Source of the DNA: Parvibaculum lavamentivorans DS-1 | Lineage (GTDB): Bacteria > Pseudomonadota > Alphaproteobacteria > Parvibaculales > Parvibaculaceae | NCBI RefSeq assembly: GCF_000017565.1 | Contig: NC_009719.1 | Span: forward strand, 1,798,001 to 1,862,000 | Length of the DNA stretch: 64,000 nucleotides | Direction of reading: 5' to 3' | Part shown: positions 1-64,000 of the stretch, piece after piece | Layout: every line of letters begins with the position of its first letter | Numbering within the stretch: the stretch's first letter is position 1 | Program-made: the position numbers and the translations under genes | Notes under the pieces: generated by a model | The model's input: the letters and a program-made list of their open reading frames with translations, nothing else | Databases searched by the model: none | Told to the model about the DNA's origin: nothing

Positions 1-2
1 TC

Positions 3-701
3 GTCTATTATCATGGCGGCGGCTGGGTCATCGGCGATCTCGATACGCATGACGCGCTCTGCCGCACGCTGGCCAACGAAGCCGGCTGCAAGGTCATTGC
101 GGTTCACTACAGGCTTGCGCCCGAAGCGCCGTTTCCGGCCGCCTTCGATGATGCGTTCGCCGCCGTCAAATGGGTCGAGAGCAACTCATCCGAAATCGGC
201 ATCGACCCGAACCGCATCGCGGTCGCGGGCGACAGCGCGGGTGGCAATCTCGCGGCCGCCGTCTGCCTCCGCGCCAAGGCGGAGAAGAGCCCGGAGATCG
301 CCTTCCAGCTTCTCATCTATCCGGTCACGGATGCGCCGCGCGGCACACAGTCCTACAAGGATTTCGCCGAAGGCTATTTTCTTGAAGCCGAAGGCATGGA
401 CTGGTTCTGGAACCACTATGTCGTCAACGCCGGCGAGGACCCCGCCAATCCCTTCGCCGCGCCGCTTCGCGCGCCGACGCTTACCGGTCTGCCGCCGGCC
501 TATGTCGTCACTGCCGGTTTCGATGTGCTCCGCGATGAGGGCAAGGCCTATGCCGAGGCGCTCAAGAAAGCCGGTGTCGAGGTCGAGTATGTCAATTACG
601 AAGGCATGATTCACGGCTTCTTCAACCTGCAGGGCGCGCTCGATGTATCGCGCGACGCGGTAAAGGCAGCAGCCAAGGCGCTGAAGGAAGCACTGGCCTA
701 G
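3..701 (+). CDS. Alpha/beta hydrolase of the hormone-sensitive-lipase type, 5' truncated
   Basis: The frame is open from the window edge, so the start lies upstream; 232 residues remain. It begins just before the HGGGW oxyanion-hole motif of the HSL (family IV) esterases. The nucleophile elbow GDSAGG lies near residue 76 of the fragment. The acid is probably the Asp in TAGFDVLRDEG and the base the His in GMIHGF, which is the usual HSL order. Members hydrolyse short acyl esters in the cytoplasm; the substrate here is unknown. The stop overlaps the end of the convergent HAD gene by 4 bp. Confidence 0.9.
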   Translation, partial: VYYHGGGWVIGDLDTHDALCRTLANEAGCKVIAVHYRLAPEAPFPAAFDDAFAAVKWVESNSSEIGIDPNRIAVAGDSAGGNLAAAVCLRAKAEKSPEIAFQLLIYPVTDAPRGTQSYKDFAEGYFLEAEGMDWFWNHYVVNAGEDPANPFAAPLRAPTLTGLPPAYVVTAGFDVLRDEGKAYAEALKKAGVEVEYVNYEGMIHGFFNLQGALDVSRDAVKAAAKALKEALA

Positions 702-1477
702 GCCAACAATTCATCCACGAATTCGGCCAGGGAGGCGGCGACATGTGCGCCGCCTCTCTTTGCTTTTGAACCGTCTCCGTCGCGATATTTGCCGGTCCTG
801 ACCAGCACCGCCTGCAACCCGGCGGCGAGTGCGCCCTCAATGTCGCTTTCGAGATCGTCTCCCACCATTGCCACCTCTTCCGGCGCCAGGTCCAATTCCG
901 CTGCCGCCGTCGTGAAAAAATCGCGGGCGGGTTTGCCGATCAGCTCTGCTTCCACCTCCGCTGCATATTCGAGCGCGGCAACGAAAGGCCCGGCATCCAG
1001 TTCGAAACCGTCTTCGCCGCGAAAGAAACGGTTCTTGCCGAGCGCATAAAGCCGGCCGCCATCCACCAATATGCGGAAAGCGCGGTTCAGCCGCTCGAAG
1101 GTGAAATACTCGCCCGCATCGCCCATCAGCACGGCGTTCGGCGCTGTTGCTTCCGGCGGACAGTCGGGCAGAAGGTCTGGATGAACGAGGAGATGTGCGC
1201 TTGCGCCGTCCCGCTCAAGCACGGAGGCTGCAATGCTCGCCGGCGTCACGATGTCGTTTTCGCCGACATCGAAACCCATCTCCGCCAGCCGTTTCGTCAG
1301 TCCGGCCCTTGTCGTCCGCGTCGTGTTGGTCAGCAGCCGGAACGGCATCTGCCGCTCGCGCAGGTGGCGAACGGCTTCGACGGCGCCGGGCAGCGCCTCG
1401 CTGCCTTGATAGAGAACGCCGCCCACATCGAGCAGCAATCCCCGGATTTCCTCAAGCGGCCTTGTTTTCGGCGTCAT
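698..1477 (-). CDS. HAD superfamily phosphatase, NagD/LHPP-like (subclass IIA)
   Basis: This 259-residue protein has the HAD motif I region LLLDVGGVLYQG, where the usual DxDG is replaced by DVGG as in LHPP-like members. Motif II is LLTNTTRTTR near residue 50. Motif III/IV is GKPARDFF followed by MVGDDLESDIEGA near residues 181-215. The IIA cap of about 100 residues sits between motifs II and III. Family members dephosphorylate small phosphometabolites or phospho-amino acids in the cytoplasm; the substrate cannot be read from sequence. It converges on the esterase gene with a 4-bp overlap. Confidence 0.88.
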   Translation of the reverse strand: MTPKTRPLEEIRGLLLDVGGVLYQGSEALPGAVEAVRHLRERQMPFRLLTNTTRTTRAGLTKRLAEMGFDVGENDIVTPASIAASVLERDGASAHLLVHPDLLPDCPPEATAPNAVLMGDAGEYFTFERLNRAFRILVDGGRLYALGKNRFFRGEDGFELDAGPFVAALEYAAEVEAELIGKPARDFFTTAAAELDLAPEEVAMVGDDLESDIEGALAAGLQAVLVRTGKYRDGDGSKAKRGGAHVAASLAEFVDELLA

Positions 1478-1600
1478 GTGGGACCTCGCTTTTGCTCGCG
1501 TCCCCTCCCGGATTTATACGCCCGGTCAAAACTCTAGAGCGGGAATGGAACCGCGCACAAGCATGCGCTATAGGACTTGGAACAACATGGGGAGAGAAAC

Positions 1601-3187
1601 ATGCCTGCGCTCCGCTCGCCGCTCGTTCATCCATTCTCGAATTTCGATGTGCCGCATTTGCTGGCCGTCCATGTCGCGGCGCGGCCAGAGCATCCGTTCC
1701 TGATCTGGGAGCCGTTCGAGGGTGCCGCGAAGACGTGGAGCTACCGTGCCTTCGCGCATGAGGTGGCCCAAGTTGCGGCGGGGCTGAAGAAGCGCGGCGT
1801 GAAGACGGGCGAGCGTGTTCTCATCCATCTCGACAATTGCCCCGAAAGCCTCATCGCCTGGTATGCCTGCGCCCATCTCGGTGCCGTCGCCGTCACCACC
1901 AATGCACGCTCCGTCGAGGATGACCTGATCTACTTCAGCGACCATGCCGAAGTCGTGGGCGCGATCACGCAGCCGGCTTTCGCCTCGCTCGTCGCCGCCT
2001 CCTGCAGGAAGATCAAATGGCTCGCCGTCACCGAGACGGATAATGGCGCCGCGCCGAAAGAGACGAACCGCCCGGCGAAGTCCGAAAGCTTCTCCGCGCT
2101 TTACGGCGACGCGGCGGATGTGCCGCTCCGCGCGCCCGATCCCATGCTCGCCGTCGGTGTGCAATACACCTCCGGCACCACCTCGCGGCCCAAGGGTGTC
2201 GTCTGGACGCATGCGAACGCGCTCTGGGGTGCGAAGCTCTGCGCCATGCATGAAGACCTTCGCGCCTCCGACGTGCATCTCACCTATCTGCCGCTCTTCC
2301 ACACCAACGCGCAGTCCTATTCGGTGCTGGCCGCGCTCTGGGTGGGCGCCACCGTGGTGCTGCAGCCGCGTTTCTCCGCTTCGCGCTTCTGGAATATCTC
2401 GGCGAAGCATGGCTGCACCTGGACCTCCATGGTGCCCTTCTGCGTCCGCGCGCTGATGAGCCAGGAAAAGCCGAAGTCGCACAGCTACCGCTATTGGGGC
2501 AACGGCATTTCCGCGCCGCCGACGGACGCACATTTCGGCGTCAAGACCATCGGCTGGTGGGGCATGACGGAAACGATCACGCATGGCATCGTCGGCGACA
2601 TTCACCTGCCGAACCGGCCCATGTCGATCGGCAAGCCCTCTCCGGCTTATGAAATTGCGATCCTCGACGACAATGGCGCTTCTGTTGCGCCGGGCGAGAC
2701 GGGCAATCTTCTCGTGCGCGGATATCCGGGCCTCTCGCTCTTCCTTGAATATCTGAACAATCCCGAAGCGACCTCGAAGAGCTTCGATGAGCAAGGCTAT
2801 TTCATCACCGGCGACCGCGTGACGCTCGGCGAAGACGGCTTCATCTCCTTTGCCGACCGCGACAAGGACATGCTGAAGGTCGGCGGCGAAAATGTCGCGG
2901 CCTCCGAAATAGAGCGCGTCGTGATGACCGTGCCGGGCATCCAGGAATGCGCGGTGGTGGCGAAAAGCGACCCGATGCTGGACGAAGTGCCGGTTCTCTT
3001 CGTTCTGGTGCCGGGCGGCGAGGCGTCGGCGCCGAAAGACCTTGCTGCGCAGATCGACGCAGCCTGCGCCAAGGGCCTTGCGGATTTCAAGCGTCCGCGC
3101 GAGATTCGGATTGTCGATGCGCTGCCGCGCTCGACGCTCGAAAAGATCGCCAAGGCTGAACTCAGGCGTATCGTCGAGAACGGCTGA
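1601..3187 (+). CDS. AMP-forming acyl-CoA synthetase (CaiC-like ATP-dependent acyl-CoA ligase)
   Basis: This is an ANL-superfamily ligase of 528 residues. It activates a carboxylic acid as acyl-AMP and transfers it to CoA. The P-loop YTSGTTSRPKGV lies near residues 188-199, the adenine motif GWWGMTE near 318, and the hinge TGDRVTLGEDG...DRDKDMLKVGGENV near 403-430. The catalytic Lys is expected in STLEKIAKAELR near the C-terminus. ATG 1601 is preferred because GGGGAGAG precedes it at good spacing; an in-frame TTG at 1577 lacks this. The sequence resembles crotonobetaine/carnitine-CoA ligases, but the substrate is not determined. Confidence 0.9.
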   Translation: MPALRSPLVHPFSNFDVPHLLAVHVAARPEHPFLIWEPFEGAAKTWSYRAFAHEVAQVAAGLKKRGVKTGERVLIHLDNCPESLIAWYACAHLGAVAVTTNARSVEDDLIYFSDHAEVVGAITQPAFASLVAASCRKIKWLAVTETDNGAAPKETNRPAKSESFSALYGDAADVPLRAPDPMLAVGVQYTSGTTSRPKGVVWTHANALWGAKLCAMHEDLRASDVHLTYLPLFHTNAQSYSVLAALWVGATVVLQPRFSASRFWNISAKHGCTWTSMVPFCVRALMSQEKPKSHSYRYWGNGISAPPTDAHFGVKTIGWWGMTETITHGIVGDIHLPNRPMSIGKPSPAYEIAILDDNGASVAPGETGNLLVRGYPGLSLFLEYLNNPEATSKSFDEQGYFITGDRVTLGEDGFISFADRDKDMLKVGGENVAASEIERVVMTVPGIQECAVVAKSDPMLDEVPVLFVLVPGGEASAPKDLAAQIDAACAKGLADFKRPREIRIVDALPRSTLEKIAKAELRRIVENG

Positions 3188-3246
3188 TCGGAGCGGGGGG
3201 CAAGCAACTGGCCGCAAGCGACAAGAACTCACCATCCGGCCTCTTC

Positions 3247-4899
3247 GTGCCGAAGCTCGTCACCGTGCTCCGCGAAGGCTATCGCTTCGGGGATTTCCGC
3301 GCCGATTTCATCGCCGGCCTCACCGTCGCCATTGTCGCCCTGCCGCTTTCCATGGCGCTCGCCATCGCCAGCGGCACCACGCCGGACAAGGGGCTCATCA
3401 CGGCGGTCGTCGCCGGTTTTCTCATTTCCGCTTTTGGCGGCAGCCGTTTCCAGATCGGCGGGCCGACAGGCGCCTTTGTCGTCGTCGTCTTCAATGTCAT
3501 CGCGGTCCATGGCTATGACGGCCTCGTCATCGCCAGCGCCATGGCGGGCATCATGCTCATCGGCGCCGGGCTTCTGCGCGTCGGCACCTACATCAAATAT
3601 ATCCCGGAGCCCGTCGTTACCGGTTTCACGGCGGGCATAGCCGTCATCATCGCGACGAGCCAGATCAAGGATTTCCTCGGCCTCTCCATGACAAGCGAGC
3701 CGGCGGAATTCATCGAGAAGGTGATGGCGCTCGGCGCGGCGCTTCCCGGCATCACGCCGCAAACGGTCGCGGTCGCGCTCGGCTCGCTCGGCCTCATCGT
3801 CTTTCTGCGCGGCCACCGGCCCAACTGGCCGGGCTTTCTCATCGCCGTCGTGCTCGCCGCCGCGCTTGTCTGGCTCTTCCAGCTTCCGACCGACACGATC
3901 GGCACGCGCTTTGCGGGGCTCGAGCCCACCTTCGCGGCTCCCGCCCTCCCGGAATTCACGATGCAGCGTCTCATCGTGCTTTTCCCGAGCGCCTTTACCA
4001 TCGCCTTCCTCGCAGGCGTCGAGTCGCTTCTCTCCGCCATGGTTGCCGACAGCATGACCGGCCGCCGCCACCGCTCGAACGGCGAGCTGGTCGCGCAGGG
4101 AATTGCCAATTGCGCCTCCGCCGCCGTCGGCGGTCTTCCCGTCACCGGCGCCATCGCGCGCACCGCGACGAATATCCGCGCCGGCGCGCGCGGTCCCATC
4201 GCCGGCATGCTCCATGCCGTCTTCATCCTGGGCTTCATGCTCTTTGCCTGGCCGCTTGCGACCTATATTCCGCTCGCCGCTCTTGCCGCCGTGCTGCTCG
4301 TGGTTGCGTGGAACATGAGCGAGATCGACAAGTTCCGCCACATGATGAAGGCGCCGGCCGGCGACCGCGCCGTGCTTCTCATCACCTTCGCGCTCACCGT
4401 GCTGGTCGATCTCACCGTCGCCATCGAGGTCGGCGTGGTCCTCGCCGCCTTCCTTTTCATGCACCGCATGTCGGAAGCGGTCGAAGTGCAGTCGCATCTT
4501 CATCTGATCGACGAGGATGTGAGCGACAGCAGCCCTCGCGATTTCGTGCCCATGCAGGAATATGAATTGCCGGAGGGCGTTGCCGCCAGCCTCATTCGCG
4601 GCCCCTTCTTCTTCGGCGTCGCCATGCGTCTCGGCGAGACGCTGGACCGCATCGGCGCCACGCCGAAAGTTCTCATCGTCCGGATGCGCGCCGTGCCCAT
4701 CATCGACGCCACCGGCGTCACCGCGCTCCAGACCATGATCGACCGCTGCGAGCGCAATGGCACGAAAGTCATCGTCACCGCCCTCCAGCCGCAGCCCGCC
4801 CGCGTGCTGGCCGACATGGGCGTACTCGCCCGCGTCACCCGCGCAACGGACTTCGCGAGCGCCATCGAAATGTCGAAGAAGATGGTGACGGAGGGGTAG
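3247..4899 (+). CDS. SulP-family anion transporter with C-terminal STAS domain
   Basis: This inner-membrane protein of about 550 residues has the SulP N-terminal signature DFIAGLTVAIVALPLSMA, followed by GGSRFQIGGPTGAF and then many hydrophobic segments to about residue 415. A STAS domain occupies about 435-545, with the IDATGV motif near 485. SulP proteins carry sulfate, bicarbonate or dicarboxylates; the ion here is not known. GTG 3247 gives a short N-terminus. The frame is open back to 3187, with CTG 3208 about 8 bases after a run of G, so the true start may be 13 codons earlier. Confidence 0.9.
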   Translation: MPKLVTVLREGYRFGDFRADFIAGLTVAIVALPLSMALAIASGTTPDKGLITAVVAGFLISAFGGSRFQIGGPTGAFVVVVFNVIAVHGYDGLVIASAMAGIMLIGAGLLRVGTYIKYIPEPVVTGFTAGIAVIIATSQIKDFLGLSMTSEPAEFIEKVMALGAALPGITPQTVAVALGSLGLIVFLRGHRPNWPGFLIAVVLAAALVWLFQLPTDTIGTRFAGLEPTFAAPALPEFTMQRLIVLFPSAFTIAFLAGVESLLSAMVADSMTGRRHRSNGELVAQGIANCASAAVGGLPVTGAIARTATNIRAGARGPIAGMLHAVFILGFMLFAWPLATYIPLAALAAVLLVVAWNMSEIDKFRHMMKAPAGDRAVLLITFALTVLVDLTVAIEVGVVLAAFLFMHRMSEAVEVQSHLHLIDEDVSDSSPRDFVPMQEYELPEGVAASLIRGPFFFGVAMRLGETLDRIGATPKVLIVRMRAVPIIDATGVTALQTMIDRCERNGTKVIVTALQPQPARVLADMGVLARVTRATDFASAIEMSKKMVTEG

Positions 4900-4903
4900 G
4901 GGG

Positions 4904-6574
4904 CTACCCCAGCAGCTTCCCCGGGTTCATCACACCCTTCGGGTCGATCTCGCGCTTGGTTGCTTTCAGGATCGACATGCCGATCGGCCCTTTCTCTTCG
5001 CCGAGCCAGGGCGTGTGGTCGGTGCCGACGCCGTGGTGATGGCTGATCGTGCCGCCATTCATCAGGATCGCATCCGATGCCGCGCGTTTCAGCGCCTGCC
5101 ACTGCGTCACTTCGCGGTCGAGCTGGCGCGGAAAGATGAAGGTGAAATAGAGGCTCGCGCCGTCGGGATAGGAATGGCTCACATGCGCCATGACGATGCC
5201 GCGCGCATTCTGCTCCGGCATATTGGCCGACATGGCGGTGTCGATGGCCGCGATGACCTTCTCATGCAGGTTCGCGATGTTCGACCAGCGGGTCGAGGTT
5301 TCGAGCGTGTCGATGCCGAGCCCCCGGTCCATCATCGGGTCGCGCACGGCGGGCGAGTTGAAGCGGCCGTGATACCAGCGTTTGCCGGGGCCCGTGCCGA
5401 GCGCCAGCGCGCCCAGCCGCTTGCAGATTTCCTCCGTCTGCTCCTGCGCCCAGACCACCGTGTCCTTGTCGCCCTCATGGCCGATCAGCATCAGGCAGGG
5501 CGCGTTGTCGAAGCCCTTCATTTTCAGATAGGCGCGTTGCAGCTTCGCTTTCAGCCCGCCGGTGTTCGTTGCGGAGAAGGTCTGGAAGAAATAGGTCTCC
5601 GGCGCATCGGAGAGACGCACCATCGCCACGGGAATTTCCGCATGGTTGATGCGCCGCGCCGCGTCGACGCCCGCCTGGAAATTCTTGAAGAGATAGCCGC
5701 GATAATCCTTCCGCTCCGGCAGGTCGTGGATCTTCACCACCGCCTCGCAGATGACGCCGAGCGTGCCTTCCGAGCCCGCCACGAGCTGGTTGAGGTTCGG
5801 TCCGGCGGCGGAAGCGGGCGTCGCTTCCGTCGTCCAGAAGCCTTTCGGCGTTGCGAGCTTCGCCGAGACGAGCCACTTCTCCGCCTTGCCGTAGCGGTTC
5901 GACTGCTGGCCTGCGCCGCGCGCGGCGATCCAGCCGCCCAGTGTCGAATACTGGAAGCTCTGCGGATAATGGCCGAGCGTCACGCCATGGCTCTGCAACT
6001 GCTCTTCCAGCGCGGGCCCATAAATGCCTGCTTCGATGCGCGCCGTCATCGACACCTTGTCGATCTGCACGATGCGCGTCATCAGCGTTGTGTCGAGGGT
6101 AATGACCGCGCCGCCGAGCGATTTCGACATGGCGTTGACGCCGCCGACCACGGAGGAGCCACCGCCATAGGGAATGAGCGAGATGTCTTCCTCGGCGCAG
6201 AGCTTCACCACGGCAAGCACTTCGTCGGCGCTGCGCGGATAGACAACGGCGTCCGGCGCCATGTCGAGATTGCCCGCCCGCACATAAAGCAGGTCGTGAT
6301 AGCTCTTGCCGCGCGCATGGAAAGCGCGTTCGTAATCATCGGTGCGGAGCTGGTTCTCGCCGACGATCTCGCGCAGCTTGCCGAGCGTTCCGTTGCTCAG
6401 CCGCGTATGCGGCAGGCGGATGTCGTGGAGCGCGACGGCGGGCGTCGAGGGCAGGCGCGACAGACCCAGCGTTTCCTCGATCCAGTGCCATTGCGGTGCA
6501 TCGCCCGGCAGCGGATTTTCCTGCCGCACCGGGCCCCAGCCGTTCCAGCGCAATGTGGTGCGGTCGATCGTCAT
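4904..6574 (-). CDS. FAD-binding oxidase, alkyl-dihydroxyacetonephosphate synthase-like
   Basis: This 556-residue VAO/PCMH flavoprotein has the FAD pyrophosphate loop YPRSADEV...PYGGGSSVVGG near residues 110-145 and the second FAD segment FQYSTLGGWIAARGAGQQS near 205-225. The C-terminal third has SHSYPDGASLYFTF and HHHGVGTDH, which match the Tyr and triple-His active-site segments of alkylglycerone-phosphate synthase. That enzyme swaps the acyl chain of acyl-DHAP for a fatty alcohol to make ether lipids. ATG 6574 is chosen because GGGAGAAA precedes it. It lies 25 bp after the lipid-kinase gene and is the last gene of a glpD operon. A D-lactate-type dehydrogenase is the alternative. Confidence 0.8.
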   Translation of the reverse strand: MTIDRTTLRWNGWGPVRQENPLPGDAPQWHWIEETLGLSRLPSTPAVALHDIRLPHTRLSNGTLGKLREIVGENQLRTDDYERAFHARGKSYHDLLYVRAGNLDMAPDAVVYPRSADEVLAVVKLCAEEDISLIPYGGGSSVVGGVNAMSKSLGGAVITLDTTLMTRIVQIDKVSMTARIEAGIYGPALEEQLQSHGVTLGHYPQSFQYSTLGGWIAARGAGQQSNRYGKAEKWLVSAKLATPKGFWTTEATPASAAGPNLNQLVAGSEGTLGVICEAVVKIHDLPERKDYRGYLFKNFQAGVDAARRINHAEIPVAMVRLSDAPETYFFQTFSATNTGGLKAKLQRAYLKMKGFDNAPCLMLIGHEGDKDTVVWAQEQTEEICKRLGALALGTGPGKRWYHGRFNSPAVRDPMMDRGLGIDTLETSTRWSNIANLHEKVIAAIDTAMSANMPEQNARGIVMAHVSHSYPDGASLYFTFIFPRQLDREVTQWQALKRAASDAILMNGGTISHHHGVGTDHTPWLGEEKGPIGMSILKATKREIDPKGVMNPGKLLG

Positions 6575-6599
6575 GGTCGTTTCTCCCGATCTCTTTTTG

Positions 6600-7550
6600 T
6601 CAGCACCGGAGCGTGATCGCGCCGGGAAGAATTTCAAAGCGGGCGGGCAGGCGGCCCGGTCCCTCGCCATCGACATCGAGCAATACAGGGTCCGGCCCAA
6701 GCGGTGTCGCCGTCACCCATGTCGCGCGCGTGGCGGAAACTTTCTCGTTTCCGATATGCGTGCCTTCCTTCATCGAGCCGGTGCCCGTCAGCAGGTCCAT
6801 GAAGGTGAGGTCGCGCATCATCACGATATCGAAAAGCCCGTCATCCGGCTCCGCTTCCGGCGCCATCTTGATGCCGCTGCCGAAATAGCGGCCATTGGCA
6901 ATGGCGGCGAGGCCGATATTCAGCGTCTCGTCGAAGCCGGTATCGGTCACGATGCGCACGGGCCTTGTCTTGTGGCGAAAGGCCGTCACCAGCGTCGCCC
7001 AGAAGAAGGTGAAATTGCCGCCGAGCGACTTCTGCCAGGTGGCGCTGTTGACCGCGCGCACCGTTTCGCCCGAAAGACCGAAGCTCGCAATATTGTCGAA
7101 ATAGCGGTCCGTATCCTGCCCGTCCTCGGCCACGAAGGTGAGGCGGCCGATGTCGATCCGCCGCGTCTTGCCGCTCGCAATGTGCTTCACGCAGTCGGCG
7201 GCTTCGTCGGGCAGGTCGAAGGTGCGGCGGAAGTCGCCGCCTGTCCCTGCATTCAGGATCGCCAGATGCGCGTCCGGGTTGATCTGCGCGCCATTTTCAA
7301 AAAAGCCGTTCACGACTTCGCTGATCGTGCCGTCGCCGCCCACCGCGATCACGAGTTGCGCGCCGTCCTTCAGCGCCTTGCGCGTCAGTTCGGCGGCCGG
7401 CAGGAAATGCGGCGTCGAGGGCGAGGCTGTGAAATACGCGCGCACCGGCCCCAGTTCCTTTTCCAGCGTCTCGGAAATCACCCGCCAGGCGCGGCCCGTG
7501 CGGCCGCCGCCCGAGCGCGGGTTCACGATGGCGGCAACATGCGGCATCAT
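6600..7550 (-). CDS. Diacylglycerol/sphingosine kinase-family lipid kinase
   Basis: This 316-residue protein begins with NPRSGGG and has the DAGK catalytic motif AVGGDGTISEVVNG near residues 88-101, followed by LAILNAGTGGDFRRTF, the usual GTGNDFAR segment with Gly in place of Asn. Later segments, GSGIKMAPEAEPDDGLFDI, are typical of the YegS/LCB5 group. These kinases phosphorylate a lipid hydroxyl using ATP at the membrane. The start ATG overlaps the stop of glpD by 4 bp, which implies translational coupling. The link with glpD and the alkyl-DHAP-synthase-like gene suggests a glycerolipid substrate. Confidence 0.88.
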   Translation of the reverse strand: MMPHVAAIVNPRSGGGRTGRAWRVISETLEKELGPVRAYFTASPSTPHFLPAAELTRKALKDGAQLVIAVGGDGTISEVVNGFFENGAQINPDAHLAILNAGTGGDFRRTFDLPDEAADCVKHIASGKTRRIDIGRLTFVAEDGQDTDRYFDNIASFGLSGETVRAVNSATWQKSLGGNFTFFWATLVTAFRHKTRPVRIVTDTGFDETLNIGLAAIANGRYFGSGIKMAPEAEPDDGLFDIVMMRDLTFMDLLTGTGSMKEGTHIGNEKVSATRATWVTATPLGPDPVLLDVDGEGPGRLPARFEILPGAITLRC

Positions 7551-9277
7551 TCGGCGGCCTCCCTCTGCGCGCCCGGTATCGTGTCGAACTGCCGCGTCGT
7601 CTCCGCGATTTCGCGTGCCAGCGTCGTTGCGTCCCAGCCGAGTTCGCGGGCCATCAGTTCGGCTGCCTGGCCGATCACGTCAACGCCGGGATGTCCCGCC
7701 GTGCCGAGCCCCGTGCGCCGGAAGACCACATCTTCCAGATGCAGCGCCATTTCGCGGCGCACCGCATGCACCACCTGCACGCCGATGGTGGCGTTCTCCG
7801 GCCCGAGCCGCCGCAGCAGCGTCTCGCGCTCGCCTTGCCGTTCATCCGCCGTCGCCAGCACTTCGTCGATGCGGCTGCCGTAGAAATTGACGAGGTTTTC
7901 CACCACATCCGCCGCCAGATGCGCGTGCCGCTTCTGCGCGCGCACCACATAGGTTTTGAGCCGCGCCATGTCGCCGCCATAGACGGGCGTGCAATGCGTC
8001 TCGCATTTGGCGCTTTTCCCCAGCTTCTTCAGCGCGAGGTCCACCACCTGTTCGGCGAGGTGGCGCGATGTCGTCCACTTGCCGCCGATGGCCGAGATCA
8101 GCCCGTCGATTGCCTCTTCGGCGCCGTGGTCATAGACCTCCGCGGCGCGGCTCGCATTGTAGCTGTCCTTCTTCTCCGCATCCTTCGCGCTCTCGCCCGT
8201 TTCGACGCCCGGCACTTCCTGCGGCGTCGTGTCGACCAGCGGGCGGATGCCGGCATAGAAATGGATCACGTCCTCGCGTTTCAGGTTCAGCCCCGGCAGC
8301 CCGTCATTCACCACGGCGAGGAAATCGGTGATGTCCTTCGCCGTCACGCCCAGCTCGTCCGGGTCGTCTTCGAACACGGTGTCCGTCGTGCCGATGATGG
8401 TGAGGCCGCGCCACGGGATGACGAAGAAATGCCCGCCAATGGCGGATTGCACGGCGAGTGCGTTCGCGCCGGAAATGTCGCGGGTGATGATGTGGATGCC
8501 CTTGGAGCGGATCAGGCGGCGCGCCGGCGTCTCGTCGGCCATCGCCATGGTCTTGTCGGCCCAGGGTCCCGCCGCATTCACGATCACGCGGCCGCGCACC
8601 GTCACGCTCTCGCCCGTCATGCGGTCGGTGACGTGAACGCCGGTGACGCGCACGCCGCGCCCCATCGCGGCTTGCGTCTCGAAGCCCGTCACCTCGGCAT
8701 AATTGGCGGCATCGGCGCCCTGTTCCACCGCGCCTTCGATACATTCGAGGCAGAGGCGCTCCGGCGCAAACATCTGGCAGTCGTAATAGATCATCGCGCC
8801 GGTCAGGTTCTCGCGGCGGAGAGAGGGCATCAGGTCGAGCGCCTTTCCCTTCGATACGCGGCGGAAGCCCGGCAGCTTCTTGTCGTCGTCGGACAGCCAG
8901 TTGCGGTCGAAGGAGAGGAGGTCGTAAAGCGCGAGGCCAATGCCGAGCACGATCGGCCCCTTCATGCCCCAGCCATAGGTCGGCAGCACGAAGGGGAGAG
9001 GGTGCACCATATGAGGCGCGACATTCTCCCAGATGCGCCGCTCGCGAAGCGACTCGCGCACGAGCTTCAATTCGCCGTTGACGAGATAGCGGAGCCCGCC
9101 ATGCACCAGCTTCGACGAGCCGGATGTCGTCGCATGGGCAAAGTCGTCCTTCTCCAGCAGCGCCACCTTCAGCCCGCGCAGCGCCGCGTCCCAGGCGGTG
9201 CTCGCCCCGGTGATGCCGCCCCCGACGATCACGAGGTCGTAGTCCGTGGCGCTCATGGCGTGGAGGTCGCGCTGCAT
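7547..9277 (-). CDS. glpD: Glycerol-3-phosphate dehydrogenase, FAD-dependent
   Basis: This 576-residue protein oxidises sn-glycerol-3-phosphate to DHAP and passes electrons to the quinone pool. The Rossmann motif VIVGGGITGASTAWDAALRG lies near residues 16-35, and TTSGSSKLVHGGLRYL near 50-65 is the characteristic GlpD signature. The C-terminal DAO_C domain begins near residue 400. ATG 9277 follows a GGAA element; an in-frame ATG at 9256 lacks a ribosome site. It is first in an operon with the lipid kinase and the alkyl-DHAP-synthase-like gene, and is divergent from a LuxR-type regulator 150 bp away. Confidence 0.94.
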   Translation of the reverse strand: MQRDLHAMSATDYDLVIVGGGITGASTAWDAALRGLKVALLEKDDFAHATTSGSSKLVHGGLRYLVNGELKLVRESLRERRIWENVAPHMVHPLPFVLPTYGWGMKGPIVLGIGLALYDLLSFDRNWLSDDDKKLPGFRRVSKGKALDLMPSLRRENLTGAMIYYDCQMFAPERLCLECIEGAVEQGADAANYAEVTGFETQAAMGRGVRVTGVHVTDRMTGESVTVRGRVIVNAAGPWADKTMAMADETPARRLIRSKGIHIITRDISGANALAVQSAIGGHFFVIPWRGLTIIGTTDTVFEDDPDELGVTAKDITDFLAVVNDGLPGLNLKREDVIHFYAGIRPLVDTTPQEVPGVETGESAKDAEKKDSYNASRAAEVYDHGAEEAIDGLISAIGGKWTTSRHLAEQVVDLALKKLGKSAKCETHCTPVYGGDMARLKTYVVRAQKRHAHLAADVVENLVNFYGSRIDEVLATADERQGERETLLRRLGPENATIGVQVVHAVRREMALHLEDVVFRRTGLGTAGHPGVDVIGQAAELMARELGWDATTLAREIAETTRQFDTIPGAQREAAE

Positions 9278-9426
9278 GGGGTTTTCCGTTCCGGTGTGGC
9301 CTTGGCGTCAGGCGGCGAGGCTATCCGCCCGCCGCATGGCGGTCCAGCGGCGGCCTTTCCTCTTTCGGATCTGCAATATCGGATATAAAACGGACGGCGT
9401 CCCCTCGAAATCCGCAGGGTAATGCA

Positions 9427-10239
9427 ATGGTCGGCCGGCAACCGGGAACGAAACAGGTCCACGCAGGCGAGCTCGATCCTCGGGCCTTCCACGCGCCTGT
9501 CCGGGCCCTCCGCAATGCCGAAACGCTGGCCGATGCCGAGGCCGCCCTTGCCGCCATTTCCGGCCTCCTCGCCATGCCGCGCCTCGTCTGGACGCCGGAT
9601 GTCGCCTCGCCGCTTCAGGAGCCGGGCGCCGAGGCCTTCATGCGCCGCCAGGGCTGGGCGGATGATGTCATTGCCGCGATGTGGGAAGATGGCGTGCCGC
9701 TCCGCATGCCGGTTCACATCCGCTGCCGCTTCGAGCACACGCCTTTCGCCATCACGCTTTACGACGAACACAGGAAGCGCCGTGCGCCCTACAAGGGCGT
9801 GCAGAAGCGTGTCGCCGACATGATCGCGGCGCTCGGTTTCAATTCGCTCTTGATCGTCCCCGTCCATCTGCCGCGCGCCCGGGTCGCGATGCTCGGCTGG
9901 TGCGGGCCGCAGATGCTGGATGAAGCGGAGACGCTGCTCGCCGCCGCCGCGCCGGATCTCCTCGCCGCCGGCCATTATTTCGCGGCGCTGTTCGACCGGC
10001 TGTCCGGCCGCGATCCGGTCCGCGAGGAAGAGCGCGCCCGGCTCACGCAGCGCGAATGGGATTGCCTGCGCCTCACTGCGCAGGGCTATCGCGAGGCGGA
10101 TGTCGCGGAGATGAACGGCATCGCCGCCACCACCGTCCGCTATCACCTCGACAATGCAGTGGCGAAATTCGGCGCCCGCAACCGCGCCCACGCCGCCGCC
10201 ATTGCCGCGCAGCTCGGGCTTGTGGGCAAGCTCTCCTAG
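9427..10239 (+). CDS. LuxR-type transcriptional regulator with autoinducer-domain-like N-terminus
   Basis: The C-terminal 65 residues form a clear LuxR helix-turn-helix (LTQREWDCLRLTAQGYREADVAE followed by IAATTVRYHLDNAVAKFG). The N-terminal 170 residues have the length and position of an acyl-homoserine-lactone-binding domain, but I cannot place the usual ligand-contact Trp/Tyr/Asp set with confidence. No luxI-type synthase is nearby, so this would be a LuxR solo. It is divergent from glpD across 150 bp and convergent with the isomerase gene, overlapping it by 4 bp. Control of the glpD operon is inferred from position only. The 270-residue length fits the family. Confidence 0.82.
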   Translation: MVGRQPGTKQVHAGELDPRAFHAPVRALRNAETLADAEAALAAISGLLAMPRLVWTPDVASPLQEPGAEAFMRRQGWADDVIAAMWEDGVPLRMPVHIRCRFEHTPFAITLYDEHRKRRAPYKGVQKRVADMIAALGFNSLLIVPVHLPRARVAMLGWCGPQMLDEAETLLAAAAPDLLAAGHYFAALFDRLSGRDPVREEERARLTQREWDCLRLTAQGYREADVAEMNGIAATTVRYHLDNAVAKFGARNRAHAAAIAAQLGLVGKLS

Positions 10240-10883
10240 CGCCGCTTCAGCCCCTTCTGCTCCATCCGCCATTTCAGATGGCTCAAGCGGTCCTGGCCGA
10301 AAAATGGTTCGCCCTCGAACACCATCAGCGGCACGCCCCAATGTCCCGCCGCCTTCTGCGCCGCCTCGTTGGCGGCGATCACGGCTTCGAGACTGTCGGC
10401 CTTTTCCTCCACGATCCGGTCGAGCGCATCCATGTCGAGGCCGGCCCGCGCCGCCGCCTCCTTCAGGTGGTCGCCTTCATGCCAGTTCTTCACGCCGCCG
10501 AAGATCACCGAGCTGATCTCTTTCAGGAAGGCGAGGCCCTGGCCGGTTTCGGCCGCCGCGACGCCCGCGCGGGTCAGCCGGTGGATATAGGGCTGTTCCT
10601 TCGGCACCTCGCCGGATTTCATGTCCATGCGCACAGGGTCGGGCGAGGGCCAGGCATAGGGCAGGCCCTCCATCTCGGCGACGCGCATCGTGTCCTTCAG
10701 CAGGTAGGGCGGCCACATCGGGTTCACCTGTTTGAAGAAGCCGTCAATGCGCACCGCAATCGGATAGACCGGCCGGACATTGCATTTCACGTCATACTCG
10801 CGCTCGAAGGCGAGAAGGCGCGGCGTCACGAGATAGGAATAGGGCGAACGGAACGACCAGAAGAGATCGTATTCGAGCGTCAT
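10236..10883 (-). CDS. DsbA-fold isomerase, 2-hydroxychromene-2-carboxylate isomerase family
   Basis: This 215-residue protein begins with DLFWSFRSPYSYL, the thioredoxin-fold start of HCCA isomerases and kappa-class GSTs. A Ser replaces the CxxC motif, which argues against a disulfide oxidase. The C-terminal segment AAGHWGVPLMVFEGEPFFGQDRL contains the cis-Pro (GVP) and the FxGQDR motif of the family. HCCA isomerases act with glutathione in naphthalene-type degradation, but many members have unknown substrates. No other aromatic-pathway genes lie nearby, so the reaction is not assigned. It is divergent from the first alpha/beta-hydrolase gene. Confidence 0.87.
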   Translation of the reverse strand: MTLEYDLFWSFRSPYSYLVTPRLLAFEREYDVKCNVRPVYPIAVRIDGFFKQVNPMWPPYLLKDTMRVAEMEGLPYAWPSPDPVRMDMKSGEVPKEQPYIHRLTRAGVAAAETGQGLAFLKEISSVIFGGVKNWHEGDHLKEAAARAGLDMDALDRIVEEKADSLEAVIAANEAAQKAAGHWGVPLMVFEGEPFFGQDRLSHLKWRMEQKGLKRR

Positions 10884-11033
10884 GATGTGGCTTCCCCCCG
10901 GAAAATTTCTTTGCCTGCCGCTATGGGCAGGATTTAATGATCCGCATTAGTATCGTTTCGGATGCGCCCGGCGCAAGGGTGCTGCTAGATTTTCACCAAA
11001 GCAAAAGAAATCCGTCACAGAGGAGGACCACCC

Positions 11034-11942
11034 ATGCCGCAGGCAAAAGCGAACGGCATCACGCTCGAATATGAAAGCTTCGGCCCGGAGGATCGCGAGA
11101 CGGTCCTGCTCATCATGGGCCTTGGCGCACAGCTCACCATGTGGCCGACCGAGCTTTGCGAGGAACTGGTCTCGCGCCGCTACCGCGTCATCCGTTACGA
11201 CAATCGCGATGTGGGCCTCTCGCACAAGTTCGACGATCTCGGCATGCCCGACATGGCGGCGATCTTCGGTGCGCTGATGGCCGGCAAGCCCGCCACCTCT
11301 CCTTACGCGCTCGACGAGATGGCGAAGGATGCCGTCGGCCTGCTCGATGCGCTGGGCGTGAAGCAGGCGCATATCGCCGGCGCCTCGATGGGCGGCATGA
11401 TTGCGCAGCTCGTCGCAATCAACCATCCGGAGCGCGCGCTCTCGCTCACCTCCATCATGTCCACCACCGGCAATCCGGGCCTCCCCCAGGGCAAGCCCGA
11501 AGCCATGGCGGTGCTGATGACGCCGGCGCCCGAAGGCGACATTCCGGCCGCCATCGAGCGCGGCATGCTCGCCTGGAACACGATCGGCAGCCCCGGCTAC
11601 AAGACGGACGACGCGACGCTCCGCCAGTGGGTCACGCGCGACGTCAACCGCTCGCTTTATCCGGTCGGCGTTGCCCGCCAGATGGCCGCCATCGTCGCAA
11701 ATGGCGACCGTCGCGAAAAGCTGAAGAAGCTCAACCTGCCCGCCGTTGTCCTCCACGGCGCGGACGATCCGCTGGTGCCTGTCGAAGGCGGCAAGGATAC
11801 GGCGGCGAATATTCCGGGTGCGGAGCTTCGCGTCATCCCCGGCATGGGCCACGATTTCCCGCTGGCGCTTGTCGAAACCTTCGCGGATGCCATCGAGGCG
11901 GCGGCGAAGCGCGCGTCCGGCGTCTCGCGGGCGGCGGATTGA
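11034..11942 (+). CDS. Alpha/beta hydrolase, first of three paralogues
   Basis: This 302-residue hydrolase begins ANGITLEYESFG and has LLIMGLGAQLTMWP, an oxyanion-loop region. The nucleophile elbow GASMGGM lies near residues 116-122. The acid is probably the Asp in LHGADDPLVP and the base the His in GMGHDFP. The layout resembles the 3-oxoadipate enol-lactonase / epoxide-hydrolase type, but no substrate is indicated. AGAGGAGG lies about 8 bases before the ATG. The next paralogue starts 4 bp after its stop, so the two form an operon. A third copy lies 1.2 kb downstream. Confidence 0.9.
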   Translation: MPQAKANGITLEYESFGPEDRETVLLIMGLGAQLTMWPTELCEELVSRRYRVIRYDNRDVGLSHKFDDLGMPDMAAIFGALMAGKPATSPYALDEMAKDAVGLLDALGVKQAHIAGASMGGMIAQLVAINHPERALSLTSIMSTTGNPGLPQGKPEAMAVLMTPAPEGDIPAAIERGMLAWNTIGSPGYKTDDATLRQWVTRDVNRSLYPVGVARQMAAIVANGDRREKLKKLNLPAVVLHGADDPLVPVEGGKDTAANIPGAELRVIPGMGHDFPLALVETFADAIEAAAKRASGVSRAAD

Positions 11943-11946
11943 TCCC

Positions 11947-12852
11947 ATGACCCAGAAACTCGTGAAGGCGAACGGCATCTCCATCAATTGCGAGGATCGC
12001 GGGCCCGCGGACGGCACGCCGATCCTCTTCGTCAATGGCTATACCTCGACCATGATGAGCTGGCCGGATGAATTGATGGATGGCCTGCGCGACAAGGGCT
12101 TTCGCGTCATCCGTTACGACAATCGCGATGTCGGCAAGTCGGAGAAATTCTCCGGCCTGCCGAAAATCGCCGATGTCGTCGCGGCGGTGCGCGAAGGGCG
12201 GAAACCCGACATGCCCTACACGCTGGCCGACATGGCGGCGGATGGTATCGGCGTGCTCGATGCGCTCGGCATCAAGCGCGCTCACGTCATGGGCATTTCC
12301 ATGGGCGGCATGATCGTGCAGCGCATGGCGATCCATCACCCGGAGCGTCTCCTCTCCGTCACCTCCATCATGTCCTCCACCGGCAATCCCGATCTGCCCA
12401 AGGCGAGCGACGAGGCGATGAAGGCATTGCAGGCCATGCCGCCGTCGGAAGAACGCGAAGACGTGATCCGTCACCGCATGAAGGGCCGCCGCGTCTATCA
12501 GAGCCCCGCTTATCCAAAGTCGGAGGAAGACCTCTACACCTTCGTCGCGCGGGAATACGACCACATGTATTACCCCGAAGGCGGCATCCGCCAATATGCG
12601 GCCATCATGGGCGATGGCAGCCGCGTCGCGGAACTGGGCAAGGTCCGAGTGCCCTTCCTTGTCGTGCATGGCCACGCCGATCCGCTGGTGCCGCATGCGG
12701 GCGGCGAGGATACGGCGAAGTCGGTGCCGGGCGCGAAGCTCGTCTCCATCGACGGCATGGGCCACGACCTCCCCGTCGAACTCTGCCCCCAATATGTCGA
12801 CCTCATCGCCACGCATGCCCGCGCTGCGGAACAAAAGGCGGCGGCGGAATAG
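11947..12852 (+). CDS. Alpha/beta hydrolase, second paralogue
   Basis: This 301-residue protein begins QKLVKANGISINCEDRG. It shares with its upstream neighbour the segments RVIRYDNRDVG, SMGGMI and TSIMSSTGNP. The nucleophile elbow is GISMGGM near residue 118, with Asp in HGHADPLVP and His in GMGHDLP. It follows the first paralogue by 4 bp, indicating co-transcription. Its oxyanion segment is VNGYTSTMMSWP instead of the GLGAQ form, so its substrate may differ. A strong hairpin lies 24 bp downstream of the stop. Confidence 0.9.
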   Translation: MTQKLVKANGISINCEDRGPADGTPILFVNGYTSTMMSWPDELMDGLRDKGFRVIRYDNRDVGKSEKFSGLPKIADVVAAVREGRKPDMPYTLADMAADGIGVLDALGIKRAHVMGISMGGMIVQRMAIHHPERLLSVTSIMSSTGNPDLPKASDEAMKALQAMPPSEEREDVIRHRMKGRRVYQSPAYPKSEEDLYTFVAREYDHMYYPEGGIRQYAAIMGDGSRVAELGKVRVPFLVVHGHADPLVPHAGGEDTAKSVPGAKLVSIDGMGHDLPVELCPQYVDLIATHARAAEQKAAAE

Positions 12853-12875
12853 GGCGCGAAGAAGAAGAGCCTTCT

Positions 12876-12922
12876 CCCTCTTCCTCCCACCCTTCCCCAA
12901 GGGGAGGGTGGGAGGAAGAGGG
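12876..12922. repeat. Long GC-rich hairpin after the hydrolase pair
   Basis: The arms at 12876-12898 and 12901-12922 pair over 22 bp with one bulged T (12893 or 12894) and a two-base AA loop. The left arm is pyrimidine-rich and begins CCCTCTTCCTCCC; the right arm ends GGGAGGAAGAGGG. There is no T-run on either side, so it is a poor intrinsic terminator. It may instead be a dispersed palindromic repeat or an mRNA 3' stabiliser. Confidence 0.75.
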
Positions 12923-13057
12923 CATTATGCGAAACATGCGCGCAAGGGCGCATTCCGCTTTCCTCTCATCACATGAAACCTATCTTACTCCTCAAGGGGG
13001 GCTGGCGCCTTGGCGGCTGGCCCGCAAGGCGCTTTCCATATTTGAAAGGAGAGCGAG

Positions 13058-13774
13058 ATGGCGAAGCAACGGATAGCAATCGTCGTCACCTCCCACGGGA
13101 AGCTCGGCAATACCGGCGACGATACCGGCTTCCACTACGAGGAAATGACGACGCCTTACTACATCTTTCTCGACGATGGCTGCGAGGTGACGCTCGGTTC
13201 CATCCAGGGCGGCGAGCCGCCCGCCGATCCGTCGAGCCTGCCGGATGATGAGGAGAAGCGGGCGGAATCCGTGCGCCGCTTCCTGAAGGACAAGAATGCC
13301 GTGAAGGCGCTCAAAGCAACGGTGCCGGTTTCGGAACTCAACGCGAAGGATTTCGACGCGGTCTATCTCCCCGGCGGCCATGGCTGCATGTGGGACATGC
13401 CGGACAACGACGCGCTGTCGCGCCTCATCTCGGAAGTCTATGAAAAAGGCGGCGTCGTCGGCGCGGTCTGTCATGGGCCGGCCGGGCTTCTCGGCGCGCG
13501 TCTGTCCGACGGTACGCCCTTCGTGAAGGACCGGCTCATCAATTCCTTCACCGATGAGGAGGAGCGCAAGGTTGGCAAGGACAAGGCCGTGCCCTTCCTG
13601 CTCGAAACGCAGCTGCGCGGCCTCGGCGCGCGCTTCGAAGGCGGCAAGCCCTTCGAGCGTCACGTCTGCCGCGAAGGCCGCGTCGTCACCGGCCAGAACC
13701 CGGCTTCCGCCGAAGGCGTCGGCCACGGCATGCTGATGGCGCTGCACGCGCTCAAGCAGCAGGCGGCGGAGTAG
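13058..13774 (+). CDS. DJ-1/PfpI-family protein (class I glutamine-amidotransferase-like, Hsp31-type)
   Basis: This 238-residue protein has VYLPGGHGCMWDMP near residues 105-118 and the nucleophile elbow VGAVCHGPAGLL near 133-144, with Cys near 137 followed by His. This is the layout of Hsp31/YhbO-type proteins that act as glyoxalase-III, deglycase or chaperone. The Glu expected near residue 27 may be in the DDTGFHYEEMT segment. AAAGGAGAG precedes the ATG. A good terminator follows the stop, so it is probably monocistronic. The exact activity is not assignable. Confidence 0.9.
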   Translation: MAKQRIAIVVTSHGKLGNTGDDTGFHYEEMTTPYYIFLDDGCEVTLGSIQGGEPPADPSSLPDDEEKRAESVRRFLKDKNAVKALKATVPVSELNAKDFDAVYLPGGHGCMWDMPDNDALSRLISEVYEKGGVVGAVCHGPAGLLGARLSDGTPFVKDRLINSFTDEEERKVGKDKAVPFLLETQLRGLGARFEGGKPFERHVCREGRVVTGQNPASAEGVGHGMLMALHALKQQAAE

Positions 13775-13783
13775 GTCACATTC

Positions 13784-13817
13784 TTCGGCCCTCCTTTCCG
13801 GGGAGGGCCGAATTTTT
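13784..13817 (+). terminator. Intrinsic terminator of the DJ-1/PfpI gene
   Basis: An 11-bp perfect stem (TTCGGCCCTCC with GGAGGGCCGAA) encloses a short loop, and five T follow at 13813-13817. It starts 10 bases after the stop codon. Confidence 0.88.
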
Positions 13818-13833
13818 CCAAAATCAAAAAACT

Positions 13834-13952
13834 GTGTCACCCCGGCGAAAGCCGGGGTCCATGAGCGGAACGGCGTATAAAGATTTGCGATGTGGCAAGG
13901 CCCATGGATCCCGGTGTTCCCGGCTTTCGCCGGGACAGGCGCCGGGATGACA
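13834..13952. repeat. Palindromic intergenic repeat, copy 1
   Basis: The element opens with GTGTCACCCCGGCGAAAGCC and closes with a near-inverted copy (GGCTTTCGCCGGGAC ... GGGATGACAG). GGTCCAT near the left end pairs with ATGGATCCCGG near the right. A closely related element lies at 16171-16277, and degenerate ones at 15132-15259 and 18266-18435. Such elements are common between genes in alphaproteobacteria and are not coding. Confidence 0.8.
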
Positions 13953-14052
13953 GGTTGTATTGAGGCTGGAAAAGGGCGGAAAAGCCCCCTTCCATTTCAT
14001 GCTGCACCGCACCATATTCATATCGGAGGAGGCAACCGGAGCGTCAGCCTGA

Positions 14053-15123
14053 ATGCCGAAAGCCCAAGCGAACGGGATCGAGCTCGAATATGAGAGTTTC
14101 GGTTCGGAAGACGACGAGACCATCCTCCTCATCATGGGTCTCGGCGCGCAGCTCACCCAATGGCCGGTCGAGCTTTGCGAGGCGCTGGTCGCGCGCGGCT
14201 ACCGCGTCATCCGCTTCGACAATCGCGATACCGGCCTTTCCTCCCGCATCGAGCGCGACCGCGCCTTTGTCTGGTCCGATGCGCTCTTCTCGCTCATGTC
14301 CGGCAAGCCCGCCTTCGTCGCCTATTCGCTCTCCGACATGGCGGCGGATGCCGTCGGGTTGCTCGATGCGCTCGGCATCGAGAAGGCGCATATCGCCGGC
14401 GCCTCGATGGGCGGCATGATCGCGCAGCATGTCGCCGCCGAATATCCCGAGCGTACGCACTCCCTCACCTCGATCATGTCCTCTTCCGGCAATCCGATGC
14501 TGCCGCCCGCGAAGCCGCGCGTGCTGGGCCTCTTCCTTTCGCCGTCGCCCGCCCCGCACGACACGGATGCCATCGTCGCACGCGGCGTCAGGACCTATGA
14601 GACCATCGGCAGCCCCGGCTTCCCGACCGACGAGGTGACGCTGCGCGACTGGGTGATGCGCGATGCGACGCGCGCCTATTATCCGGCGGGCGTGGTGCGG
14701 CAGATGGCCGCCGTGATGACCGATGGCGACCGCCGCCCGAAACTCCGCGCCATCCGCGCGCCCGCCGTCGTGCTCCACGGCGCCGACGATCCGCTGGTGC
14801 CGGTCGCGGCGGGTGTCGACACGGCGGAAAATATTCCGTGGGCGGATCTTCGCATCGTCGAGGGCATGGGCCACGACATGCCGCTGGCGCTCCTCCCCGC
14901 CATCGCGGATGCCATCGTCTCGGCGGCAGAGCGCGCGACGGGCGTGAAGACCATCGCGCCCGAGGAGCGCATCGAACTCGCGCCAGCACTTACCGGGCCG
15001 CCGTCCAGGCCCGCCGAATGCATCATCCCCGACCCCGGCACCCCGCCGCCCGCGCCGCTCATGCTGCGGCTGAAGCTCCGCGTGGCCTCGTGGTGGCGGC
15101 GTCTGCTGAATTTCTGGAACTAA
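14053..15123 (+). CDS. Alpha/beta hydrolase, third paralogue with C-terminal extension
   Basis: This 356-residue protein starts PKAQANGIELEYESFGSEDDET and follows the 11034 gene almost motif for motif: LLIMGLGAQLTQWP, RVIRFDNRDTG, GASMGGM near residue 116, LHGADDPLVPV and GMGHDMP. It differs by about 55 extra C-terminal residues that are Pro/Ala/Arg-rich and end SWWRRLLNFWN, an amphipathic tail that could touch a membrane. It probably arose by duplication of the 11034 gene. It is separated from the first two by the DJ-1 gene and a palindromic repeat. Confidence 0.9.
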   Translation: MPKAQANGIELEYESFGSEDDETILLIMGLGAQLTQWPVELCEALVARGYRVIRFDNRDTGLSSRIERDRAFVWSDALFSLMSGKPAFVAYSLSDMAADAVGLLDALGIEKAHIAGASMGGMIAQHVAAEYPERTHSLTSIMSSSGNPMLPPAKPRVLGLFLSPSPAPHDTDAIVARGVRTYETIGSPGFPTDEVTLRDWVMRDATRAYYPAGVVRQMAAVMTDGDRRPKLRAIRAPAVVLHGADDPLVPVAAGVDTAENIPWADLRIVEGMGHDMPLALLPAIADAIVSAAERATGVKTIAPEERIELAPALTGPPSRPAECIIPDPGTPPPAPLMLRLKLRVASWWRRLLNFWN

Positions 15124-15131
15124 AAATATCA

Positions 15132-15259
15132 GTGTCATTGCCGGGCTTGACCCGGCAATCCAGTAGCCGCATCAGCGGCGTCTCTCTTCGCGAGACTCTT
15201 TCTTTATTGGCTGCCTTGGCTCGATCCCTGGACCCCCGGGTCAAGCCCGGGGGTGACAG
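15132..15259. repeat. Palindromic intergenic repeat, divergent copy
   Basis: It opens GTGTCATTGCCGGGCTTGAC and ends GGGTCAAGCCCGGGGGTGAC. Each end also contains its own short palindrome (GCCGGGCTTGACCCGGC and CCCGGGTCAAGCCCGGG). It shares the outward GTGTCA...TGACA(G) ends with the other elements but differs in the core. Confidence 0.7.
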
Positions 15260-15288
15260 GTGTTGTTGAGGGTCGTGTCGCTAAATCC

Positions 15289-16056
15289 TCAAACTTCCGC
15301 CGAGCCGCCATCCACAGGAATGGTCGCGCCGGTCGTATAGGCGCTCGCCCGCGAGGCGAGGAAGATCGCCACGCCGGCGGCGTCTTCCGGCGTGCCGATG
15401 CGGCCCAAGGGATTGCCCGCCTTGATCGCGTCGCCGAAGGTTTCCAGTGTCGCCTTCATCATCTGGCTCGGGAAGGGTCCGGGCGCGATGGCGTTGACGA
15501 GGATGTGCTCGCGCGCCAGCCGCTTCGCCAGATGCCGCGTCAGCATGATGACGCCGGCCTTCGACGACGAGTATGCATAGGTCTCGAGGTCCGGCGGCTC
15601 GATGCCGTTGACGGAGGCCGTGTTGATGACGCGGGCCGGGTTGTCGGCGCTCGCGGATTTCCTGAGCAGCGGCAGCATTTTCTGCGTCAGGAAGAACACG
15701 CCCTTGAGGTTGATGTTCTGCACCTTGTCCCAGCCGCTCTCGGAATATTCGTCGATCGGCTCGCCCCAGGCCGCGCCCGCATTGTTGATGAGCACGTCGA
15801 GCTTAGGCTCGCGCTTGCCGAGTTCGGCGGCGATGCCGGCAATGCCTTCCTGCGTGCCGAGGTCGAAGGGGAGCGAGATGCAGGTGCCCTTCTTTGACAG
15901 TTCTTCCGCCAGCTCGTTGCAGGCCTGTGCCTTGCGCGCGGTGATATAGACTTTGGCGCCGTTCTCCACGAAGCCGGTCGCGATCATCTCGCCGATGCCG
16001 CGCGAGCCGCCGGTGATGAGCACGGTCTTGCCCTCGACGCTGAAAAGATTCTTCAT
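15289..16056 (-). CDS. Short-chain dehydrogenase/reductase
   Basis: This 255-residue classical SDR has the nucleotide motif ITGGSRGIGEM near residues 12-22, VLINNAGAAWG near 90-100, and the catalytic Ser plus YAYSSSKAG (Tyr-x3-Lys) near 158-168. It ends IPVDGGSAEV. It probably uses NAD(P)(H) on a hydroxy/keto substrate such as an acyl derivative. ATG 16056 is chosen because AGGGGGAA sits 8 bases upstream; an in-frame upstream ATG at 16125 lacks a ribosome site. It is a single gene between two palindromic repeats, and its partner pathway is not evident. Confidence 0.92.
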   Translation of the reverse strand: MKNLFSVEGKTVLITGGSRGIGEMIATGFVENGAKVYITARKAQACNELAEELSKKGTCISLPFDLGTQEGIAGIAAELGKREPKLDVLINNAGAAWGEPIDEYSESGWDKVQNINLKGVFFLTQKMLPLLRKSASADNPARVINTASVNGIEPPDLETYAYSSSKAGVIMLTRHLAKRLAREHILVNAIAPGPFPSQMMKATLETFGDAIKAGNPLGRIGTPEDAAGVAIFLASRASAYTTGATIPVDGGSAEV

Positions 16057-16140
16057 TGGGCGTTCCCCCTGATGGATTAATTTTTCGATGGCCGCGAAGC
16101 TAGCGGACGCAGGGGAAATGGGCAAATGGCCGAAGCAAAT

Positions 16141-16277
16141 GTGTCATCCCGGCGGAAGACAAAAATATAAGTGTCACCCCGACGAAAGCCGGGGTCCATC
16201 TGACGCGCGGCATGTGACGCGCCGCCCATGGATCCCGGTGTTCCCGGCTTTCGCCGGGACAGGCGCCAGGGTGACAC
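16141..16277. repeat. Palindromic intergenic repeat, copy 2 with partial duplication
   Basis: The full element at 16171-16277 nearly repeats copy 1: GTGTCACCCCGACGAAAGCC at the left and GGCTTTCGCCGGGACAGGCG then GGGTGACAC at the right. A partial left end (GTGTCATCCCGGCGGAAGAC) precedes it at 16141. Confidence 0.8.
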
Positions 16278-16356
16278 TGTTTTTTAGTGCGACGCTTTCC
16301 TCAAACAAAAAGGGCGCCTCTCGCGAAGCGCCCTTCCTGCATCAATCTCGAAAGCC

Positions 16357-18207
16357 TCAGAAGGCCGCCGCGTCGAGCTCCATCAGCCCGTCCGCGCCCT
16401 GCTTCGCGCGTTCGACCCAGGCGGCGGTCATCGGGATTTCGCGTTCCATCCAGTAGCGCGCGAGCGTCAGCTTGCGCTCGTAGAACGCCTTGTTGCCTTC
16501 GCCTGCTTTCAGCTTGGCAAGCGACACTTTCGCCATCTGCGCCCACATCCAGCCAAGCGCCACCGTGCCGAAAATATTCAGCAGGTCGTAGGAGGCCGCG
16601 CCCGCATTGTCGTAATTCTTCGGCGCGTTCTCCATCAGCCAACCCGCCGCCTCGCCGAGCCGCTTGTAGCCGGCGCGGAGCGGTTCGACATAGGGCTTCA
16701 TCTCGGGGTCGTTCTCGTTCTCCTTGATGAATTCCTCGAGCTTCGCGAAGAAGGTCATGGTCGCGCGGCCGCCCTTTGCCGTCATCTTGCGGCCCACAAG
16801 GTCGAGCGCCTGAATGCCGTTCGCGCCTTCGTAAACCTGGTTGATGCGCGCATCGCGCACGAACTGCTCCATGCCGTGGTCGCGCACATAGCCGTGCCCG
16901 CCGAACACCTGCATCGCATCATTCGCCGCCTGGAAGCCGCGGTCCGTGAAGAACGCCTTGATGACCGGCGTCATCAGCTGCGCCATGTCGGCGGCCTCTT
17001 CGCGTTCCTTCTCGTCCTTGCCGAAAACCTGCAGCGTGAACAGCATCGAGACATACATGGCGAGCGCGCGCGCCCCTTCCACGAAAGCGCGCGACGAGAT
17101 CAGCAGGCGCCGCACATCCGGGAACACCATGATCGGGTCCGCCGGGCCGTCCGGGTTTTTCGCGCCGGTGAGCGAGCGTCCCGCGAGGCGTTCATTCGCA
17201 TAGGTCACGCCGTTCTGATAGGCCACTTCGCCGATGGCGATGCCCTGGATGCCGACGCCCATGCGCGCGCCGTTCATCATGCCGAACATGCCGGCCATGC
17301 CCGCCGATTTCGACTTCTTCACTTCGCCGGTCTCGGTCTTCTTCTCCTTCGGCGCGCCGCCGAGGCGATAGGCCACCGCGTCGTCGAAGTTCAGCACCGC
17401 GGTCGCGTTCCCTTTGATGCCCATCTTCTTTTCGATGGAGCCGCAGGAGACGCCGTTCCGCCCGGTGATTTCGCCCGTCTCCTTGTTCACCAGCATCTTC
17501 GGCACCATGAAGAAGTTCACGGTCGAAAGATCATTGGCGAGCTTGCCGTCCTCGCCCGGAATTTTCGCGATCACCATGTGGATGATGTTGTCCGTCATGT
17601 CGTGGTCGCCGCCGGAGATGAAGATCTTCGTGCCGGTGATGCGGTAGGTGCCGTCTTCCTGCTCCACGGCCTTGGTCTTCATCAGCTTCAGGTCGGTGCC
17701 GCAGTGGGGCTCCGTCAGGCACATGGTGCCGGTCCATTCGCCGGCGATCATCTTCTTCGCCACATGCTCGCGCATCCAGGGCTCGCCCGTCGCCCACAGC
17801 GCCGAATAGGCGGCATTGGTCAGGCCGGGATACATCGCGAAAGCCTGGTTCGCGGACATGCCCATTTCGGCGAAGGCGAAGGTGACGACGGAGGGGAGCC
17901 CCGCGCCGCCCGCCGCTTCCGGCGCGCCGAGCCGGTTCCAGCCATCCTCGCAATATTTCTGGAACGCTTCCTTGAAGCCGGGCGGCGTGCGGACAACGCC
18001 GTTCTCGAGCACGCAGCCATGTTCGTCGCCCACCTGGTTCAGCGGCTGCAGAACCTCCTCGCAGAATTTCGCGCCGCCTTCGAGGATCGCGCCCGTCATG
18101 TCGGGCGTCAGATCGCCGAAGCCCGGCACATCGCTCCGCTTGTCGATTTCCAGAAGCTCGTGGAACAGGAAAAGAAAATCATCCACGGGGGCCTTGTAAC
18201 TCGGCAT
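16357..18207 (-). CDS. Acyl-CoA dehydrogenase, large type with C-terminal extension
   Basis: This 616-residue FAD enzyme oxidises acyl-CoA to 2-enoyl-CoA. The N-terminus SYKAPVDDFLFLFHELL is typical of the long FadE-like group. The FAD-contact segment MCLTEPHCGTDL lies near residues 160-171, and FGGHGYVRDHGMEQFVRDARI near 435-455 covers the base-containing active-site region. About 120 residues extend beyond the core and include DLLNIFGTVALGWMW. ATG 18207 is chosen because AAGGAGCG lies just upstream. It is probably monocistronic. The chain-length preference is unknown. Confidence 0.94.
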   Translation of the reverse strand: MPSYKAPVDDFLFLFHELLEIDKRSDVPGFGDLTPDMTGAILEGGAKFCEEVLQPLNQVGDEHGCVLENGVVRTPPGFKEAFQKYCEDGWNRLGAPEAAGGAGLPSVVTFAFAEMGMSANQAFAMYPGLTNAAYSALWATGEPWMREHVAKKMIAGEWTGTMCLTEPHCGTDLKLMKTKAVEQEDGTYRITGTKIFISGGDHDMTDNIIHMVIAKIPGEDGKLANDLSTVNFFMVPKMLVNKETGEITGRNGVSCGSIEKKMGIKGNATAVLNFDDAVAYRLGGAPKEKKTETGEVKKSKSAGMAGMFGMMNGARMGVGIQGIAIGEVAYQNGVTYANERLAGRSLTGAKNPDGPADPIMVFPDVRRLLISSRAFVEGARALAMYVSMLFTLQVFGKDEKEREEAADMAQLMTPVIKAFFTDRGFQAANDAMQVFGGHGYVRDHGMEQFVRDARINQVYEGANGIQALDLVGRKMTAKGGRATMTFFAKLEEFIKENENDPEMKPYVEPLRAGYKRLGEAAGWLMENAPKNYDNAGAASYDLLNIFGTVALGWMWAQMAKVSLAKLKAGEGNKAFYERKLTLARYWMEREIPMTAAWVERAKQGADGLMELDAAAF

Positions 18208-18265
18208 GGTCGCGCTCCTTCGCTGGGGCTTTGGTTTCTGAACTCGAGGTGTCTCTAAAAACTCA

Positions 18266-18435
18266 GTGTCACCCCGGGGAAAGCCGGGGCCCATGGGCAT
18301 CGCCGCACTCTCCGCCCTTCGGGCTCCGGCACGGTTCGCTCTCTATTCGTCATGGCCCGCTTCAGGCGGGCCATCCACGTCTTTTTTCTTCAAAGCAAAA
18401 AAGACGTGGATGACCCGGACAAGCCGGGTCATGAC
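18266..18435. repeat. Composite palindromic intergenic repeat next to the OLD island
   Basis: The left end GTGTCACCCCGGGGAAAGCC matches the other elements. The right part contains a perfect 15-bp inverted repeat at 18373-18387 and 18397-18411 (ATCCACGTC plus six T, and its complement) with a 9-base loop. This is nested inside GTCATGGCCCG...CGGGTCATGAC. It looks like two repeat elements side by side. Confidence 0.75.
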
Positions 18436-18449
18436 GGGGCGGAAGAAGG

Positions 18450-18461
18450 CTTAAGCCCCCC
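18450..18461. repeat. 12-bp direct repeat, left copy (island boundary candidate)
   Basis: CTTAAGCCCCCC here is identical to 21014-21025. The two copies flank the AT-richer OLD-family gene. It could be a target-site duplication or attachment remnant, but the C-run lowers its specificity. Confidence 0.5.
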
Positions 18462-18650
18462 GGGACGCAGCGTCAACGCCGCCCACCCCGGCCAGCCACC
18501 GGCCCCTAGGGTGTCTCCCCTACTGCCTTCAATTTTGTCAGTAAGCGGCGCGAAATATGGAGGAAAAGGGCGCGGGAGTCGAGGGGGCGTAGCCCATTTG
18601 GCAGCAAATGAATTGATACGTATGCTGCTTAAAGAGTCAGGGGGGATACG

Positions 18651-20966
18651 ATGCGTCTTACTAAAGTTCAAATAAAAGGATATCGCTCGTTCAAGGCAAA
18701 GACGACTATTCTTTTAGATAATCACATTACGGTGCTGCTTGGCGCAAATGATCACGGCAAGACCAATTTTTTGTCAGCGCTTGAGCATCTGAATGTTGAC
18801 CACCCATTTGAAGAAGAGCGGGATTTAAACTGGGACGAGGACGCAGACTCCGGCGAGTTTCCCAGTATTACATATACGCTGAAGCCTGAGAGTGGCGAGA
18901 AAGCGGGTATCTCCGTCGCGCTGACGTTCCAGCGACGGATTGACGTTGTCATGGACAAACTCTCCGCCCTGAATGATCAAAGGAACGGCATTGAAAGTGA
19001 AATCCAACACCTCAAGGCAGCCCTAGAATCGGCCGAAGCCGAAGAACCTGAAGAAACTTCGAATGGCGGCGAAGGGGAAACAAAACAAATTCCTCCAGAC
19101 GCTGCTGTGTCGAAGTTGCACCAAAGCAAGAAAGTTGAGCTTGCTACGCTCGAAGAAATGATCGAACTCTGGGAGAGAGCAAGAGAGGTGCTGTCTGTTG
19201 CGTCAAAGGGCGATCTTTCACAAAAAGTAGCAGATACAGCAATTGCGAACCTGAAGCGAAGCTTAGTGTCATCAGATGCGGAACTGAAGAAGGCGAATGA
19301 GAGGAAGGCCTCCACGTCTGATGCTCTAGCAGCGGCCCAATCCAACGGTAGCGCTACCGGCGTCGATCAAGCAAAGAAAACTCTTAGAGACATAGACGCA
19401 CACATCTCGCGCTGGTTGAAGGAGAGCGCCAGACTTAGACAGTCTATCAGCCGACTTGAGAAACACGTGGAGAGCCAAAAGTCTAAAACCAACAAGGAAT
19501 ACCTGGAAATCATCAACCAGATCGGCTTGCTAAAGGCTGACTGTCCAGAGACCTTTGATCTCGTGAGAAGCGGTGTCGGTGGAAAGCTGGAATTCGTCCA
19601 AGGGGTTGTAACGGAACCTCTGCCGCAGTTTTTGAAGCCGTTCTTGCCAAAGGTTCAAATTTTCTCCTCCGTTGAGCGTCTTCCCGACGAGGTCAACAAA
19701 GATTCCATCCTCAGCGATGAAAACCTCTTTATGCGCGGAATTTTTTACTACGCGGGCCTTGAGAAAAATCATTGGGCAAAAGCATTTTCCCAGAATGATC
19801 ACACCAGTAAGCAGTTAGAAGACGCTAGTGTTTCTCTCAATGAAGTCCTCAGGCGAGATTGGCGGCAAGGACGCGAATTGGAATTCAAGCTTCAGCATCG
19901 CGGCAACGCCAAAATCAATCTCGTAATCAGCGACCCTAAGGTGAAAAGAAGATATGTGCGCGTCTCAAGACGTAGTTCCGGGTTCGCCCACTTCTTTGGT
20001 CTAAAGACCATGCTGCACGCTTACGAACAAGAGGCTCCGTCAGCTTCTTACATTTGGATGTTTGATGAGCCAGGCATGTCTTTGCATCCGGATGGTCAGC
20101 ACGATTTGCTTCAAGCGCTTGATACAATTTCCAAGCAAAACCAAGTGATCTACACGACTCACTCTCTGTTTATGATTGATAAAAATTACCCTGCGCGGCA
20201 TCGCCTTCTTGCCAAGGCTAATGAAGGGACTCGGGTGGATGGAAAACCTTTTCTAGGGAATTGGCGAGCAGCTATTGATGCTTTGGGGCTCGCGCTTCCG
20301 GGCACGATCTTGTTTGCAACCCACGTCCTCTTGGTGGAGGGGGCGTCGGACGCGATATTTTTGAATGCTCTTCTTCAGCGAATGGCGGAGGAGGGAATGC
20401 ACGATCTCGATATAAACCCATTGTCAATCATGCCTGCTGGTGACTCCAAAGAAGCAGATGCTGTGGCACGCATTCTTATGGAGGCATCCATGCGCCCGCG
20501 GGTAGCAGCGTTATATGATGGGGATGATGGCGGGAAGAGGAGGAAGGCAAAGCTAGATAAAGTTCTGGAGAAGGACGCACACGTAGTTTTGGAAAAACAA
20601 AAGACGATAGAAGACTACCTTCCCGGGTTTGAAGATCTCTTTGTTCCAATAGCGGCTGCCTATGGCGCTCGAGTTTTTGGGGGCGATAAAAAGGAAATTA
20701 TTGCCGAAATTACAGCGGCGCTGAAAGAGGCGGGTAAGGACGAGAAGCGTGTAGATGTGGTTCTTGGCGCAATAAAGAAAGCCGCTAAGCTTGATGAGGC
20801 GCCGTCAAAAGTCGGGATTGCTAGGGACTACGCACATGCGTTGCTGGGAGCTGAGCACAAAATTAGCAAAGAAGAAGGAGATCAATTAAAAAAGCTGGTT
20901 GCCATGTTGCAGGGGGCACTCAATTTGCCTACTCGTACCACCGCTCAAGATAGGATTCTGCAGTAA
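18651..20966 (+). CDS. OLD-family ATPase/TOPRIM nuclease, orphan, probably acquired
   Basis: This 771-residue protein starts with an SMC/RecF-like ABC ATPase: KVQIKGYRSFKAK and Walker A GANDHGKTN near residues 31-39. A coiled-coil insertion rich in Glu/Lys/Ala spans about 105-290. The ABC signature-like SRRSSGFAHFF lies near 438, Walker B WMFDEPGMSLHP near 466-477 and the H-loop IYTTHSLF near 500. A TOPRIM domain follows, with LLVEGASDAIF near 558-568 and ALYDGDDGG near 620-628. OLD nucleases cut or nick DNA, and many act in phage defence (OLD, GajA, AriA). No GajB helicase, AriB or reverse transcriptase gene is adjacent. The gene is much richer in A+T than its neighbours. ATG 18651 follows GGGGGATAC. 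Confidence 0.88.
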   Translation: MRLTKVQIKGYRSFKAKTTILLDNHITVLLGANDHGKTNFLSALEHLNVDHPFEEERDLNWDEDADSGEFPSITYTLKPESGEKAGISVALTFQRRIDVVMDKLSALNDQRNGIESEIQHLKAALESAEAEEPEETSNGGEGETKQIPPDAAVSKLHQSKKVELATLEEMIELWERAREVLSVASKGDLSQKVADTAIANLKRSLVSSDAELKKANERKASTSDALAAAQSNGSATGVDQAKKTLRDIDAHISRWLKESARLRQSISRLEKHVESQKSKTNKEYLEIINQIGLLKADCPETFDLVRSGVGGKLEFVQGVVTEPLPQFLKPFLPKVQIFSSVERLPDEVNKDSILSDENLFMRGIFYYAGLEKNHWAKAFSQNDHTSKQLEDASVSLNEVLRRDWRQGRELEFKLQHRGNAKINLVISDPKVKRRYVRVSRRSSGFAHFFGLKTMLHAYEQEAPSASYIWMFDEPGMSLHPDGQHDLLQALDTISKQNQVIYTTHSLFMIDKNYPARHRLLAKANEGTRVDGKPFLGNWRAAIDALGLALPGTILFATHVLLVEGASDAIFLNALLQRMAEEGMHDLDINPLSIMPAGDSKEADAVARILMEASMRPRVAALYDGDDGGKRRKAKLDKVLEKDAHVVLEKQKTIEDYLPGFEDLFVPIAAAYGARVFGGDKKEIIAEITAALKEAGKDEKRVDVVLGAIKKAAKLDEAPSKVGIARDYAHALLGAEHKISKEEGDQLKKLVAMLQGALNLPTRTTAQDRILQ

Positions 20967-21013
20967 CTGCGCCTTATCTTCTTACCTAAGACCACCACCC
21001 CCATAAACCTCCC

Positions 21014-21025
21014 CTTAAGCCCCCC
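21014..21025. repeat. 12-bp direct repeat, right copy
   Basis: CTTAAGCCCCCC is identical to 18450-18461 and lies 48 bases after the OLD stop codon. Confidence 0.5.
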
Positions 21026-21085
21026 TGCCTCAAACTCCTCCGTGGGACGAGGGTTTCGGCTATACTCCGGACCCGGAGGGCAATA

Positions 21086-21646
21086 ATGAGCAATGACGAG
21101 CGATCCGCGCCGGCTGGGGGCGCCGCGCCTCGGGTGCCGCCTTCGGCGGCGGTTCAGGCGGAATATTGGGGTGAGCCGGAGACGATCCGGCCGCATCTGA
21201 CCGCGCAGGCGCCGCTCGCCGTTCTCGATTACTGGCTGGAGCTTCGCGGCACGCGTCCCTTTCCCTCGCGCGGGCAGTTCAATCCGATGGCGATGCGCCG
21301 CTATCTGCCCAACATCTTCCTGCTCGATGCGGCGCCCGATGGCAGTTTCCGCTACCGCGTCGTCGGCTCGCTCATTTCGGAATTTTTCGGCGTCGGCAAT
21401 CCCTCCGGCATGACGCCGGAAGATGTCTTCGGCGCCAATGCCGAGGTCGCGCTGTCGCCGCTGCGCATCTGCCGCGATGGCCGAGCGCCCTATATGCATA
21501 CGGCGTCCGCGAGCTGGCTCTATCGCGATCGCACCTATGTCTTCTACACCGCGCTGCTCCTCCCCTTCGGCGAGAGCGACGATGCCGTCGACAAGATCCT
21601 CTGCTGCGCCGAATTCCTCAGCGAGGAAGAAGCGGCCCGCACCTGA
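21086..21646 (+). CDS. PAS_5 domain protein (DUF1488-unrelated alphaproteobacterial PAS family)
   Basis: This 186-residue protein matches the PAS_5 pattern: LDYWLELRGTRPFPSRGQFNP, MRRYLPNIFLLDAAPDGSFRYRVVGS and a final strand pair YVFYTALLLPFG. No effector domain is attached. PAS_5 proteins are stand-alone alphaproteobacterial sensors or adaptors of unknown partner. A TATACT -10 candidate lies at 21061-21066 without a good -35. GGAGGGC precedes ATG 21086. The gene has normal high-GC codon use, so it lies outside the OLD island. Confidence 0.8.
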   Translation: MSNDERSAPAGGAAPRVPPSAAVQAEYWGEPETIRPHLTAQAPLAVLDYWLELRGTRPFPSRGQFNPMAMRRYLPNIFLLDAAPDGSFRYRVVGSLISEFFGVGNPSGMTPEDVFGANAEVALSPLRICRDGRAPYMHTASASWLYRDRTYVFYTALLLPFGESDDAVDKILCCAEFLSEEEAART

Positions 21647-21664
21647 TAATCCGTATGCGGGTTT

Positions 21665-22159
21665 TCAGCGTGCTATCGGCGCGAGCGTGAAGCCCGCCGC
21701 TTCCGTCTCGCCCCGCGCCCGCATCGACCAGAGCACCCACAGGTCCTGAAGCCTGTCCTCCAGCGCGCCCGCTTCCGCGACGATCGCGCGCGCCCGTTCC
21801 CGCTCCGGTGTCACCACGCTTCCCTTCGCGCCGATCCGGTCGCGCTTTGCCGCCTCCACCATCAGGGCGCGCAAGCGGTCGAGCCGCGCCGCCAGCTCGT
21901 CGCGCCGCGCCGCCGCCGCCTCGCGCGTCGCCTCGTCATCCAGCGCCGCCTCCGCCGCCGCCATCGCGGCCTCCGTCTCCGTGAGTTCGCTCATCGCGGC
22001 CTCATGGTCGGCGGCGCTCATCGCCCGCGCCTCCGCGCCTGTCGTTGCGCCGGAAGAAATCCCCAGCGCACAGGCCAAGAGGGCGGGGACAAGAAAAAGC
22101 CGTCTCGCGCGCCGTCCGCCGCCCGCCTTCGCCCTCCGCCGAAACTTGTCCCCGTCCAT
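21665..22159 (-). CDS. Exported Ala/Glu/Arg-rich coiled-coil protein, unknown function
   Basis: This 164-residue protein has a basic N-terminus (FRRRAKAGGGRRARR), then the hydrophobic segment LFLVPALLACALGISSG, consistent with a signal peptide or membrane anchor. The rest is heptad-like and Ala/Glu/Arg-rich (about residues 45-140), predicting a helical coiled coil. GGGAGGATAA directly before the ATG supports translation. I do not recognise a family. It is convergent with the PAS_5 gene. Confidence 0.65.
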   Translation of the reverse strand: MDGDKFRRRAKAGGGRRARRLFLVPALLACALGISSGATTGAEARAMSAADHEAAMSELTETEAAMAAAEAALDDEATREAAAARRDELAARLDRLRALMVEAAKRDRIGAKGSVVTPERERARAIVAEAGALEDRLQDLWVLWSMRARGETEAAGFTLAPIAR

Positions 22160-22509
22160 TTATCCTCCCGGGCGGCTTTCCGAATCGGGCCGGTTCGGGC
22201 CCGTGCCGCCCGCCCGTCCCGCCGGCGGTTTATCCTCGCATGGGGCAGCCGGAGGGGGAGGGGATAAAGTGCCGTCCGGGCGTCCCGCGAGGGGGCAAAG
22301 GGCGGGGACAAGTGCCGCTGGCGGGGGGCCGGGAGGTGGCCGAAAGCGGTTCGTGACGGTTTGATGACAGTTCGGTGACAGTCGGGCCCTTATCCCCGGG
22401 GTGCGGTCCATCTGCGAGCATCGCGCCGCCTGTTTTTGAACCGTGCGCGGGCGGCCGAAATCCCTATGATGCGGCCAAACGCCATTCCCGAACCTGCCGG
22501 AGAAACCCC
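22160..22509. other. 350-bp G-rich intergenic region with Pho-box-like repeats
   Basis: This gap separates two divergent genes. It has several G-runs on the plus strand (for example around 22251-22262 and 22320-22337). It also carries three 11-bp-spaced heptamers at 22354-22382, described separately. Frames that cross it are not convincing as genes. Confidence 0.5.
22354..22382 (-). promoter_or_regulatory. Pho-box-like triple direct repeat (putative PhoB site)
   Basis: Read on the minus strand, the heptamers CTGTCAC isn't quite preceded by A: the three units are ACTGTCA (22376-22382), ACTGTCA (22365-22371) and ACCGTCA (22354-22360), spaced exactly 11 bp. The Pho-box consensus is a direct repeat of CTGTCAT-like heptamers with 4-bp AT-rich spacers, also 11 bp apart. 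The spacers here (CCGA, TCAA by this register) are less AT-rich than usual. Orientation points to the exported coiled-coil gene, whose start is about 195 bp away; the thioesterase start is 128 bp away on the other side. Confidence 0.5.
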
Positions 22510-22974
22510 ATGAGCGAGACCGTCCAGCCGCCGCGAAACTTCGACGACGCCAATCCGGAAGACGGGCTCGGCGGCGCTCTCGGCATCGTCCGTACACTGT
22601 ATATGGACGCCGAAAAGGGCCGTGCCGCCATAGAATGCCGCGCTGAAATGCGCATGTGCCATTCGGGCGGCGTGGTGCAGGGCGGCTTCGTCACCGGCTG
22701 GATCGACGCGGCGATGGCGCGCGCCGCCATGTGCGCGACGGAATTCAAGCAGACGCCGATGTCGCTCGAAATCAAGATCAGCTTCTTCCGTCCCGCGCAG
22801 CCGGGGCTCTTGAAGGCGGAAGCCTGGATCGAGCGGCGTGGCCGCTCCACCATGTTCCTCGAAGGCCATCTACTGGATGCCTCCGGCGAAGTGCTCGCAA
22901 AGGGCACCTCCACCGTACGCATGATGCCGCTGATCGACATGAGCAAGCCGCGCGATAAATCCGTAAACGGATAA
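22510..22974 (+). CDS. Hotdog-fold thioesterase, PaaI family
   Basis: This 154-residue protein has the hotdog pattern MCHSGGVVQGGFVTGWIDAAMA near residues 55-76, which resembles the HGG motif region of PaaI thioesterases with Ser replacing His-Gly. It continues SLEIKISFFRPAQPG and FLEGHLLDASGEVLAKGTSTVRM. Family members hydrolyse acyl-CoA thioesters in the cytoplasm; the substrate is not known. GGAGAAA precedes ATG 22510. It is probably monocistronic. Confidence 0.87.
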   Translation: MSETVQPPRNFDDANPEDGLGGALGIVRTLYMDAEKGRAAIECRAEMRMCHSGGVVQGGFVTGWIDAAMARAAMCATEFKQTPMSLEIKISFFRPAQPGLLKAEAWIERRGRSTMFLEGHLLDASGEVLAKGTSTVRMMPLIDMSKPRDKSVNG

Positions 22975-23257
22975 TATGGAGAGTGCGGGGGCCGATTCTC
23001 GCGCGCCGCCCTCGCGCGGATTTGATGTCACGAAACTGTTGCCGTGTGGTCACGCTGCCTTGAAAATATGCAGCGTTTTGGTGCTCTCCATAATCTTTCA
23101 GCGTGAAAAGTGCTTGTGCTGCAAGGCTTTGTTTGATTGTGGCGACAATCGGGCAGGGTATCGGCGCAACAGGGGTCTTGCGCCGGCGGGCTGTGCCGGG
23201 CAATTGTCGCGGCGGGCTTGCGGGGCGCTCGTGTCAATGATCGAGGCTCTGAATAAA

Positions 23258-23791
23258 ATGAAAACCGCACTTCGCACAATTTGCGCCGCTGGCGTAGCAC
23301 TGGGTCTCGCCGGCTTTGCCAGCGCCGCTTCCGCGCAGGAAACCGAGACCCGCGGAAACATCTACAACCAGACGCATTTCCAGCCCGGCCTTTATGTCGG
23401 TGGCGGTCTCGGCTGGGGCTGGTCGGACGATGACGACGACTGGACCTGGAAGGGCATCGCCGGCTGGCGTCTCAATCAGTACCTTGCGGTGCAGGGCTTT
23501 TACGCCGATCTGACCGACATCACGGTCGCCGGCGTCAGCAGCGATGTCGACACGTTCGGCGCCGAGCTGCTTGCCTCGTTCCCGGTTTCGGACACGATGG
23601 CGATCTACGGCAAGGGTGGTCTGCACAATTACGATGAAGTGGGCTCCGGCCGCGACACCAGCTGGCTTGCCGGCGCGGGCGTGGACTTCGCCTTGTCGGA
23701 CAACATGTCGCTCCGCACCGAATGGACGCATTACGATCTCGACAGCGACGATGTCGACGAGGCGAGCGTGCAGATCGTGTTCGGCTTCTAA
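23258..23791 (+). CDS. Small outer-membrane beta-barrel protein
   Basis: This 177-residue precursor has a clear signal peptide (KTALRTICAAGVALGLAGF, then ASAQ cleavage near residue 26). The mature part has Gly/aromatic-rich alternating strands (LYVGGGLGWGW, LNQYLAVQGFY, SWLAGAGVDFAL) and ends VQIVFGF with a C-terminal Phe, as expected for Bam-assembled barrels. It is similar in build to the OmpA-like/Opa beta-barrel group. ATG 23258 gives the best signal peptide; ATG 23237 is in frame but adds seven residues. A terminator follows 42 bp after the stop. Confidence 0.88.
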   Translation: MKTALRTICAAGVALGLAGFASAASAQETETRGNIYNQTHFQPGLYVGGGLGWGWSDDDDDWTWKGIAGWRLNQYLAVQGFYADLTDITVAGVSSDVDTFGAELLASFPVSDTMAIYGKGGLHNYDEVGSGRDTSWLAGAGVDFALSDNMSLRTEWTHYDLDSDDVDEASVQIVFGF

Positions 23792-23832
23792 CGGAAGCTT
23801 ATCGGTTCCCTGCGGGGGGAAACGGGTGGGCG

Positions 23833-23867
23833 AGAGGCCGCTCCGCGTCATGTGGAGCGGCCTCTTT
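23833..23867 (+). terminator. Terminator after the outer-membrane protein gene
   Basis: A 12-bp perfect stem (AGAGGCCGCTCC with GGAGCGGCCTCT) has a 9-base loop and is followed by TTTC. The T-run is short. The convergent enoyl-CoA hydratase gene ends at 23908, so it may serve both directions. Confidence 0.75.
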
Positions 23868-23907
23868 CGCTTTCAGGAGTTCCTTGCGCCGCAGCGATTC
23901 TTCGCTT

Positions 23908-24717
23908 CTAGCTGTTCGTGAAAGCCGGTTTGCGCTTGCCGAGGAAGGCGCCGATGCCTTCGCGGAAATCGTTCGTCTGCGCGCAGAGGATCTGGTTGCG
24001 GTCTTCCATTGCCACTGCCGCTTCGAGGCTCCCCGCATCGACCGACATGTTGAGGCATTCCTTGGTGAGGCGCAGGCCGAGCGGCGATGTCGTCAGCATT
24101 TCCTCGAGATAGGGTTTTACCGCTTCTTCCAGCGCGTCGTCCTCCACCACCTCGGAGACGAGGCCCACGCGCTCGGCGCGGGCGGCGTTGATGAAGCGGC
24201 CCGTCATCATCAATTCGCTCGCCACCGACACGCCGACAAGGCGCGGCAGGAAATAGCTCACGCCGATGTCGCAAGCGGAAAGGCCGATGCGGATGAAGGC
24301 GGCGTTCATGCGCGCGCTTTTTCCCGCGATGCGGATATCGGATGCGAGCGCCAGCGCGAAGCCGCCGCCGCAGGCCGGTCCATGCACCAGAGAGATGATC
24401 GGCTGCGGGCAGCGGCGCATCCGCATCACGATCTCGCTGATCCGGCGCTGCGAGACAAGCCCTGCCTGCGGGCTGGCGCCGTTTGCGGCGTCCGGTGTGT
24501 TCGAGCGTTCCTTGAGGTCGAGCCCGGCGCAGAAGGCGCGCCCCGCGCCGCGCAGCACGACGACGCGCACCGAATGATCCGTGTAAAGCTTGCCGAAATA
24601 ATCCTGCAGATCGTCGACGAGCTGGCGGTTCATCGCGTTCAGTGCGTCCGGGCGGTTCATCGTCACCCAGTCGACGCCGTCTTTCTTTTCGATGATGAGC
24701 GTCTTGTAGTCGGTCAT
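23908..24717 (-). CDS. Enoyl-CoA hydratase/isomerase (crotonase family)
   Basis: This 269-residue crotonase-fold protein has WVTMNRPDALNAMN near residues 17-30, the oxyanion segment AFCAGLDLKE near 67-76 and VHGPACGGGFALALASDIRIA near 107-127. The Glu usually found in the second active-site position after GxS is not obvious (RIGLSACDIGVSYFLPRLVG), so it may be an isomerase or a non-classical member. It probably acts in fatty-acid or branched-chain oxidation. ATG 24717 follows GGGAGAGAG. It is a single gene. Confidence 0.9.
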   Translation of the reverse strand: MTDYKTLIIEKKDGVDWVTMNRPDALNAMNRQLVDDLQDYFGKLYTDHSVRVVVLRGAGRAFCAGLDLKERSNTPDAANGASPQAGLVSQRRISEIVMRMRRCPQPIISLVHGPACGGGFALALASDIRIAGKSARMNAAFIRIGLSACDIGVSYFLPRLVGVSVASELMMTGRFINAARAERVGLVSEVVEDDALEEAVKPYLEEMLTTSPLGLRLTKECLNMSVDAGSLEAAVAMEDRNQILCAQTNDFREGIGAFLGKRKPAFTNS

Positions 24718-24790
24718 GGCGTCTCTCTCCCGTTTCGTTTCGGGAGAGCGTAGCGCCTGCGCGGGCTCGCGCAACTGACGCAGCGGCGGC

Positions 24791-25129
24791 TTATCCGATA
24801 TGCGCTTCCATTTCCTGCTGGAAGGCGAGCGGCAAGTCGAGCCAGCGCAGCGCCACCGCGCCGCCGGGATCGAGCCGCATCACTTCGGCGGTGAAGGCGA
24901 GCTTGCGCCTGTCATTCGCCCAGGAGAGCCGTCCGCTCAGAATATTGCCGATGGCGATGGCTTCCGCGAAGCCTTCGATGCAGGCGCCGCCCGCCGACCA
25001 GTCGCGCGCCCTGTGCGTGTAGCCGCCGATCTCCACTTCAAGCACGGGCCGCGAGGCGCGGGCCGCCTGGCGTTCTTCAGGCATGTCGCCACTGCGCAAA
25101 TGGTCGAGCAGTCTCGATATCAGCGACAT
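24791..25129 (-). CDS. PilZ-like domain protein
   Basis: This is a 112-residue protein. ERQAARASRPVLEVEIGG, then ARDWSAGGACIEG near residues 45-57, matches the PilZ pattern of an Arg-rich motif followed by D-x-S-x-x-G, here with Trp between Asp and Ser. PilZ domains bind cyclic-di-GMP. The RxxxR motif is only approximate, so ligand binding is uncertain. The start is ambiguous: ATG 25129 is used, and TTG 25162 is in frame. Confidence 0.6.
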   Translation of the reverse strand: MSLISRLLDHLRSGDMPEERQAARASRPVLEVEIGGYTHRARDWSAGGACIEGFAEAIAIGNILSGRLSWANDRRKLAFTAEVMRLDPGGAVALRWLDLPLAFQQEMEAHIG

Positions 25130-25277
25130 CCCTGCATCCGCGTTGGTTTCGGCCAGGCGCAATCTTCGTGGCCCGGCGCCCCTCCTGCAAGCAAAGAATA
25201 CCCCTCATACGAGCGGATGACAGCTATTGCCGCTTTGCGCTATAGCATCTGTCTCACAGCGACACGCCGGAGTTCCG

Positions 25278-25688
25278 ATGTCACAGCAGAAAGAAGCAAA
25301 GCCCGTCCTGATCGAAGTCGGCCCGGGCGAGCTTATCGACAAGATCACCATTCTGCGCATCAAATCCGAGCGGATGAGCGATGCCGCGAAGCTTGCCAAT
25401 GTGCGTCACGAGCTTGATGTCCTGGAAGAAGGCCGCCGCGCCAATCTGCAGGACAGCGCGGAGCTGCGCCGTCTCGAAGGCGAGCTGAAAGCGGTTAACG
25501 AGGCGCTCTGGGTGATCGAGGACGACATAAGGCAATGCGAGGCGGAAAAGGATTTCGGTCCGAAATTCATCGACCTCGCGCGCTCGGTCTACAAGCAGAA
25601 CGACAAGCGCGCCGCGCTGAAGAAGGAGATCAACCTCCTCACCGGCTCGGCCATCGTCGAGGAAAAGTCCTATACCGAATTCGAGTGA
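25278..25688 (+). CDS. DUF6165-like protein, predicted helical
   Basis: This 136-residue protein contains VGPGELIDKITILRIKSERM near residues 14-33 and long charged helices with NVRHELDVLEEGRR and ALWVIEDDIRQCE. It matches my recollection of the DUF6165 family, often found near LPS or glycosyltransferase genes. No catalytic motif is visible. CGGAG precedes ATG 25278. Its last 19 bases overlap the end of the convergent GT9 gene. Confidence 0.75.
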   Translation: MSQQKEAKPVLIEVGPGELIDKITILRIKSERMSDAAKLANVRHELDVLEEGRRANLQDSAELRRLEGELKAVNEALWVIEDDIRQCEAEKDFGPKFIDLARSVYKQNDKRAALKKEINLLTGSAIVEEKSYTEFE

Positions 25689-26626
25689 GCTTCGAGGCGG
25701 CGCGTCACTTCGTTGAAGACGCGCTCTACCGAAAGGGCTTCGAGGTCCTCGACCTCGATCACGCCGAAATTGTCGCGGATGATGCCCGTCCGCTCGGCCG
25801 GCGAATAGCTGCCGAAAAGGGCGAGCCCTTCCGTTCCGATATGCGCCGCAAGGTGGCTCGGTCCCGTGTCGTTGCCGACGACGAAGAGGGCATTGCGGAA
25901 GACGCCGGCAAGTTCGTTCCAGTTCAGCAGGCCATGCGTGTCGGTAAGGCGGATGCCGGGAATGGTTTTCGCAAGCTCCATCTCGTCCGGCCCCGGCGCC
26001 ATCACGACCGTATGTCCGGCGGAGATCAGCGCTTCGGCGAGCTTGTCGTAATGCGGCCAGCGTTTTTGCGGATGCCGGGCCGAACAGCCGGGCACCAGAA
26101 CGATATAGGGCCGCGCCACATGCGCCGCCGCCAGCAGCGCCGTCACATCGTCTGCAAGCCATGAGATGTCGGGCTTTCGCGTGTGGCGGATGGTGAGCCC
26201 CGCATCGGCCAGCTGTCCGGCGAGCCGGTCGAGCGTGCGGATTTTCTTTGGGTCTTTCGCGCGGTGCGGGTGGCTGCAGCCTTTCGCCGTGCCGGACCAG
26301 CGGCGGTCCCTCAGCATGAAGCGATAGTAGAAATTCGTCCGGCTGGAATTCTGCAGGTCGTAGACCATGTCGAAATCCGCTTCGCGCAGGCGCTTCCTCA
26401 GCGCCAGCATCCGGTCAAGCCGCCAGCGCGGTGCGCGCTCGTCGACGATCACCTCATCGATGAAGGGCGAACGCGCGAGCAGGGCGCGGTAGGCGGGCAT
26501 CGTCAATATGGTGATGCGGGCGTCCGGGTGGTTTTCGCGAATGTCGCGCAAGGCGCCTTCCGCCTGGATCACATCGCCGAAGGCGCCATGCTTGATGACG
26601 AGAATACGTCTTGCGTCGGGAGGCAT
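25670..26626 (-). CDS. Glycosyltransferase family 9 (heptosyltransferase-like)
   Basis: This 318-residue GT-B protein has the N-terminal motif ILVIKHGAFGDVIQAEGAL near residues 8-26, the substrate loop YDLQNSSRTNFYYR near 90-103, VLVPGCSARHPQKRWP near 177-192 and VVGNDTGPSHLAAHIGTEGLALFG near 245-268. GT9 enzymes transfer heptose from ADP-heptose to lipid A-core at the inner face of the inner membrane. It lies 14 bp after the S24 repressor gene on the same strand. Whether it is a heptosyltransferase I/II or another GT9 is open. Confidence 0.9.
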   Translation of the reverse strand: MPPDARRILVIKHGAFGDVIQAEGALRDIRENHPDARITILTMPAYRALLARSPFIDEVIVDERAPRWRLDRMLALRKRLREADFDMVYDLQNSSRTNFYYRFMLRDRRWSGTAKGCSHPHRAKDPKKIRTLDRLAGQLADAGLTIRHTRKPDISWLADDVTALLAAAHVARPYIVLVPGCSARHPQKRWPHYDKLAEALISAGHTVVMAPGPDEMELAKTIPGIRLTDTHGLLNWNELAGVFRNALFVVGNDTGPSHLAAHIGTEGLALFGSYSPAERTGIIRDNFGVIEVEDLEALSVERVFNEVTRRLEAHSNSV

Positions 26627-26640
26627 GCGCGCTCGCTTCG

Positions 26641-27360
26641 TTACAGGCGTCCGCCGCGCCAGATCACGCGGCCGACGATCTTTACCCTTTCGAGGGCGGT
26701 CCGCTCAATCTCTTCGGCCGGATAAAGTTCGGCATTGTCGCTGGAGACGATGAAGCCGCCGTCGAGTTTCACCTGCAGGCGCTTCACGAGCAGCGCGCCG
26801 CCGCTCGCAAAGACATAGATGCCGCTGCCGCGCAGGCGCGGTTCGGACGTATCCGCAAGCAGGATGTCGCCGGGCCCGAACGTTGGCGACATGGAATTAT
26901 CGGCGGCCTCTATGGCGATGAGGCTGGCAGGGTCCGCCTTCAGGTCGCTCTCGATGAAATCGCGGCGGAAGGCGATGGTGTCGAGAAGTGAGACCTCCTC
27001 CATCGTCATGGCCGCCTCGCCGCCCTCGCGTGGCAGCGTCCGCAGCGCATAGCGCGGGATAAGGACATGCTTTCTCGATGCGGCGATGCCTTCCAGCTCC
27101 AGCGGTTCGAGTTCGGCAAAGCCGGTCGGCTTCTCCATCATCTTCCGCTCGCCGGCGCGCATCTCGCCCATGCCCGTCAGCACCCAGTTGATATTGAAGC
27201 CCTCGCCGGAAAGACGCCCGAGCACATGCGCGTTCGGTGCTGCGTTCTCCAGTTCGTAATTCTGCCAGGTCGTGCCCGACACACCGAATCGCCTGGCCAT
27301 ATCCTTCTGCGAAAGACCAAGAAACTTGCGTATGTGCCCAAGGCGGGTCGCTACCGTCAT
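26641..27360 (-). CDS. Phage-type transcriptional repressor: HTH plus S24 (LexA-like) domain
   Basis: This 239-residue protein has an N-terminal XRE/CI-type helix-turn-helix (LGHIRKFLGLSQKDMARRF, then SGTTWQNYELENA; residues 5-45). A C-terminal S24 domain has the nucleophile segment DNSMSPTFGPGD near residue 157 and the Lys segment ALLVKRLQV near 195. S24 repressors autocleave on RecA activation or bind operators as dimers. ATG 27360 follows GGAAATCC. Two CAAG-N4-CTTG-like dyads lie 100-130 bp upstream and probably form its operator. It is near a tRNA gene, which suggests a prophage or integrated-element remnant. Confidence 0.85.
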   Translation of the reverse strand: MTVATRLGHIRKFLGLSQKDMARRFGVSGTTWQNYELENAAPNAHVLGRLSGEGFNINWVLTGMGEMRAGERKMMEKPTGFAELEPLELEGIAASRKHVLIPRYALRTLPREGGEAAMTMEEVSLLDTIAFRRDFIESDLKADPASLIAIEAADNSMSPTFGPGDILLADTSEPRLRGSGIYVFASGGALLVKRLQVKLDGGFIVSSDNAELYPAEEIERTALERVKIVGRVIWRGGRL

Positions 27361-27457
27361 TATACGGATTTCCGGCGCGAAAGCGGCATTTTTTCGGGCG
27401 AAGGCGCCTTCCCGGGTGCTCCGTTGGCGGAGTATGAGAAGGGTCTGGATCGCGAGA

Positions 27458-27501
27458 ACCAAGTTTTCTTGTTGACGTACACCAAGATATCTTTGTACCT
27501 T
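27458..27501. promoter_or_regulatory. Operator pair and promoter upstream of the S24 repressor
   Basis: Two related dyads sit 23 bp apart: ACCAAGTTTTCTTGTT (27458-27473, with perfect CAAG/CTTG arms) and ACCAAGATATCTTTGT (27481-27496, centred on AAGATATCTT). A plus-strand promoter candidate TTGACG (27472-27477) with TACCTT (27496-27501) at 18-bp spacing overlaps both. This is the usual arrangement of a repressor-controlled divergent promoter. The plus-strand product is unclear: the first ATG (27508) opens a frame that runs into the antisense of the tRNA gene. Confidence 0.6.
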
Positions 27502-27641
27502 GTCGGAATGACTACCAACAAAGTTATACCAGCCGGGCTCGCCCTACGCCAATCAGTCGATGTGCGCGCGCAAGAAAGTTTGCTCCGCTCCGAATGGAAG
27601 CGGCGCATCGCAATGCCATTTCCGGCCTCCGATGAGCGAAG

Positions 27642-27718
27642 TGGTGACCCCGGCGCGATTCGAACGCACGACCCTCAGATTAGGAATCTGATGCTCTATC
27701 CAGCTGAGCTACGGGGCC
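27642..27718 (-). tRNA. tRNA-Arg (anticodon CCT)
   Basis: Read on the minus strand, the acceptor arm GGCCCCG pairs with CGGGGTC, including one G-T wobble. The D-arm region is TAGCTCAGCTGGATAGAGCA. The anticodon stem TCAGA/TCTGA encloses TTCCTAA, giving anticodon CCT. The T arm GTGCG-TTCGAAT-CGCGC has one wobble. Discriminator A is followed by an encoded CCA at 27642-27644. The body is 74 nt. Confidence 0.96.
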
Positions 27719-28025
27719 ACGGAAGGGTAGTTCCGAGAGCGGAAACCTACGTCAGCCGTCGCGCCGCCGCAATCGGCGGCACTGACTATGCGGCCTTGCG
27801 CCGTCGATTTTTTTCAAGCGAACACGCCGTTCCCAGCATCTTCACTTACCGCAGGGCTGCGTTTGTTTCTTTGCCCGAGCAGGGCAAAGGGTCTACACAT
27901 TTAGCAGTACGCTTTAAGGTTGATGCGAGTTGTATTCCTCCATTGGGGACAAGTTTTAATTGCAGCACTTCCAAGGCCGCAACGTCGCCAGCGCCGATCG
28001 GCAAGAACTCGCAGGGAGAAGCCCA
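27719..28025. other. 307-bp intergenic region with a small hairpin
   Basis: It separates the tRNA (minus strand) from the LuxR response regulator (plus strand) and must hold both promoters. An 8-bp hairpin CTTTGCCC-GAGCA-GGGCAAAG lies at 27869-27889. AT-rich stretches occur near 27808-27818. I see no gene in it. Confidence 0.5.
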
Positions 28026-28673
28026 ATGCGCATACTCGTGACCGGAGAGCAGCCGATTTTCTGCGAGGGGCTTTCATCCATAGTGAACCGGCTTTACGCC
28101 GGAGCGACCGTCAGGGTGGTGGCGGGACCCCGCTCTCTTTCGGGGCTTGATGTGGGCACGGCCGAGCTGGTCCTGCTGGATATCGGCGCGGGGCAGGCGC
28201 CATCAGGCGCCGATTTGCTGAGCGACTTCGTCTCGCGGACCGAGGCAAAGGTCGTCGTCTTCAGCGACCGCAGCGCGCCTGGTTACATCCGTCAGGTGAT
28301 GGATCTCGGTGTTGCCGGCTTCGTACCGAAGACGATCGGCGTGACGCTGGTAGAGAGCGCGCTTCGCCTCATCGAGCTGGGTGGGCGGTACATTCCGGAC
28401 ATATTGTTGACTGCGCACGCGGAGGGGTTCGCCGAAACAACGGATTCTTTCCTCGGCGCCGGACATGAAAAGCTCACACCGCGCCAGCGCGAAGTTCTTC
28501 TGGAGCTGGGCAAGGGCCGTTCCAACCAGGAGATAGCGCATGTCCTGGGAATCTCGATCGCGACGGTCAAACTGCATGTGAATGCGATCCTTCAAACGCT
28601 CGGCGTGCGCAACCGGACGGAAGCGGCGATCATTGCGCTGCGCGCCGAGGCTTCAAGTGAGGAATCGGCCTGA
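28026..28673 (+). CDS. LuxR/NarL-family response regulator
   Basis: This 215-residue protein has a receiver-like domain (RILVTGEQPIFCEGL, LVLLDIGAG near residues 43-55, VVVFSDRS, GVAGFVPK) and a C-terminal LuxR HTH (LTPRQREVLLELGKGRSNQEIA, then ISIATVKLHVNAIL). The phospho-acceptor is probably the Asp in LLLDIG, but the acidic pocket residues normally at the start (DD) are replaced by TGEQ, so phosphorylation is doubtful. No kinase gene is adjacent. AGGGAGAAG precedes ATG 28026. The nuclease gene starts 53 bp downstream. Confidence 0.85.
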   Translation: MRILVTGEQPIFCEGLSSIVNRLYAGATVRVVAGPRSLSGLDVGTAELVLLDIGAGQAPSGADLLSDFVSRTEAKVVVFSDRSAPGYIRQVMDLGVAGFVPKTIGVTLVESALRLIELGGRYIPDILLTAHAEGFAETTDSFLGAGHEKLTPRQREVLLELGKGRSNQEIAHVLGISIATVKLHVNAILQTLGVRNRTEAAIIALRAEASSEESA

Positions 28674-28726
28674 TAAATCCCCGATCATGGTCTGCGCGGA
28701 GCGGAGCCCTGTGCCTCGGTGCGGGA

Positions 28727-29545
28727 ATGGCAGCGCTGACGCTGTTCGGATTCTCTGTGTCGGCTCGCGCCGCCTGCGAACTGGAGCCCAGCGAAACGCA
28801 TCGCGTCGTGGAGGTGATCGACGGCGATACTGTTCTCCTCGATGATGGCCGCGAAGTCCGGCTGACGGGCATCCAGGCGCCCAAGTTACCGCTCGGAAGA
28901 TCTAGCTTCGAGGCTTGGCCTCTGGCGGAGGAGGCACGGGATGCGCTGGTTGAACTCGTCGCAAATAAAGCGGTGACCCTCCATTACGGTGGCGCGACAA
29001 TCGACCGGCACGGACGGGTTTTGGCGCAGGCTTATACGGTGGATAAGAAGGAGCCGCTATGGCTGCAGCAGGAAATGCTGCGGCGCGGTTTGGCTCGCGT
29101 CTACACATTCAGCGACAACCGGGCATGTGCAGAGGAGCTTTTGAGAGCGGAACGCGATGCGCGCGAGGCAGGGAGAGAAATCTGGGCCGATGCCTTTTAC
29201 CGGGTTCGTGATGCCGCCGACGAGAGCGCGCTCGAAAAGAGAGCCGGACGCTTTGAACTGGTTGAGGGCGAGGTCATTTCCGCCGCGCTGGTTCGCGGGC
29301 GGATCTATCTGAATTTTGGCGAGGACTACCGGAAAGACTTCACGGTGACAGTCGAAGAGCGGGACGCTAAGCTTTTCCTCGCTGCCGAACCATGGCTATC
29401 GCTGACGGATACGGCGGAAGCAGGAAGTATCGCTTCAATCGCCGGCAAAAAGCTCCGTGTACGAGGGTGGATCGAGAAGCATAACGGGCCTGAAATCACA
29501 GTAACCCACCCCGAACAGATAGAATGGCTGAGCGCATTTCCATGA
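28727..29545 (+). CDS. Staphylococcal-nuclease-like exported nuclease
   Basis: This 272-residue protein has the SNase pattern VVEVIDGDTVLLDDGREVRLTGI near residues 26-48, TIDRHGRVLAQAY near 90-102 and GLARVYTF near 120. The Arg in VRLTGI and the acidic pair of DGDT are the usual metal and catalytic residues. About 100 extra residues follow the SNase fold. The ATG used gives a signal peptide with no basic n-region (AALTLFGFSVSARA). The frame is open back to 28661, and an upstream non-ATG start such as CTG 28691 would supply Arg residues. Its end overlaps or nearly abuts the M48 gene. Confidence 0.85.
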   Translation: MAALTLFGFSVSARAACELEPSETHRVVEVIDGDTVLLDDGREVRLTGIQAPKLPLGRSSFEAWPLAEEARDALVELVANKAVTLHYGGATIDRHGRVLAQAYTVDKKEPLWLQQEMLRRGLARVYTFSDNRACAEELLRAERDAREAGREIWADAFYRVRDAADESALEKRAGRFELVEGEVISAALVRGRIYLNFGEDYRKDFTVTVEERDAKLFLAAEPWLSLTDTAEAGSIASIAGKKLRVRGWIEKHNGPEITVTHPEQIEWLSAFP

Positions 29546-31038
29546 GGCGGCAAGAGGCATCACAAGAACGGCAGAGCCTTGCGGGCGGAACGAAAGGCCT
29601 GACTGCGATTCTCGTCGCGGCCGGCATGCTGGCCGTTGGCGCCTGCAGCACCAATCCGGCGACAGGCAAAAGCCAGATCACGCCGCTGATGTCCACCGAG
29701 CAGGAGGCGCGGGCGGGAGCCGAAGCGCATCCGAAGATTCTGGCGGCCTATGGCGGCGCCTATGAGAACGAGAAAATCGGCGGCTATGTTGCCGGTGTGA
29801 CAGCGCGCATTGCGCGCGCAACCAATCAACCGGATGGCCCATACAGGGTCACGGTGCTCGATAGCCCGGTGGTCAACGCCTTTGCCTTGCCTGGTGGTTA
29901 TGTCTATGTCACGCGCGGCTTGATGGCGCTTGTCAATGATGAAGCCGAACTCGCAGGCGTGATCGGCCACGAGATCGGGCATGTTGCGGCGCGCCATTCC
30001 GCGCAGCGACAGACCGCGGCGATGGGCACATCGCTACTTGGCGCCGTCCTCGGCGCGGTCGTCGGAAGCAACGTGGTCAATCAGGCTTTCGGTCTGGGCG
30101 GGCAGGGCTTTCTTGCCAGCTATTCACGTGACCAGGAATATGAGGCCGACATGCTCGGCGTCCGGTATCTGGCCGCCGCGGGTTACGATCCCTATGCGGC
30201 GGCCGGCTTTCTCAATTCGATGGGCGCGCAAGAAGCGCTCAACGCAAAAATGAGGAACGCGCAACACGATGCCTCCCGGAATGACTGGCTGGCAAGCCAT
30301 CCGGCGACGCCTGCGCGGGTTGCCGCCGCGAACACGCATGCCGGGCAAACACAAATTCCGGCGGGGCAGCGCGAGCGTGGGCGGGATGCCTATCTGAAGG
30401 CCATCGACGGCATGCTCTATGGCGACGATCCGAAAGAAGGCATCGTGCGAGACCGGGAGTTTGTGCATCCGGAGCTGGGCTTTTCCTTCAAGGCGCCGCC
30501 CGGCTTCACGCTCACCAATACTTCGTCGGCTGTTATCGTTCAGGGGCCCGACCGAACGATCGCTCAATTCGACATGGGCCGGAAAGCGGCGGGCACAGAG
30601 ATCGGACAATATCTTGCAGGCGAATGGGGCAAGGGGGTCAGTCTCTCCGCGCTCGAACGCTTTACCGTGAATGGAATGAAGGCCGCTACGGCCACCGCCA
30701 AGGTCGGCGAATATAATGGACGGCTGGTTGCAATCGAGTTCGCGCCGGACCGCGTTTACCGGTTTCTAACGGGAACGCTGCCGCAAGCCGGGACACGTTA
30801 TGACGCGGCACTGCGTGAACTTGTCATGAGCTTCCGCAAGATATCGGCGGCGGAAGCGCGCGCCGTCAAACCGCTGCGCATAAGGATTGTAACCGTAAAG
30901 CCCGGAGATACTGCGGCAAGCCTTGGCCGCCGCATGGTCTATTCCGATTTTCAGGCGGAACGCTTTCGTGTGCTGAACGGGCTCGAGCCCAATGAGGAGC
31001 CGAGGCCCGGCGCGCAGGTCAAACTGGTCACCGAATAG
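29542..31038 (+). CDS. M48-family zinc metalloprotease lipoprotein with LysM-like C-terminus
   Basis: This 498-residue protein has a lipoprotein signal ending AVGACS and an M48 catalytic motif HEIGH near residues 143-147, with the third zinc ligand in QEYEADMLG near 197. A C-terminal segment VTVKPGDTAASLGRRM...FRVLNGLEPNE near 450-490 resembles a LysM domain that could bind peptidoglycan. It looks BepA/LoiP-like, with a role in outer-membrane or cell-wall quality control. Starts at 29524 and 29542 are both possible; the first overlaps the nuclease gene by 22 bp. Either way the two genes are coupled. Confidence 0.9.
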   Translation: MRRQEASQERQSLAGGTKGLTAILVAAGMLAVGACSTNPATGKSQITPLMSTEQEARAGAEAHPKILAAYGGAYENEKIGGYVAGVTARIARATNQPDGPYRVTVLDSPVVNAFALPGGYVYVTRGLMALVNDEAELAGVIGHEIGHVAARHSAQRQTAAMGTSLLGAVLGAVVGSNVVNQAFGLGGQGFLASYSRDQEYEADMLGVRYLAAAGYDPYAAAGFLNSMGAQEALNAKMRNAQHDASRNDWLASHPATPARVAAANTHAGQTQIPAGQRERGRDAYLKAIDGMLYGDDPKEGIVRDREFVHPELGFSFKAPPGFTLTNTSSAVIVQGPDRTIAQFDMGRKAAGTEIGQYLAGEWGKGVSLSALERFTVNGMKAATATAKVGEYNGRLVAIEFAPDRVYRFLTGTLPQAGTRYDAALRELVMSFRKISAAEARAVKPLRIRIVTVKPGDTAASLGRRMVYSDFQAERFRVLNGLEPNEEPRPGAQVKLVTE

Positions 31039-31043
31039 CGGGT

Positions 31044-31940
31044 TTATGCAAGAAGGCCGGCGGCTTCGGGATCGGGGACCTTGTCAAGAAGTGCCGTGCG
31101 TAGCTTCTTGAGTGCCATGTGTTCGATCTGACGAACGCGCTCCTTGGAAATCCCGAGGCGGACACCGAGCGTTTCGAGCGTTGCCACGTCGTCGCGCAAG
31201 CGGCGCTCACGAATGATCGTGAGTTCGCGTTCGTTCAGGCTTTCAAGCGCTCCTTCGATCCAGCGCGAGCGCTGTTTGCTGTCATGGTTCTCCATGACCT
31301 CCTCTTCCGGCAGCGGCCGCTCACAAGGTAGAAGGTCCTGCCACTCGGTGAGGTTCTCGGAAGAAGTGCTGTCGCTCACCGTCGCATTGAGCGAGCGGTC
31401 GCCCGTCATGAGGCGAGCATCGATCGTGGCGACGTCCGAGGCGCCGACGCCCAGCCGTTTCGCGATGAAGATGCGGTCATCCTCGGTGAGGTTCTGACGT
31501 GTTCCGTTGGCAATGAGGGCGCGCAGCCGGCGCAGATTGAAAAAGAGAGATTTGTGTGCCGCCGTCGTACCGGTACGCACAATCGACCAGTTACGAAGGA
31601 TGTAGTCCTGGATGGCTGCACGAATCCACCAGCTGGCATAAGTCGAAAAGCGCACCCCCCGTTCCGGTTCGAAGCGCGCGGCCGCTTGCATCAGTCCGAC
31701 ATTGCCTTCCTGAATCAGGTCACCATAAGGCAGGCCGTAGTTGCGGAAGCGCGTGGCGAGCGAAATCACCAGGCGCATATAGGCGCAGGTGAGCTCGTGA
31801 AGTGCTTGTTCATCGCCGTGGTCTTTCCAGCGGCGCGCGAGGTCGAACTCATGCTGCTCGTCCAGAAGAGGCACCGTCATTGCCTGCTTCATATAGCGGC
31901 GATTGGCGCGCTGCGTTTCAGGGGTGTCCATGTGGGCCAT
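31044..31940 (-). CDS. rpoH: RNA polymerase heat-shock sigma factor (sigma-32 family)
   Basis: This 298-residue sigma-70-family protein has region 2 (GDLIQEGNVGLMQAAARFEP, then FSTYASWWIRAAIQDYI) and an RpoH box HKSLFFNLRR near residue 131, which marks the RpoH group. Region 4 is ISKERVRQIEHMALKKL near 267. Alphaproteobacteria often have two rpoH genes; this sequence looks like the RpoH2 type, which I cannot confirm. ATG 31940 and 31931 and GTG 31949 are all in frame; GAGGAG lies 12 bp before ATG 31940. It converges on the M48 gene. Confidence 0.9.
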   Translation of the reverse strand: MAHMDTPETQRANRRYMKQAMTVPLLDEQHEFDLARRWKDHGDEQALHELTCAYMRLVISLATRFRNYGLPYGDLIQEGNVGLMQAAARFEPERGVRFSTYASWWIRAAIQDYILRNWSIVRTGTTAAHKSLFFNLRRLRALIANGTRQNLTEDDRIFIAKRLGVGASDVATIDARLMTGDRSLNATVSDSTSSENLTEWQDLLPCERPLPEEEVMENHDSKQRSRWIEGALESLNERELTIIRERRLRDDVATLETLGVRLGISKERVRQIEHMALKKLRTALLDKVPDPEAAGLLA

Positions 31941-32090
31941 CTTTACCACCTGCTCCTCGGTATCATGTGCGGGGGACGCGTCATGCTCCGGCCGGCTTAG
32001 CTACGCCCCACAGAGGTTTCCTCATCAACTCCAGAGCCGGCGAATAGGTTCCACAAACGGCGGGTTTCCAGCGGCTTGTCGGGGTGCGAA

Positions 32091-32123
32091 AAGAAAAAGG
32101 CCCGGCGGGTAAGCCGGGCCTTT
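32091..32123 (-). terminator. Intrinsic terminator of carD
   Basis: An 11-bp perfect stem (AAAGGCCCGGC with GCCGGGCCTTT) has a 6-base loop at 32096-32123. On the minus strand the stem is followed by TTCTTTTC. It starts 26 bases after the carD stop. Confidence 0.85.
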
Positions 32124-32148
32124 CAGTCAATCTTCGATGGAACTTCGC

Positions 32149-33201
32149 TCAGGCGGCTTCGCTCGCCTCATCCGATTTTGGCGCCTTGTCCGTCTTTGCG
32201 GCTCCCTGCAAAGCCTGCTCGACTCGCTCGATCGCGGCGTCCTCGCCGATCCGCTCGACGGCGGCCACTTCGCGCGCCATCCGGTCAAGGGCGGCTTCAT
32301 AGAGCTGACGTTCGGAATAAGACTGTTCCGGTTGCCGCTCCGAGCGGTAGAGGTCCCGGACCACTTCCGCGATCGAAATCAGATCGCCGGAGTTGATCTT
32401 GGCCTCGTATTCCTGTGCACGGCGGCTCCACATGGTGCGCTTGATGCGGGCGCGGCCACGCAAGGTTTCAATCGCGGAGTCGACCACGCCTGCGTCGGAA
32501 AGCTTGCGCATGCCGACGGCCCCGGCCTTGTTGGTGGGGACGCGCAACGTCATCTTCTCCTTGTCGAAGTTGATGACGAAAAGTTCCAGCTTGTGGCCGG
32601 CGACTTCCTGTTCCTCGATATCGAGGATCTGGCCGACGCCGTGAGCGGGGTAAACGACGAATTCCTTCGCCTTGAAATTTGCGCGCGGGGCGGCGGGTTT
32701 CGTTGCTTCGGCTTTCGCTTTCGCGGCAGCTTCAGTCGCAGCCTGCTTTGCCGCCAATTCCTTGGCGGCCGCCGTTTCTTCCGTCCGTGCCTTCTCCGCG
32801 CGGCTTTTCGCCGCCGCCATCAATTTGCTCGCGGCATTGGTGGGCTTCGTTCCGGCAGCTTTCGGCGGCGGAGCCTTCAGTTCCGGCTTTTTCGCGGTCG
32901 CCTTTTTCTTTGCAGCCGGTTTTGCGGGCGCAGCCTTTGCCTTTGCGGGTTTCGCGGGGGCGGCTTTCGCGGCCGGCTTGGCAGCTGTCTTCGGAGCCGC
33001 TTTCGCCTTTGCGGGCTTCGTGGCTGCCTTCGCCTTGGCGGCGGGCTTTGCCGCAGCCTTTGCCTTTGCAGGCGCCGATTTCTTGGTCGCGTTGGTCTTG
33101 GCGCTCGCCGCCTTGGCGCGAACTTTAACGGGCTTTACCGCCGCTTTGGACTTCGCAGGCGCGGGTTTGGACTTGGGTGCTTTCTTCTTTGTGCTCGCCA
33201 T
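32149..33201 (-). CDS. carD: CarD-family RNA-polymerase-binding regulator with histone-H1-like N-terminal tail
   Basis: Residues 176 to about 335 form a standard CarD protein: EFVVYPAHGVGQILDIEEQEV, LRVPTNKAGAVGMRKLS, MWSRRAQEYEAKINSGD and the C-terminal helical domain. CarD binds the RNA polymerase beta subunit and stabilises open complexes at rRNA and other promoters. Residues 1-175 are Ala/Lys/Pro-rich with repeated units such as AKPAAKAKAATKPAKAKAAP, similar in composition to histone H1 tails and AlgP. The usual CarD has about 160-170 residues, so this one is doubled in size. The start has GGAAAGAC upstream. The neighbours are rpoH and fdxA. Confidence 0.92.
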   Translation of the reverse strand: MASTKKKAPKSKPAPAKSKAAVKPVKVRAKAASAKTNATKKSAPAKAKAAAKPAAKAKAATKPAKAKAAPKTAAKPAAKAAPAKPAKAKAAPAKPAAKKKATAKKPELKAPPPKAAGTKPTNAASKLMAAAKSRAEKARTEETAAAKELAAKQAATEAAAKAKAEATKPAAPRANFKAKEFVVYPAHGVGQILDIEEQEVAGHKLELFVINFDKEKMTLRVPTNKAGAVGMRKLSDAGVVDSAIETLRGRARIKRTMWSRRAQEYEAKINSGDLISIAEVVRDLYRSERQPEQSYSERQLYEAALDRMAREVAAVERIGEDAAIERVEQALQGAAKTDKAPKSDEASEAA

Positions 33202-33645
33202 CGTCTTTCCTTTACCCAGCCTTTCTCATTCCTGAAGGCCGGTTGGAAGACGCCTTGTCTTCCTTGCCGACCGTATTTTCTGCTTCCGCGAACGATTTCC
33301 AGGCCGGTGCTCTGCCCGACGAAGATTCCGAGCCGAAACCCTGTTCCGGTTCTGACGTTCAGCCGTGAAATACGAGGGTTCCCATCGGGGTCCGATTAAA
33401 CCAATTCGCCATGTTGAATGACTGCCGGAAAGCGGTTCGTTATCAAAAGGCAAACGACACGTGGAACACCGGCTACACAGTTCAGATGAGCAACACGTCT
33501 CGGACCAAGCTCCGCGTTCGCAGGAATTCTCAATGCGATATATATAGCACAGAATACCCCGCTTTGGAAGGCAGGGCCGCAAAAGGATAGTTAACACAGT
33601 AGGATAGGCGGCGTTCTTCGCAGATTCCTGCGCCTTTTGCCGGGC
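33202..33645. other. 444-bp intergenic region upstream of carD
   Basis: The region must hold the carD promoter on the minus strand. An AT-rich block TATATATA lies at 33539-33546, with GTTAAC at about 33590. A minus-strand reading frame of 123 codons spans 33226-33597 but has no recognisable family or ribosome site, so it is not called as a gene. I see no repeat or RNA gene. Confidence 0.45.
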
Positions 33646-33984
33646 TCAGTCGCCCTCGCCAGGCTCCGCGCTGAAGTGTTCTTCAAATTTGCCGCTTACG
33701 CCCTGCCAATCGTCAGCATCAGCCGGCGGATCGCGCTTTATGGTGATATTCGGCCATTTACTGGCGTATTCAGTGTTGAGTTCCAGCCATTTTTCAAGGC
33801 CCGGCTCGGTGTCGGGTTTGATCGCTTCCGCCGGGCATTCAGGCTCGCAGACGCCGCAATCGATGCATTCGTCGGGATGGATGACCAGCATGTTCTCGCC
33901 CTCGTAAAAGCAGTCGACGGGGCAGACCTCCACGCAATCCATATATTTGCAGCGGATGCAGGCATCGGTCACGATATAGGTCAT
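33646..33984 (-). CDS. fdxA: 7Fe-8S ferredoxin, FdxA type
   Basis: This 112-residue protein begins [21 protein letters not shown] and has [16 protein letters not shown] near residues 36-51. The Cys spacing matches the seven-iron FdxA ferredoxins with one [3Fe-4S] and one [4Fe-4S] cluster, plus the typical C-terminal extension EKWLELN. It transfers electrons in the cytoplasm; its partner is unknown. ATG 33984 follows GGAGAG. It is upstream of carD on the same strand, separated by 444 bp. Confidence 0.95.
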
Positions 33985-34047
33985 CGCACTCTCCATTGCA
34001 CGGCGGGCTGAACGCCGGCATCTCTCGGGGACTTGCCCCTTATTCTG

Positions 34048-34512
34048 TCACTGCTTTGGCGCTATCCCCAGCCGCGCCATGACACGCTGGCGCGCCTGCC
34101 CGCATGTGCGGTCGGGAACGTATATCAACCCCGCGACGCGCCGCAACAAATTGGCTTCGTAATCGTCCAGCACGCCATCCGCATAGACCACTTCCCACAT
34201 CTTTTCGATCAATCCGACGCGGTCTTCCTCGCTATAAGAGGCCTTGATCGCCTGCGTCCAGCGATGAAGATCGAGCGTCTCCGCTTCTTCTCCCTCTGCA
34301 GCCGCAATCAGTTCCGTAACTTCCTCGGGCGGGAGGCCGAAAGAATCGGCGGATATCCGCCGGATCGCAGCGCGCTCCTCGTCGCCGAAATTCGCGTCAG
34401 ACGTGGCGGCGCGGATCAACAGTGCCACCACCGCGATCTGCAGATCGTCCGGTCCTGGCGCTTCGCTTTCGGTTGTGGCGCCGAGCAGAAAAGATTTTAG
34501 CGTTCCAAGCAT
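34048..34512 (-). CDS. TerB-like protein (COG4103 type)
   Basis: This 154-residue all-helical protein has VVALLIRAATSDANFGDEERAAI near residues 28-50 and VGLIEKMWEVVYADGVLDDYE near 98-118, the duplicated acidic D-G-x-x-x-x-E pattern of TerB domains that can bind metal. The family name refers to tellurite resistance, but stand-alone copies have no proven role. It is followed by fdxA on the same strand, with the S4 gene upstream. Confidence 0.85.
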   Translation of the reverse strand: MLGTLKSFLLGATTESEAPGPDDLQIAVVALLIRAATSDANFGDEERAAIRRISADSFGLPPEEVTELIAAAEGEEAETLDLHRWTQAIKASYSEEDRVGLIEKMWEVVYADGVLDDYEANLLRRVAGLIYVPDRTCGQARQRVMARLGIAPKQ

Positions 34513-34568
34513 GGGTATTTCACCTACCGGATGCGGAAGACGTATTCAACTACACAATAAAATGTAAA

Positions 34569-34964
34569 TTACCTTCCACTTTTCAGCGTGGCCGTTCGCC
34601 GACCTTCCTTCTTCGTCGGCCTTCCGGTTCCGGCCGGGCGACTTTCCGCCGCCGTTTCACGGTCGGCTTTTGGGGGCAGAGGGGAAGGAGGATCAAGATC
34701 CTCATATAGAAGGGCTGCCTCCGGCGCCGGGCCGCGCCGTGTCCCCAAATGAAGGATTTTTATAACCCTGATATGGGGTCCGAGAGGGAAAGTAAGAATA
34801 TCCCCCGCTCGAACCAGACGGCTTGCCTTTGAGATTCGCTGTCCGCTCAGCCGCAGCCGCCCCGACTGCACAAGCGTTGCGGCGAGTGAGCGGCTTTTCA
34901 GAAACCGCGCATACCAGAGCCAGCGGTCGATGCGTTGTCCGGGCTGCCCTGCCGGGTCGTCCAT
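34569..34964 (-). CDS. S4-domain RNA-binding protein, Hsp15-like
   Basis: This 131-residue protein has an S4 domain at residues 8-70: RIDRWLWYARFLKSRSLAA, SGRLRLSGQRISKASRLVRAGD. A basic C-terminal tail ends KKEGRRTATLKSGR. Hsp15 (HslR) binds stalled 50S subunits carrying peptidyl-tRNA. The gene starts 5 bp after the end of the Suv3-like helicase gene, so the two are an operon. This pairing suggests a shared RNA or ribosome role, which is inferred. Confidence 0.88.
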   Translation of the reverse strand: MDDPAGQPGQRIDRWLWYARFLKSRSLAATLVQSGRLRLSGQRISKASRLVRAGDILTFPLGPHIRVIKILHLGTRRGPAPEAALLYEDLDPPSPLPPKADRETAAESRPAGTGRPTKKEGRRTATLKSGR

Positions 34965-34969
34965 GGCAA

Positions 34970-37963
34970 TCAGTTGCCGCGGGCGCGTTCTTTGAGAACA
35001 GCAAGGGCTGCGAAGGGCGAATCCGGGTCTGGCTGGCGTTCCCGCTCACGCGGCTTGCGCGGCGCTTCCGGGCGCTGTTCCTGGCGGCCCTCACGGCGGG
35101 ACGGCTTGCCTCGGTGCTCGTTTCGATGTTCCGGCTTCTGCTTGTCGCGCCTCGGCTTCCTCTGATCCTCTTTTGGCCTGCCGCCACTTTTCCGGCGCGC
35201 CGGCCGCCAGATTTCCATTTCCACCGGTTCGGCAGTGGCGGAGGGCTCGGCAGGAGCCTCCGCTTCGAGGGGCGCGGCTTCCGCTGAGCTATCGGCCGCC
35301 GCGGCAGCGGGGCTGGCTTCGGACGGTTTCATCTCTTCGGCTTCGGGGGAAGGAGCCGTTTCCTGTTCTTGTGACTCAGCCGCTTGTTCGGGCGTTTCAG
35401 CCGCGGCAGCCGTCTCATTAACCGTGGAGACAGTGCCTGCGGAAGCCTGATCCCCGGGAACCGCTTCCGGCTCCTGTGACGGATGCGCCGGAGGGGCAGG
35501 GGGCGTTATCTTTTCAAGCTGCGAGCGATAGCCGAGCCCGCGCAGCAAACCGGCGAATTCTTCGCCGGAACAGCCTACGAGCGACATCATGTCGGGCGTC
35601 ACGACAAAGCCGCCATTGAAGCTGCGAGCGGCTATGACGGGGCGAATGATGTCGGCAACACGTTCCAGCATGTCGAGGCGGACGGCGCGGGTGCCGCAGA
35701 CGCGAAAGCCGAGAGCTTCGTAGAAGCCTTGCGGCGCTGCCGTGTCGGCAGGCACCGAGGTAAGGCCGGGCGCCGGCGAAGGGGGAAGCCCCGAGAAGGG
35801 ATCGTCCAGATCCTTGCGCGTCAGGGACCACAGCGTCAGAAGCAATCGCGCCGGCGCCGGCTTCAGCAGGGCGGGCATGAATACGGAATAAGCGCCGAAG
35901 CGAACCCCATGCTTGCGCAGCTGGCCGCGCGCGGCCTGGTCCAGCAGACGGACATCCTCCGCCACCTGATCGCGCTTCACAGAGCCAAGGTTCTCAACGA
36001 GGCGGAATGCGATGCCACGTGCGAGGCCTTCCACATCGGTGGCGTCGCGCAGCGAGACCAGCGGCGCCAGCACGTTGGTTATATGCATCTTGAGCCAGGC
36101 TTCCAGGCGCGTCTGCACGCTTTCCCGGGCGGGACCGTTCAGTTCTTCGCCCGCGACAAGTTCTACGCGCGGTGCAAGGGGCGCATCCCCGCTTTTCAGT
36201 TCGGCGACTGGATGGCCGGCCCAGAGGATGCGGCCATGCTCGGAAAGGGTGATTTCGGCATCCGGCGCAACCGTCAGCCTTTGTGCCCGGTCGGCGATTT
36301 CGCCCGTCAGTGCCTGATTTGCCGCAGCGCGCAGCACACGGCCCTGTTCTCCCTCGGCCCGTGGATCGGGCACGAATACAAATCCCTGAAGGCGTCCTAC
36401 ATACTCGCCTTCTACCAATACTTCGCCGTCACCGTTCACTGCCGCCATAAGATCCTCGTTCTGGCGCAGCCGTTTCATCAATACGCTTGTGCGCCGGTCG
36501 ATGAACCGCTGCGTCAATCGCTCGTGCAGAGCGTCAGACAGCCTATCCTCTATCGTACGCGTGCGCTCCTGCCAATGCACAGGATTGTGCAGCCAATCGG
36601 CGCGGTTCGCCACATAGGTCCAAGTCCGGATGTGAGCGAGGCGGGCCGAAAGCATGTCGATGTCGCCATCGGTGCGCTCCAGCGTTTTCATCTGACGGTC
36701 GAGCCAGTCGTCCGGGATGCGCGCTTCGGTTCCGCCCCCGGGTTCCATAAGGAAAAGATAGAGCCGCGTCAGAAGGGTCGCATGTTCGCTTGCCAGCGTC
36801 TTCCGGAAGTCCGGGACCTGCGCAACCTCCCACAGGCGGCGGATGGCGGCGGGCGAGCGGGCCAGATTCTGAACATCCTGATCGCGGCTCATGCGCGTCA
36901 GTGCCTCCAGATCGTTGGCTATCGGGGCGCGCGCCAGCCCCGGTCTTCCTGGCGGCATTTCGAGGCTGCGCATCAGAGCCGCGACGCTGCCAAATTCCAG
37001 GTGCGGATTTCGCCACTGAAATACTCGCTCCGGTTCGAACTGATGGTTTTCGATCCGTGAAACGATTTCGTCGGATAGCGGTCCAGCCTCGCCCGTCACG
37101 CCGAAAGTGCCGTTGTTCATGTGGCGGCCCGCGCGCCCGGCGATCTGGGCCAGTTCGGCGACATGCAGCGGCCGGTGCAGGCGCCCGTCGAATTTTTCCG
37201 TCGACGCGAAGGCCACGTGGTCGACATCCATGTTCAAGCCCATGCCGATGGCGTCGGTGGCTACGAGGAAATCGACATCGCCCGATTGATAGAGCGCAAC
37301 CTGCGCGTTGCGGGTGCGGGGGCTCAATGCACCCATGACGACGGCAGCGCCGCCCCGCTGACGGCGGATAAGTTCGGCAATTGCATAAACCTGATCCGCG
37401 GAGAAAGCCACGATGGCCGACCGGCGGGGCAATCGTGTGATCTTCTTCGAGCCCGTCCAGGACAGCTCGGAAAAACGCGGGCGGCTGATGAACAGCGTAT
37501 CGGGAAGAAGCTTCTGGATCAGTCCTCTCACGGTTTCCGAGCCGAGCATCATCGTTTCGGAATGACCGCGGGCGCGGAGCAGCCGGTCGGTAAATGTGTG
37601 GCCGCGCTCGCGGTCGGCCGCGAGCTGGATTTCGTCGATTGCCAGAAAGTCGACCTCGAGATCGAGCGGCATCGCCTCGACGGTGCAAACGTAATAGCGC
37701 GCGGTGGGGGGGAGTATCTTTTCCTCGCCGGTAATGAGCGCGACCTCCCGGGCACCCTTTGCCTTGACGACGCGGTCATAGACCTCGCGCGCGAGCAGGC
37801 GCAATGGCAGGCCGATCATGCCGGTCCGGTGCGCCATCATTCGTTCGATGGCGAGATGAGTCTTCCCGGTGTTCGTGGGGCCAAGCACCGCGGTTACGCG
37901 GCGGCGTTCGGCTAGGCCGTCGCGTGCGCGGCCGATGACAGTCTGGAGGGACGCGGTACTCAT
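34970..37963 (-). CDS. Suv3-like superfamily 2 RNA helicase with long disordered tail
   Basis: This 997-residue protein has Walker A GPTNTGKTH near residues 28-36, the DEIQ box FLAIDEIQLAADRERGH near 105-121, and the helicase C-terminal motif HVAELAQIAGRAGRHMNNG near 270-288. This is the Suv3/mitochondrial RNA helicase group, also called MgpS in alphaproteobacteria. Residues from about 790 to 990 are low-complexity: first Ala/Glu/Pro acidic, then Arg/Lys/Pro-rich, resembling RNase E-type tails that dock partners. It is followed at 5 bp by the S4 gene. It is likely an RNA-turnover or ribosome-associated helicase. Confidence 0.9.
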   Translation of the reverse strand: MSTASLQTVIGRARDGLAERRRVTAVLGPTNTGKTHLAIERMMAHRTGMIGLPLRLLAREVYDRVVKAKGAREVALITGEEKILPPTARYYVCTVEAMPLDLEVDFLAIDEIQLAADRERGHTFTDRLLRARGHSETMMLGSETVRGLIQKLLPDTLFISRPRFSELSWTGSKKITRLPRRSAIVAFSADQVYAIAELIRRQRGGAAVVMGALSPRTRNAQVALYQSGDVDFLVATDAIGMGLNMDVDHVAFASTEKFDGRLHRPLHVAELAQIAGRAGRHMNNGTFGVTGEAGPLSDEIVSRIENHQFEPERVFQWRNPHLEFGSVAALMRSLEMPPGRPGLARAPIANDLEALTRMSRDQDVQNLARSPAAIRRLWEVAQVPDFRKTLASEHATLLTRLYLFLMEPGGGTEARIPDDWLDRQMKTLERTDGDIDMLSARLAHIRTWTYVANRADWLHNPVHWQERTRTIEDRLSDALHERLTQRFIDRRTSVLMKRLRQNEDLMAAVNGDGEVLVEGEYVGRLQGFVFVPDPRAEGEQGRVLRAAANQALTGEIADRAQRLTVAPDAEITLSEHGRILWAGHPVAELKSGDAPLAPRVELVAGEELNGPARESVQTRLEAWLKMHITNVLAPLVSLRDATDVEGLARGIAFRLVENLGSVKRDQVAEDVRLLDQAARGQLRKHGVRFGAYSVFMPALLKPAPARLLLTLWSLTRKDLDDPFSGLPPSPAPGLTSVPADTAAPQGFYEALGFRVCGTRAVRLDMLERVADIIRPVIAARSFNGGFVVTPDMMSLVGCSGEEFAGLLRGLGYRSQLEKITPPAPPAHPSQEPEAVPGDQASAGTVSTVNETAAAAETPEQAAESQEQETAPSPEAEEMKPSEASPAAAAADSSAEAAPLEAEAPAEPSATAEPVEMEIWRPARRKSGGRPKEDQRKPRRDKQKPEHRNEHRGKPSRREGRQEQRPEAPRKPRERERQPDPDSPFAALAVLKERARGN

Positions 37964-38317
37964 GTTTTCACCCGCACCTTCCGCGTAAAAAAGGACCGGC
38001 GCAAGTGCCGGGACGCCGTTAACCGGTATGCGATTAACGATTGGACCATTGAGCGAACGAACCGGGTCCGAATCGGTGACCGAGCGATCTTCCGGCTTCG
38101 TTCACGGCTAAATCTTGTGCTGCGACAATGATTTAGGCAGACAAAACGTTAACAGAAATTTTTAACGAGCCCTTCCGCAACGTCGCGGCGGGTCTTTGTC
38201 CGGGCGCCCGTCCGCTGCTCTTTAGTATAATGGACCGGGGTCTATAGTGTTCCGCATCGACATCGAAATCGCACCGCACGGGCCGAAAGAGCCCAGTGTA
38301 TGAGGGAGGAGCCAGGT
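37964..38317. other. 354-bp divergent promoter region
   Basis: It lies between the helicase (minus) and an acyl-CoA dehydrogenase (plus). A TATAAT hexamer at 38226-38231 overlaps a near-palindrome ATGGACCGGGGTCTAT at 38230-38245. Several GTTAAC/TTAAC words occur (38018-38037, 38149-38166). I see no gene. Confidence 0.5.
38226..38245 (+). promoter_or_regulatory. TATAAT hexamer with adjoining operator-like palindrome
   Basis: TATAAT at 38226-38231 is a perfect -10 hexamer but has no good -35 at 16-18 bp. The near-palindrome at 38230-38245 has arms GACC/GGTC around GG and matching outer AT pairs. Its position over the likely start site, 73 bp before the acyl-CoA dehydrogenase ATG, would suit a TetR-type repressor. 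No such regulator is adjacent. Confidence 0.4.
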
Positions 38318-39613
38318 ATGGATTTCACGATCCCAAAAGACGTTACCGACTATCTCAAGGTTCTCGACGACTTCATCGAGAAGGAAATCAAGCCGCTGCA
38401 GTCGCGCGATGACAATGATCGTTTCTTCGATCATCGCCGCGAACATGCGCGCACCGATTGGGACAATCAGGGGTTGCCGCGCCACGACTGGGAGGCGCTT
38501 CTGGGCGAGATGCGGAAGCTGGCCGACAAGGCAGGCCATCTGCGCTATGCGCTGCCAAAGGAATATGGCGGGAAGGACGGCACGAATCTCGGCATGGCCG
38601 TCATCCGCGAGCACCTTGCCGCCAAGGGGCTCGGCCTGTTCAACGATTTGCAGAACGAAACCTCCATCGTGGGTAATTTTCCCACCGTCCTGATGTTCCG
38701 CGATTTCGGCACCGAAGAGCAGCGGAAGGTCTTCATTCCGGGATCGCTTGACGGTTCCGTCCGCGTTGCCTTCGGGCTTACCGAACCGGAACACGGTTCC
38801 GATGCGACCTGGATGGAAACCAGAGGCCGCCGCGAAAAGCGCGACGGCAAGGATGGCTGGGTCATCAACGGCATGAAGATGTGGAACACCGGCATGCACG
38901 TGGCGACGCATGACTTCGTGTTCGCGCGGACCAGCGGACAGGATGGCGACCCGCTCGGCATCACCTGCTTCATCGTGCCGACGGATACGCCGGGCGTGAA
39001 GATCGAGGAATATCTGTGGACCTTCAACATGCCCACAGACCATCCGCGCGTCTCTTTCACCAATGTCTGGGTGCCGGAAGATGCAATCCTTGGCGATCCG
39101 GAACGCGGGCTCGAGCTTGCTCAACATTTTGTGCATGAAAACCGGATCCGGCAGGCGGCGTCGGGTGTTGGCGCAGCGCAATTCTGCATCAATGAGAGCG
39201 TGAAATACGCCAAGCAGCGCAAGCCATTCGGCAAGCCGCTGGCGGCCAATCAGGCAATCCAGTTTCCGCTCATCGAAGCTCATACCGAATGCGAGATGAT
39301 CCGCAATCTCGTCTACAAGACCGCATGGCAAATGGACCAGATGTCGAAGAAGGATGTCGCCCGTCATCTCTCCGACAAGGTTTCAATGTGCAACTACCGC
39401 GCGAACCGTCTCGTCTGCCAGGCGGCGGACCTGGCCATACAGGTCCATGGCGGCATGGGTTATTCCCGGCACAAGCCGTTCGAGCACATCTACAGGCACC
39501 ACCGCCGCTACCGCATTACCGAAGGATCGGAAGAGATTCAGATGCGCAAGGTTGGTGGGCATCTCTTTGGATTCATCGGCGCGAGCGAGCGGCAGAAAAA
39601 AGCGGCCGAATAA
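38318..39613 (+). CDS. Acyl-CoA dehydrogenase
   Basis: This 431-residue flavoenzyme starts MDFTIPKDVTDYLKVLDDFIEKEI. The FAD-binding segment is VAFGLTEPEHGSDATW near residues 150-165 and the C-terminal signature is IQVHGGMGYSRHKPFEHIYRHHRRYRI near 375-400. It is longer at the N-terminus than short-chain enzymes and belongs to the ACAD10/11-like group. It probably oxidises an acyl-CoA of unknown chain length. ATG 38318 follows GGGAGGAG; an upstream ATG at 38300 is less well placed. A shared terminator follows. Confidence 0.93.
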   Translation: MDFTIPKDVTDYLKVLDDFIEKEIKPLQSRDDNDRFFDHRREHARTDWDNQGLPRHDWEALLGEMRKLADKAGHLRYALPKEYGGKDGTNLGMAVIREHLAAKGLGLFNDLQNETSIVGNFPTVLMFRDFGTEEQRKVFIPGSLDGSVRVAFGLTEPEHGSDATWMETRGRREKRDGKDGWVINGMKMWNTGMHVATHDFVFARTSGQDGDPLGITCFIVPTDTPGVKIEEYLWTFNMPTDHPRVSFTNVWVPEDAILGDPERGLELAQHFVHENRIRQAASGVGAAQFCINESVKYAKQRKPFGKPLAANQAIQFPLIEAHTECEMIRNLVYKTAWQMDQMSKKDVARHLSDKVSMCNYRANRLVCQAADLAIQVHGGMGYSRHKPFEHIYRHHRRYRITEGSEEIQMRKVGGHLFGFIGASERQKKAAE

Positions 39614-39630
39614 GCCGGCTCCCGAAAATG

Positions 39631-39660
39631 AAACCGCCGCGCTCAATGCGCGGCGGTTTT
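39631..39660. terminator. Bidirectional terminator between acyl-CoA dehydrogenase and histidine kinase
   Basis: A 12-bp perfect stem (AAACCGCCGCGC with GCGCGGCGGTTT) has a 5-base loop TCAAT. T-runs occur on both strands (TTTT at 39657-39660; TTTC on the other side). The kinase's TGA stop codon lies in the loop, so the right arm is inside the kinase coding sequence. Confidence 0.88.
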
Positions 39661-42039
39661 GCTTTTGCCCTCAAGCGAAAGAAGCCGATGCGCCGGGAAT
39701 ATCATCGTTGCCGTGGTGCCTGCGCCGAGAGTGCTTTCGAGGGTGAAGCTGCCGCCATGCATTTCGATGAGCGACTTGGTAATCGGAAGGCCGAGGCCGG
39801 TGCCGCCGTGCTGACGTGCGCTTGTGTCGTCGACTTGCCCGAAGGGTTCCAGCACTTCGTCAAGCTTGTTGCGGGGAATGCCGATGCCGCTATCCGCAAC
39901 TGAAACCATGAGATCGCCGGCGTCATTCCTGCTGACGTTCAGATCGATGCGACCTTCAGCGGGCGTAAACTTCGACGCATTGGAAAGAAGGTTCAGCATG
40001 ATCTGGCGCATGGCGCGCTGATCCGCCCGCACATTCGGTATGGCCTCGGGCAAGTGCAGATTCACGTTCTGGCGTTTCTCGAGCGTGCGCGCGCGCATCA
40101 TCTCGACCGACCACTTGAGCACATGCGCCATGTCGATCTCGTCTTCCTCAAGGACGTAGCGGCCGGCCTCGATCTTGGAAATATCGAGGATATCGTCGAT
40201 GACGTTGAGAAGATGGCGGCCACTGCCATGGATGTCGTTCGTATATTCCCGGTAGCGGTCGCTGCCGAGCGGGCCGAACATTTCCTGACTCATGATTTCG
40301 GAAAAGCCGATAATGGCGTTGAGCGGCGTGCGCAGCTCATGGCTCATGTTCGCAAGGAATTTTGTTTTCGCGCGGTTTGCCATTTCCGCCGTTTCCGTCG
40401 CCTGCCGCAGACCTTCTTCCGCGCGACGGCGTTCGATGGCGATGCTGGCAAGGTGAGCAGCGCCCATTACATAATCTTCTTCCCATTTGCCGGGCGTTCG
40501 CGCCTCCGCGAAATACATGGCGAAGGCGCCGATGACCTTGCCGCTTCGCGACAGGATGGGCTTGAACCAGACCGTGCTGATGCCCGCCCCGCGCATATAG
40601 CTCGATATGGATTCACCATGGTGTTCTTCCTGCAGGTCCGTCGCGACGATCTTATGTCCTGCGAGCGCCATTCTGCCGAAGTCGTGGTCTTTCTGGCTTT
40701 GCCAGAAGCCCCCCACCCATTCGGGAAAATCGGCGGGAAGGTGCGGCGCGGCGCAAGTGATCAAGTCTTCTTTCGCGTCCAGCAGGAAGACCGCCGCCCG
40801 GGCACCCGGATGCGCTTCTTCCGAACCCAGCGCAAGCCGGGACATGACCTCGCCGAGCTCCACGCCGGTTGCAAGCGCACGGAGCACGCCAAACTGGCTG
40901 CGCTGTTCCGTCTCGGCGCGTTTACGCTCGGTTATATCGCGTAGATTTACGACATAGCCGCGCACGTTTTCATCGTGGAGCAGGTTGGTAAGCGTTGCTT
41001 CGATCCATATGCTTCGATCGTCCTGACGGGGGACCAATAGTTCATAAGTCAGCACTCTGGACGCGCCATTTCCCGGCGCGACGTCTTTCAGAAGCTCTTC
41101 TTTCTGTTCCTTCGTCAGGAAGTCGAGGCTGTTCATGCCGATAAGGGCGTCGATGGAGAGGCCGATTTTTTCTGCTGCGGGAGAAGCGTACCGGATGATC
41201 GCCTGTTCATCCGTCACGAGAACGACGTCGAATGCATTTTCGACCAGCGCGCGAAAATGATGCTCCCGGCGCTGAAGCTGGGCGTTTGCTTCTTCCGCCC
41301 GCAGCCTCGCCTCTTCCGACAGGTCGCGTGCCTTGCCGATGTCGCGGATGAGGTCCGCATTGCGGAAGCGCAGGTTGAAGGTCTCGTAGGCCGCGGCCCG
41401 TTGCTGTTGTGCGATCCGCGCGAGGTAGAGATATGTCGGGATGCAACCGAACCCGATTGCCATATAAGCCGCTTCAAGGGTGCAGATGCTTACCGCGATG
41501 ACGACCGCTATCAGCGGCAGAGTGACGGAGACAAAGATCGGCACAAGATGGAAGGCCGTCTGTGACGCCATCACGACATGCACGACGAAAACCATCAGTA
41601 TGGCAAGGTTCTGTACGTCCGATCCCGGGTGCCAGAAAAGGGGGAGCAGGCCAAGCCAGACGACATTCATGATCCAGTAGCGGATCGCGGTCGCCTTTAT
41701 CCAGGCATCGACGTCGATAGCGGCACTGTCCTCCGCAAAAAAGCGGCGCTGGAAGAATGCATATTCAACATGGACGGCGAGGAGGACGAACCACCATGCC
41801 GCGACCAGCATCTCGGGATAGGTGGTATTGAACGTAAAGGCGAGCGCCATCGCGACGGTGGGGAAAAAAACCGGCAGCGTCCGGTAGGCGCGCATGATGG
41901 TGCGGTAGAGCTCGAGACGAATATCCTGAGACCGCGAAGGAGATAAGAGTCCGTCTTCGGAAGTGCCGGCGAGCGGAATCTCCGGCTGACTGGGCCAGTG
42001 CTCCGCGCTTCGATCTTTATGGATGCTCGCACCGGGCAT
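39643..42039 (-). CDS. Membrane sensor histidine kinase (TM-PAS-GAF-HisKA-HATPase)
   Basis: This 798-residue protein has five or six hydrophobic segments at about residues 45-215, a PAS domain near 258-370 (FRALVENAFDVVLVTDEQ) and a GAF domain near 383-540. A HisKA dimerisation domain has SHELRTPLNAIIGFSE with the phospho-His near 565. HATPase motifs NLLSNASKFTP (N box), VADSGIGIP (G1) and GTGLGLPITKSL (G2) follow. It autophosphorylates on His and passes phosphate to an unknown response regulator, as none is adjacent. ATG 42039 follows GGGGGAGGAG; ATG 42078 is in frame. The HWE subtype is excluded by the HELRTP motif. Confidence 0.92.
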   Translation of the reverse strand: MPGASIHKDRSAEHWPSQPEIPLAGTSEDGLLSPSRSQDIRLELYRTIMRAYRTLPVFFPTVAMALAFTFNTTYPEMLVAAWWFVLLAVHVEYAFFQRRFFAEDSAAIDVDAWIKATAIRYWIMNVVWLGLLPLFWHPGSDVQNLAILMVFVVHVVMASQTAFHLVPIFVSVTLPLIAVVIAVSICTLEAAYMAIGFGCIPTYLYLARIAQQQRAAAYETFNLRFRNADLIRDIGKARDLSEEARLRAEEANAQLQRREHHFRALVENAFDVVLVTDEQAIIRYASPAAEKIGLSIDALIGMNSLDFLTKEQKEELLKDVAPGNGASRVLTYELLVPRQDDRSIWIEATLTNLLHDENVRGYVVNLRDITERKRAETEQRSQFGVLRALATGVELGEVMSRLALGSEEAHPGARAAVFLLDAKEDLITCAAPHLPADFPEWVGGFWQSQKDHDFGRMALAGHKIVATDLQEEHHGESISSYMRGAGISTVWFKPILSRSGKVIGAFAMYFAEARTPGKWEEDYVMGAAHLASIAIERRRAEEGLRQATETAEMANRAKTKFLANMSHELRTPLNAIIGFSEIMSQEMFGPLGSDRYREYTNDIHGSGRHLLNVIDDILDISKIEAGRYVLEEDEIDMAHVLKWSVEMMRARTLEKRQNVNLHLPEAIPNVRADQRAMRQIMLNLLSNASKFTPAEGRIDLNVSRNDAGDLMVSVADSGIGIPRNKLDEVLEPFGQVDDTSARQHGGTGLGLPITKSLIEMHGGSFTLESTLGAGTTATMIFPAHRLLSLEGKSKTAAH

Positions 42040-42133
42040 CTCTGTGGGGTCTCCTCCCCCAAGATTAGAACCCACCATCTGTCGGGTTTATCCGAGGGAG
42101 GTAAAGTTTCCCTGAATTGCGTTGCCGGAAAGC

Positions 42134-42168
42134 AGAAAGCCTCCGCCCTGCGGGGGCGGAGGCTTTCT
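42134..42168. terminator. Strong hairpin between lipoprotein and histidine-kinase genes
   Basis: A 14-bp perfect stem (AGAAAGCCTCCGCC with GGCGGAGGCTTTCT) has a 7-base loop. It lies 26 bases after the lipoprotein stop on the minus strand, so it probably ends that transcript. The following T-run (GCTTTCC) is weak. Confidence 0.7.
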
Positions 42169-42193
42169 CGTGGCGTTAACCTTCCTGGATGTG

Positions 42194-42892
42194 TCAGTTC
42201 GAGAGCGGCGCCGTCATGATCGGTATGTCCTGGCGTCGCGGCGCGGGGCGGCGGCCTTCGACCTGGCAGCTTTTTTTGATGGACTCATCAATGGCGGTAT
42301 TCGGCGTCCAGTAAACAGGCCGCCATGCCTGCACCTGCCCATCCGCCAGCGCCATCTGTTCCGGGCTGATTTTGCCTGCCATCGCTTCTGCGACAGACCG
42401 GTCCGGCACGACACCCAGGGATAGAAGGGACGGATTGCGCCCATACAGCTTCGCCCATTTGGCGGCCTGCACCACATCCTGCTCCGGGGCGGCATCGTCG
42501 ATCAGCAACATCGCCATCAATTTCTGGGCGTCCGGCCAGCCTGTATTTGCGGCCCGGCGCACCCATTCGAGACCTTCTGCGCGGTCGCCGGTTGCAATCA
42601 GGCATTGGCCCAGCGCGGTCTGTGCGCCTTCGTACCCATGACCCCGATAGGCAAAGCAGGTCAGCACATCGAGCGTGCGCTCGTCGCATTCGCCCCGCGC
42701 GGCTTTCCCGATCGAACCGGCGTAAAGGGTTCCCGTCGGGTCCTGCTCCGCAAGGGTGGGGACGATATTGCCATCCGCGTCGCGCTTGCGGGAGGCTCCG
42801 CCGCCGCCACAGGCGGAAATCGCAAAGGCGGCGAAGCACAGCATGATGATCGCGCCGGCGGGCGACGTGAGACGAACTCTGTTCACAGGCAT
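42194..42892 (-). CDS. Sel1/TPR-like lipoprotein of unknown function
   Basis: This 232-residue precursor has the signal IIMLCFAAFAISAC with lipobox ISAC near residue 28, then GGGGASRKR. The middle, from about 85 to 160, has helical repeats resembling Sel1/TPR units (ALGQCLIATGDRAEGLEWVRRAANTGWPDAQKLMAMLL). It probably attaches to the inner leaflet of the outer membrane or to the inner membrane. The function is unknown. The next gene downstream on the strand is the histidine kinase, separated by a hairpin. Confidence 0.75.
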   Translation of the reverse strand: MPVNRVRLTSPAGAIIMLCFAAFAISACGGGGASRKRDADGNIVPTLAEQDPTGTLYAGSIGKAARGECDERTLDVLTCFAYRGHGYEGAQTALGQCLIATGDRAEGLEWVRRAANTGWPDAQKLMAMLLIDDAAPEQDVVQAAKWAKLYGRNPSLLSLGVVPDRSVAEAMAGKISPEQMALADGQVQAWRPVYWTPNTAIDESIKKSCQVEGRRPAPRRQDIPIMTAPLSN

Positions 42893-43046
42893 TTCCCCAT
42901 TCTCTCGATTGCATTCGCAGCTGCGTTCCGCGCGGCCCCATTTGCGCGGAGCGGGCTTACCCTAAGGCATCGGCAGGGCGGCGGCCAGACCGGCGCGAAC
43001 TGACGCAGCGGAAAACCTGTCTTCTGCCACCCTCCCTCCGGGTGGT

Positions 43047-43075
43047 TTGACCGGGCTGCGCCGTTCCCGGATACT
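43047..43075 (+). promoter_or_regulatory. Sigma-70-like promoter of methylmalonyl-CoA mutase
   Basis: TTGACC (43047-43052) and GATACT (43070-43075) are spaced by 17 bp. The mutase ATG is 85 bp downstream of the -10 hexamer. Confidence 0.55.
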
Positions 43076-43159
43076 CCGCGCGTTTTGGGGCCGGAGGCAC
43101 CGCTATGTTATGATGGCGGCAACAGAATTTCCGGCAAACTTCCGCGAGTTAGAGACGAG

Positions 43160-45316
43160 ATGGCTGACAAGAAGACGCTCAAGGACTGGGAAGCACAGGT
43201 CGCCAAGCAGACCAAAGGTGCGGGTGTGGAATCGCTTGTCTGGCACACGCCCGAGGGCATCGATGTCAAACCGCTCTACACGGCGGAAGATCTCGAGCGG
43301 ATTGCCGGCGAGGGCTATGACACGAACTCGCTTCCGGGTCTTGCCCCCTATACGCGCGGCCCTCAGGCGACGATGTATGCAGGCAGGCCCTGGACCATTC
43401 GCCAATATGCGGGCTTCTCGACAGCGGAAGAGTCCAACGCTTTCTATCGGCGCAATCTGGCTGCGGGGCAGAAGGGGCTTTCCGTCGCCTTCGATCTGGC
43501 GACGCATCGAGGCTATGACAGCGATCATCCGCGCGTTATCGGCGATGTCGGCAAGGCGGGCGTTGCGATCGACAGCGTCGAGGATATGAAAATCCTTTTC
43601 GATCAGATACCGCTCAACGAGATGTCGGTCTCGATGACGATGAACGGTGCAGTGATACCGATCCTCGCCAATTATGTCGTGGCGGCCGAAGAGCAGGGCG
43701 TGAAGCCGGAGGAACTGTCCGGCACCATTCAGAACGACATTCTGAAGGAGTTCATGGTCCGCAACACCTATATCTATCCGCCCGAGCCTTCGATGCGGAT
43801 CATCGCGGACATTATCGGCTTTTGCTCGAAGCATATGCCCAGGTTCAACACGATCTCGATTTCCGGCTATCACATGCAGGAAGCGGGAGCGACGCAGGTG
43901 CAGGAGCTTGCTTTCACGCTTGCCGACGGACGCGAATATGTGCGGGCGGCGCTCGCCGCCGGACTCGATGTCGATGATTTCGCACCGCGTCTTTCGTTTT
44001 TCTTCGCCATCGGCATGAACTTCTTCATGGAAATCGCGAAGCTGCGGGCGGCGCGTTTTCTCTGGGCGCGGATCATGGCCGAGTTCAATCCGAAAGATGT
44101 GAAATCCTCCATGCTGCGCACGCATTGCCAGACTTCGGGCGTGTCGCTTACCGAACAGGACCCATACAACAACGTCATCCGCACGACCGTTGAAGCCATG
44201 GCCGCGGTGCTGGGCGGCACACAGTCGCTCCACACCAATGCGCTTGATGAAGCGATTGCGCTGCCGACCGATTTCTCCGCCCGTATCGCGCGCAACACGC
44301 AGCTCGTCCTGCAGCATGAAACCGGCATCACCAATGTGATCGATCCGCTGGGCGGCTCCTATTACATCGAGAGCCTGACGCATGCCATTGCCACCGAAGC
44401 TTGGAAGCTCATCGAGGAAGTGGAAGAGCTCGGCGGTATGACGAAGGCCGTTGGAACCGGCATGCCGAAGCTCAAGATCGAGGAAGCGGCGGCACGGCGG
44501 CAGGCGAAAGTGGACAAGGGCGAGGAAGTCATTGTCGGCGTTAACAAGTATCGCCCGGCGAAGGAGGATCCGATCGAGATCCTCGACATCGACAATGCGA
44601 AGGTTCTTGCTTCCCAGGTCGCGAGGCTGAAGCATGTGCGCGCCACGCGCGATGAAGCCAAATGCAAGGCGGCGCTCGCGGCGCTTACGGAGGGTGCGCG
44701 CGGCAACGGAAATCTTCTGGCGCTTGCGGTCGATGCGGCGCGCGCGCGCGCAACGGTCGGCGAGATTTCGGATGCGATGGAAGAGGTTTTCGGACGCCAC
44801 CGCGCGGAGATAAAGTCGATTTCGGGCGTTTACGCGCAGGCCTATGAAGGTGATGAGGGCTTCATGCAGATTTCAAAGGAAATCGATGCGTTCGCGGAAG
44901 CGGAAGGAAGGCGGCCTCGCATGCTCGTCGTGAAGATGGGGCAGGACGGACATGATCGCGGTGCCAAGGTTATCGCCACGGCGTTCGCGGATCTCGGCTT
45001 CGACGTCGATGTCGGGCCGCTGTTCCAGACGCCGGAGGAAGCCGCTCGTGACGCCATCGAAAACGACGTCCATGTCATCGGGATCTCGAGCCTTGCGGCC
45101 GGGCACAAGACATTGGTGCCGGCGCTTGCCAAGGCACTGAAAGATGAAGGCGCGGACGACATCCTCATCATTTGCGGCGGTGTCATCCCGCAGCAGGATT
45201 ACGACTTTCTTAAAAAGGCAGGCGCCTCGGCTATCTTCGGCCCGGGGACCAATATTCCGGTTGCCGCGCGCGAAATTCTGGCGCTGATCCGCGAAAAAAG
45301 GCAGCAGGCGGCCTGA
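43160..45316 (+). CDS. scpA: Methylmalonyl-CoA mutase, single-chain type
   Basis: This 718-residue adenosylcobalamin enzyme interconverts (R)-methylmalonyl-CoA and succinyl-CoA. The N-terminal catalytic barrel contains [34 protein letters not shown], split here: the segment starts near residue 83. [14 protein letters not shown] is near 232. The C-terminal B12 domain has [12 protein letters not shown] near 597-608, with the DxHxxG cobalt-ligand His, and [11 protein letters not shown] near 672. It is the catalytic partner of MeaB, encoded 1.6 kb downstream. A dedicated promoter candidate and a terminator flank it. ATG 43160 gives the usual N-terminus; longer in-frame starts run into non-homologous sequence. 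Confidence 0.96.
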
Positions 45317-45350
45317 TCTGCCGGAAAATATAGCGGCGAGATTTTTGCCT

Positions 45351-45397
45351 AAAAAACGGGCTTTGTGTGCGTCAAATGCGCACTTGGCCCGTTTTTT
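45351..45397. terminator. Intrinsic terminator after methylmalonyl-CoA mutase
   Basis: An 11-bp outer stem (AAAAAACGGGC with GCCCGTTTTTT) encloses an inner stem GTGCG/CGCAC and ends in six T. It lies 34 bases after the stop codon and could work in both directions. Confidence 0.9.
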
Positions 45398-45598
45398 ATT
45401 GCAACCGCTTGCACGCATGATTATTCAGCGCCCCACACCCCGGACAAAGATTCGGGTTGGCATTGCACGCGGCGCTCAACGATCTCCGAACTGCCGCCCA
45501 TGGGCTTTGCCAGGCAAGCTGTGCCCTTCCGGATCGGGAACACCGGAAACACGCGGCTGCCGCAAAAGATTCACATATGCGAGATCCGCGGAGGTGCC

Positions 45599-45844
45599 AT
45601 GAGCACCGAAGAAGGTTTGGCGCGCACAAAGCGCCGCCTGGTCGAGGCCGTCGATAGCCGGACGACGAACCAGGATGAGAGGCAGAACGCCTATTACGGC
45701 ATGCTTGCAACGCGGCTGGAAGGGTTGTTGCAGGAGATCGAAACCGCGGGTACTTCGCCGGAGGATGATCTCGTCCAGCGTTTGCGCGCTCTCCATACAG
45801 AAGTGCGGGGACATATCGGCGGTTCCGGCGGAAACGAAAAATAA
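45599..45844 (+). CDS. Small helical protein of unknown function
   Basis: This 81-residue protein contains TEEGLARTKRRLVEAVDSRT and a heptad-rich middle (MLATRLEGLLQEIETAG), ending in a Gly-rich tail. GGAGGTGCC before the ATG is a strong ribosome site. It lies between the mutase terminator and the convergent DUF3108 gene, 3 bp from its stop. I do not recognise a family. Confidence 0.65.
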   Translation: MSTEEGLARTKRRLVEAVDSRTTNQDERQNAYYGMLATRLEGLLQEIETAGTSPEDDLVQRLRALHTEVRGHIGGSGGNEK

Positions 45845-45847
45845 CGC

Positions 45848-46741
45848 TTATTCCGCGATGTTTTCGGAAGGTCCTTCCGCTGTCGCATATTGCTGCAGCT
45901 TCACGACATCGAGAACCGCTCCTCCGATCGGCGTCCTGAGCTGGACGCGGACGGGCATATAGATATTCCTGCCATCGACGCGGGCGAGCCATATCAATGT
46001 ATCGTCGCGCCTTCGCATCATTGTCGTGAACCTCGTCGGTTCCATTCCGGCGCGTGGCGTGACGCGGACCTTGCAGCGCACCGCTTCGCCGCTATAGCCG
46101 TTATCACGCGTGGTGACGGTATCGTTCTTGTCGAAGACAAGCTGAAGGTCGTAGCGCCTCTTGCCATCGAAGACAGGAATTTTCCGGTCGCACGGATTTC
46201 CGTCGGCAATAACGGGAAGCAGGAAAGCACTGACCGGATCGAGAGTGTTTTTTCTTTCGAAGGGCTGGGTCGTCGTGGCCTCCTCCGGCGGCAGCGGTGG
46301 ATCGAAGGTCAGCTCGGGCGTGCCGCTTGCGTCATAGACCATCAGCCTCCGTTTGGTTTCGCTCTTTTCCGTCGCGCTGAAGGTGAAGCGTGTGGGCTGA
46401 AGCTTGTCGTCCGCAATCCGCCCTTCGCTCGTCATGGTCCATCGCGCGTCCCAGACGCGGCTCGGCAGGCCGGCAGAGCCGAGCGAATTCCGCAGCAGAT
46501 AGGCGCTGTCGGTCAGGGTGGCATGCATCGAGCCTTCCGCGAACATCAAGCCACCGACATAGACCGTGTAATCGGCGCGGATATCCGGCACGGGGCCTGT
46601 TTGTGCGGCGGGGGCCGGTGCGGCGGTGCCGGAGGCAATCGCTACCATGCCGCAGACGAGCGCAAGCGCCGCGCCGAGAAATGGCGGCCTTCCTGGCGGG
46701 ATGTGTCGTTTTCTCCCGGATGCATATCGGGTTACGGTCAA
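45848..46741 (-). CDS. DUF3108-family exported protein
   Basis: This 297-residue protein starts at TTG 46741, which follows AAGGAGAGG at good spacing; no ATG is better placed. The N-terminus has a hydrophobic segment LGAALALVCGMVAIASG after basic residues, acting as a signal peptide. The mature part matches DUF3108: DYTVYVGGLMFAEGSM, LMVYDASGTPELTFDPPLPP, and DNGYSGEAVRCKVRV. Such proteins are predicted periplasmic beta-rich proteins of unknown role. It is divergent from meaB with 129 bp between starts. Confidence 0.82.
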   Translation of the reverse strand: MTVTRYASGRKRHIPPGRPPFLGAALALVCGMVAIASGTAAPAPAAQTGPVPDIRADYTVYVGGLMFAEGSMHATLTDSAYLLRNSLGSAGLPSRVWDARWTMTSEGRIADDKLQPTRFTFSATEKSETKRRLMVYDASGTPELTFDPPLPPEEATTTQPFERKNTLDPVSAFLLPVIADGNPCDRKIPVFDGKRRYDLQLVFDKNDTVTTRDNGYSGEAVRCKVRVTPRAGMEPTRFTTMMRRRDDTLIWLARVDGRNIYMPVRVQLRTPIGGAVLDVVKLQQYATAEGPSENIAE

Positions 46742-46870
46742 GGATCGCCTCTCCTTCTCCGCAGGGCCAAATCCGCTCCATCTTGAGATGCGCAATCTGA
46801 ATCTGAACCGAACGGCTCCGGTTGCACGGGGCTGGACGAGGCCAATAAGCCCAAGTATGCAACTGGTAGG

Positions 46871-47911
46871 ATGAGCGGAACAGAGAAAAAGCTGGCAGAG
46901 CGCCGTGCCTTCAATCGCGCCACACCGGATGCCGGTGCGCTTGCGCAGGGCATTCGCGCGGGCGTCAGGACGGCGCTTGCGCGCGGCATCACGCTGGTGG
47001 AGTCCTCCCGGCCCGACCATCAGAAAGTTGCCCAGGCATTGCTTGCCGAGCTTCTGCCGGAGACGGGCAAGGCCATCCGGCTTGGCCTGTCGGGCGCGCC
47101 CGGCGTTGGCAAATCGACATTTACCGAGGCTTTCGGCCAGTTTCTGACGGGCAGGGGGCACAAGGTCGCCGTACTTGCAATCGACCCCTCATCCGCCCGC
47201 ACGGGCGGTTCGATTCTCGGCGACAAGACCCGCATGGAGCTTCTGGCGCGCGATCCCAACGCCTTTATCCGGCCCTCGCCCTCCGGCGGCACACTGGGCG
47301 GCGTGGCACGGCGCACGCGCGAGGCGATGCTTCTCACGGAAGCCGCCGGTTATGACGTGATCATGATTGAGACGGTGGGCGTCGGCCAGTCGGAGACGGC
47401 GGTGGCCGATATGGTCGATATGTTTGTGCTCCTGCTGTCGCCCGGCGGCGGCGACGAGCTGCAGGGCATCAAACGCGGCATTATGGAGCTTGCCGATCTC
47501 ATCGTCGTCAACAAGGCCGATGGCGACCTCATTCCAGCCGCCCGCCGCGCGCAAATGGAATACAAGACCGCTCTCCATCTGATGCGGCCGAAAAGTGCCG
47601 CCTGGCAGCCGCATGTGCTGCTTGCCTCCGCGCTGAAGGGGGAGGGGCTCTCCGAGGTCTGGGAAGCGGCCCAGAGCCATCATGAGGCGCTTTCCGGCGC
47701 GGGAGAGCTTACCCGGCTCCGGGCGGCCCAGGCGCGCGCCTGGATGTGGACGGAGATCCGCGAGGGCCTGCTCGGGGCCCTGAAGGCCGATCCGAAGGCC
47801 GCCAAACTCCTCCCCGAACTGGAGCGCGAGGTGGCCGAAGGCCTGACCACCCCGACGGCAGCCGCGCGGCGGCTCCTCGACCTTGTCGTCGGCGGGCAAA
47901 AAGGGGCCTGA
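46871..47911 (+). CDS. meaB: Methylmalonyl-CoA mutase-associated GTPase MeaB/ArgK
   Basis: This 346-residue G3E GTPase has Walker [10 protein letters not shown] near residues 75-83, [21 protein letters not shown] near 104-124, the Walker B/G3 region [19 protein letters not shown] near 163-181 and the NKAD base motif near 213. MeaB loads and protects the B12 cofactor of methylmalonyl-CoA mutase, whose gene is 1.6 kb upstream on the same strand. The two are separated by the small helical gene and DUF3108, so they are probably not one transcript. Confidence 0.95.
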
Positions 47912-47928
47912 CGGGCCCTTATCGGCCC

Positions 47929-47957
47929 TTGACGTGCCCTCATGGGCCTTTTATACG
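47929..47957 (+). promoter_or_regulatory. Sigma-70-like promoter of rpmB
   Basis: TTGACG (47929-47934) and TATACG (47952-47957) are spaced by exactly 17 bp, 66 bp before the rpmB ATG. The hexamers match the consensus well. Confidence 0.7.
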
Positions 47958-48022
47958 TGCCCGCCTGTCAGGGCTGCGCGGGAGACTGCGGCGGCCCCAC
48001 CGATTTTATAAAGGAAGTCCCT

Positions 48023-48313
48023 ATGTCCCGCCGTTGCGAACTCTCCGGCAAGGCCGTGATGTCCGGCAACAATGTGAGCCATGCGAACCGCAAGACGCGC
48101 CGCCGGTTCCTGCCGAACCTGTGCCAGGTGACGCTGATCAGCGACGCCCTTGGCCGTCAGTTCAGCCTCCGCGTCTCGGCCCATGCGCTCCGTTCGGTCG
48201 AGCATAATGGCGGGCTTGATCCCTTCCTGCTCAAGGCGTCGGATGCGCAGCTTTCCTCGCGCGCGCTGAAGCTGAAGCGGGCGATCGAAAAGGTTCAGGC
48301 CGTCGCTGCCTGA
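48023..48313 (+). CDS. rpmB: 50S ribosomal protein L28
   Basis: This 96-residue protein begins [20 protein letters not shown] and contains [12 protein letters not shown], the L28 signature. It is a component of the large ribosomal subunit. GGAAGTCC precedes ATG 48023. Its own promoter and terminator make it monocistronic. Confidence 0.97.
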
Positions 48314-48338
48314 GGCTCTTTTCTGCGGAACGGATTGG

Positions 48339-48365
48339 AAAGGCGGTCTTTCGGGCCGCCTTTTT
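48339..48365 (+). terminator. Intrinsic terminator of rpmB
   Basis: An 8-bp stem AAAGGCGG with CCGCCTTT encloses a 9-base loop and continues into TTTTT at 48361-48365. It starts 26 bases after the stop. Confidence 0.88.
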
Positions 48366-48468
48366 CTTTGTGCGGATTATTTACCCCATTTGTAAAAATG
48401 CGATCCGCGGGCTTTCGAGCCTGAAGGCGCGCCGCTAAGCTGCGTGGAGTTTTTGTCGGGGGCGTATC

Positions 48469-49149
48469 ATGCTTGATAGGGGTGTCGACCGGATACCGGT
48501 CAGACGTGCGGGCTTTATATCCCGTGTCGTGACGTCGATTGTCCGGCTGATCCTGCCCGTTATCGCGCTTTGCGCCGCTTTCGCGCTTTCATTCTGCTTG
48601 CGCGACATGCGTGTGCCGGAACTCGCCATTCTCTCCGAAATAGATCCGATTCTGGATCCTTCCGATTGGGCGAACTGGGGCTTTCTCGTTCTGCCCGTCG
48701 TGTTCTTCATCCTGAACCTGACCAGCCGGCGCTACGGCGCGGCACTCGCGCTCACCGCCGCCCTCCTCGCCTGGCTGGCTCTCGGCGGCGCGCTTTTCTG
48801 GGCGCTTCGCGAGGGGCTGATCGGCGACTTTCAGGAAGCGATCGCGCCTTATGCCGTCGCGGCCTCGTTTGTCGGCGCGATGGCCGTGGCGCAGCTTGTG
48901 AACATTCTCTTCTTCGACTGGCTGCGCGGCATCCCTTGGTGGAAGGCGCCCTTCTTCGCGGCTCTCGCCGGCGGCGTGGTGTTCGCCATTGTCTTCAATA
49001 CGCGCCCGGCGCTCGTCTGGGACAGCGAGCTCGGTGCGCGGCTCGCCGTCGAAAGTCTCATCCATTTCAGTTGGGCGCTGGCGCAGCTCCTGCCGACGGC
49101 GATACTGCGCCGGACGATCCGTCCTTTGCCGGGCTTTGGGGGAGCGTAA
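48469..49149 (+). CDS. Multi-pass membrane protein, VUT/YhhQ-like
   Basis: This 226-residue protein has about six hydrophobic segments. DWANWGFLVLPVVFFILNLT, followed by SRRYGAALA, resembles the conserved W-G and D/N-L-T-x-R-x-x-G segment of the VUT family (YhhQ queuosine-precursor transporters). AASFVGAMAVAQLVNILFFD then WWKAPFFAAL also align by eye. Transport of a 7-deazaguanine precursor is therefore plausible but not shown. Its last 83 bases overlap the 3' end of the phytase-like gene on the other strand. Confidence 0.65.
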   Translation: MLDRGVDRIPVRRAGFISRVVTSIVRLILPVIALCAAFALSFCLRDMRVPELAILSEIDPILDPSDWANWGFLVLPVVFFILNLTSRRYGAALALTAALLAWLALGGALFWALREGLIGDFQEAIAPYAVAASFVGAMAVAQLVNILFFDWLRGIPWWKAPFFAALAGGVVFAIVFNTRPALVWDSELGARLAVESLIHFSWALAQLLPTAILRRTIRPLPGFGGA

Positions 49150-50224
49150 GCGTTCCCTCTGCCGGTGCGAGTTTCGGCGTCTCCGCCTTCAGCCGGAACA
49201 TGAGCAGCAAGGTCCGCTGCAGCGGATTGAAGTTGTCGTCCGATATCATGTAGAGGAGCAAATCGCCGTTCCCGTCTTCGCGGACGGCGAGCCCTTCCAT
49301 ATTGTCGATCGAATAGCGCTGGCCGACATCGATCAGCACCTCGCCATCGACCACGGCATCCTCCTTGATGTCCTCGCCGCGTATCAGCCGCAACTGCATG
49401 CCCACGCCCGCGAGCATCGAGAAGCGGCGCTCCAGCAGCAGCAGGTCGCCGTTCGGCAGAAGCGCCGCGTCGGTCGGCTTGTAGGGTTCGCGCTGCTTCA
49501 CAGCGAAGCGGGAAATCTTTCTGCCATCCGCGATGAAAGCCTTTATGTGGCCGCGCGGATCGAGCGAATCTTCCGTGATTGCCAGAATGCGCGGCGCCCG
49601 GTCCGGCGCCGAGGGAGGCAGGAGTTCGAGAGATTCGATGCCGCCATTCGGATTGAGGCGGCCGAAATGCCGTTGCGTCAGCAATTGTTCGGGCCGCGCG
49701 GCGAAGCCTTCATTGGCGAGATCGTAGCGCCAGATGCGATGAGCCCGCTCGAAGCCGACATAGGCATCGCCGATCAGCGGATCGCCGGGGCCCACATCGA
49801 GCACGAGGCTTTCGGCGTCGCCCAGCGCCTTTCCGGCCAGAGGTTCTCCGTCGAGGCCGAGCATGGGCGCGATCCGCCCCTCCGCCATACCCGACAGCCG
49901 CCCGCGCTCATCGTATAGAAGCATCGCGCTGAACCAGCGGCCTTCATCGGAAACGGAAAGCAATGTCGTGCCGTCGCCGCTGACGGCGAGGCCGGACCAG
50001 CCGCCGAACTCCTTGAGCGGCGAGGTTATCGCGATGCCGCCCGCCCAGGTCAGCTTGCCGGCTTGGGTCTCCGCCCGGTCGTCGGGGTTCCAGAGCAGCG
50101 GCTTTGTGGAAAGCTCGATAGCCCCGGGCGTGGCCTGTGCGCCAGCAAGCGGTCCGCCCGCCAGCAAGGCCGCAAGTGCGGCGCATATGAAAAGACGGCG
50201 GGCAACCTGGCCGGGTGTACGCAA
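49067..50224 (-). CDS. Exported esterase-like/phytase-like beta-propeller protein
   Basis: This 385-residue protein has a signal peptide (RRLFICAALAALLAGGPLAGAQA). The mature part carries GGWSGLAVSGDGTTLLSVSDEGRW near residues 73-96, NGGIESLELLPP near 193 and YSIDNMEGLAVREDGNGDLLLYMISDDN near 305-332, which match the esterase-like activity of phytase family. These are predicted six-bladed propellers in the periplasm; the substrate is unknown. TTG 50224 is the likely start, with AAAGG upstream; no in-frame ATG gives a complete signal peptide. It overlaps the VUT-like gene by 83 bp, tail to tail. Confidence 0.82.
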   Translation of the reverse strand: MRTPGQVARRLFICAALAALLAGGPLAGAQATPGAIELSTKPLLWNPDDRAETQAGKLTWAGGIAITSPLKEFGGWSGLAVSGDGTTLLSVSDEGRWFSAMLLYDERGRLSGMAEGRIAPMLGLDGEPLAGKALGDAESLVLDVGPGDPLIGDAYVGFERAHRIWRYDLANEGFAARPEQLLTQRHFGRLNPNGGIESLELLPPSAPDRAPRILAITEDSLDPRGHIKAFIADGRKISRFAVKQREPYKPTDAALLPNGDLLLLERRFSMLAGVGMQLRLIRGEDIKEDAVVDGEVLIDVGQRYSIDNMEGLAVREDGNGDLLLYMISDDNFNPLQRTLLLMFRLKAETPKLAPAEGTLTLPQSPAKDGSSGAVSPSAGAAPAPN

Positions 50225-50346
50225 TTCGACATACCTTTCTGCTTCCGGAAAGCCGCCCCGCCCGCTTTCAGCGGCAAAGGCTTGTCCGGTGCGGCATCAT
50301 ATCGGCGTATGTCTCATGCACAAGAGAAGCGCGACGAAGCCCGCTC

Positions 50347-51774
50347 TCAAACAGGCAGGAGCGGCAAGGATTTACCGAGCACCAGCTTTTCGCGGCGGAG
50401 CCAGCGATAAAGCATCATGGCCGAGACGGCAGCGAGGCCGATGGCGAGGCCGAACCAGATGCCGACGCCTTTCAGGTCGAGAGGAAAGGCGAGGATCACA
50501 CCGAGGCTGAGGCCGATCACCCAATAGCCAAGCGCGGCATAGACCATCGGCATCTTCGTGTCGCGCAGCCCGCGCAACATCCCGGCCGCAATCGATTGCG
50601 CGCCGTCGAAGACCTGAAAAAGGGCCGCTATGGCGAGAAAGGAAACCGCGAGCCGCACGACTTCCGCATTCGCCGGCGCGTCGCGATCGAGGAAAACGCC
50701 GATCAGCGCATGCGGAAAGAGGATCATGAGCAAAGCCATGCTCGCCATAAACGTCACACCCATGACAAAGGGCGTCCAACCGGCGCGCATGACCGCGTCG
50801 CGGTCCCCCGCGCCATAGGCCCTGCCGACGCGCACGGTCACGGCTTGTGAAAAGCCGAGCGGCACCATGAAGGAAATCGCGGCGATCTGCAGCGCAATCG
50901 AATGGGCGGCCAGCGCCGTTGTGCCGAATAATCCCATCAGCAGCACAGCGGCATTGAAGACGAGCACCTCGAAGGCAAGCGTCATGCCGATGGGCAGGCC
51001 AAGCCGCCACAACTCGCCATAGCGCGGCCAGTCGGCGCGCCAGAAGCGGCCAAACAGATGGTAGCGGCTGAATTGCCGGTCGGAGAGGATGACCGTGGCG
51101 AGTGCGCCCAGCATGAAAAAGCCGGTGATGACGCTGCCCACGCCGGCGCCGACAAGACCGAGCGCCGGCATGCCGAGATTGCCGAACATCAGGCACCAGT
51201 TCGCAAAGGCGTTGAAGGGAATGGCGAGTATGCCGATCGCAAGGGCCCAGCGCGGACGGTTGAGCGTCGAGATAAAAATGCGCAGCACGACAAAAAGGAA
51301 AGTCGGAAACAACGCCCATTGCATGGCGCCCGTGTAGGACGCGGCCTGCACGGCGAGATGCGGCTCCTGACCGAGTGTCACGAGAAGAATTTCAGTCTGC
51401 GAAAGGATCAGCCAGAAGGGCACGCAGATAGTCGCGGCGGTCCAGAAGGCCTGGCGCACGGTGCGGCGCACGTCGCGCACCGAATGGCTGCGGCGGCCGA
51501 GTTCGGATGCGATCATGGGGGCGGCGGCCGTCATGATGCCGATGCCGAAGATCATCAGTGCAAAATAGAGGTTGGAGCCGAGCGCGCCTGCCGCCAGCGC
51601 GTTGGGGCCCAGCCACCCCATCATCACGACATCGGTGGCGTTGATCGCGACCTGTGCCAGATTGGCCGCGATCAGCGGCAGCGCCAGGGCAAGCGTCGCC
51701 CTTGTCTCCGTCTTCCAGAGATGCCGGTCCGTTCTGAATTGGGCGAGCGCGGCTTGCATGATGTGCGGCTTCAT
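50347..51774 (-). CDS. MATE-family efflux transporter (NorM-like)
   Basis: This 475-residue protein has twelve predicted hydrophobic segments in two halves. The N-terminal half has LALPLIAANLAQVAINATDVVMMGWLG, split at residues 29-55; the second half has PIGMTLAFEVLVFNAAVLLMG. It exports cationic compounds in exchange for H+ or Na+ across the inner membrane. ATG 51774 has a weak ribosome site; ATG 51759 is also in frame. It is not overlapping with the MFS gene 58 bp upstream, but both point the same way. Confidence 0.92.
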   Translation of the reverse strand: MKPHIMQAALAQFRTDRHLWKTETRATLALALPLIAANLAQVAINATDVVMMGWLGPNALAAGALGSNLYFALMIFGIGIMTAAAPMIASELGRRSHSVRDVRRTVRQAFWTAATICVPFWLILSQTEILLVTLGQEPHLAVQAASYTGAMQWALFPTFLFVVLRIFISTLNRPRWALAIGILAIPFNAFANWCLMFGNLGMPALGLVGAGVGSVITGFFMLGALATVILSDRQFSRYHLFGRFWRADWPRYGELWRLGLPIGMTLAFEVLVFNAAVLLMGLFGTTALAAHSIALQIAAISFMVPLGFSQAVTVRVGRAYGAGDRDAVMRAGWTPFVMGVTFMASMALLMILFPHALIGVFLDRDAPANAEVVRLAVSFLAIAALFQVFDGAQSIAAGMLRGLRDTKMPMVYAALGYWVIGLSLGVILAFPLDLKGVGIWFGLAIGLAAVSAMMLYRWLRREKLVLGKSLPLLPV

Positions 51775-51832
51775 TTGTCAAAAGAAAAGCCGCGCAGATT
51801 ATTCCCCTTACCGGGAAGCTCAAGCGGTATTT

Positions 51833-53014
51833 TCAGTCCACGTTGTATTTTCTCGCGCGCAGGCGCGCCACGATGGGAAAGGGCAGATAGGCAAGAAAGA
51901 TCAGCAGTATCGCCGCAATCAGGCCATGCGGGTCCCATAGCTGCATGGCAGCGCCGGAAAGAGGGGCGCCGACAAGCGCGCCCGTGCCCCACATGGCGGT
52001 CGTAAAGGCGCTTGCGCCTGCGAGCTCCGAGCCGCGAAAGCGTTCGCCGACCAGCACCATGCCAAGTGTGAAGATGCCATTCGCAAAGCCGACCACGACG
52101 AAAAGCGCGATGGCGGTCGCGACAAAGCCGGGCAGGGCGAAGGGCAGGATGAGATAGCCGGCCAGCGTGGCAATCACGAGACCGATCATCAGGTTCAGAC
52201 GATTGATCCTGTCGGCGACGGCCCCGATGAGCGGCTGCATAACGATTGCGCCCAGCGCCGCGACGGTCAGAAGGACGAGGCTTGCTTCTTCCGCCATGCC
52301 GGACCGGATGGCGTAGAGCGGGAAGAAGGTGACGAGCGACTCTTCGGCCGCCGCAAAAAAGAAATTCACCAGCAAGGCAGCGGGCGCGATCAGCAGGAGA
52401 CGCCACATCGCAGAAGGCTTGTCCGTTGCTTCAAAATGATTCCGGCTTCTATCGGCGGTCGCGACGATGGCGGCGGCGGCAATCATCAGCCCTGCACCGA
52501 TGAAGAAGGGCGCGACATCGGTCCCGACCAGCACGAGCGTTGTCGGTCCGAGGGCAAAGCCCGCGGCTGCGGCGGCGCCGTAAAGCCCGATGATGCGGCC
52601 TCGGCGTTCTTCGCTGGCGAGGGAATTTATCCATGCCTCGCTGGTCGCCCAGAGAAGCGTTCCGGCGGAGCCCAGCAGGAAGCGAAGAGGAAACCAGGCG
52701 AGAAGATTGGCGTAGAGGCCCATCAAGGCGAACGAGACGCCGGCCAGCAGCAGGCCCGCCATCATCACATTGGCGGGGCCGAAATGGCGCATGATGCGCG
52801 GCGCGAAAGGCGAAATCAGAAAAACGGGTGCGGCCTGCGCGGCGGTGGAAAGGCCGATCATGCCGGGTTCGACGCCCTGCCGCGCCAGAATGAGCGCTGT
52901 CAGCGGAAAGGCGATGCCCATCGACAGGTTGACCATCCCCATTGAAATGATGGCTGCCCCGAGGCTTCGCTTGTGGCGTGGCTGGATAGGCGAGAGGGAA
53001 ACAAGTGGAGACAT
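51833..53014 (-). CDS. MFS transporter
   Basis: This 393-residue protein has twelve hydrophobic segments. The motif A-like LLGSAGTLLWATSEAWINSLASEERRGRIIGLYGAAAAAG lies near 105-145; the segment EERRGRIIGLYG is typical of the YcaD/DHA1-type group. A second-half loop has GAVADRINRLN. It probably exports a small toxic compound. ATG 53014 follows GGAG at 10 bp; the TTG at 53029 is not favoured. It is divergent from a SufR-like regulator, with a palindrome-rich AT-rich gap of 152 bp. Confidence 0.9.
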   Translation of the reverse strand: MSPLVSLSPIQPRHKRSLGAAIISMGMVNLSMGIAFPLTALILARQGVEPGMIGLSTAAQAAPVFLISPFAPRIMRHFGPANVMMAGLLLAGVSFALMGLYANLLAWFPLRFLLGSAGTLLWATSEAWINSLASEERRGRIIGLYGAAAAAGFALGPTTLVLVGTDVAPFFIGAGLMIAAAAIVATADRSRNHFEATDKPSAMWRLLLIAPAALLVNFFFAAAEESLVTFFPLYAIRSGMAEEASLVLLTVAALGAIVMQPLIGAVADRINRLNLMIGLVIATLAGYLILPFALPGFVATAIALFVVVGFANGIFTLGMVLVGERFRGSELAGASAFTTAMWGTGALVGAPLSGAAMQLWDPHGLIAAILLIFLAYLPFPIVARLRARKYNVD

Positions 53015-53166
53015 CTGTAGCTTCTCCAAAGGAACTTCAAAATAAATAAACTATATAGATTATAAATTAAACAGATATTTTTCTCCTCCAGTAACCCATT
53101 GATTTTCATTGATTATTTTATAATCATAGTTGTTGATAAAATGAGAGGATCAGCTAAAATCTCATC
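53015..53166. promoter_or_regulatory. AT-rich divergent promoter region with palindromes
   Basis: This 152-bp gap is strikingly AT-rich in a GC-rich genome. A perfect palindrome TGATTAT-TTT-ATAATCA lies at 53110-53126. The word GATTATAAA at 53058-53066 recurs in reverse orientation as TTTATAATC at 53117-53125. This looks like two regulator-binding sites about 60 bp apart. Confidence 0.55.
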
Positions 53167-53799
53167 ATGAATTCTACCTCGGACCGGATTCTCCATCTGC
53201 TCAAGCGGAATGGCGCCCAGACAGCGGACATGCTGGGCGAGGCGCTGGAAATGACGTCCATGGGTGTCCGGCGGCATCTCGATACGCTGTCGGAGAACGG
53301 CGTGATCGAGAATTACGATCAGATCGAAGGCGTGGGTCGGCCGCGGAAGTTCTGGCAACTGACCCCGAAAGGGCATGGCCGGTTTCCCGACGCTCATGCC
53401 GATCTCACGGTGAAGATGATCGGCGATATCCGCCGCGTCTTCGGCGAGGAGGGGTTGGATCGCCTCATCGCCGAGCGTGAACGGGATATGCGGCTTCTCT
53501 ATGAGGGTGCGACGCGCAAGGCTCTGCTTGCCGAGCGCGTCGAGGCGCTGGCGGAGCTGCGGGCGCGCGACGGGTACATGGCGCGGGTCGAGAGAGACGG
53601 CGACGATCTTCTTCTGATCGAGGATCATTGCCCCATCTGCGCCGCCGCCACGGCCTGTCAGGGCTTCTGCCGGTCGGAACTGTCGATTTTCCGCATGGTG
53701 CTGGGGCCGGATGCTGTCGTCGAGCGCGACGAATATCTGCTCGATGGCGGAAGGCGCTGCAGCTACAGGATTTCCGCCAGGGCAGCGTCCGGCAGCTAG
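53167..53799 (+). CDS. SufR-like winged-helix regulator with Cys-rich Fe-S binding motif
   Basis: This 210-residue protein has an N-terminal winged helix ([20 protein letters not shown], then [16 protein letters not shown]; residues 8-45) and a wing [12 protein letters not shown]. The C-terminal half has [19 protein letters not shown] near residues 155-173 and GGRRCSYRI near 198-206. The spacing recalls the Cys ligands of the [4Fe-4S] regulator SufR. It probably senses iron, redox or NO and controls itself and the divergent MFS gene; that is inferred. The stop overlaps the end of cobT by 4 bp. Confidence 0.85.
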
Positions 53800-55712
53800 C
53801 GGAAGGCGCGTGCCGCGCGCGCTCCGCCACCGGCCTTTTTCGGCCCCAGTTGTCCACGGGCTTTCAATTCGCCTCGGCGCAATGTCGCTTCGTCGTCGAA
53901 AAGTTCGGCGAGCTTTTCGGTCATCGCGCCGCCGAGCTGCTCGGCATCGACGATGGTCACGGCGCGGCGATAGTAGCGCGTCACGTCATGGCCGATGCCG
54001 ATGGCGATCAGTTCGACCGGCGAGCGGTTTTCGATCTGGTCGATGACGCTTCTCAGGTGCTTTTCCAGATAGTTTCCGGCGTTCACCGACAGCGTCGAAT
54101 CGTCGACCGGCGCGCCATCCGAAATCACCATCAGAATGCGGCGCTGCTCCGGCCGCGCGAGCAGCCGGTTATGCGCCCAGATCAGCGCCTCGCCGTCGAT
54201 ATTCTCCTTCAGCAATCCTTCGCGCATCATCAGGCCGAGGTTGCGCCGCGCGCGCCTCCAGGGGCTGTCCGCCGCCTTGTAGATGATATGCCGGAGATCG
54301 TTCAGGCGGCCCGGCTGCGCGGGTTTTCCTTCGGCGAGCCACCGCTCGCGGGATTGCCCACCCTTCCAGGCGCGTGTGGTGAAGCCGAGGATTTCCACTT
54401 TCACGCCGCAGCGTTCGAGCGTCCGCGCCAGAATATCGGCACACATCGCCGCGACCGTAATCGGCCGTCCGCGCATCGACCCTGAATTGTCGAGCAGCAG
54501 CGTCACGACGGTGTCGCGGAAATTCGTATCGTGTTCGACCTTGAAGGCAAGCGGCTGCATCGGGTCCACGACGGCGCGCGTCAGGCGCCCTGCATCCAGA
54601 ATGCCCTCCTCGAGATCGAACTCCCATGTCCGGTTCTGCTGCGCGAGAAGGCGGCGCTGCAGGCGGTTTGCGAGCCGCGAGACGACGCCCTGCATCTGCT
54701 GCAATTGCTGATCGAGATATTGCCGCAGCCGCGACAGTTCATCGATGTCGCAGAGATCCTCCGCCATGATGACTTCGTCGAATTGCGGCGTGAAAATCTT
54801 GTAGGAGAGCCGGTTGCGGTCGTCGCCCTGCTGGTTCGGCCGCCACGGCTGGTTGCCCTCGCTCGTCTCGTCCGTGTCGCCGTCCATCGGCGCGTCGTCG
54901 GATTCGACCTCGACGGTCTGCTCGTCGCCTTCCTCGCCTTCGCCTTCCGAATATTCGACCTGGTCGGCGGAAGCGCCTTCGGGCTGTTCGGCTTCGCCGG
55001 ACTGGCTCTGGTCGGAGCTGTCCTCGCTGTCGCCTTCCTGCTCGTCGGCATCGTCCGAAGACTGGTCGGGTGCTTCGCCCAGTTCGTCGCCCATGTCGAG
55101 ATCGACGAGGATGTCGCGTGTGGCGCGCGCAAAGGCCGCCTGATCCTCGATCAGGTCTTGAAGCCGGTCGAGGTCGGAGCCCGCCTTCTCCTCGATCCAG
55201 GGGCGCCACTGGTCGAGGAGCTTCTGCGCCGATTGCGGCGGTGCTTCGCCCGTCAGCTTCTCGCGCACCATCAGCGCGACGGCTTCGGAAAGCGGCGCTT
55301 CCTCGCGTGAGGTGATGCGATCATAGCCGCGCGCGGCGCAGCGCTGTTCGAGGGCGGCGGTCAGGTTCTGGGAAACGCCGGCCATCTGGTTGGCGCCGAT
55401 CGCCTCGCAGCGTGCCTGCTCGACAGCGTCGAAGACCGCCAGCGCATTGCCGCCTTCGGGCTGATAATTCGCGTTCAGTTTCTCGTCGTGATGGGCGAGG
55501 CGGAGAGCATAGGCGTCCGAGACGCCGCGTACCTGCGCCACTTCTTCGGGCGGCAGGGTGCGGCTCGGCAGGGGCAGCCGCGCGCGCAGGCCGCGCAGGC
55601 CCGGCGCTTCCGTTCCAAAGCTGACATTGAGCTCCGGCTGTTCCGCGATCGTGCGCATCGTCATCGTGAGCGCACGCTTGAACGGTTCGACGGGGCTTTC
55701 CTTCGACTTCAT
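53796..55712 (-). CDS. cobT: Cobaltochelatase subunit CobT
   Basis: This 638-residue protein is the vWA-containing subunit of aerobic cobalt chelatase, which inserts Co2+ into hydrogenobyrinic a,c-diamide with CobN and CobS. An acidic low-complexity linker rich in Asp/Glu/Ser covers about residues 205-290. The vWA MIDAS motif [11 protein letters not shown] lies near 404-414. The N-terminal part has [21 protein letters not shown], as in known CobT. It lies 37 bp downstream of cobS, so they are an operon; cobN is not in the window. Confidence 0.96.
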
Positions 55713-55749
55713 GGCGTAATCAATCGCTCAGCGGTCGCGAGCTGCCTTA

Positions 55750-56745
55750 TCAGGCGACCTTGATGTTCGCTGCGGAGTCCGGGAGGTCCTGACCGAAGCA
55801 GCGCTGATAGAACTCCGCGACAGTCGGGCGTTCCAGTTCGTCGCACTTGTTGAGGAAGGTCACGCGGAATGCGAAACCGACATCGCCACCGAAAATCTTC
55901 GCGTTCTCGGCCCAGGTGAGCACCGTGCGCGGGCTCATGACGGTCGAGATGTCGCCATTGATGAAGGCGGAGCGCGTGAGGTCGGCGACGCGGACCATGG
56001 CGTCGATCTGCTTGCGGCCTTCTTCCGTCTCATAGCTCTTCATCTTGGAGAGCATGATGTTCACTTCTTCGGCGTGCGGCAGATAGTTCAGCGTGGTCAC
56101 GATGTTCCAGCGGTCCATCTGACCCTGGTTGATCTGCTGCGTGCCGTGATAGAGGCCGGATGTGTCGCCGAGGCCGACGGTGTTTGCCGTCGCGAAGAGG
56201 CGGAAAGCCGGGTGCGGGCGGATGACGCGGTTCTGGTCGAGCAGCGTCAGCTTGCCCGAGGCTTCGAGCACGCGCTGGATCACGAACATCACGTCCGGGC
56301 GGCCGGCGTCATACTCGTCGAACACGAGCGCGACCGGGTGCTGCAGCGCCCAGGGCAGGATGCCTTCGCGGAATTCAGTGACCTGCTTGCCTTCCTTCAG
56401 CACGATCGCGTCCTTGCCGACAAGGTCGATACGGCTGATATGGCTGTCGAGGTTGATGCGGATACAGGGCCAGTTGAGGCGGGCGGCGACCTGTTCGATA
56501 TGGGTCGACTTGCCGGTGCCGTGATAGCCCTGAACGATCACGCGGCGGTTGAAGGCGAAGCCGGCCAGCAGCGCGAGCGTCGTGTCCTTGTCGAACAGGT
56601 AGTCCGGGTCGAAATCCGGCACATACTCGTTCGGCTCCGAAAAGGCCGGCACTTCCATGTCCAGATCGATTTTGAACGTCTCGCGGACGGACACTTTCTT
56701 GTCCGGGAGATTCTCCGACATGCCGTTTCTCGCTTCGAAGCTCAT
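55750..56745 (-). CDS. cobS: Cobaltochelatase AAA+ subunit CobS
   Basis: This 331-residue MoxR-type AAA+ ATPase has Walker [10 protein letters not shown] near residues 75-83, Walker [16 protein letters not shown] near 139-153, and sensor 1 [11 protein letters not shown] near 183-193. It drives cobalt insertion with CobT and CobN. ATG 56745 follows GGAAGTAGG; ATG 56721 is in frame. It is followed by cobT, and upstream on the same strand is the DnaJ-domain gene, a gene order conserved in alphaproteobacteria. Confidence 0.96.
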
Positions 56746-56885
56746 CCTTGGCCTACTTCCGTACTTAAGATGTTCAGGACCGGCCGTATCGGGACCGGCT
56801 ATTCAAATATGTGTGCGGCACGATGTTTCGGGCCGCGAACCGTCCGGATGGACGTCTCTCCTAGCCTGCCTGTGCGGGCCGCTGC

Positions 56886-57596
56886 CTATGAGCAGTAGCC
56901 GCTTTTCCGGAGGTAATCGTAGGCCTGGATGACCTTGCGCAGACGCTCCTCGGCAGACCTGTCCCCGCCATTGGCGTCCGGGTGGTGCCTTTTTACCAGT
57001 TCCTTATACCGTGCCTTGATCTCATTCAAGGACGCGGATGCCGGGAGGTCCAGCGTGTCGAGCGCCTGTTGCTCCAGTGCACGCGGCTTCCGTCGCGTTT
57101 CGGCCTGCTCGCGCTCGGCGGAGCCCGGGGGTTCGTCAAAAAAGCCAAAGGGATCGCGAAAAGGCGAAGCGCGCCTCATACGGGCCGCAAACGGGGTTCC
57201 GAAGGCGGCATTGGCGGCGTTCACCCCCAAATTCCAGGTCGGGCGGTGGCCGGTCAGGGCGTCCCGCTGGAAAGTGGCGACATCCTCGTCGCTCATGCCC
57301 TTGAAGAAGTCGTAATTCTGGTTGAACTCGCGGATATGGGTTTCGCAGAACCAGACATAGGCGCCCGCCGCGCCTGCTTCCGTGGGCGTGGCCGGCGCGC
57401 GGTCCTTTGGCGCACGGAAAAGCCCGGTCTCGCGGCAGCCGGCCCAGGCGCAATGCTTCGGCGCCTCCTCCCGCTTCATCCTGCGGACATGCGGCGGCTG
57501 TTCCACGCCACGCCGCTTGCGCGGGGCGATCCTGATCGAATCGAAATATTTCGAGGTCAACTTCACGCTCAAATTATGGGTTGGCGGCGCCGGCAA
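56886..57596 (-). CDS. DnaJ-domain protein
   Basis: This 236-residue protein has a C-terminal J domain near residues 178-236 with LDLPASASLNEIKARYKELV and the HPD motif in KRHHPDANGGD. The N-terminal half has HCAWAGCRETGLFRAPK and YVWFCETHIREFNQNYDFF, with Cys/His pairs that could bind metal. It stimulates a DnaK-type chaperone. The start is unclear: TTG 57596 is used; GTG 57566 is a shorter in-frame option that begins just before SKYFDSIRI. It is divergent from bolA. Confidence 0.87.
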   Translation of the reverse strand: MPAPPTHNLSVKLTSKYFDSIRIAPRKRRGVEQPPHVRRMKREEAPKHCAWAGCRETGLFRAPKDRAPATPTEAGAAGAYVWFCETHIREFNQNYDFFKGMSDEDVATFQRDALTGHRPTWNLGVNAANAAFGTPFAARMRRASPFRDPFGFFDEPPGSAEREQAETRRKPRALEQQALDTLDLPASASLNEIKARYKELVKRHHPDANGGDRSAEERLRKVIQAYDYLRKSGYCS

Positions 57597-57649
57597 AACA
57601 AGGAAGCATGGCGCGCGCAGTGTTAACGAATAGCGTATCGGAGTGTTGC

Positions 57650-57928
57650 ATGTCCGTCGCGGAAACCATACGCCGCAAGTTGGAAGCCGCCCTTCTGCCC
57701 GAGCGGCTGGAGATTGTGGACGAGTCGCATCTTCACAAGGGACATGCCGGTCACCGCCCGGGCGTCGAGACGCATTTCAAGGTGACGGTGGTCTCCGCCG
57801 GTTTCGCCGGCAAGTCGCGGGTGGAGCGGCAGCGGCTCATCTCCGCGGCGCTGAAGGAGGAGATGGGAAATCCCATCCACGCCCTCTCCATGAAGACGAT
57901 GACGCCGGAAGAAGCGGCGCGCGCCTGA
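57650..57928 (+). CDS. BolA-family protein
   Basis: This 92-residue protein has the BolA fold: SVAETIRRKLEAALLPERLEI, the invariant His in ESHLHKGHAGH near residues 27-37, and THFKVTVVSAGFAGKSRVER. BolA proteins bind Fe-S clusters with monothiol glutaredoxins. ATG 57650 is preceded by GGAG at about 8 bp. It is 2 bp from the end of the convergent corC-like gene. Confidence 0.92.
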   Translation: MSVAETIRRKLEAALLPERLEIVDESHLHKGHAGHRPGVETHFKVTVVSAGFAGKSRVERQRLISAALKEEMGNPIHALSMKTMTPEEAARA

Positions 57929-57930
57929 TA

Positions 57931-59220
57931 TCAATCCGCCGCGCCTGCCTTGATGCTCCGCGCCGGCGCGATCCGCAACTGGGCGACCTGATTGCGCTGG
58001 CGCCGCAATATCTCGAAGCGGAAGCCGTGGAAGGTGAAGGTCTGCCCGACCTCGGGAATCGTGCGCGCCTCGTGAATGACGAGACCGGCGATGGTCGTTG
58101 CCTCATCGTCCGGCAAAGACCAGTCGAAGGCGCGGTTGATGTCGCGGATCGGCACCGAGCCGTTCACGACGACCGAACCGTCCGGCTGCATCTTCACGCC
58201 CGCCACCTCGATGTCGTGCTCGTCGGAAATATCGCCGACAATTTCCTCCAGAATGTCCTCCAGCGTGATGAGCCCCATCAGCGCGCCATATTCGTCGACC
58301 ACCAGTGCGAAGTGCATCTTGCGGCGCAGGAAGGCGTTGAGCTGGTCCTGAAGCGTCGTCGTGTCGGGCACGAACCACGGCTTTGTCGCGATCGACATGA
58401 TGTCGATGTCGTCCGGCTGCCACCCGGCGCCGGCAAGCGCGCGCAACATGTCCTTGGCATGGAGAATGCCGATGATGTTTTCCTGTTCGTCGCGCCAGAG
58501 CGGTATGCGCGTATGCGGGCTCGCCATCGCCTGCGAAATGATTTCGCGGTTCGGATGCGCGGCGTCGATCATCACGATGTTCTTGCGGTGAACCATGATG
58601 TCGCTCACCTCCAGATCGCGCAGATCGAGAATGCCGCCCAGCATGTCCCGGTCGATCTTCACCACGCTGCCTTCGTGATGATGGAGGTTGATGGCGCCGC
58701 GCAGTTCTTCGTGCGCGGAGAGAACATGCTGGTTCGCGTCGACATTGAGACCAAAGGCGCCAAGCGAATGCCGCACGATGAACTGGACTGCCGCCGTAAT
58801 GGGGCCGAAGAGAACCGTGACGATCCGCAACGCGGGAGAGACGGCCAGCGCCACGCGGTCGGTATTGGTGATGGCGAAGGTCTTCGGCGCTACTTCCGCA
58901 AAAATCAGAACCACCGCGGTCATGACCAGCGTCGCATAGACAACGCCTGCATCGCCGAAAAGCGCGAGGAAAAGGCTCGTGGCCAATGCCGAGGCGAGAA
59001 TGTTCACGAGATTGTTGCCGAGAAGCACCGCGCCTATCAGGCGTTCCCGGTCTTCCGTCAGCCAGAGCACCGTCCGGGCGCGCTTATTTCCCTCTTCCGC
59101 CAGGCGGTGCATCCGCGCGCGCGAGGCGGCGGTAAGCGCCGTCTCCGAACCTGAAAAGAAAGCCGAAAAAAGCAGCAGCAATATGATCGCGCCAAGTATG
59201 ACGCCAAGTCCCATCGACAT
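57931..59220 (-). CDS. CorC/HlyC-family CNNM-type membrane protein
   Basis: This 429-residue protein has a DUF21 (CNNM) transmembrane domain at about residues 1-180, with FSGSETALTAASRARMH and EVAPKTFAITNTDRVA. A CBS pair near 205-330 contains VHRKNIVMID and ILHAKDMLR, and a CorC_HlyC domain follows at 345-425. Such proteins are linked to magnesium or cobalt homeostasis. ATG 59220 follows GGGAGC. It begins 1 bp after the aroB stop, so it is the last gene of aroK-aroB-corC. Confidence 0.93.
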   Translation of the reverse strand: MSMGLGVILGAIILLLLFSAFFSGSETALTAASRARMHRLAEEGNKRARTVLWLTEDRERLIGAVLLGNNLVNILASALATSLFLALFGDAGVVYATLVMTAVVLIFAEVAPKTFAITNTDRVALAVSPALRIVTVLFGPITAAVQFIVRHSLGAFGLNVDANQHVLSAHEELRGAINLHHHEGSVVKIDRDMLGGILDLRDLEVSDIMVHRKNIVMIDAAHPNREIISQAMASPHTRIPLWRDEQENIIGILHAKDMLRALAGAGWQPDDIDIMSIATKPWFVPDTTTLQDQLNAFLRRKMHFALVVDEYGALMGLITLEDILEEIVGDISDEHDIEVAGVKMQPDGSVVVNGSVPIRDINRAFDWSLPDDEATTIAGLVIHEARTIPEVGQTFTFHGFRFEILRRQRNQVAQLRIAPARSIKAGAAD

Positions 59221-59221
59221 G

Positions 59222-60340
59222 TCAGGCGGGCTCCCTTTCCCGCAGCAGAGCGCGCAAGCGGCCGGGATCGACGTCGCGCGTAATGAAGGCATCGCCGATG
59301 CCGCGGGCAAGAATGAAGGTGAGCGTGCCGTCCACAACCTTCTTGTCCTGCCCCATCAGGGCGATCAGGCCGTCCGCATCGGGAAGCGGGCCCTCTATGT
59401 CCGAAAGGCGCGAGGGCAATCCGGCGCGTGCCAGATGCTGGCGCACGCGCGCCGCATCCTGCCCCGTGCAGAAGCCGAGCCGCGCCGAAAGTTCAAAGGC
59501 GAGCGCCATGCCGATGGATACGCCTTCGCCATGCACGAGGCGGTTTGAAAAGCCGGTCGCGGCCTCAAGCGCGTGGCCGAAGGTGTGGCCGAGATTGAGA
59601 AGCGCGCGCACGCCGCCTTCGCGTTCATCCGCGGCAACGATCGCGGCCTTTGCCTCGCAGCTTTTGACGATCGCATGGATACGCGCCTCGACGTCGCCTT
59701 CCTTCAGCCTGTCGAGATTGACTTCGAGCCATTCGAAGAAATCGCGGTCGCCGATCAACCCGTATTTCACGACTTCGGCATAGCCCGCGAGAAACTCCCG
59801 CATCGGCAGTGTCGCCAGCGCGTCCGTGTCCGCGAGCACGAGACGCGGCTGGTGGAAGGCGCCGGCGAGGTTCTTGCCCTGTCTCGTGTTGATGCCGGTT
59901 TTGCCGCCGACGGAGCTGTCCACCTGCGACAACAGCGTGGTCGGTATCTGCGCGAAGTCCACGCCGCGCCTGAGGATGGAGGCCGCGAAGCCGGTCAGGT
60001 CGCCGATCACGCCGCCGCCCAGCGCAATCACGAGGTCGCCGCGTTCGATCCCTTCGCCGAGCAGCCAGTCGGTCAGCTTTTCCAGTTGCGCGAAAGATTT
60101 CGTGCTCTCGCCCGCCGGCAGTTTGATCGCCGAATGACGGATGCCGTTCGCGTCGAGGCTTTTTTCCAGCGCCGGCAGATGCAGCTTGCCCACCGTCTCA
60201 TCGGTCACGATGGCGACGCGGTTGCGCCGGAGCAGCGGCTTCAGATAGGCGCCTGCATTCGCAATAAGGCCGGGTCCGACGAAAATGTCGTAGGCGCGGT
60301 CGCCAAGGGCGACATTCACTTTCTTGATGGTGTCAGTCAT
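59222..60340 (-). CDS. aroB: 3-Dehydroquinate synthase
   Basis: This 372-residue enzyme converts DAHP to 3-dehydroquinate in the shikimate pathway. It has the NAD+ motif IALGGGVIGDLTGFAASI near residues 95-112, TTLLSQVDSSVGGKTGIN near 128-145 and the zinc ligand segment LLNLGHTFGHALE near 244-256. It starts at ATG 60340, 8 bp inside the end of aroK, and corC follows 1 bp after its stop. The three genes are translationally coupled. Confidence 0.97.
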   Translation of the reverse strand: MTDTIKKVNVALGDRAYDIFVGPGLIANAGAYLKPLLRRNRVAIVTDETVGKLHLPALEKSLDANGIRHSAIKLPAGESTKSFAQLEKLTDWLLGEGIERGDLVIALGGGVIGDLTGFAASILRRGVDFAQIPTTLLSQVDSSVGGKTGINTRQGKNLAGAFHQPRLVLADTDALATLPMREFLAGYAEVVKYGLIGDRDFFEWLEVNLDRLKEGDVEARIHAIVKSCEAKAAIVAADEREGGVRALLNLGHTFGHALEAATGFSNRLVHGEGVSIGMALAFELSARLGFCTGQDAARVRQHLARAGLPSRLSDIEGPLPDADGLIALMGQDKKVVDGTLTFILARGIGDAFITRDVDPGRLRALLREREPA

Positions 60341-60959
60341 TTGCGGCTCCGGCATCTGCATGCTCGCCATGCACCGCGCGGAATTCCTCCAGCTTTTCGA
60401 GAATCGCCTCGACGACCGCCTCATGCGGGCCTTCGAGGCTTTCGATAATGATGTCGGCCTCGGCATAGACAGGGTAGCGCTCGTCCATCAGCCGCTTCAT
60501 CGTGGCTCTCGTATCGCCCGTCTGCAGCAGCGGCCGGTCGCCGCGCTTGCCGACGCGTTTGACGAGGACGTCGAGGTCGGCCTTCAGCCAGATCGAAATG
60601 CCTCGCGCCGCCACATTGGCGCGCGTTACCGGGTCCATGAAGGCCCCGCCGCCGGTCGCCAGCACCTGCGGCGCGGCGCCGAGAAGCCGGGCGATCACCC
60701 GGCGCTCCCCGGCCCGGAAGGCGGGTTCGCCATGGCGTTCGAAAATCTCGGGAATGGTCTCGCCCGCCGCTTGCTCTATTTCGGCATCGGCGTCCACGAA
60801 AGCAAGGTCCAGGCGGCGGGCCAGGCGGCGGCCCACCGTGGTCTTTCCGGCGCCCATCAGGCCCACCAGCACGATGGAGCGTTCGGCCAAAGGCACGGGA
60901 GCGAGTATTTCGCCCGCTTCCGACTCAGCCCTTTTCCATTGTCCGCTCTCGCTCGTCAT
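60333..60959 (-). CDS. aroK: Shikimate kinase
   Basis: This 208-residue P-loop kinase phosphorylates shikimate at C3. It has Walker A LVGLMGAGKTTVGRRLA near residues 31-47, the substrate-binding FVDADAEIE near 54-62 and EPAFRAGERRVI, plus ATGGGAF near 99. The lid segment is GDRPLLQTGD. It is slightly longer at the N-terminus than E. coli AroK. It is the first gene of the aroK-aroB-corC operon and is divergent from the small membrane-protein gene. Confidence 0.96.
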   Translation of the reverse strand: MTSESGQWKRAESEAGEILAPVPLAERSIVLVGLMGAGKTTVGRRLARRLDLAFVDADAEIEQAAGETIPEIFERHGEPAFRAGERRVIARLLGAAPQVLATGGGAFMDPVTRANVAARGISIWLKADLDVLVKRVGKRGDRPLLQTGDTRATMKRLMDERYPVYAEADIIIESLEGPHEAVVEAILEKLEEFRAVHGEHADAGAAND

Positions 60960-61201
60960 CCTCTTTCGGCCGCGTTTCTACGGCCTTAACCCTGCTGGTC
61001 TAGTCTCCGGCGGCTGCCCGGCCCGAAAACACGCGATCCTAGACGATTGTTAACATGGTTGCAGCCTGTAGGGGCTGTAGATAAGGCTTTCCGGCGGTTA
61101 CGTCGCGCCCAAATTTTGCCGCAAGCGGGCCCTAAGGCTGAAGGGCTGTCCCGGCGGCATGAACCCGGAGGGCCCCTGGAGGCCCAAAAAGAGGAAGAAT
61201 C

Positions 61202-61345
61202 ATGAGCCGTGCTACCAGCTTTCTTGTCGTCGCCGTCCTTATTCTGGCGGTTTTCGCGGGTGGGCTTTTTTATCTGGACCAGGCCGTCGCGCCTCAGGTT
61301 CAGACTGTGGAGAAGGTTCTCCCCAATGAACAATTCTCGCGTTAA
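61202..61345 (+). CDS. Small single-pass membrane protein, 47 residues
   Basis: The reading frame encodes SRATSFLVVAVLILAVFAGG, then LFYLDQAVAPQVQTVEKVLP, ending NEQFSR. It has one hydrophobic segment at residues 6-24 with a basic start. AGAGGAAGA precedes the ATG at 7 bp. Its last 20 bases overlap the start of the next gene, indicating translational coupling. No family is recognised. It is too short for most gene callers, but the ribosome site and overlap argue that it is real. Confidence 0.75.
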   Translation: MSRATSFLVVAVLILAVFAGGLFYLDQAVAPQVQTVEKVLPNEQFSR

Positions 61346-63281
61346 GTCCGGCCGGCGGCTCGCCGCGGGCTTTGCGCTTTTCGCTTCGATCTCTCTGCCC
61401 GGCGGCCCGGCTTTCGCGCAGGAAGCAAATGTGCTGCAGGCGCCTGAGGGCGCACGGCCGAGCGGTCCCGTGCCGCAATCTCTGGCGGAGCCCTCCGGCA
61501 ATGCTTCTTCGTCAGGCGGCCCCCAGCGCATCGTTCCTTCCGGCTATGGCGCGACCAGTCCGTCCTCCGTCCAGCAGCAGGTGGAGCCTTCCAAACCCTC
61601 GCAATTCTTTCCCACGGGCCAGCAGGCGACGGAGCCAAGTGTCCGTGTCCTGAGCGCCATTCCCGGCAGCGCCAATTCCGGTATCGAAATCGGTTCCTTG
61701 TCGGGCGTCGATGCCGCGAGCGCCGGCCTCATCAGCCAGCAGCAAGGCGGTTTCGGCCCCTCGATGTGGCAGGGTGCCTCGCGGGCGGATATCGATCAGT
61801 ATCTCGCGCGCCTGCCGGTGGCGACCCGCTCTCCGGTCATGAACGACCTGGCACGGCGGCTTCTTCTCACCGGCGCCCAGCCGCCTGAAGGCGGCGGGGG
61901 CACCTCGCTTGTGGCGACAAGGCTCAACCGGCTCGTCGCGGCCGGCGAAACGGAAGCCGCGGTTGAACTCGGCAAGGCGGCCGGAAGTCCGAGAAGTCCG
62001 GCTGTCGCGGCCGGTCTCGCGCAGGCGGCGCTCGCGCAAGGCGATGCCCGGCTCGCCTGCGACGCGCTGAAGGACATTCCGCCGGGTAATGATCCCGCCC
62101 ATGACGCGATGGCCGCTTTCACGGTCAAGCTCAGCAGCTATTGCCAGATATCGGCGGGCAATCCGGAAATAGCGAGCCTCACCGTCGATCTCGCACGGGA
62201 GGAAGGGCTCGACGACGCGCTTTTCTACTCGCTTGCGGGGCAGGCATATGCCGGCATCATGCTGCGCGCGCCGGAGCCGAACAGGCTGAGCATCATCGAT
62301 GCCTCGTTCTACCGGCTCGCGGAGCGCGAGCTTCCCGCCAACGCGGTCGAAATCGCGGAGCCGGCCCTCTTGCCGCAGCTTCTCGCCGATCCCTCCGTTT
62401 CCGATGACATGAAGGTCGCGGCCGCCGAGCGTGCCGCTGCCTATGGCCTCATTCCGGGCCGGGAGCTTGCCGCCTATTACAGCAAGCCGCAGTTCACGCC
62501 GGAACAGATGGCGGGTCTTCTCACATCGGATATCCCCGAAGCCTCGCCGCTGCGGCGTGCGATGATCTATCAGGCAATTGGCGGTGCGGTTGCGGCCGAT
62601 GAGCGGATCCAGCTCTTCAAGCTCGCCTTTGCGACGGCCGAATCGGCAGGCCTCTACTATCCGACCGTTGAAGCACTATATCCTGAGCTTGAGAGTCTGA
62701 CGCCGTCCGACGCGTTGCGGCCACTGGCGCCTGCCGCGACCCGTGCTTTCCTTGCGATCGGCGAGCGCAGCAAGGCGCAGGAATGGTTCTCTCTATTGGC
62801 TTCAGGAGGCCAGATGATCGGTCGCGATGTTCGCGAGCTGTCGGGTCTGATGCGGGTCGCAGGCGGTTCGCCACAGGCTTTCAACAGCGAGCAGGCTTCG
62901 GCGGAAATCATTGCCGATCTGAAATCGGGCGTGAAGTCGACGAAGGTTTATGCCGCGAGCGAGGCAATGTTGCTTGATGCGCTCGGCTTTCAGTTAATGC
63001 CTGCGGTGTGGGAAGCGTTGCTGAATGCGCGCGATGCACTCGGCGGCACGGTGCCGCCCGAGGCTCTTCTCAATCGGTTGCAGGCGGCTGGCCGCAAGGG
63101 CGCGGTCGGCGAAACGGTAATGCTGGCGCTCGATGCGTTGGGCGAAAGCGGTCCGGGGGCGGTCCATCCGAGGGCGGCGGCACAGGCAGCCGCCAGTCTC
63201 AAAGCTGTCAATCTGGAAAACGAGGCCCGGCTTCTCGCGCTTGAAGCTTTGCTAGCACGGAGCAATGCCGGCCGCGGTTGA
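61326..63281 (+). CDS. Large exported protein with helical repeats, unknown function
   Basis: This 651-residue protein has a signal peptide (SGRRLAAGFALFASISL, cleavage after AFAQ near residue 30). A low-complexity Pro/Ser/Gln/Gly-rich stretch covers about 35-140. The rest is Ala/Leu-rich helical sequence with repeats of the form ALAQGDARLACDALKDI, resembling TPR-like solenoids. In related alphaproteobacteria such genes sit between aroK and xerD and are annotated as antifreeze-glycopeptide-like, a label based only on Ala/Thr content. It is coupled to the upstream 47-residue gene. Confidence 0.8.
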   Translation: MNNSRVKSGRRLAAGFALFASISLPGGPAFAQEANVLQAPEGARPSGPVPQSLAEPSGNASSSGGPQRIVPSGYGATSPSSVQQQVEPSKPSQFFPTGQQATEPSVRVLSAIPGSANSGIEIGSLSGVDAASAGLISQQQGGFGPSMWQGASRADIDQYLARLPVATRSPVMNDLARRLLLTGAQPPEGGGGTSLVATRLNRLVAAGETEAAVELGKAAGSPRSPAVAAGLAQAALAQGDARLACDALKDIPPGNDPAHDAMAAFTVKLSSYCQISAGNPEIASLTVDLAREEGLDDALFYSLAGQAYAGIMLRAPEPNRLSIIDASFYRLAERELPANAVEIAEPALLPQLLADPSVSDDMKVAAAERAAAYGLIPGRELAAYYSKPQFTPEQMAGLLTSDIPEASPLRRAMIYQAIGGAVAADERIQLFKLAFATAESAGLYYPTVEALYPELESLTPSDALRPLAPAATRAFLAIGERSKAQEWFSLLASGGQMIGRDVRELSGLMRVAGGSPQAFNSEQASAEIIADLKSGVKSTKVYAASEAMLLDALGFQLMPAVWEALLNARDALGGTVPPEALLNRLQAAGRKGAVGETVMLALDALGESGPGAVHPRAAAQAAASLKAVNLENEARLLALEALLARSNAGRG

Positions 63282-63298
63282 GTAAAGAGGTGAGTTAC

Positions 63299-64000
63299 AT
63301 GTCGAAAGAGTCTCAGGAGCGCGGGCATCATCTCGAAGCTTTTCTGGAAATGTTGAGTGCCGAACGTGGCGCCGCGCGCAACACGCTCGACGCCTATGAG
63401 CGCGACCTGAAGGATTTTTCAGGCTTCCTCGTTTCGCGCGGCCGCGATCTCGTTCAGGCATCCGCGAACGACATCCGGCAATATCTCGAAAACCTCTCGG
63501 ACCAGGGCCTTTCCGCTTCGACGGCGGCTCGGCGTCTTTCCGCCATTCGCCAGTTTCACGGCTTCCTGTTCGCTGAAGGGGTTCGCACCGACGATCCTTG
63601 CGGTTCGATCGAAGGTCCGCGCCGGGCACGGCCCTTGCCGAAGACGTTGACCGTGGAGGAAGTGGACGCGCTTCTCTCGGCCGCCCAGCGCGCGGAGGAT
63701 GGCCGCACGCAGGAAGAAAGCGTGCTTGCCTACAAGCGCGCCCGTCTTGTCTGTCTCATGGAAGTTCTCTACGCCACCGGGCTTCGCGTGTCGGAGCTGG
63801 TCGGCCTTCCTCTGTCCGCCGTGCGCGGGCAGGAGCGTTTTCTCGCCGTCAGCGGCAAGGGCGGGCGGGAGCGGCTCGTGCCTCTTTCGGAAACCGCGCG
63901 CGCCGCAATCGATGCCTATCTGCCGCTTCGCTCGTTGCGTCTTGGCGAGCAGGTTTCGCCCTGGCTTTTCCCGTCGCGCGGCAGGCAGGGACATCTCACG
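63299..64000 (+). CDS. xerD: Tyrosine recombinase XerD, 3' truncated by the window
   Basis: The first 234 residues are present. The SAM-like N-terminal domain includes HHLEAFLEMLSAERGAARNT, ASTAARRLSAIRQFHGFL and EGVRTDDPC. The catalytic domain starts KTLTVEEVDALL, with the first catalytic Arg in YATGLRVSELVGL near residue 162 and a Lys in VSGKGGRERLVPLS. The HxxR and Tyr motifs would lie beyond the window. XerD with XerC resolves chromosome dimers at dif. AGAGGTGAG precedes ATG 63299. Confidence 0.93.
   Translation, partial: MSKESQERGHHLEAFLEMLSAERGAARNTLDAYERDLKDFSGFLVSRGRDLVQASANDIRQYLENLSDQGLSASTAARRLSAIRQFHGFLFAEGVRTDDPCGSIEGPRRARPLPKTLTVEEVDALLSAAQRAEDGRTQEESVLAYKRARLVCLMEVLYATGLRVSELVGLPLSAVRGQERFLAVSGKGGRERLVPLSETARAAIDAYLPLRSLRLGEQVSPWLFPSRGRQGHLT

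Follow-up and report, generated by a model that had tools for sequence, protein, structure and literature searches.

Gene context defines the classes into which OLD proteins are divided (PMC10568477). Class 1 OLD genes, which stand alone, have already been described, and defence has been shown for several of them (PMC10568477, PMC13261556). P2 Old reacts when RecBC is inhibited and reportedly cuts tRNA, and in YbjD the ATPase domain is needed while the TOPRIM is dispensable (PMC13261556). OLD proteins may also have a role other than defence, as for the archaeal Cran1 (PMC12796447). We analysed an OLD-family gene in the window, a stretch of 64,000 nucleotides (1798001-1862000) that is part of the single 3,914,745-bp contig of Parvibaculum lavamentivorans DS-1, and compared its locus with 26 congener genomes (Table 1). 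Our best explanation, to which we give a probability of about 0.8, is that the gene encodes an OLD-type defence protein of class 1, reached the genome by horizontal transfer and sits in a chromosomal defence hotspot found across the genus. This reading builds on five observations: the foreign composition of the gene, its absence from congeners, the shared left edge of the slot in which it lies, the unrelated occupants of that slot in other species, and an OLD architecture with conserved catalytic-type residues.

Table 1. Features of the OLD locus and contents of the same slot in congeners (window positions, unless residues or a congener locus are given)
Feature	Position	Strand	Remarks
Flanking acyl-CoA dehydrogenase (ACDH) gene	16357-18207	-	
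Composite palindrome	18348-18437		dispersed intergenic repeat, many copies in most congeners
Left CTTAAGCCCCCC	18450-18461	+	native, between ACDH promoter and ACDH start
Candidate ACDH promoter	18554-18582	-	TCGACT-17-CATATT (TCGACA in most congeners); left edge of slot
Variable slot	18588-20998		no counterpart sequence in congeners, which have other genes there (locus alignment)
Candidate OLD promoter	18598-18626	+	within slot; TTGGCA-17-TATGCT, consensus match only
OLD-family ATPase-TOPRIM gene	18651-20966	+	771 aa
OLD protein, ABC head	residues 1-50 and about 330-540		
OLD protein, coiled-coil insert	residues about 100-320		
OLD protein, TOPRIM and C-terminal helical domain	residues 548-771		
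TAAA-N7-TTAA box upstream of PAS gene	21004-21018	+	right edge of slot
Right CTTAAGCCCCCC	21014-21025	+	overlaps PAS promoter box; varies among congeners
Flanking PAS_5-domain gene	21086-21646	+	
Slot in G003			Drt2, E 4e-136
Slot in G011			Drt6, E 3.5e-138
Slot in G001			PD-Lambda-5_A homologue, E 5.6e-74
Slot in G012			kinase related to mad6 and PD-T4-6, E 1e-39
Slot in G006			kinase related to mad6 and PD-T4-6, via 60% identity to the G012 kinase
Slot in G005			Abi_alpha, E 4e-20
Slot in G007			DUF4238
Slot in G008			FRG domain, PDC-S15, E 4.5e-41
Slot in G026			trypsin-like peptidase, no defence annotation
Slot in G023	L047 606-1460		low-GC gene, 284 aa, no family
Slot in G016	L051 6246-7373	reverse	low-GC gene, 375 aa with coiled coil, no family
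Slot in G009			truncated ORF and apparent IS3-type orfA, by reading of the sequence

Firstly, we compared the gene with its surroundings and searched for it in other genomes. Its GC content is 0.49, against 0.64-0.68 in seven neighbour genes, its GC3 is 0.51 (0.79-0.87 in the neighbours) and its codon adaptation to these neighbours is 0.32, where their own values are 0.62-0.83; in 500-bp windows, GC is 0.48-0.51 over the gene and 0.60-0.74 outside. The initial annotation had described a 771-codon gene of low GC and different codon choice and had proposed a check by sliding-window GC and codon adaptation; the measurements confirm it. None of the 26 congeners has an ortholog (26/26), four of them having remote OLD relatives elsewhere in the genome. 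A single-sequence search of genome contigs gave no near relative of the protein, and plasmids and one phage contig gave only partial matches of about 30% identity. Recent, horizontal acquisition of the gene is supported. The cellular roles of some OLD proteins (PMC12796447) would fit another origin, that of a housekeeping or DNA-repair ATPase kept here and lost in all other species, but the GC and codon usage are foreign, the gene is missing in all congeners, its neighbours by position are of defence type, and a class-wide survey gave matches at 1e-20 in just 3/385 genomes, its own included, the other two being about 30% identical to it. Such an origin is very unlikely.

Secondly, we examined the architecture of the protein. 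Pfam models detect AAA_15 (E 2e-27) and OLD-like_TOPRIM (E 3e-8), and the OLD-type TOPRIM follows the ATPase in the same protein; the best PADLOC models are AriA, whose profile spans the ATPase part only, Old and GajA. The N-terminal ABC ATPase has Walker A and B, signature and H-loop, and in an alignment of the protein with 60 relatives, residues G31 and K37 (both of Walker A), R441, E473 and H504 are identical in 61/61 proteins. The C-terminal TOPRIM has the acidic residues E563, D567, D623, D625, E654 and D655; D567 and D623 are kept in all aligned proteins, and E563, E654 and D655 in nearly all. The Walker A, Walker B, H-loop and TOPRIM acidic motifs first read from the translation are thus borne out by domain searches and by conservation. 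The same is true of the long coiled coil reported there: from Walker A to the position of Y337 the protein has 300 residues, where the median of the 60 relatives is 178 and the longest segment among them 238. Its identity to any relative aligned is about 29% overall or less.

In the AlphaFold2 model of the full protein, the head and the TOPRIM are confident and a stretch in the coil has low confidence. A fold search with this model returned mostly SMC, Rad50 and PtuA heads because the ATPase part fills the match list, and the TOPRIM part was therefore folded alone. Together with the C-terminal helical domain it gave a pLDDT of 90, and its best fold matches were the C-terminal regions of OLD proteins (6nk8, Z 11.7, 173 aligned, 3.8 Å; 6njw, Z 11.6), followed by T. 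scotoductus OLD (TsOLD, Z 9.3) and, lower, GajA (Z 7.7-8.5). In a profile search against solved structures, T. scotoductus OLD was the nearest (E 3.8e-25), and the same query gave 5e-11 for GajA, 1e-7 for AriA and 4e-5 for the retron Eco8 OLD. By profile, a class 1 protein is thus ahead of GajA and AriA.

The class itself follows from the gene context. The neighbours are the ACDH and PAS_5 genes, and no GajB, AriB or reverse-transcriptase partner lies beside the OLD gene, in agreement with the earlier remark that no GajB- or AriB-type partner is adjacent. The locus thus has neither the adjacent UvrD-like helicase GajB of Gabija (class 2) nor an adjoining AriB gene as in PARIS; no reverse transcriptase of the kind found with retron (class 3) OLD lies beside the gene in the stretch from 13 to 26 kb of the window, and a search of 17900-21600 for retron RNA families gave no match. 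Around 80 OLD relatives, some of which sit within or beside type I restriction loci, there is no recurrent partner gene. Because the classes are set by context and the gene stands alone, as a single gene with no dedicated partner, we assign it to class 1: it is a stand-alone OLD-family gene, probably for an anti-phage nuclease.

With the class 1 proteins (P2 Old, T. scotoductus OLD, V. cholerae OLD and E. coli YbjD/OldB), it shares the single-gene form and an ABC ATPase followed by a C-terminal TOPRIM with a helical domain. It differs from them in its 771 aa, in an insert of 300 residues in the ATPase head, longer than that of any of the 60 aligned relatives, in its chromosomal location in a defence slot, and in its low sequence identity. 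With GajA (Gabija, class 2) it has the ATPase head and the TOPRIM fold in common, and its C-terminal model fits crystal structures of the class 2 OLD C-terminal region (Z 11.4-11.7), but it has no GajB helicase, either adjacent or recurrent around its relatives, and its coil is longer. The suggestion that the system is possibly undescribed fits weakly: the protein is divergent and its coil longer, yet class 1 OLD genes are known.

We then analysed the edges of the slot. The ACDH and PAS flanks are conserved and collinear in several congeners, and in the locus alignment homology ends near 18587 on the left side and begins again near 20999 on the right. On the left, a minus-strand element TCGAC(A/T)-17-CATATT with -35/-10 spacing is present in the 15 genomes aligned, a set that includes genomes where it directly adjoins the ACDH gene; its spacing shifts slightly in a few genomes, for example G001, and a related element was found in G010 with a looser pattern. 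Its conservation and position suggest that this element is the dehydrogenase promoter. In 11 genomes, divergence starts just past GTCGAG and a further two to four G, and in G007 and G008 the cargo gene runs right up to the left edge with its stop codon. The box at the right edge is, in our reading, a CtrA-like site. The PAS gene is not the direct neighbour in six genomes (G001, G006, G007, G008, G012 and G016), so the right edge is common to part of the genus only. The candidate OLD promoter was one of three matches in a promoter-consensus scan, where 2.1 are expected in shuffles.

The initial annotation had placed the gene on a small mobile unit bracketed by the 12-bp direct repeat, with a palindrome abutting its left edge. 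A unit inserted or excised through these repeats would account for the two exact copies, and the 11-mer core CTTAAGCCCCC occurs at just these two sites in the whole 3.9-Mb genome; by our estimate, two copies of an 11-mer in 3.9 Mb are about the chance expectation. The left copy is native, since congener homology extends through it to about 18587; it is present as CTTAAGCCCCC in G003, G005, G011, G016, G023, G026 and G009, whose slot contents differ from those of the window. The foreign DNA begins 126 bp inside this copy, at the outer edge of the conserved ACDH promoter; the stretch 18462-18586 is native and conserved and includes that promoter, which excision at the repeats would remove. Relatives keep the DNA that lies between the left copy and the gene, so the 12-mer is not the boundary of the insert. 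The position of the right copy reads CTTAAGGCCC in G023, CTTAAGCCCC in G003 and GTTAAGCCCT in G011. The exact 12-bp identity is thus peculiar to the window genome and comes from two native motifs. No relative has an empty site joining at the 12-mer, one of the outcomes that the initial annotation had named as refuting its proposal; no duplication or att repeats bound the insert as in a transposon or integrative element, and no recombinase gene is present. We therefore rejected the 12-mer as a target-site duplication or attachment site, as it lies in native DNA outside the insert, and consider a unit moving through these repeats highly improbable. The occurrence of both copies at one locus is best taken as coincidence, though it may have some meaning. 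What stands of the earlier proposal is an acquired, stand-alone gene with a probable defence function; the repeat-bounded mobile unit does not.

The palindrome at 18348-18437 is REP-like and scattered across the genomes of the genus, for which reason we rejected it as part of an element and as a mark of insertion; weak microRNA matches at this site are chance matches to a long hairpin. The left repeat itself sits within another palindrome, GGCTTAAGCC (GGGCTTAAGCCC in other species), which is conserved between the dehydrogenase promoter and start and may be an operator.

Thirdly, we read the slot in the congeners, with one genome per species, several of them incomplete assemblies, and with families assigned by model score only. 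Thirteen of the 15 readable slots, the window genome included, are occupied, and 9/15 hold a defence or candidate-defence family; no foreign cargo is apparent in G010 and G021. G019 and G025 were left out of the count, their left element not being recognisable; an acyltransferase and an HTH/M78 pair lie near the dehydrogenase start in these genomes. Since Drt2 normally works with an RNA that is encoded upstream of it, "single gene" is a loose description for G003. PD-Lambda-5_A carries a component-A label, and the occupant of G001 may therefore be a partial system. The P2 hotspot, which also includes old, has a lone DUF4238 protein that was validated for defence (PMC9122126). In an all-against-all comparison of twelve slot proteins, the kinases of G006 and G012 were the sole related pair. 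The conserved flanks thus enclose different defence genes from one genome to another: the slot is a defence hotspot, which the first reading of the window had not seen and which emerges from the comparison of congeners. A search of open-licence papers gave none on defence loci in Parvibaculum.

A pair of HTH_37 antitoxin and Gp49-like toxin genes, or a remnant of it judged from sequence, lies beside the cargo in eight congeners (G001, G005, G006, G007, G008, G016, G023 and G026; slot loci L047, L044, L043, L149, L053, L051, L050 and L166) and is missing in the window, which suggests that the pair is an old resident of the slot. In G026 (L043 3200-5800), the PAS promoter region and gene start are partly duplicated, with copies on either side of the antitoxin remnant, apparently the scar of an insertion or recombination event. 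A second slot, between ACDH and SDR in some congeners, was rejected, the insert being by our reading a GNAT-like gene.

We infer both the defence activity and the exchange mechanism of the slot as follows. The slot would be a neutral gap between the ACDH promoter and, in the window and several congeners, the PAS promoter; it holds different low-GC genes in different species, for the most part single genes of a defence type, and the HTH_37/Gp49 pair often comes after them. Occupants would change by recombination or insertion in the gap, without a dedicated recombinase, and selection on the flanking promoters would set its edges; we favour refilling by recombination at the flanks, with promoter selection fixing the left edge. 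In the OLD protein, the ABC head and long coiled coil may detect a state that a phage brings about, such as the disturbed host DNA repair to which P2 Old responds, and this would allow the TOPRIM nuclease to cleave nucleic acid and stop the phage or the infected cell.

Several points count against this explanation: chance insertions under no limit but selection would seldom give so exact a left edge, the occupants were compared only between species, with one genome each, the occupants of G023 and G016 and the peptidase of G026 have no defence annotation, and OLD proteins can have non-defence roles, as for archaeal Cran1 (PMC12796447). The exactness of the edge would be accounted for by fixed-edge cassettes, in which a recombinase acting in trans reads the left element (AATATGG-N17-GTCGAG and a G run) and swaps single-gene cassettes in an integron- or attachment-site-like manner: the point of divergence shifts by no more than a few bases among 11 genomes, cargo stop codons abut the edge in two species, and the contents are mostly single genes. 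The slot would then be a precise gene-exchange site, a cassette system without a linked recombinase, where an unrecognised activity repeatedly puts defence genes, one at a time, at the same base position on the left and the toxin-antitoxin pair often stabilises the slot. However, no integrase or recombinase gene was seen in any slot read, no attC-like repeat or common end sequence was noticed at the cargo ends in these sequences, and the edge coincides with the promoter -35 region, which selection alone could preserve. We regard such an exchange site as unlikely; a dedicated recombinase that refills the slot is possible but unsupported.

The hotspot turns an isolated gene into a rule about a locus, the gap upstream of the promoter of one fatty-acid gene being, in this genus, a place to search for immune genes. 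By their position, the unannotated occupants (284 aa in G023, 375 aa in G016 and the G026 peptidase) are good candidates for new defence genes. The slot also offers a compact system for studying the movement of defence genes without mobile elements, and the long-coil OLD protein is useful for probing the function of the coil. The P2/P4 phage hotspots (PMC9122126) and the Pseudomonas cDHS1/2 (PMC10250203) likewise have fixed flanks and exchangeable defence genes, whereas the Parvibaculum slot is no more than a chromosomal gap, about 1.2-2.4 kb long and mostly with one gene, at which no prophage or integrase was seen. Oliveira et al. (2017, PMC5635113) described hotspots that lack mobile elements and show recombination in the core genes beside them; the Parvibaculum slot shares with them a rapid turnover of genes between conserved core genes and no recognisable mobility genes, and differs from them in having a left edge that can be placed to within a few base pairs and that falls on a promoter.
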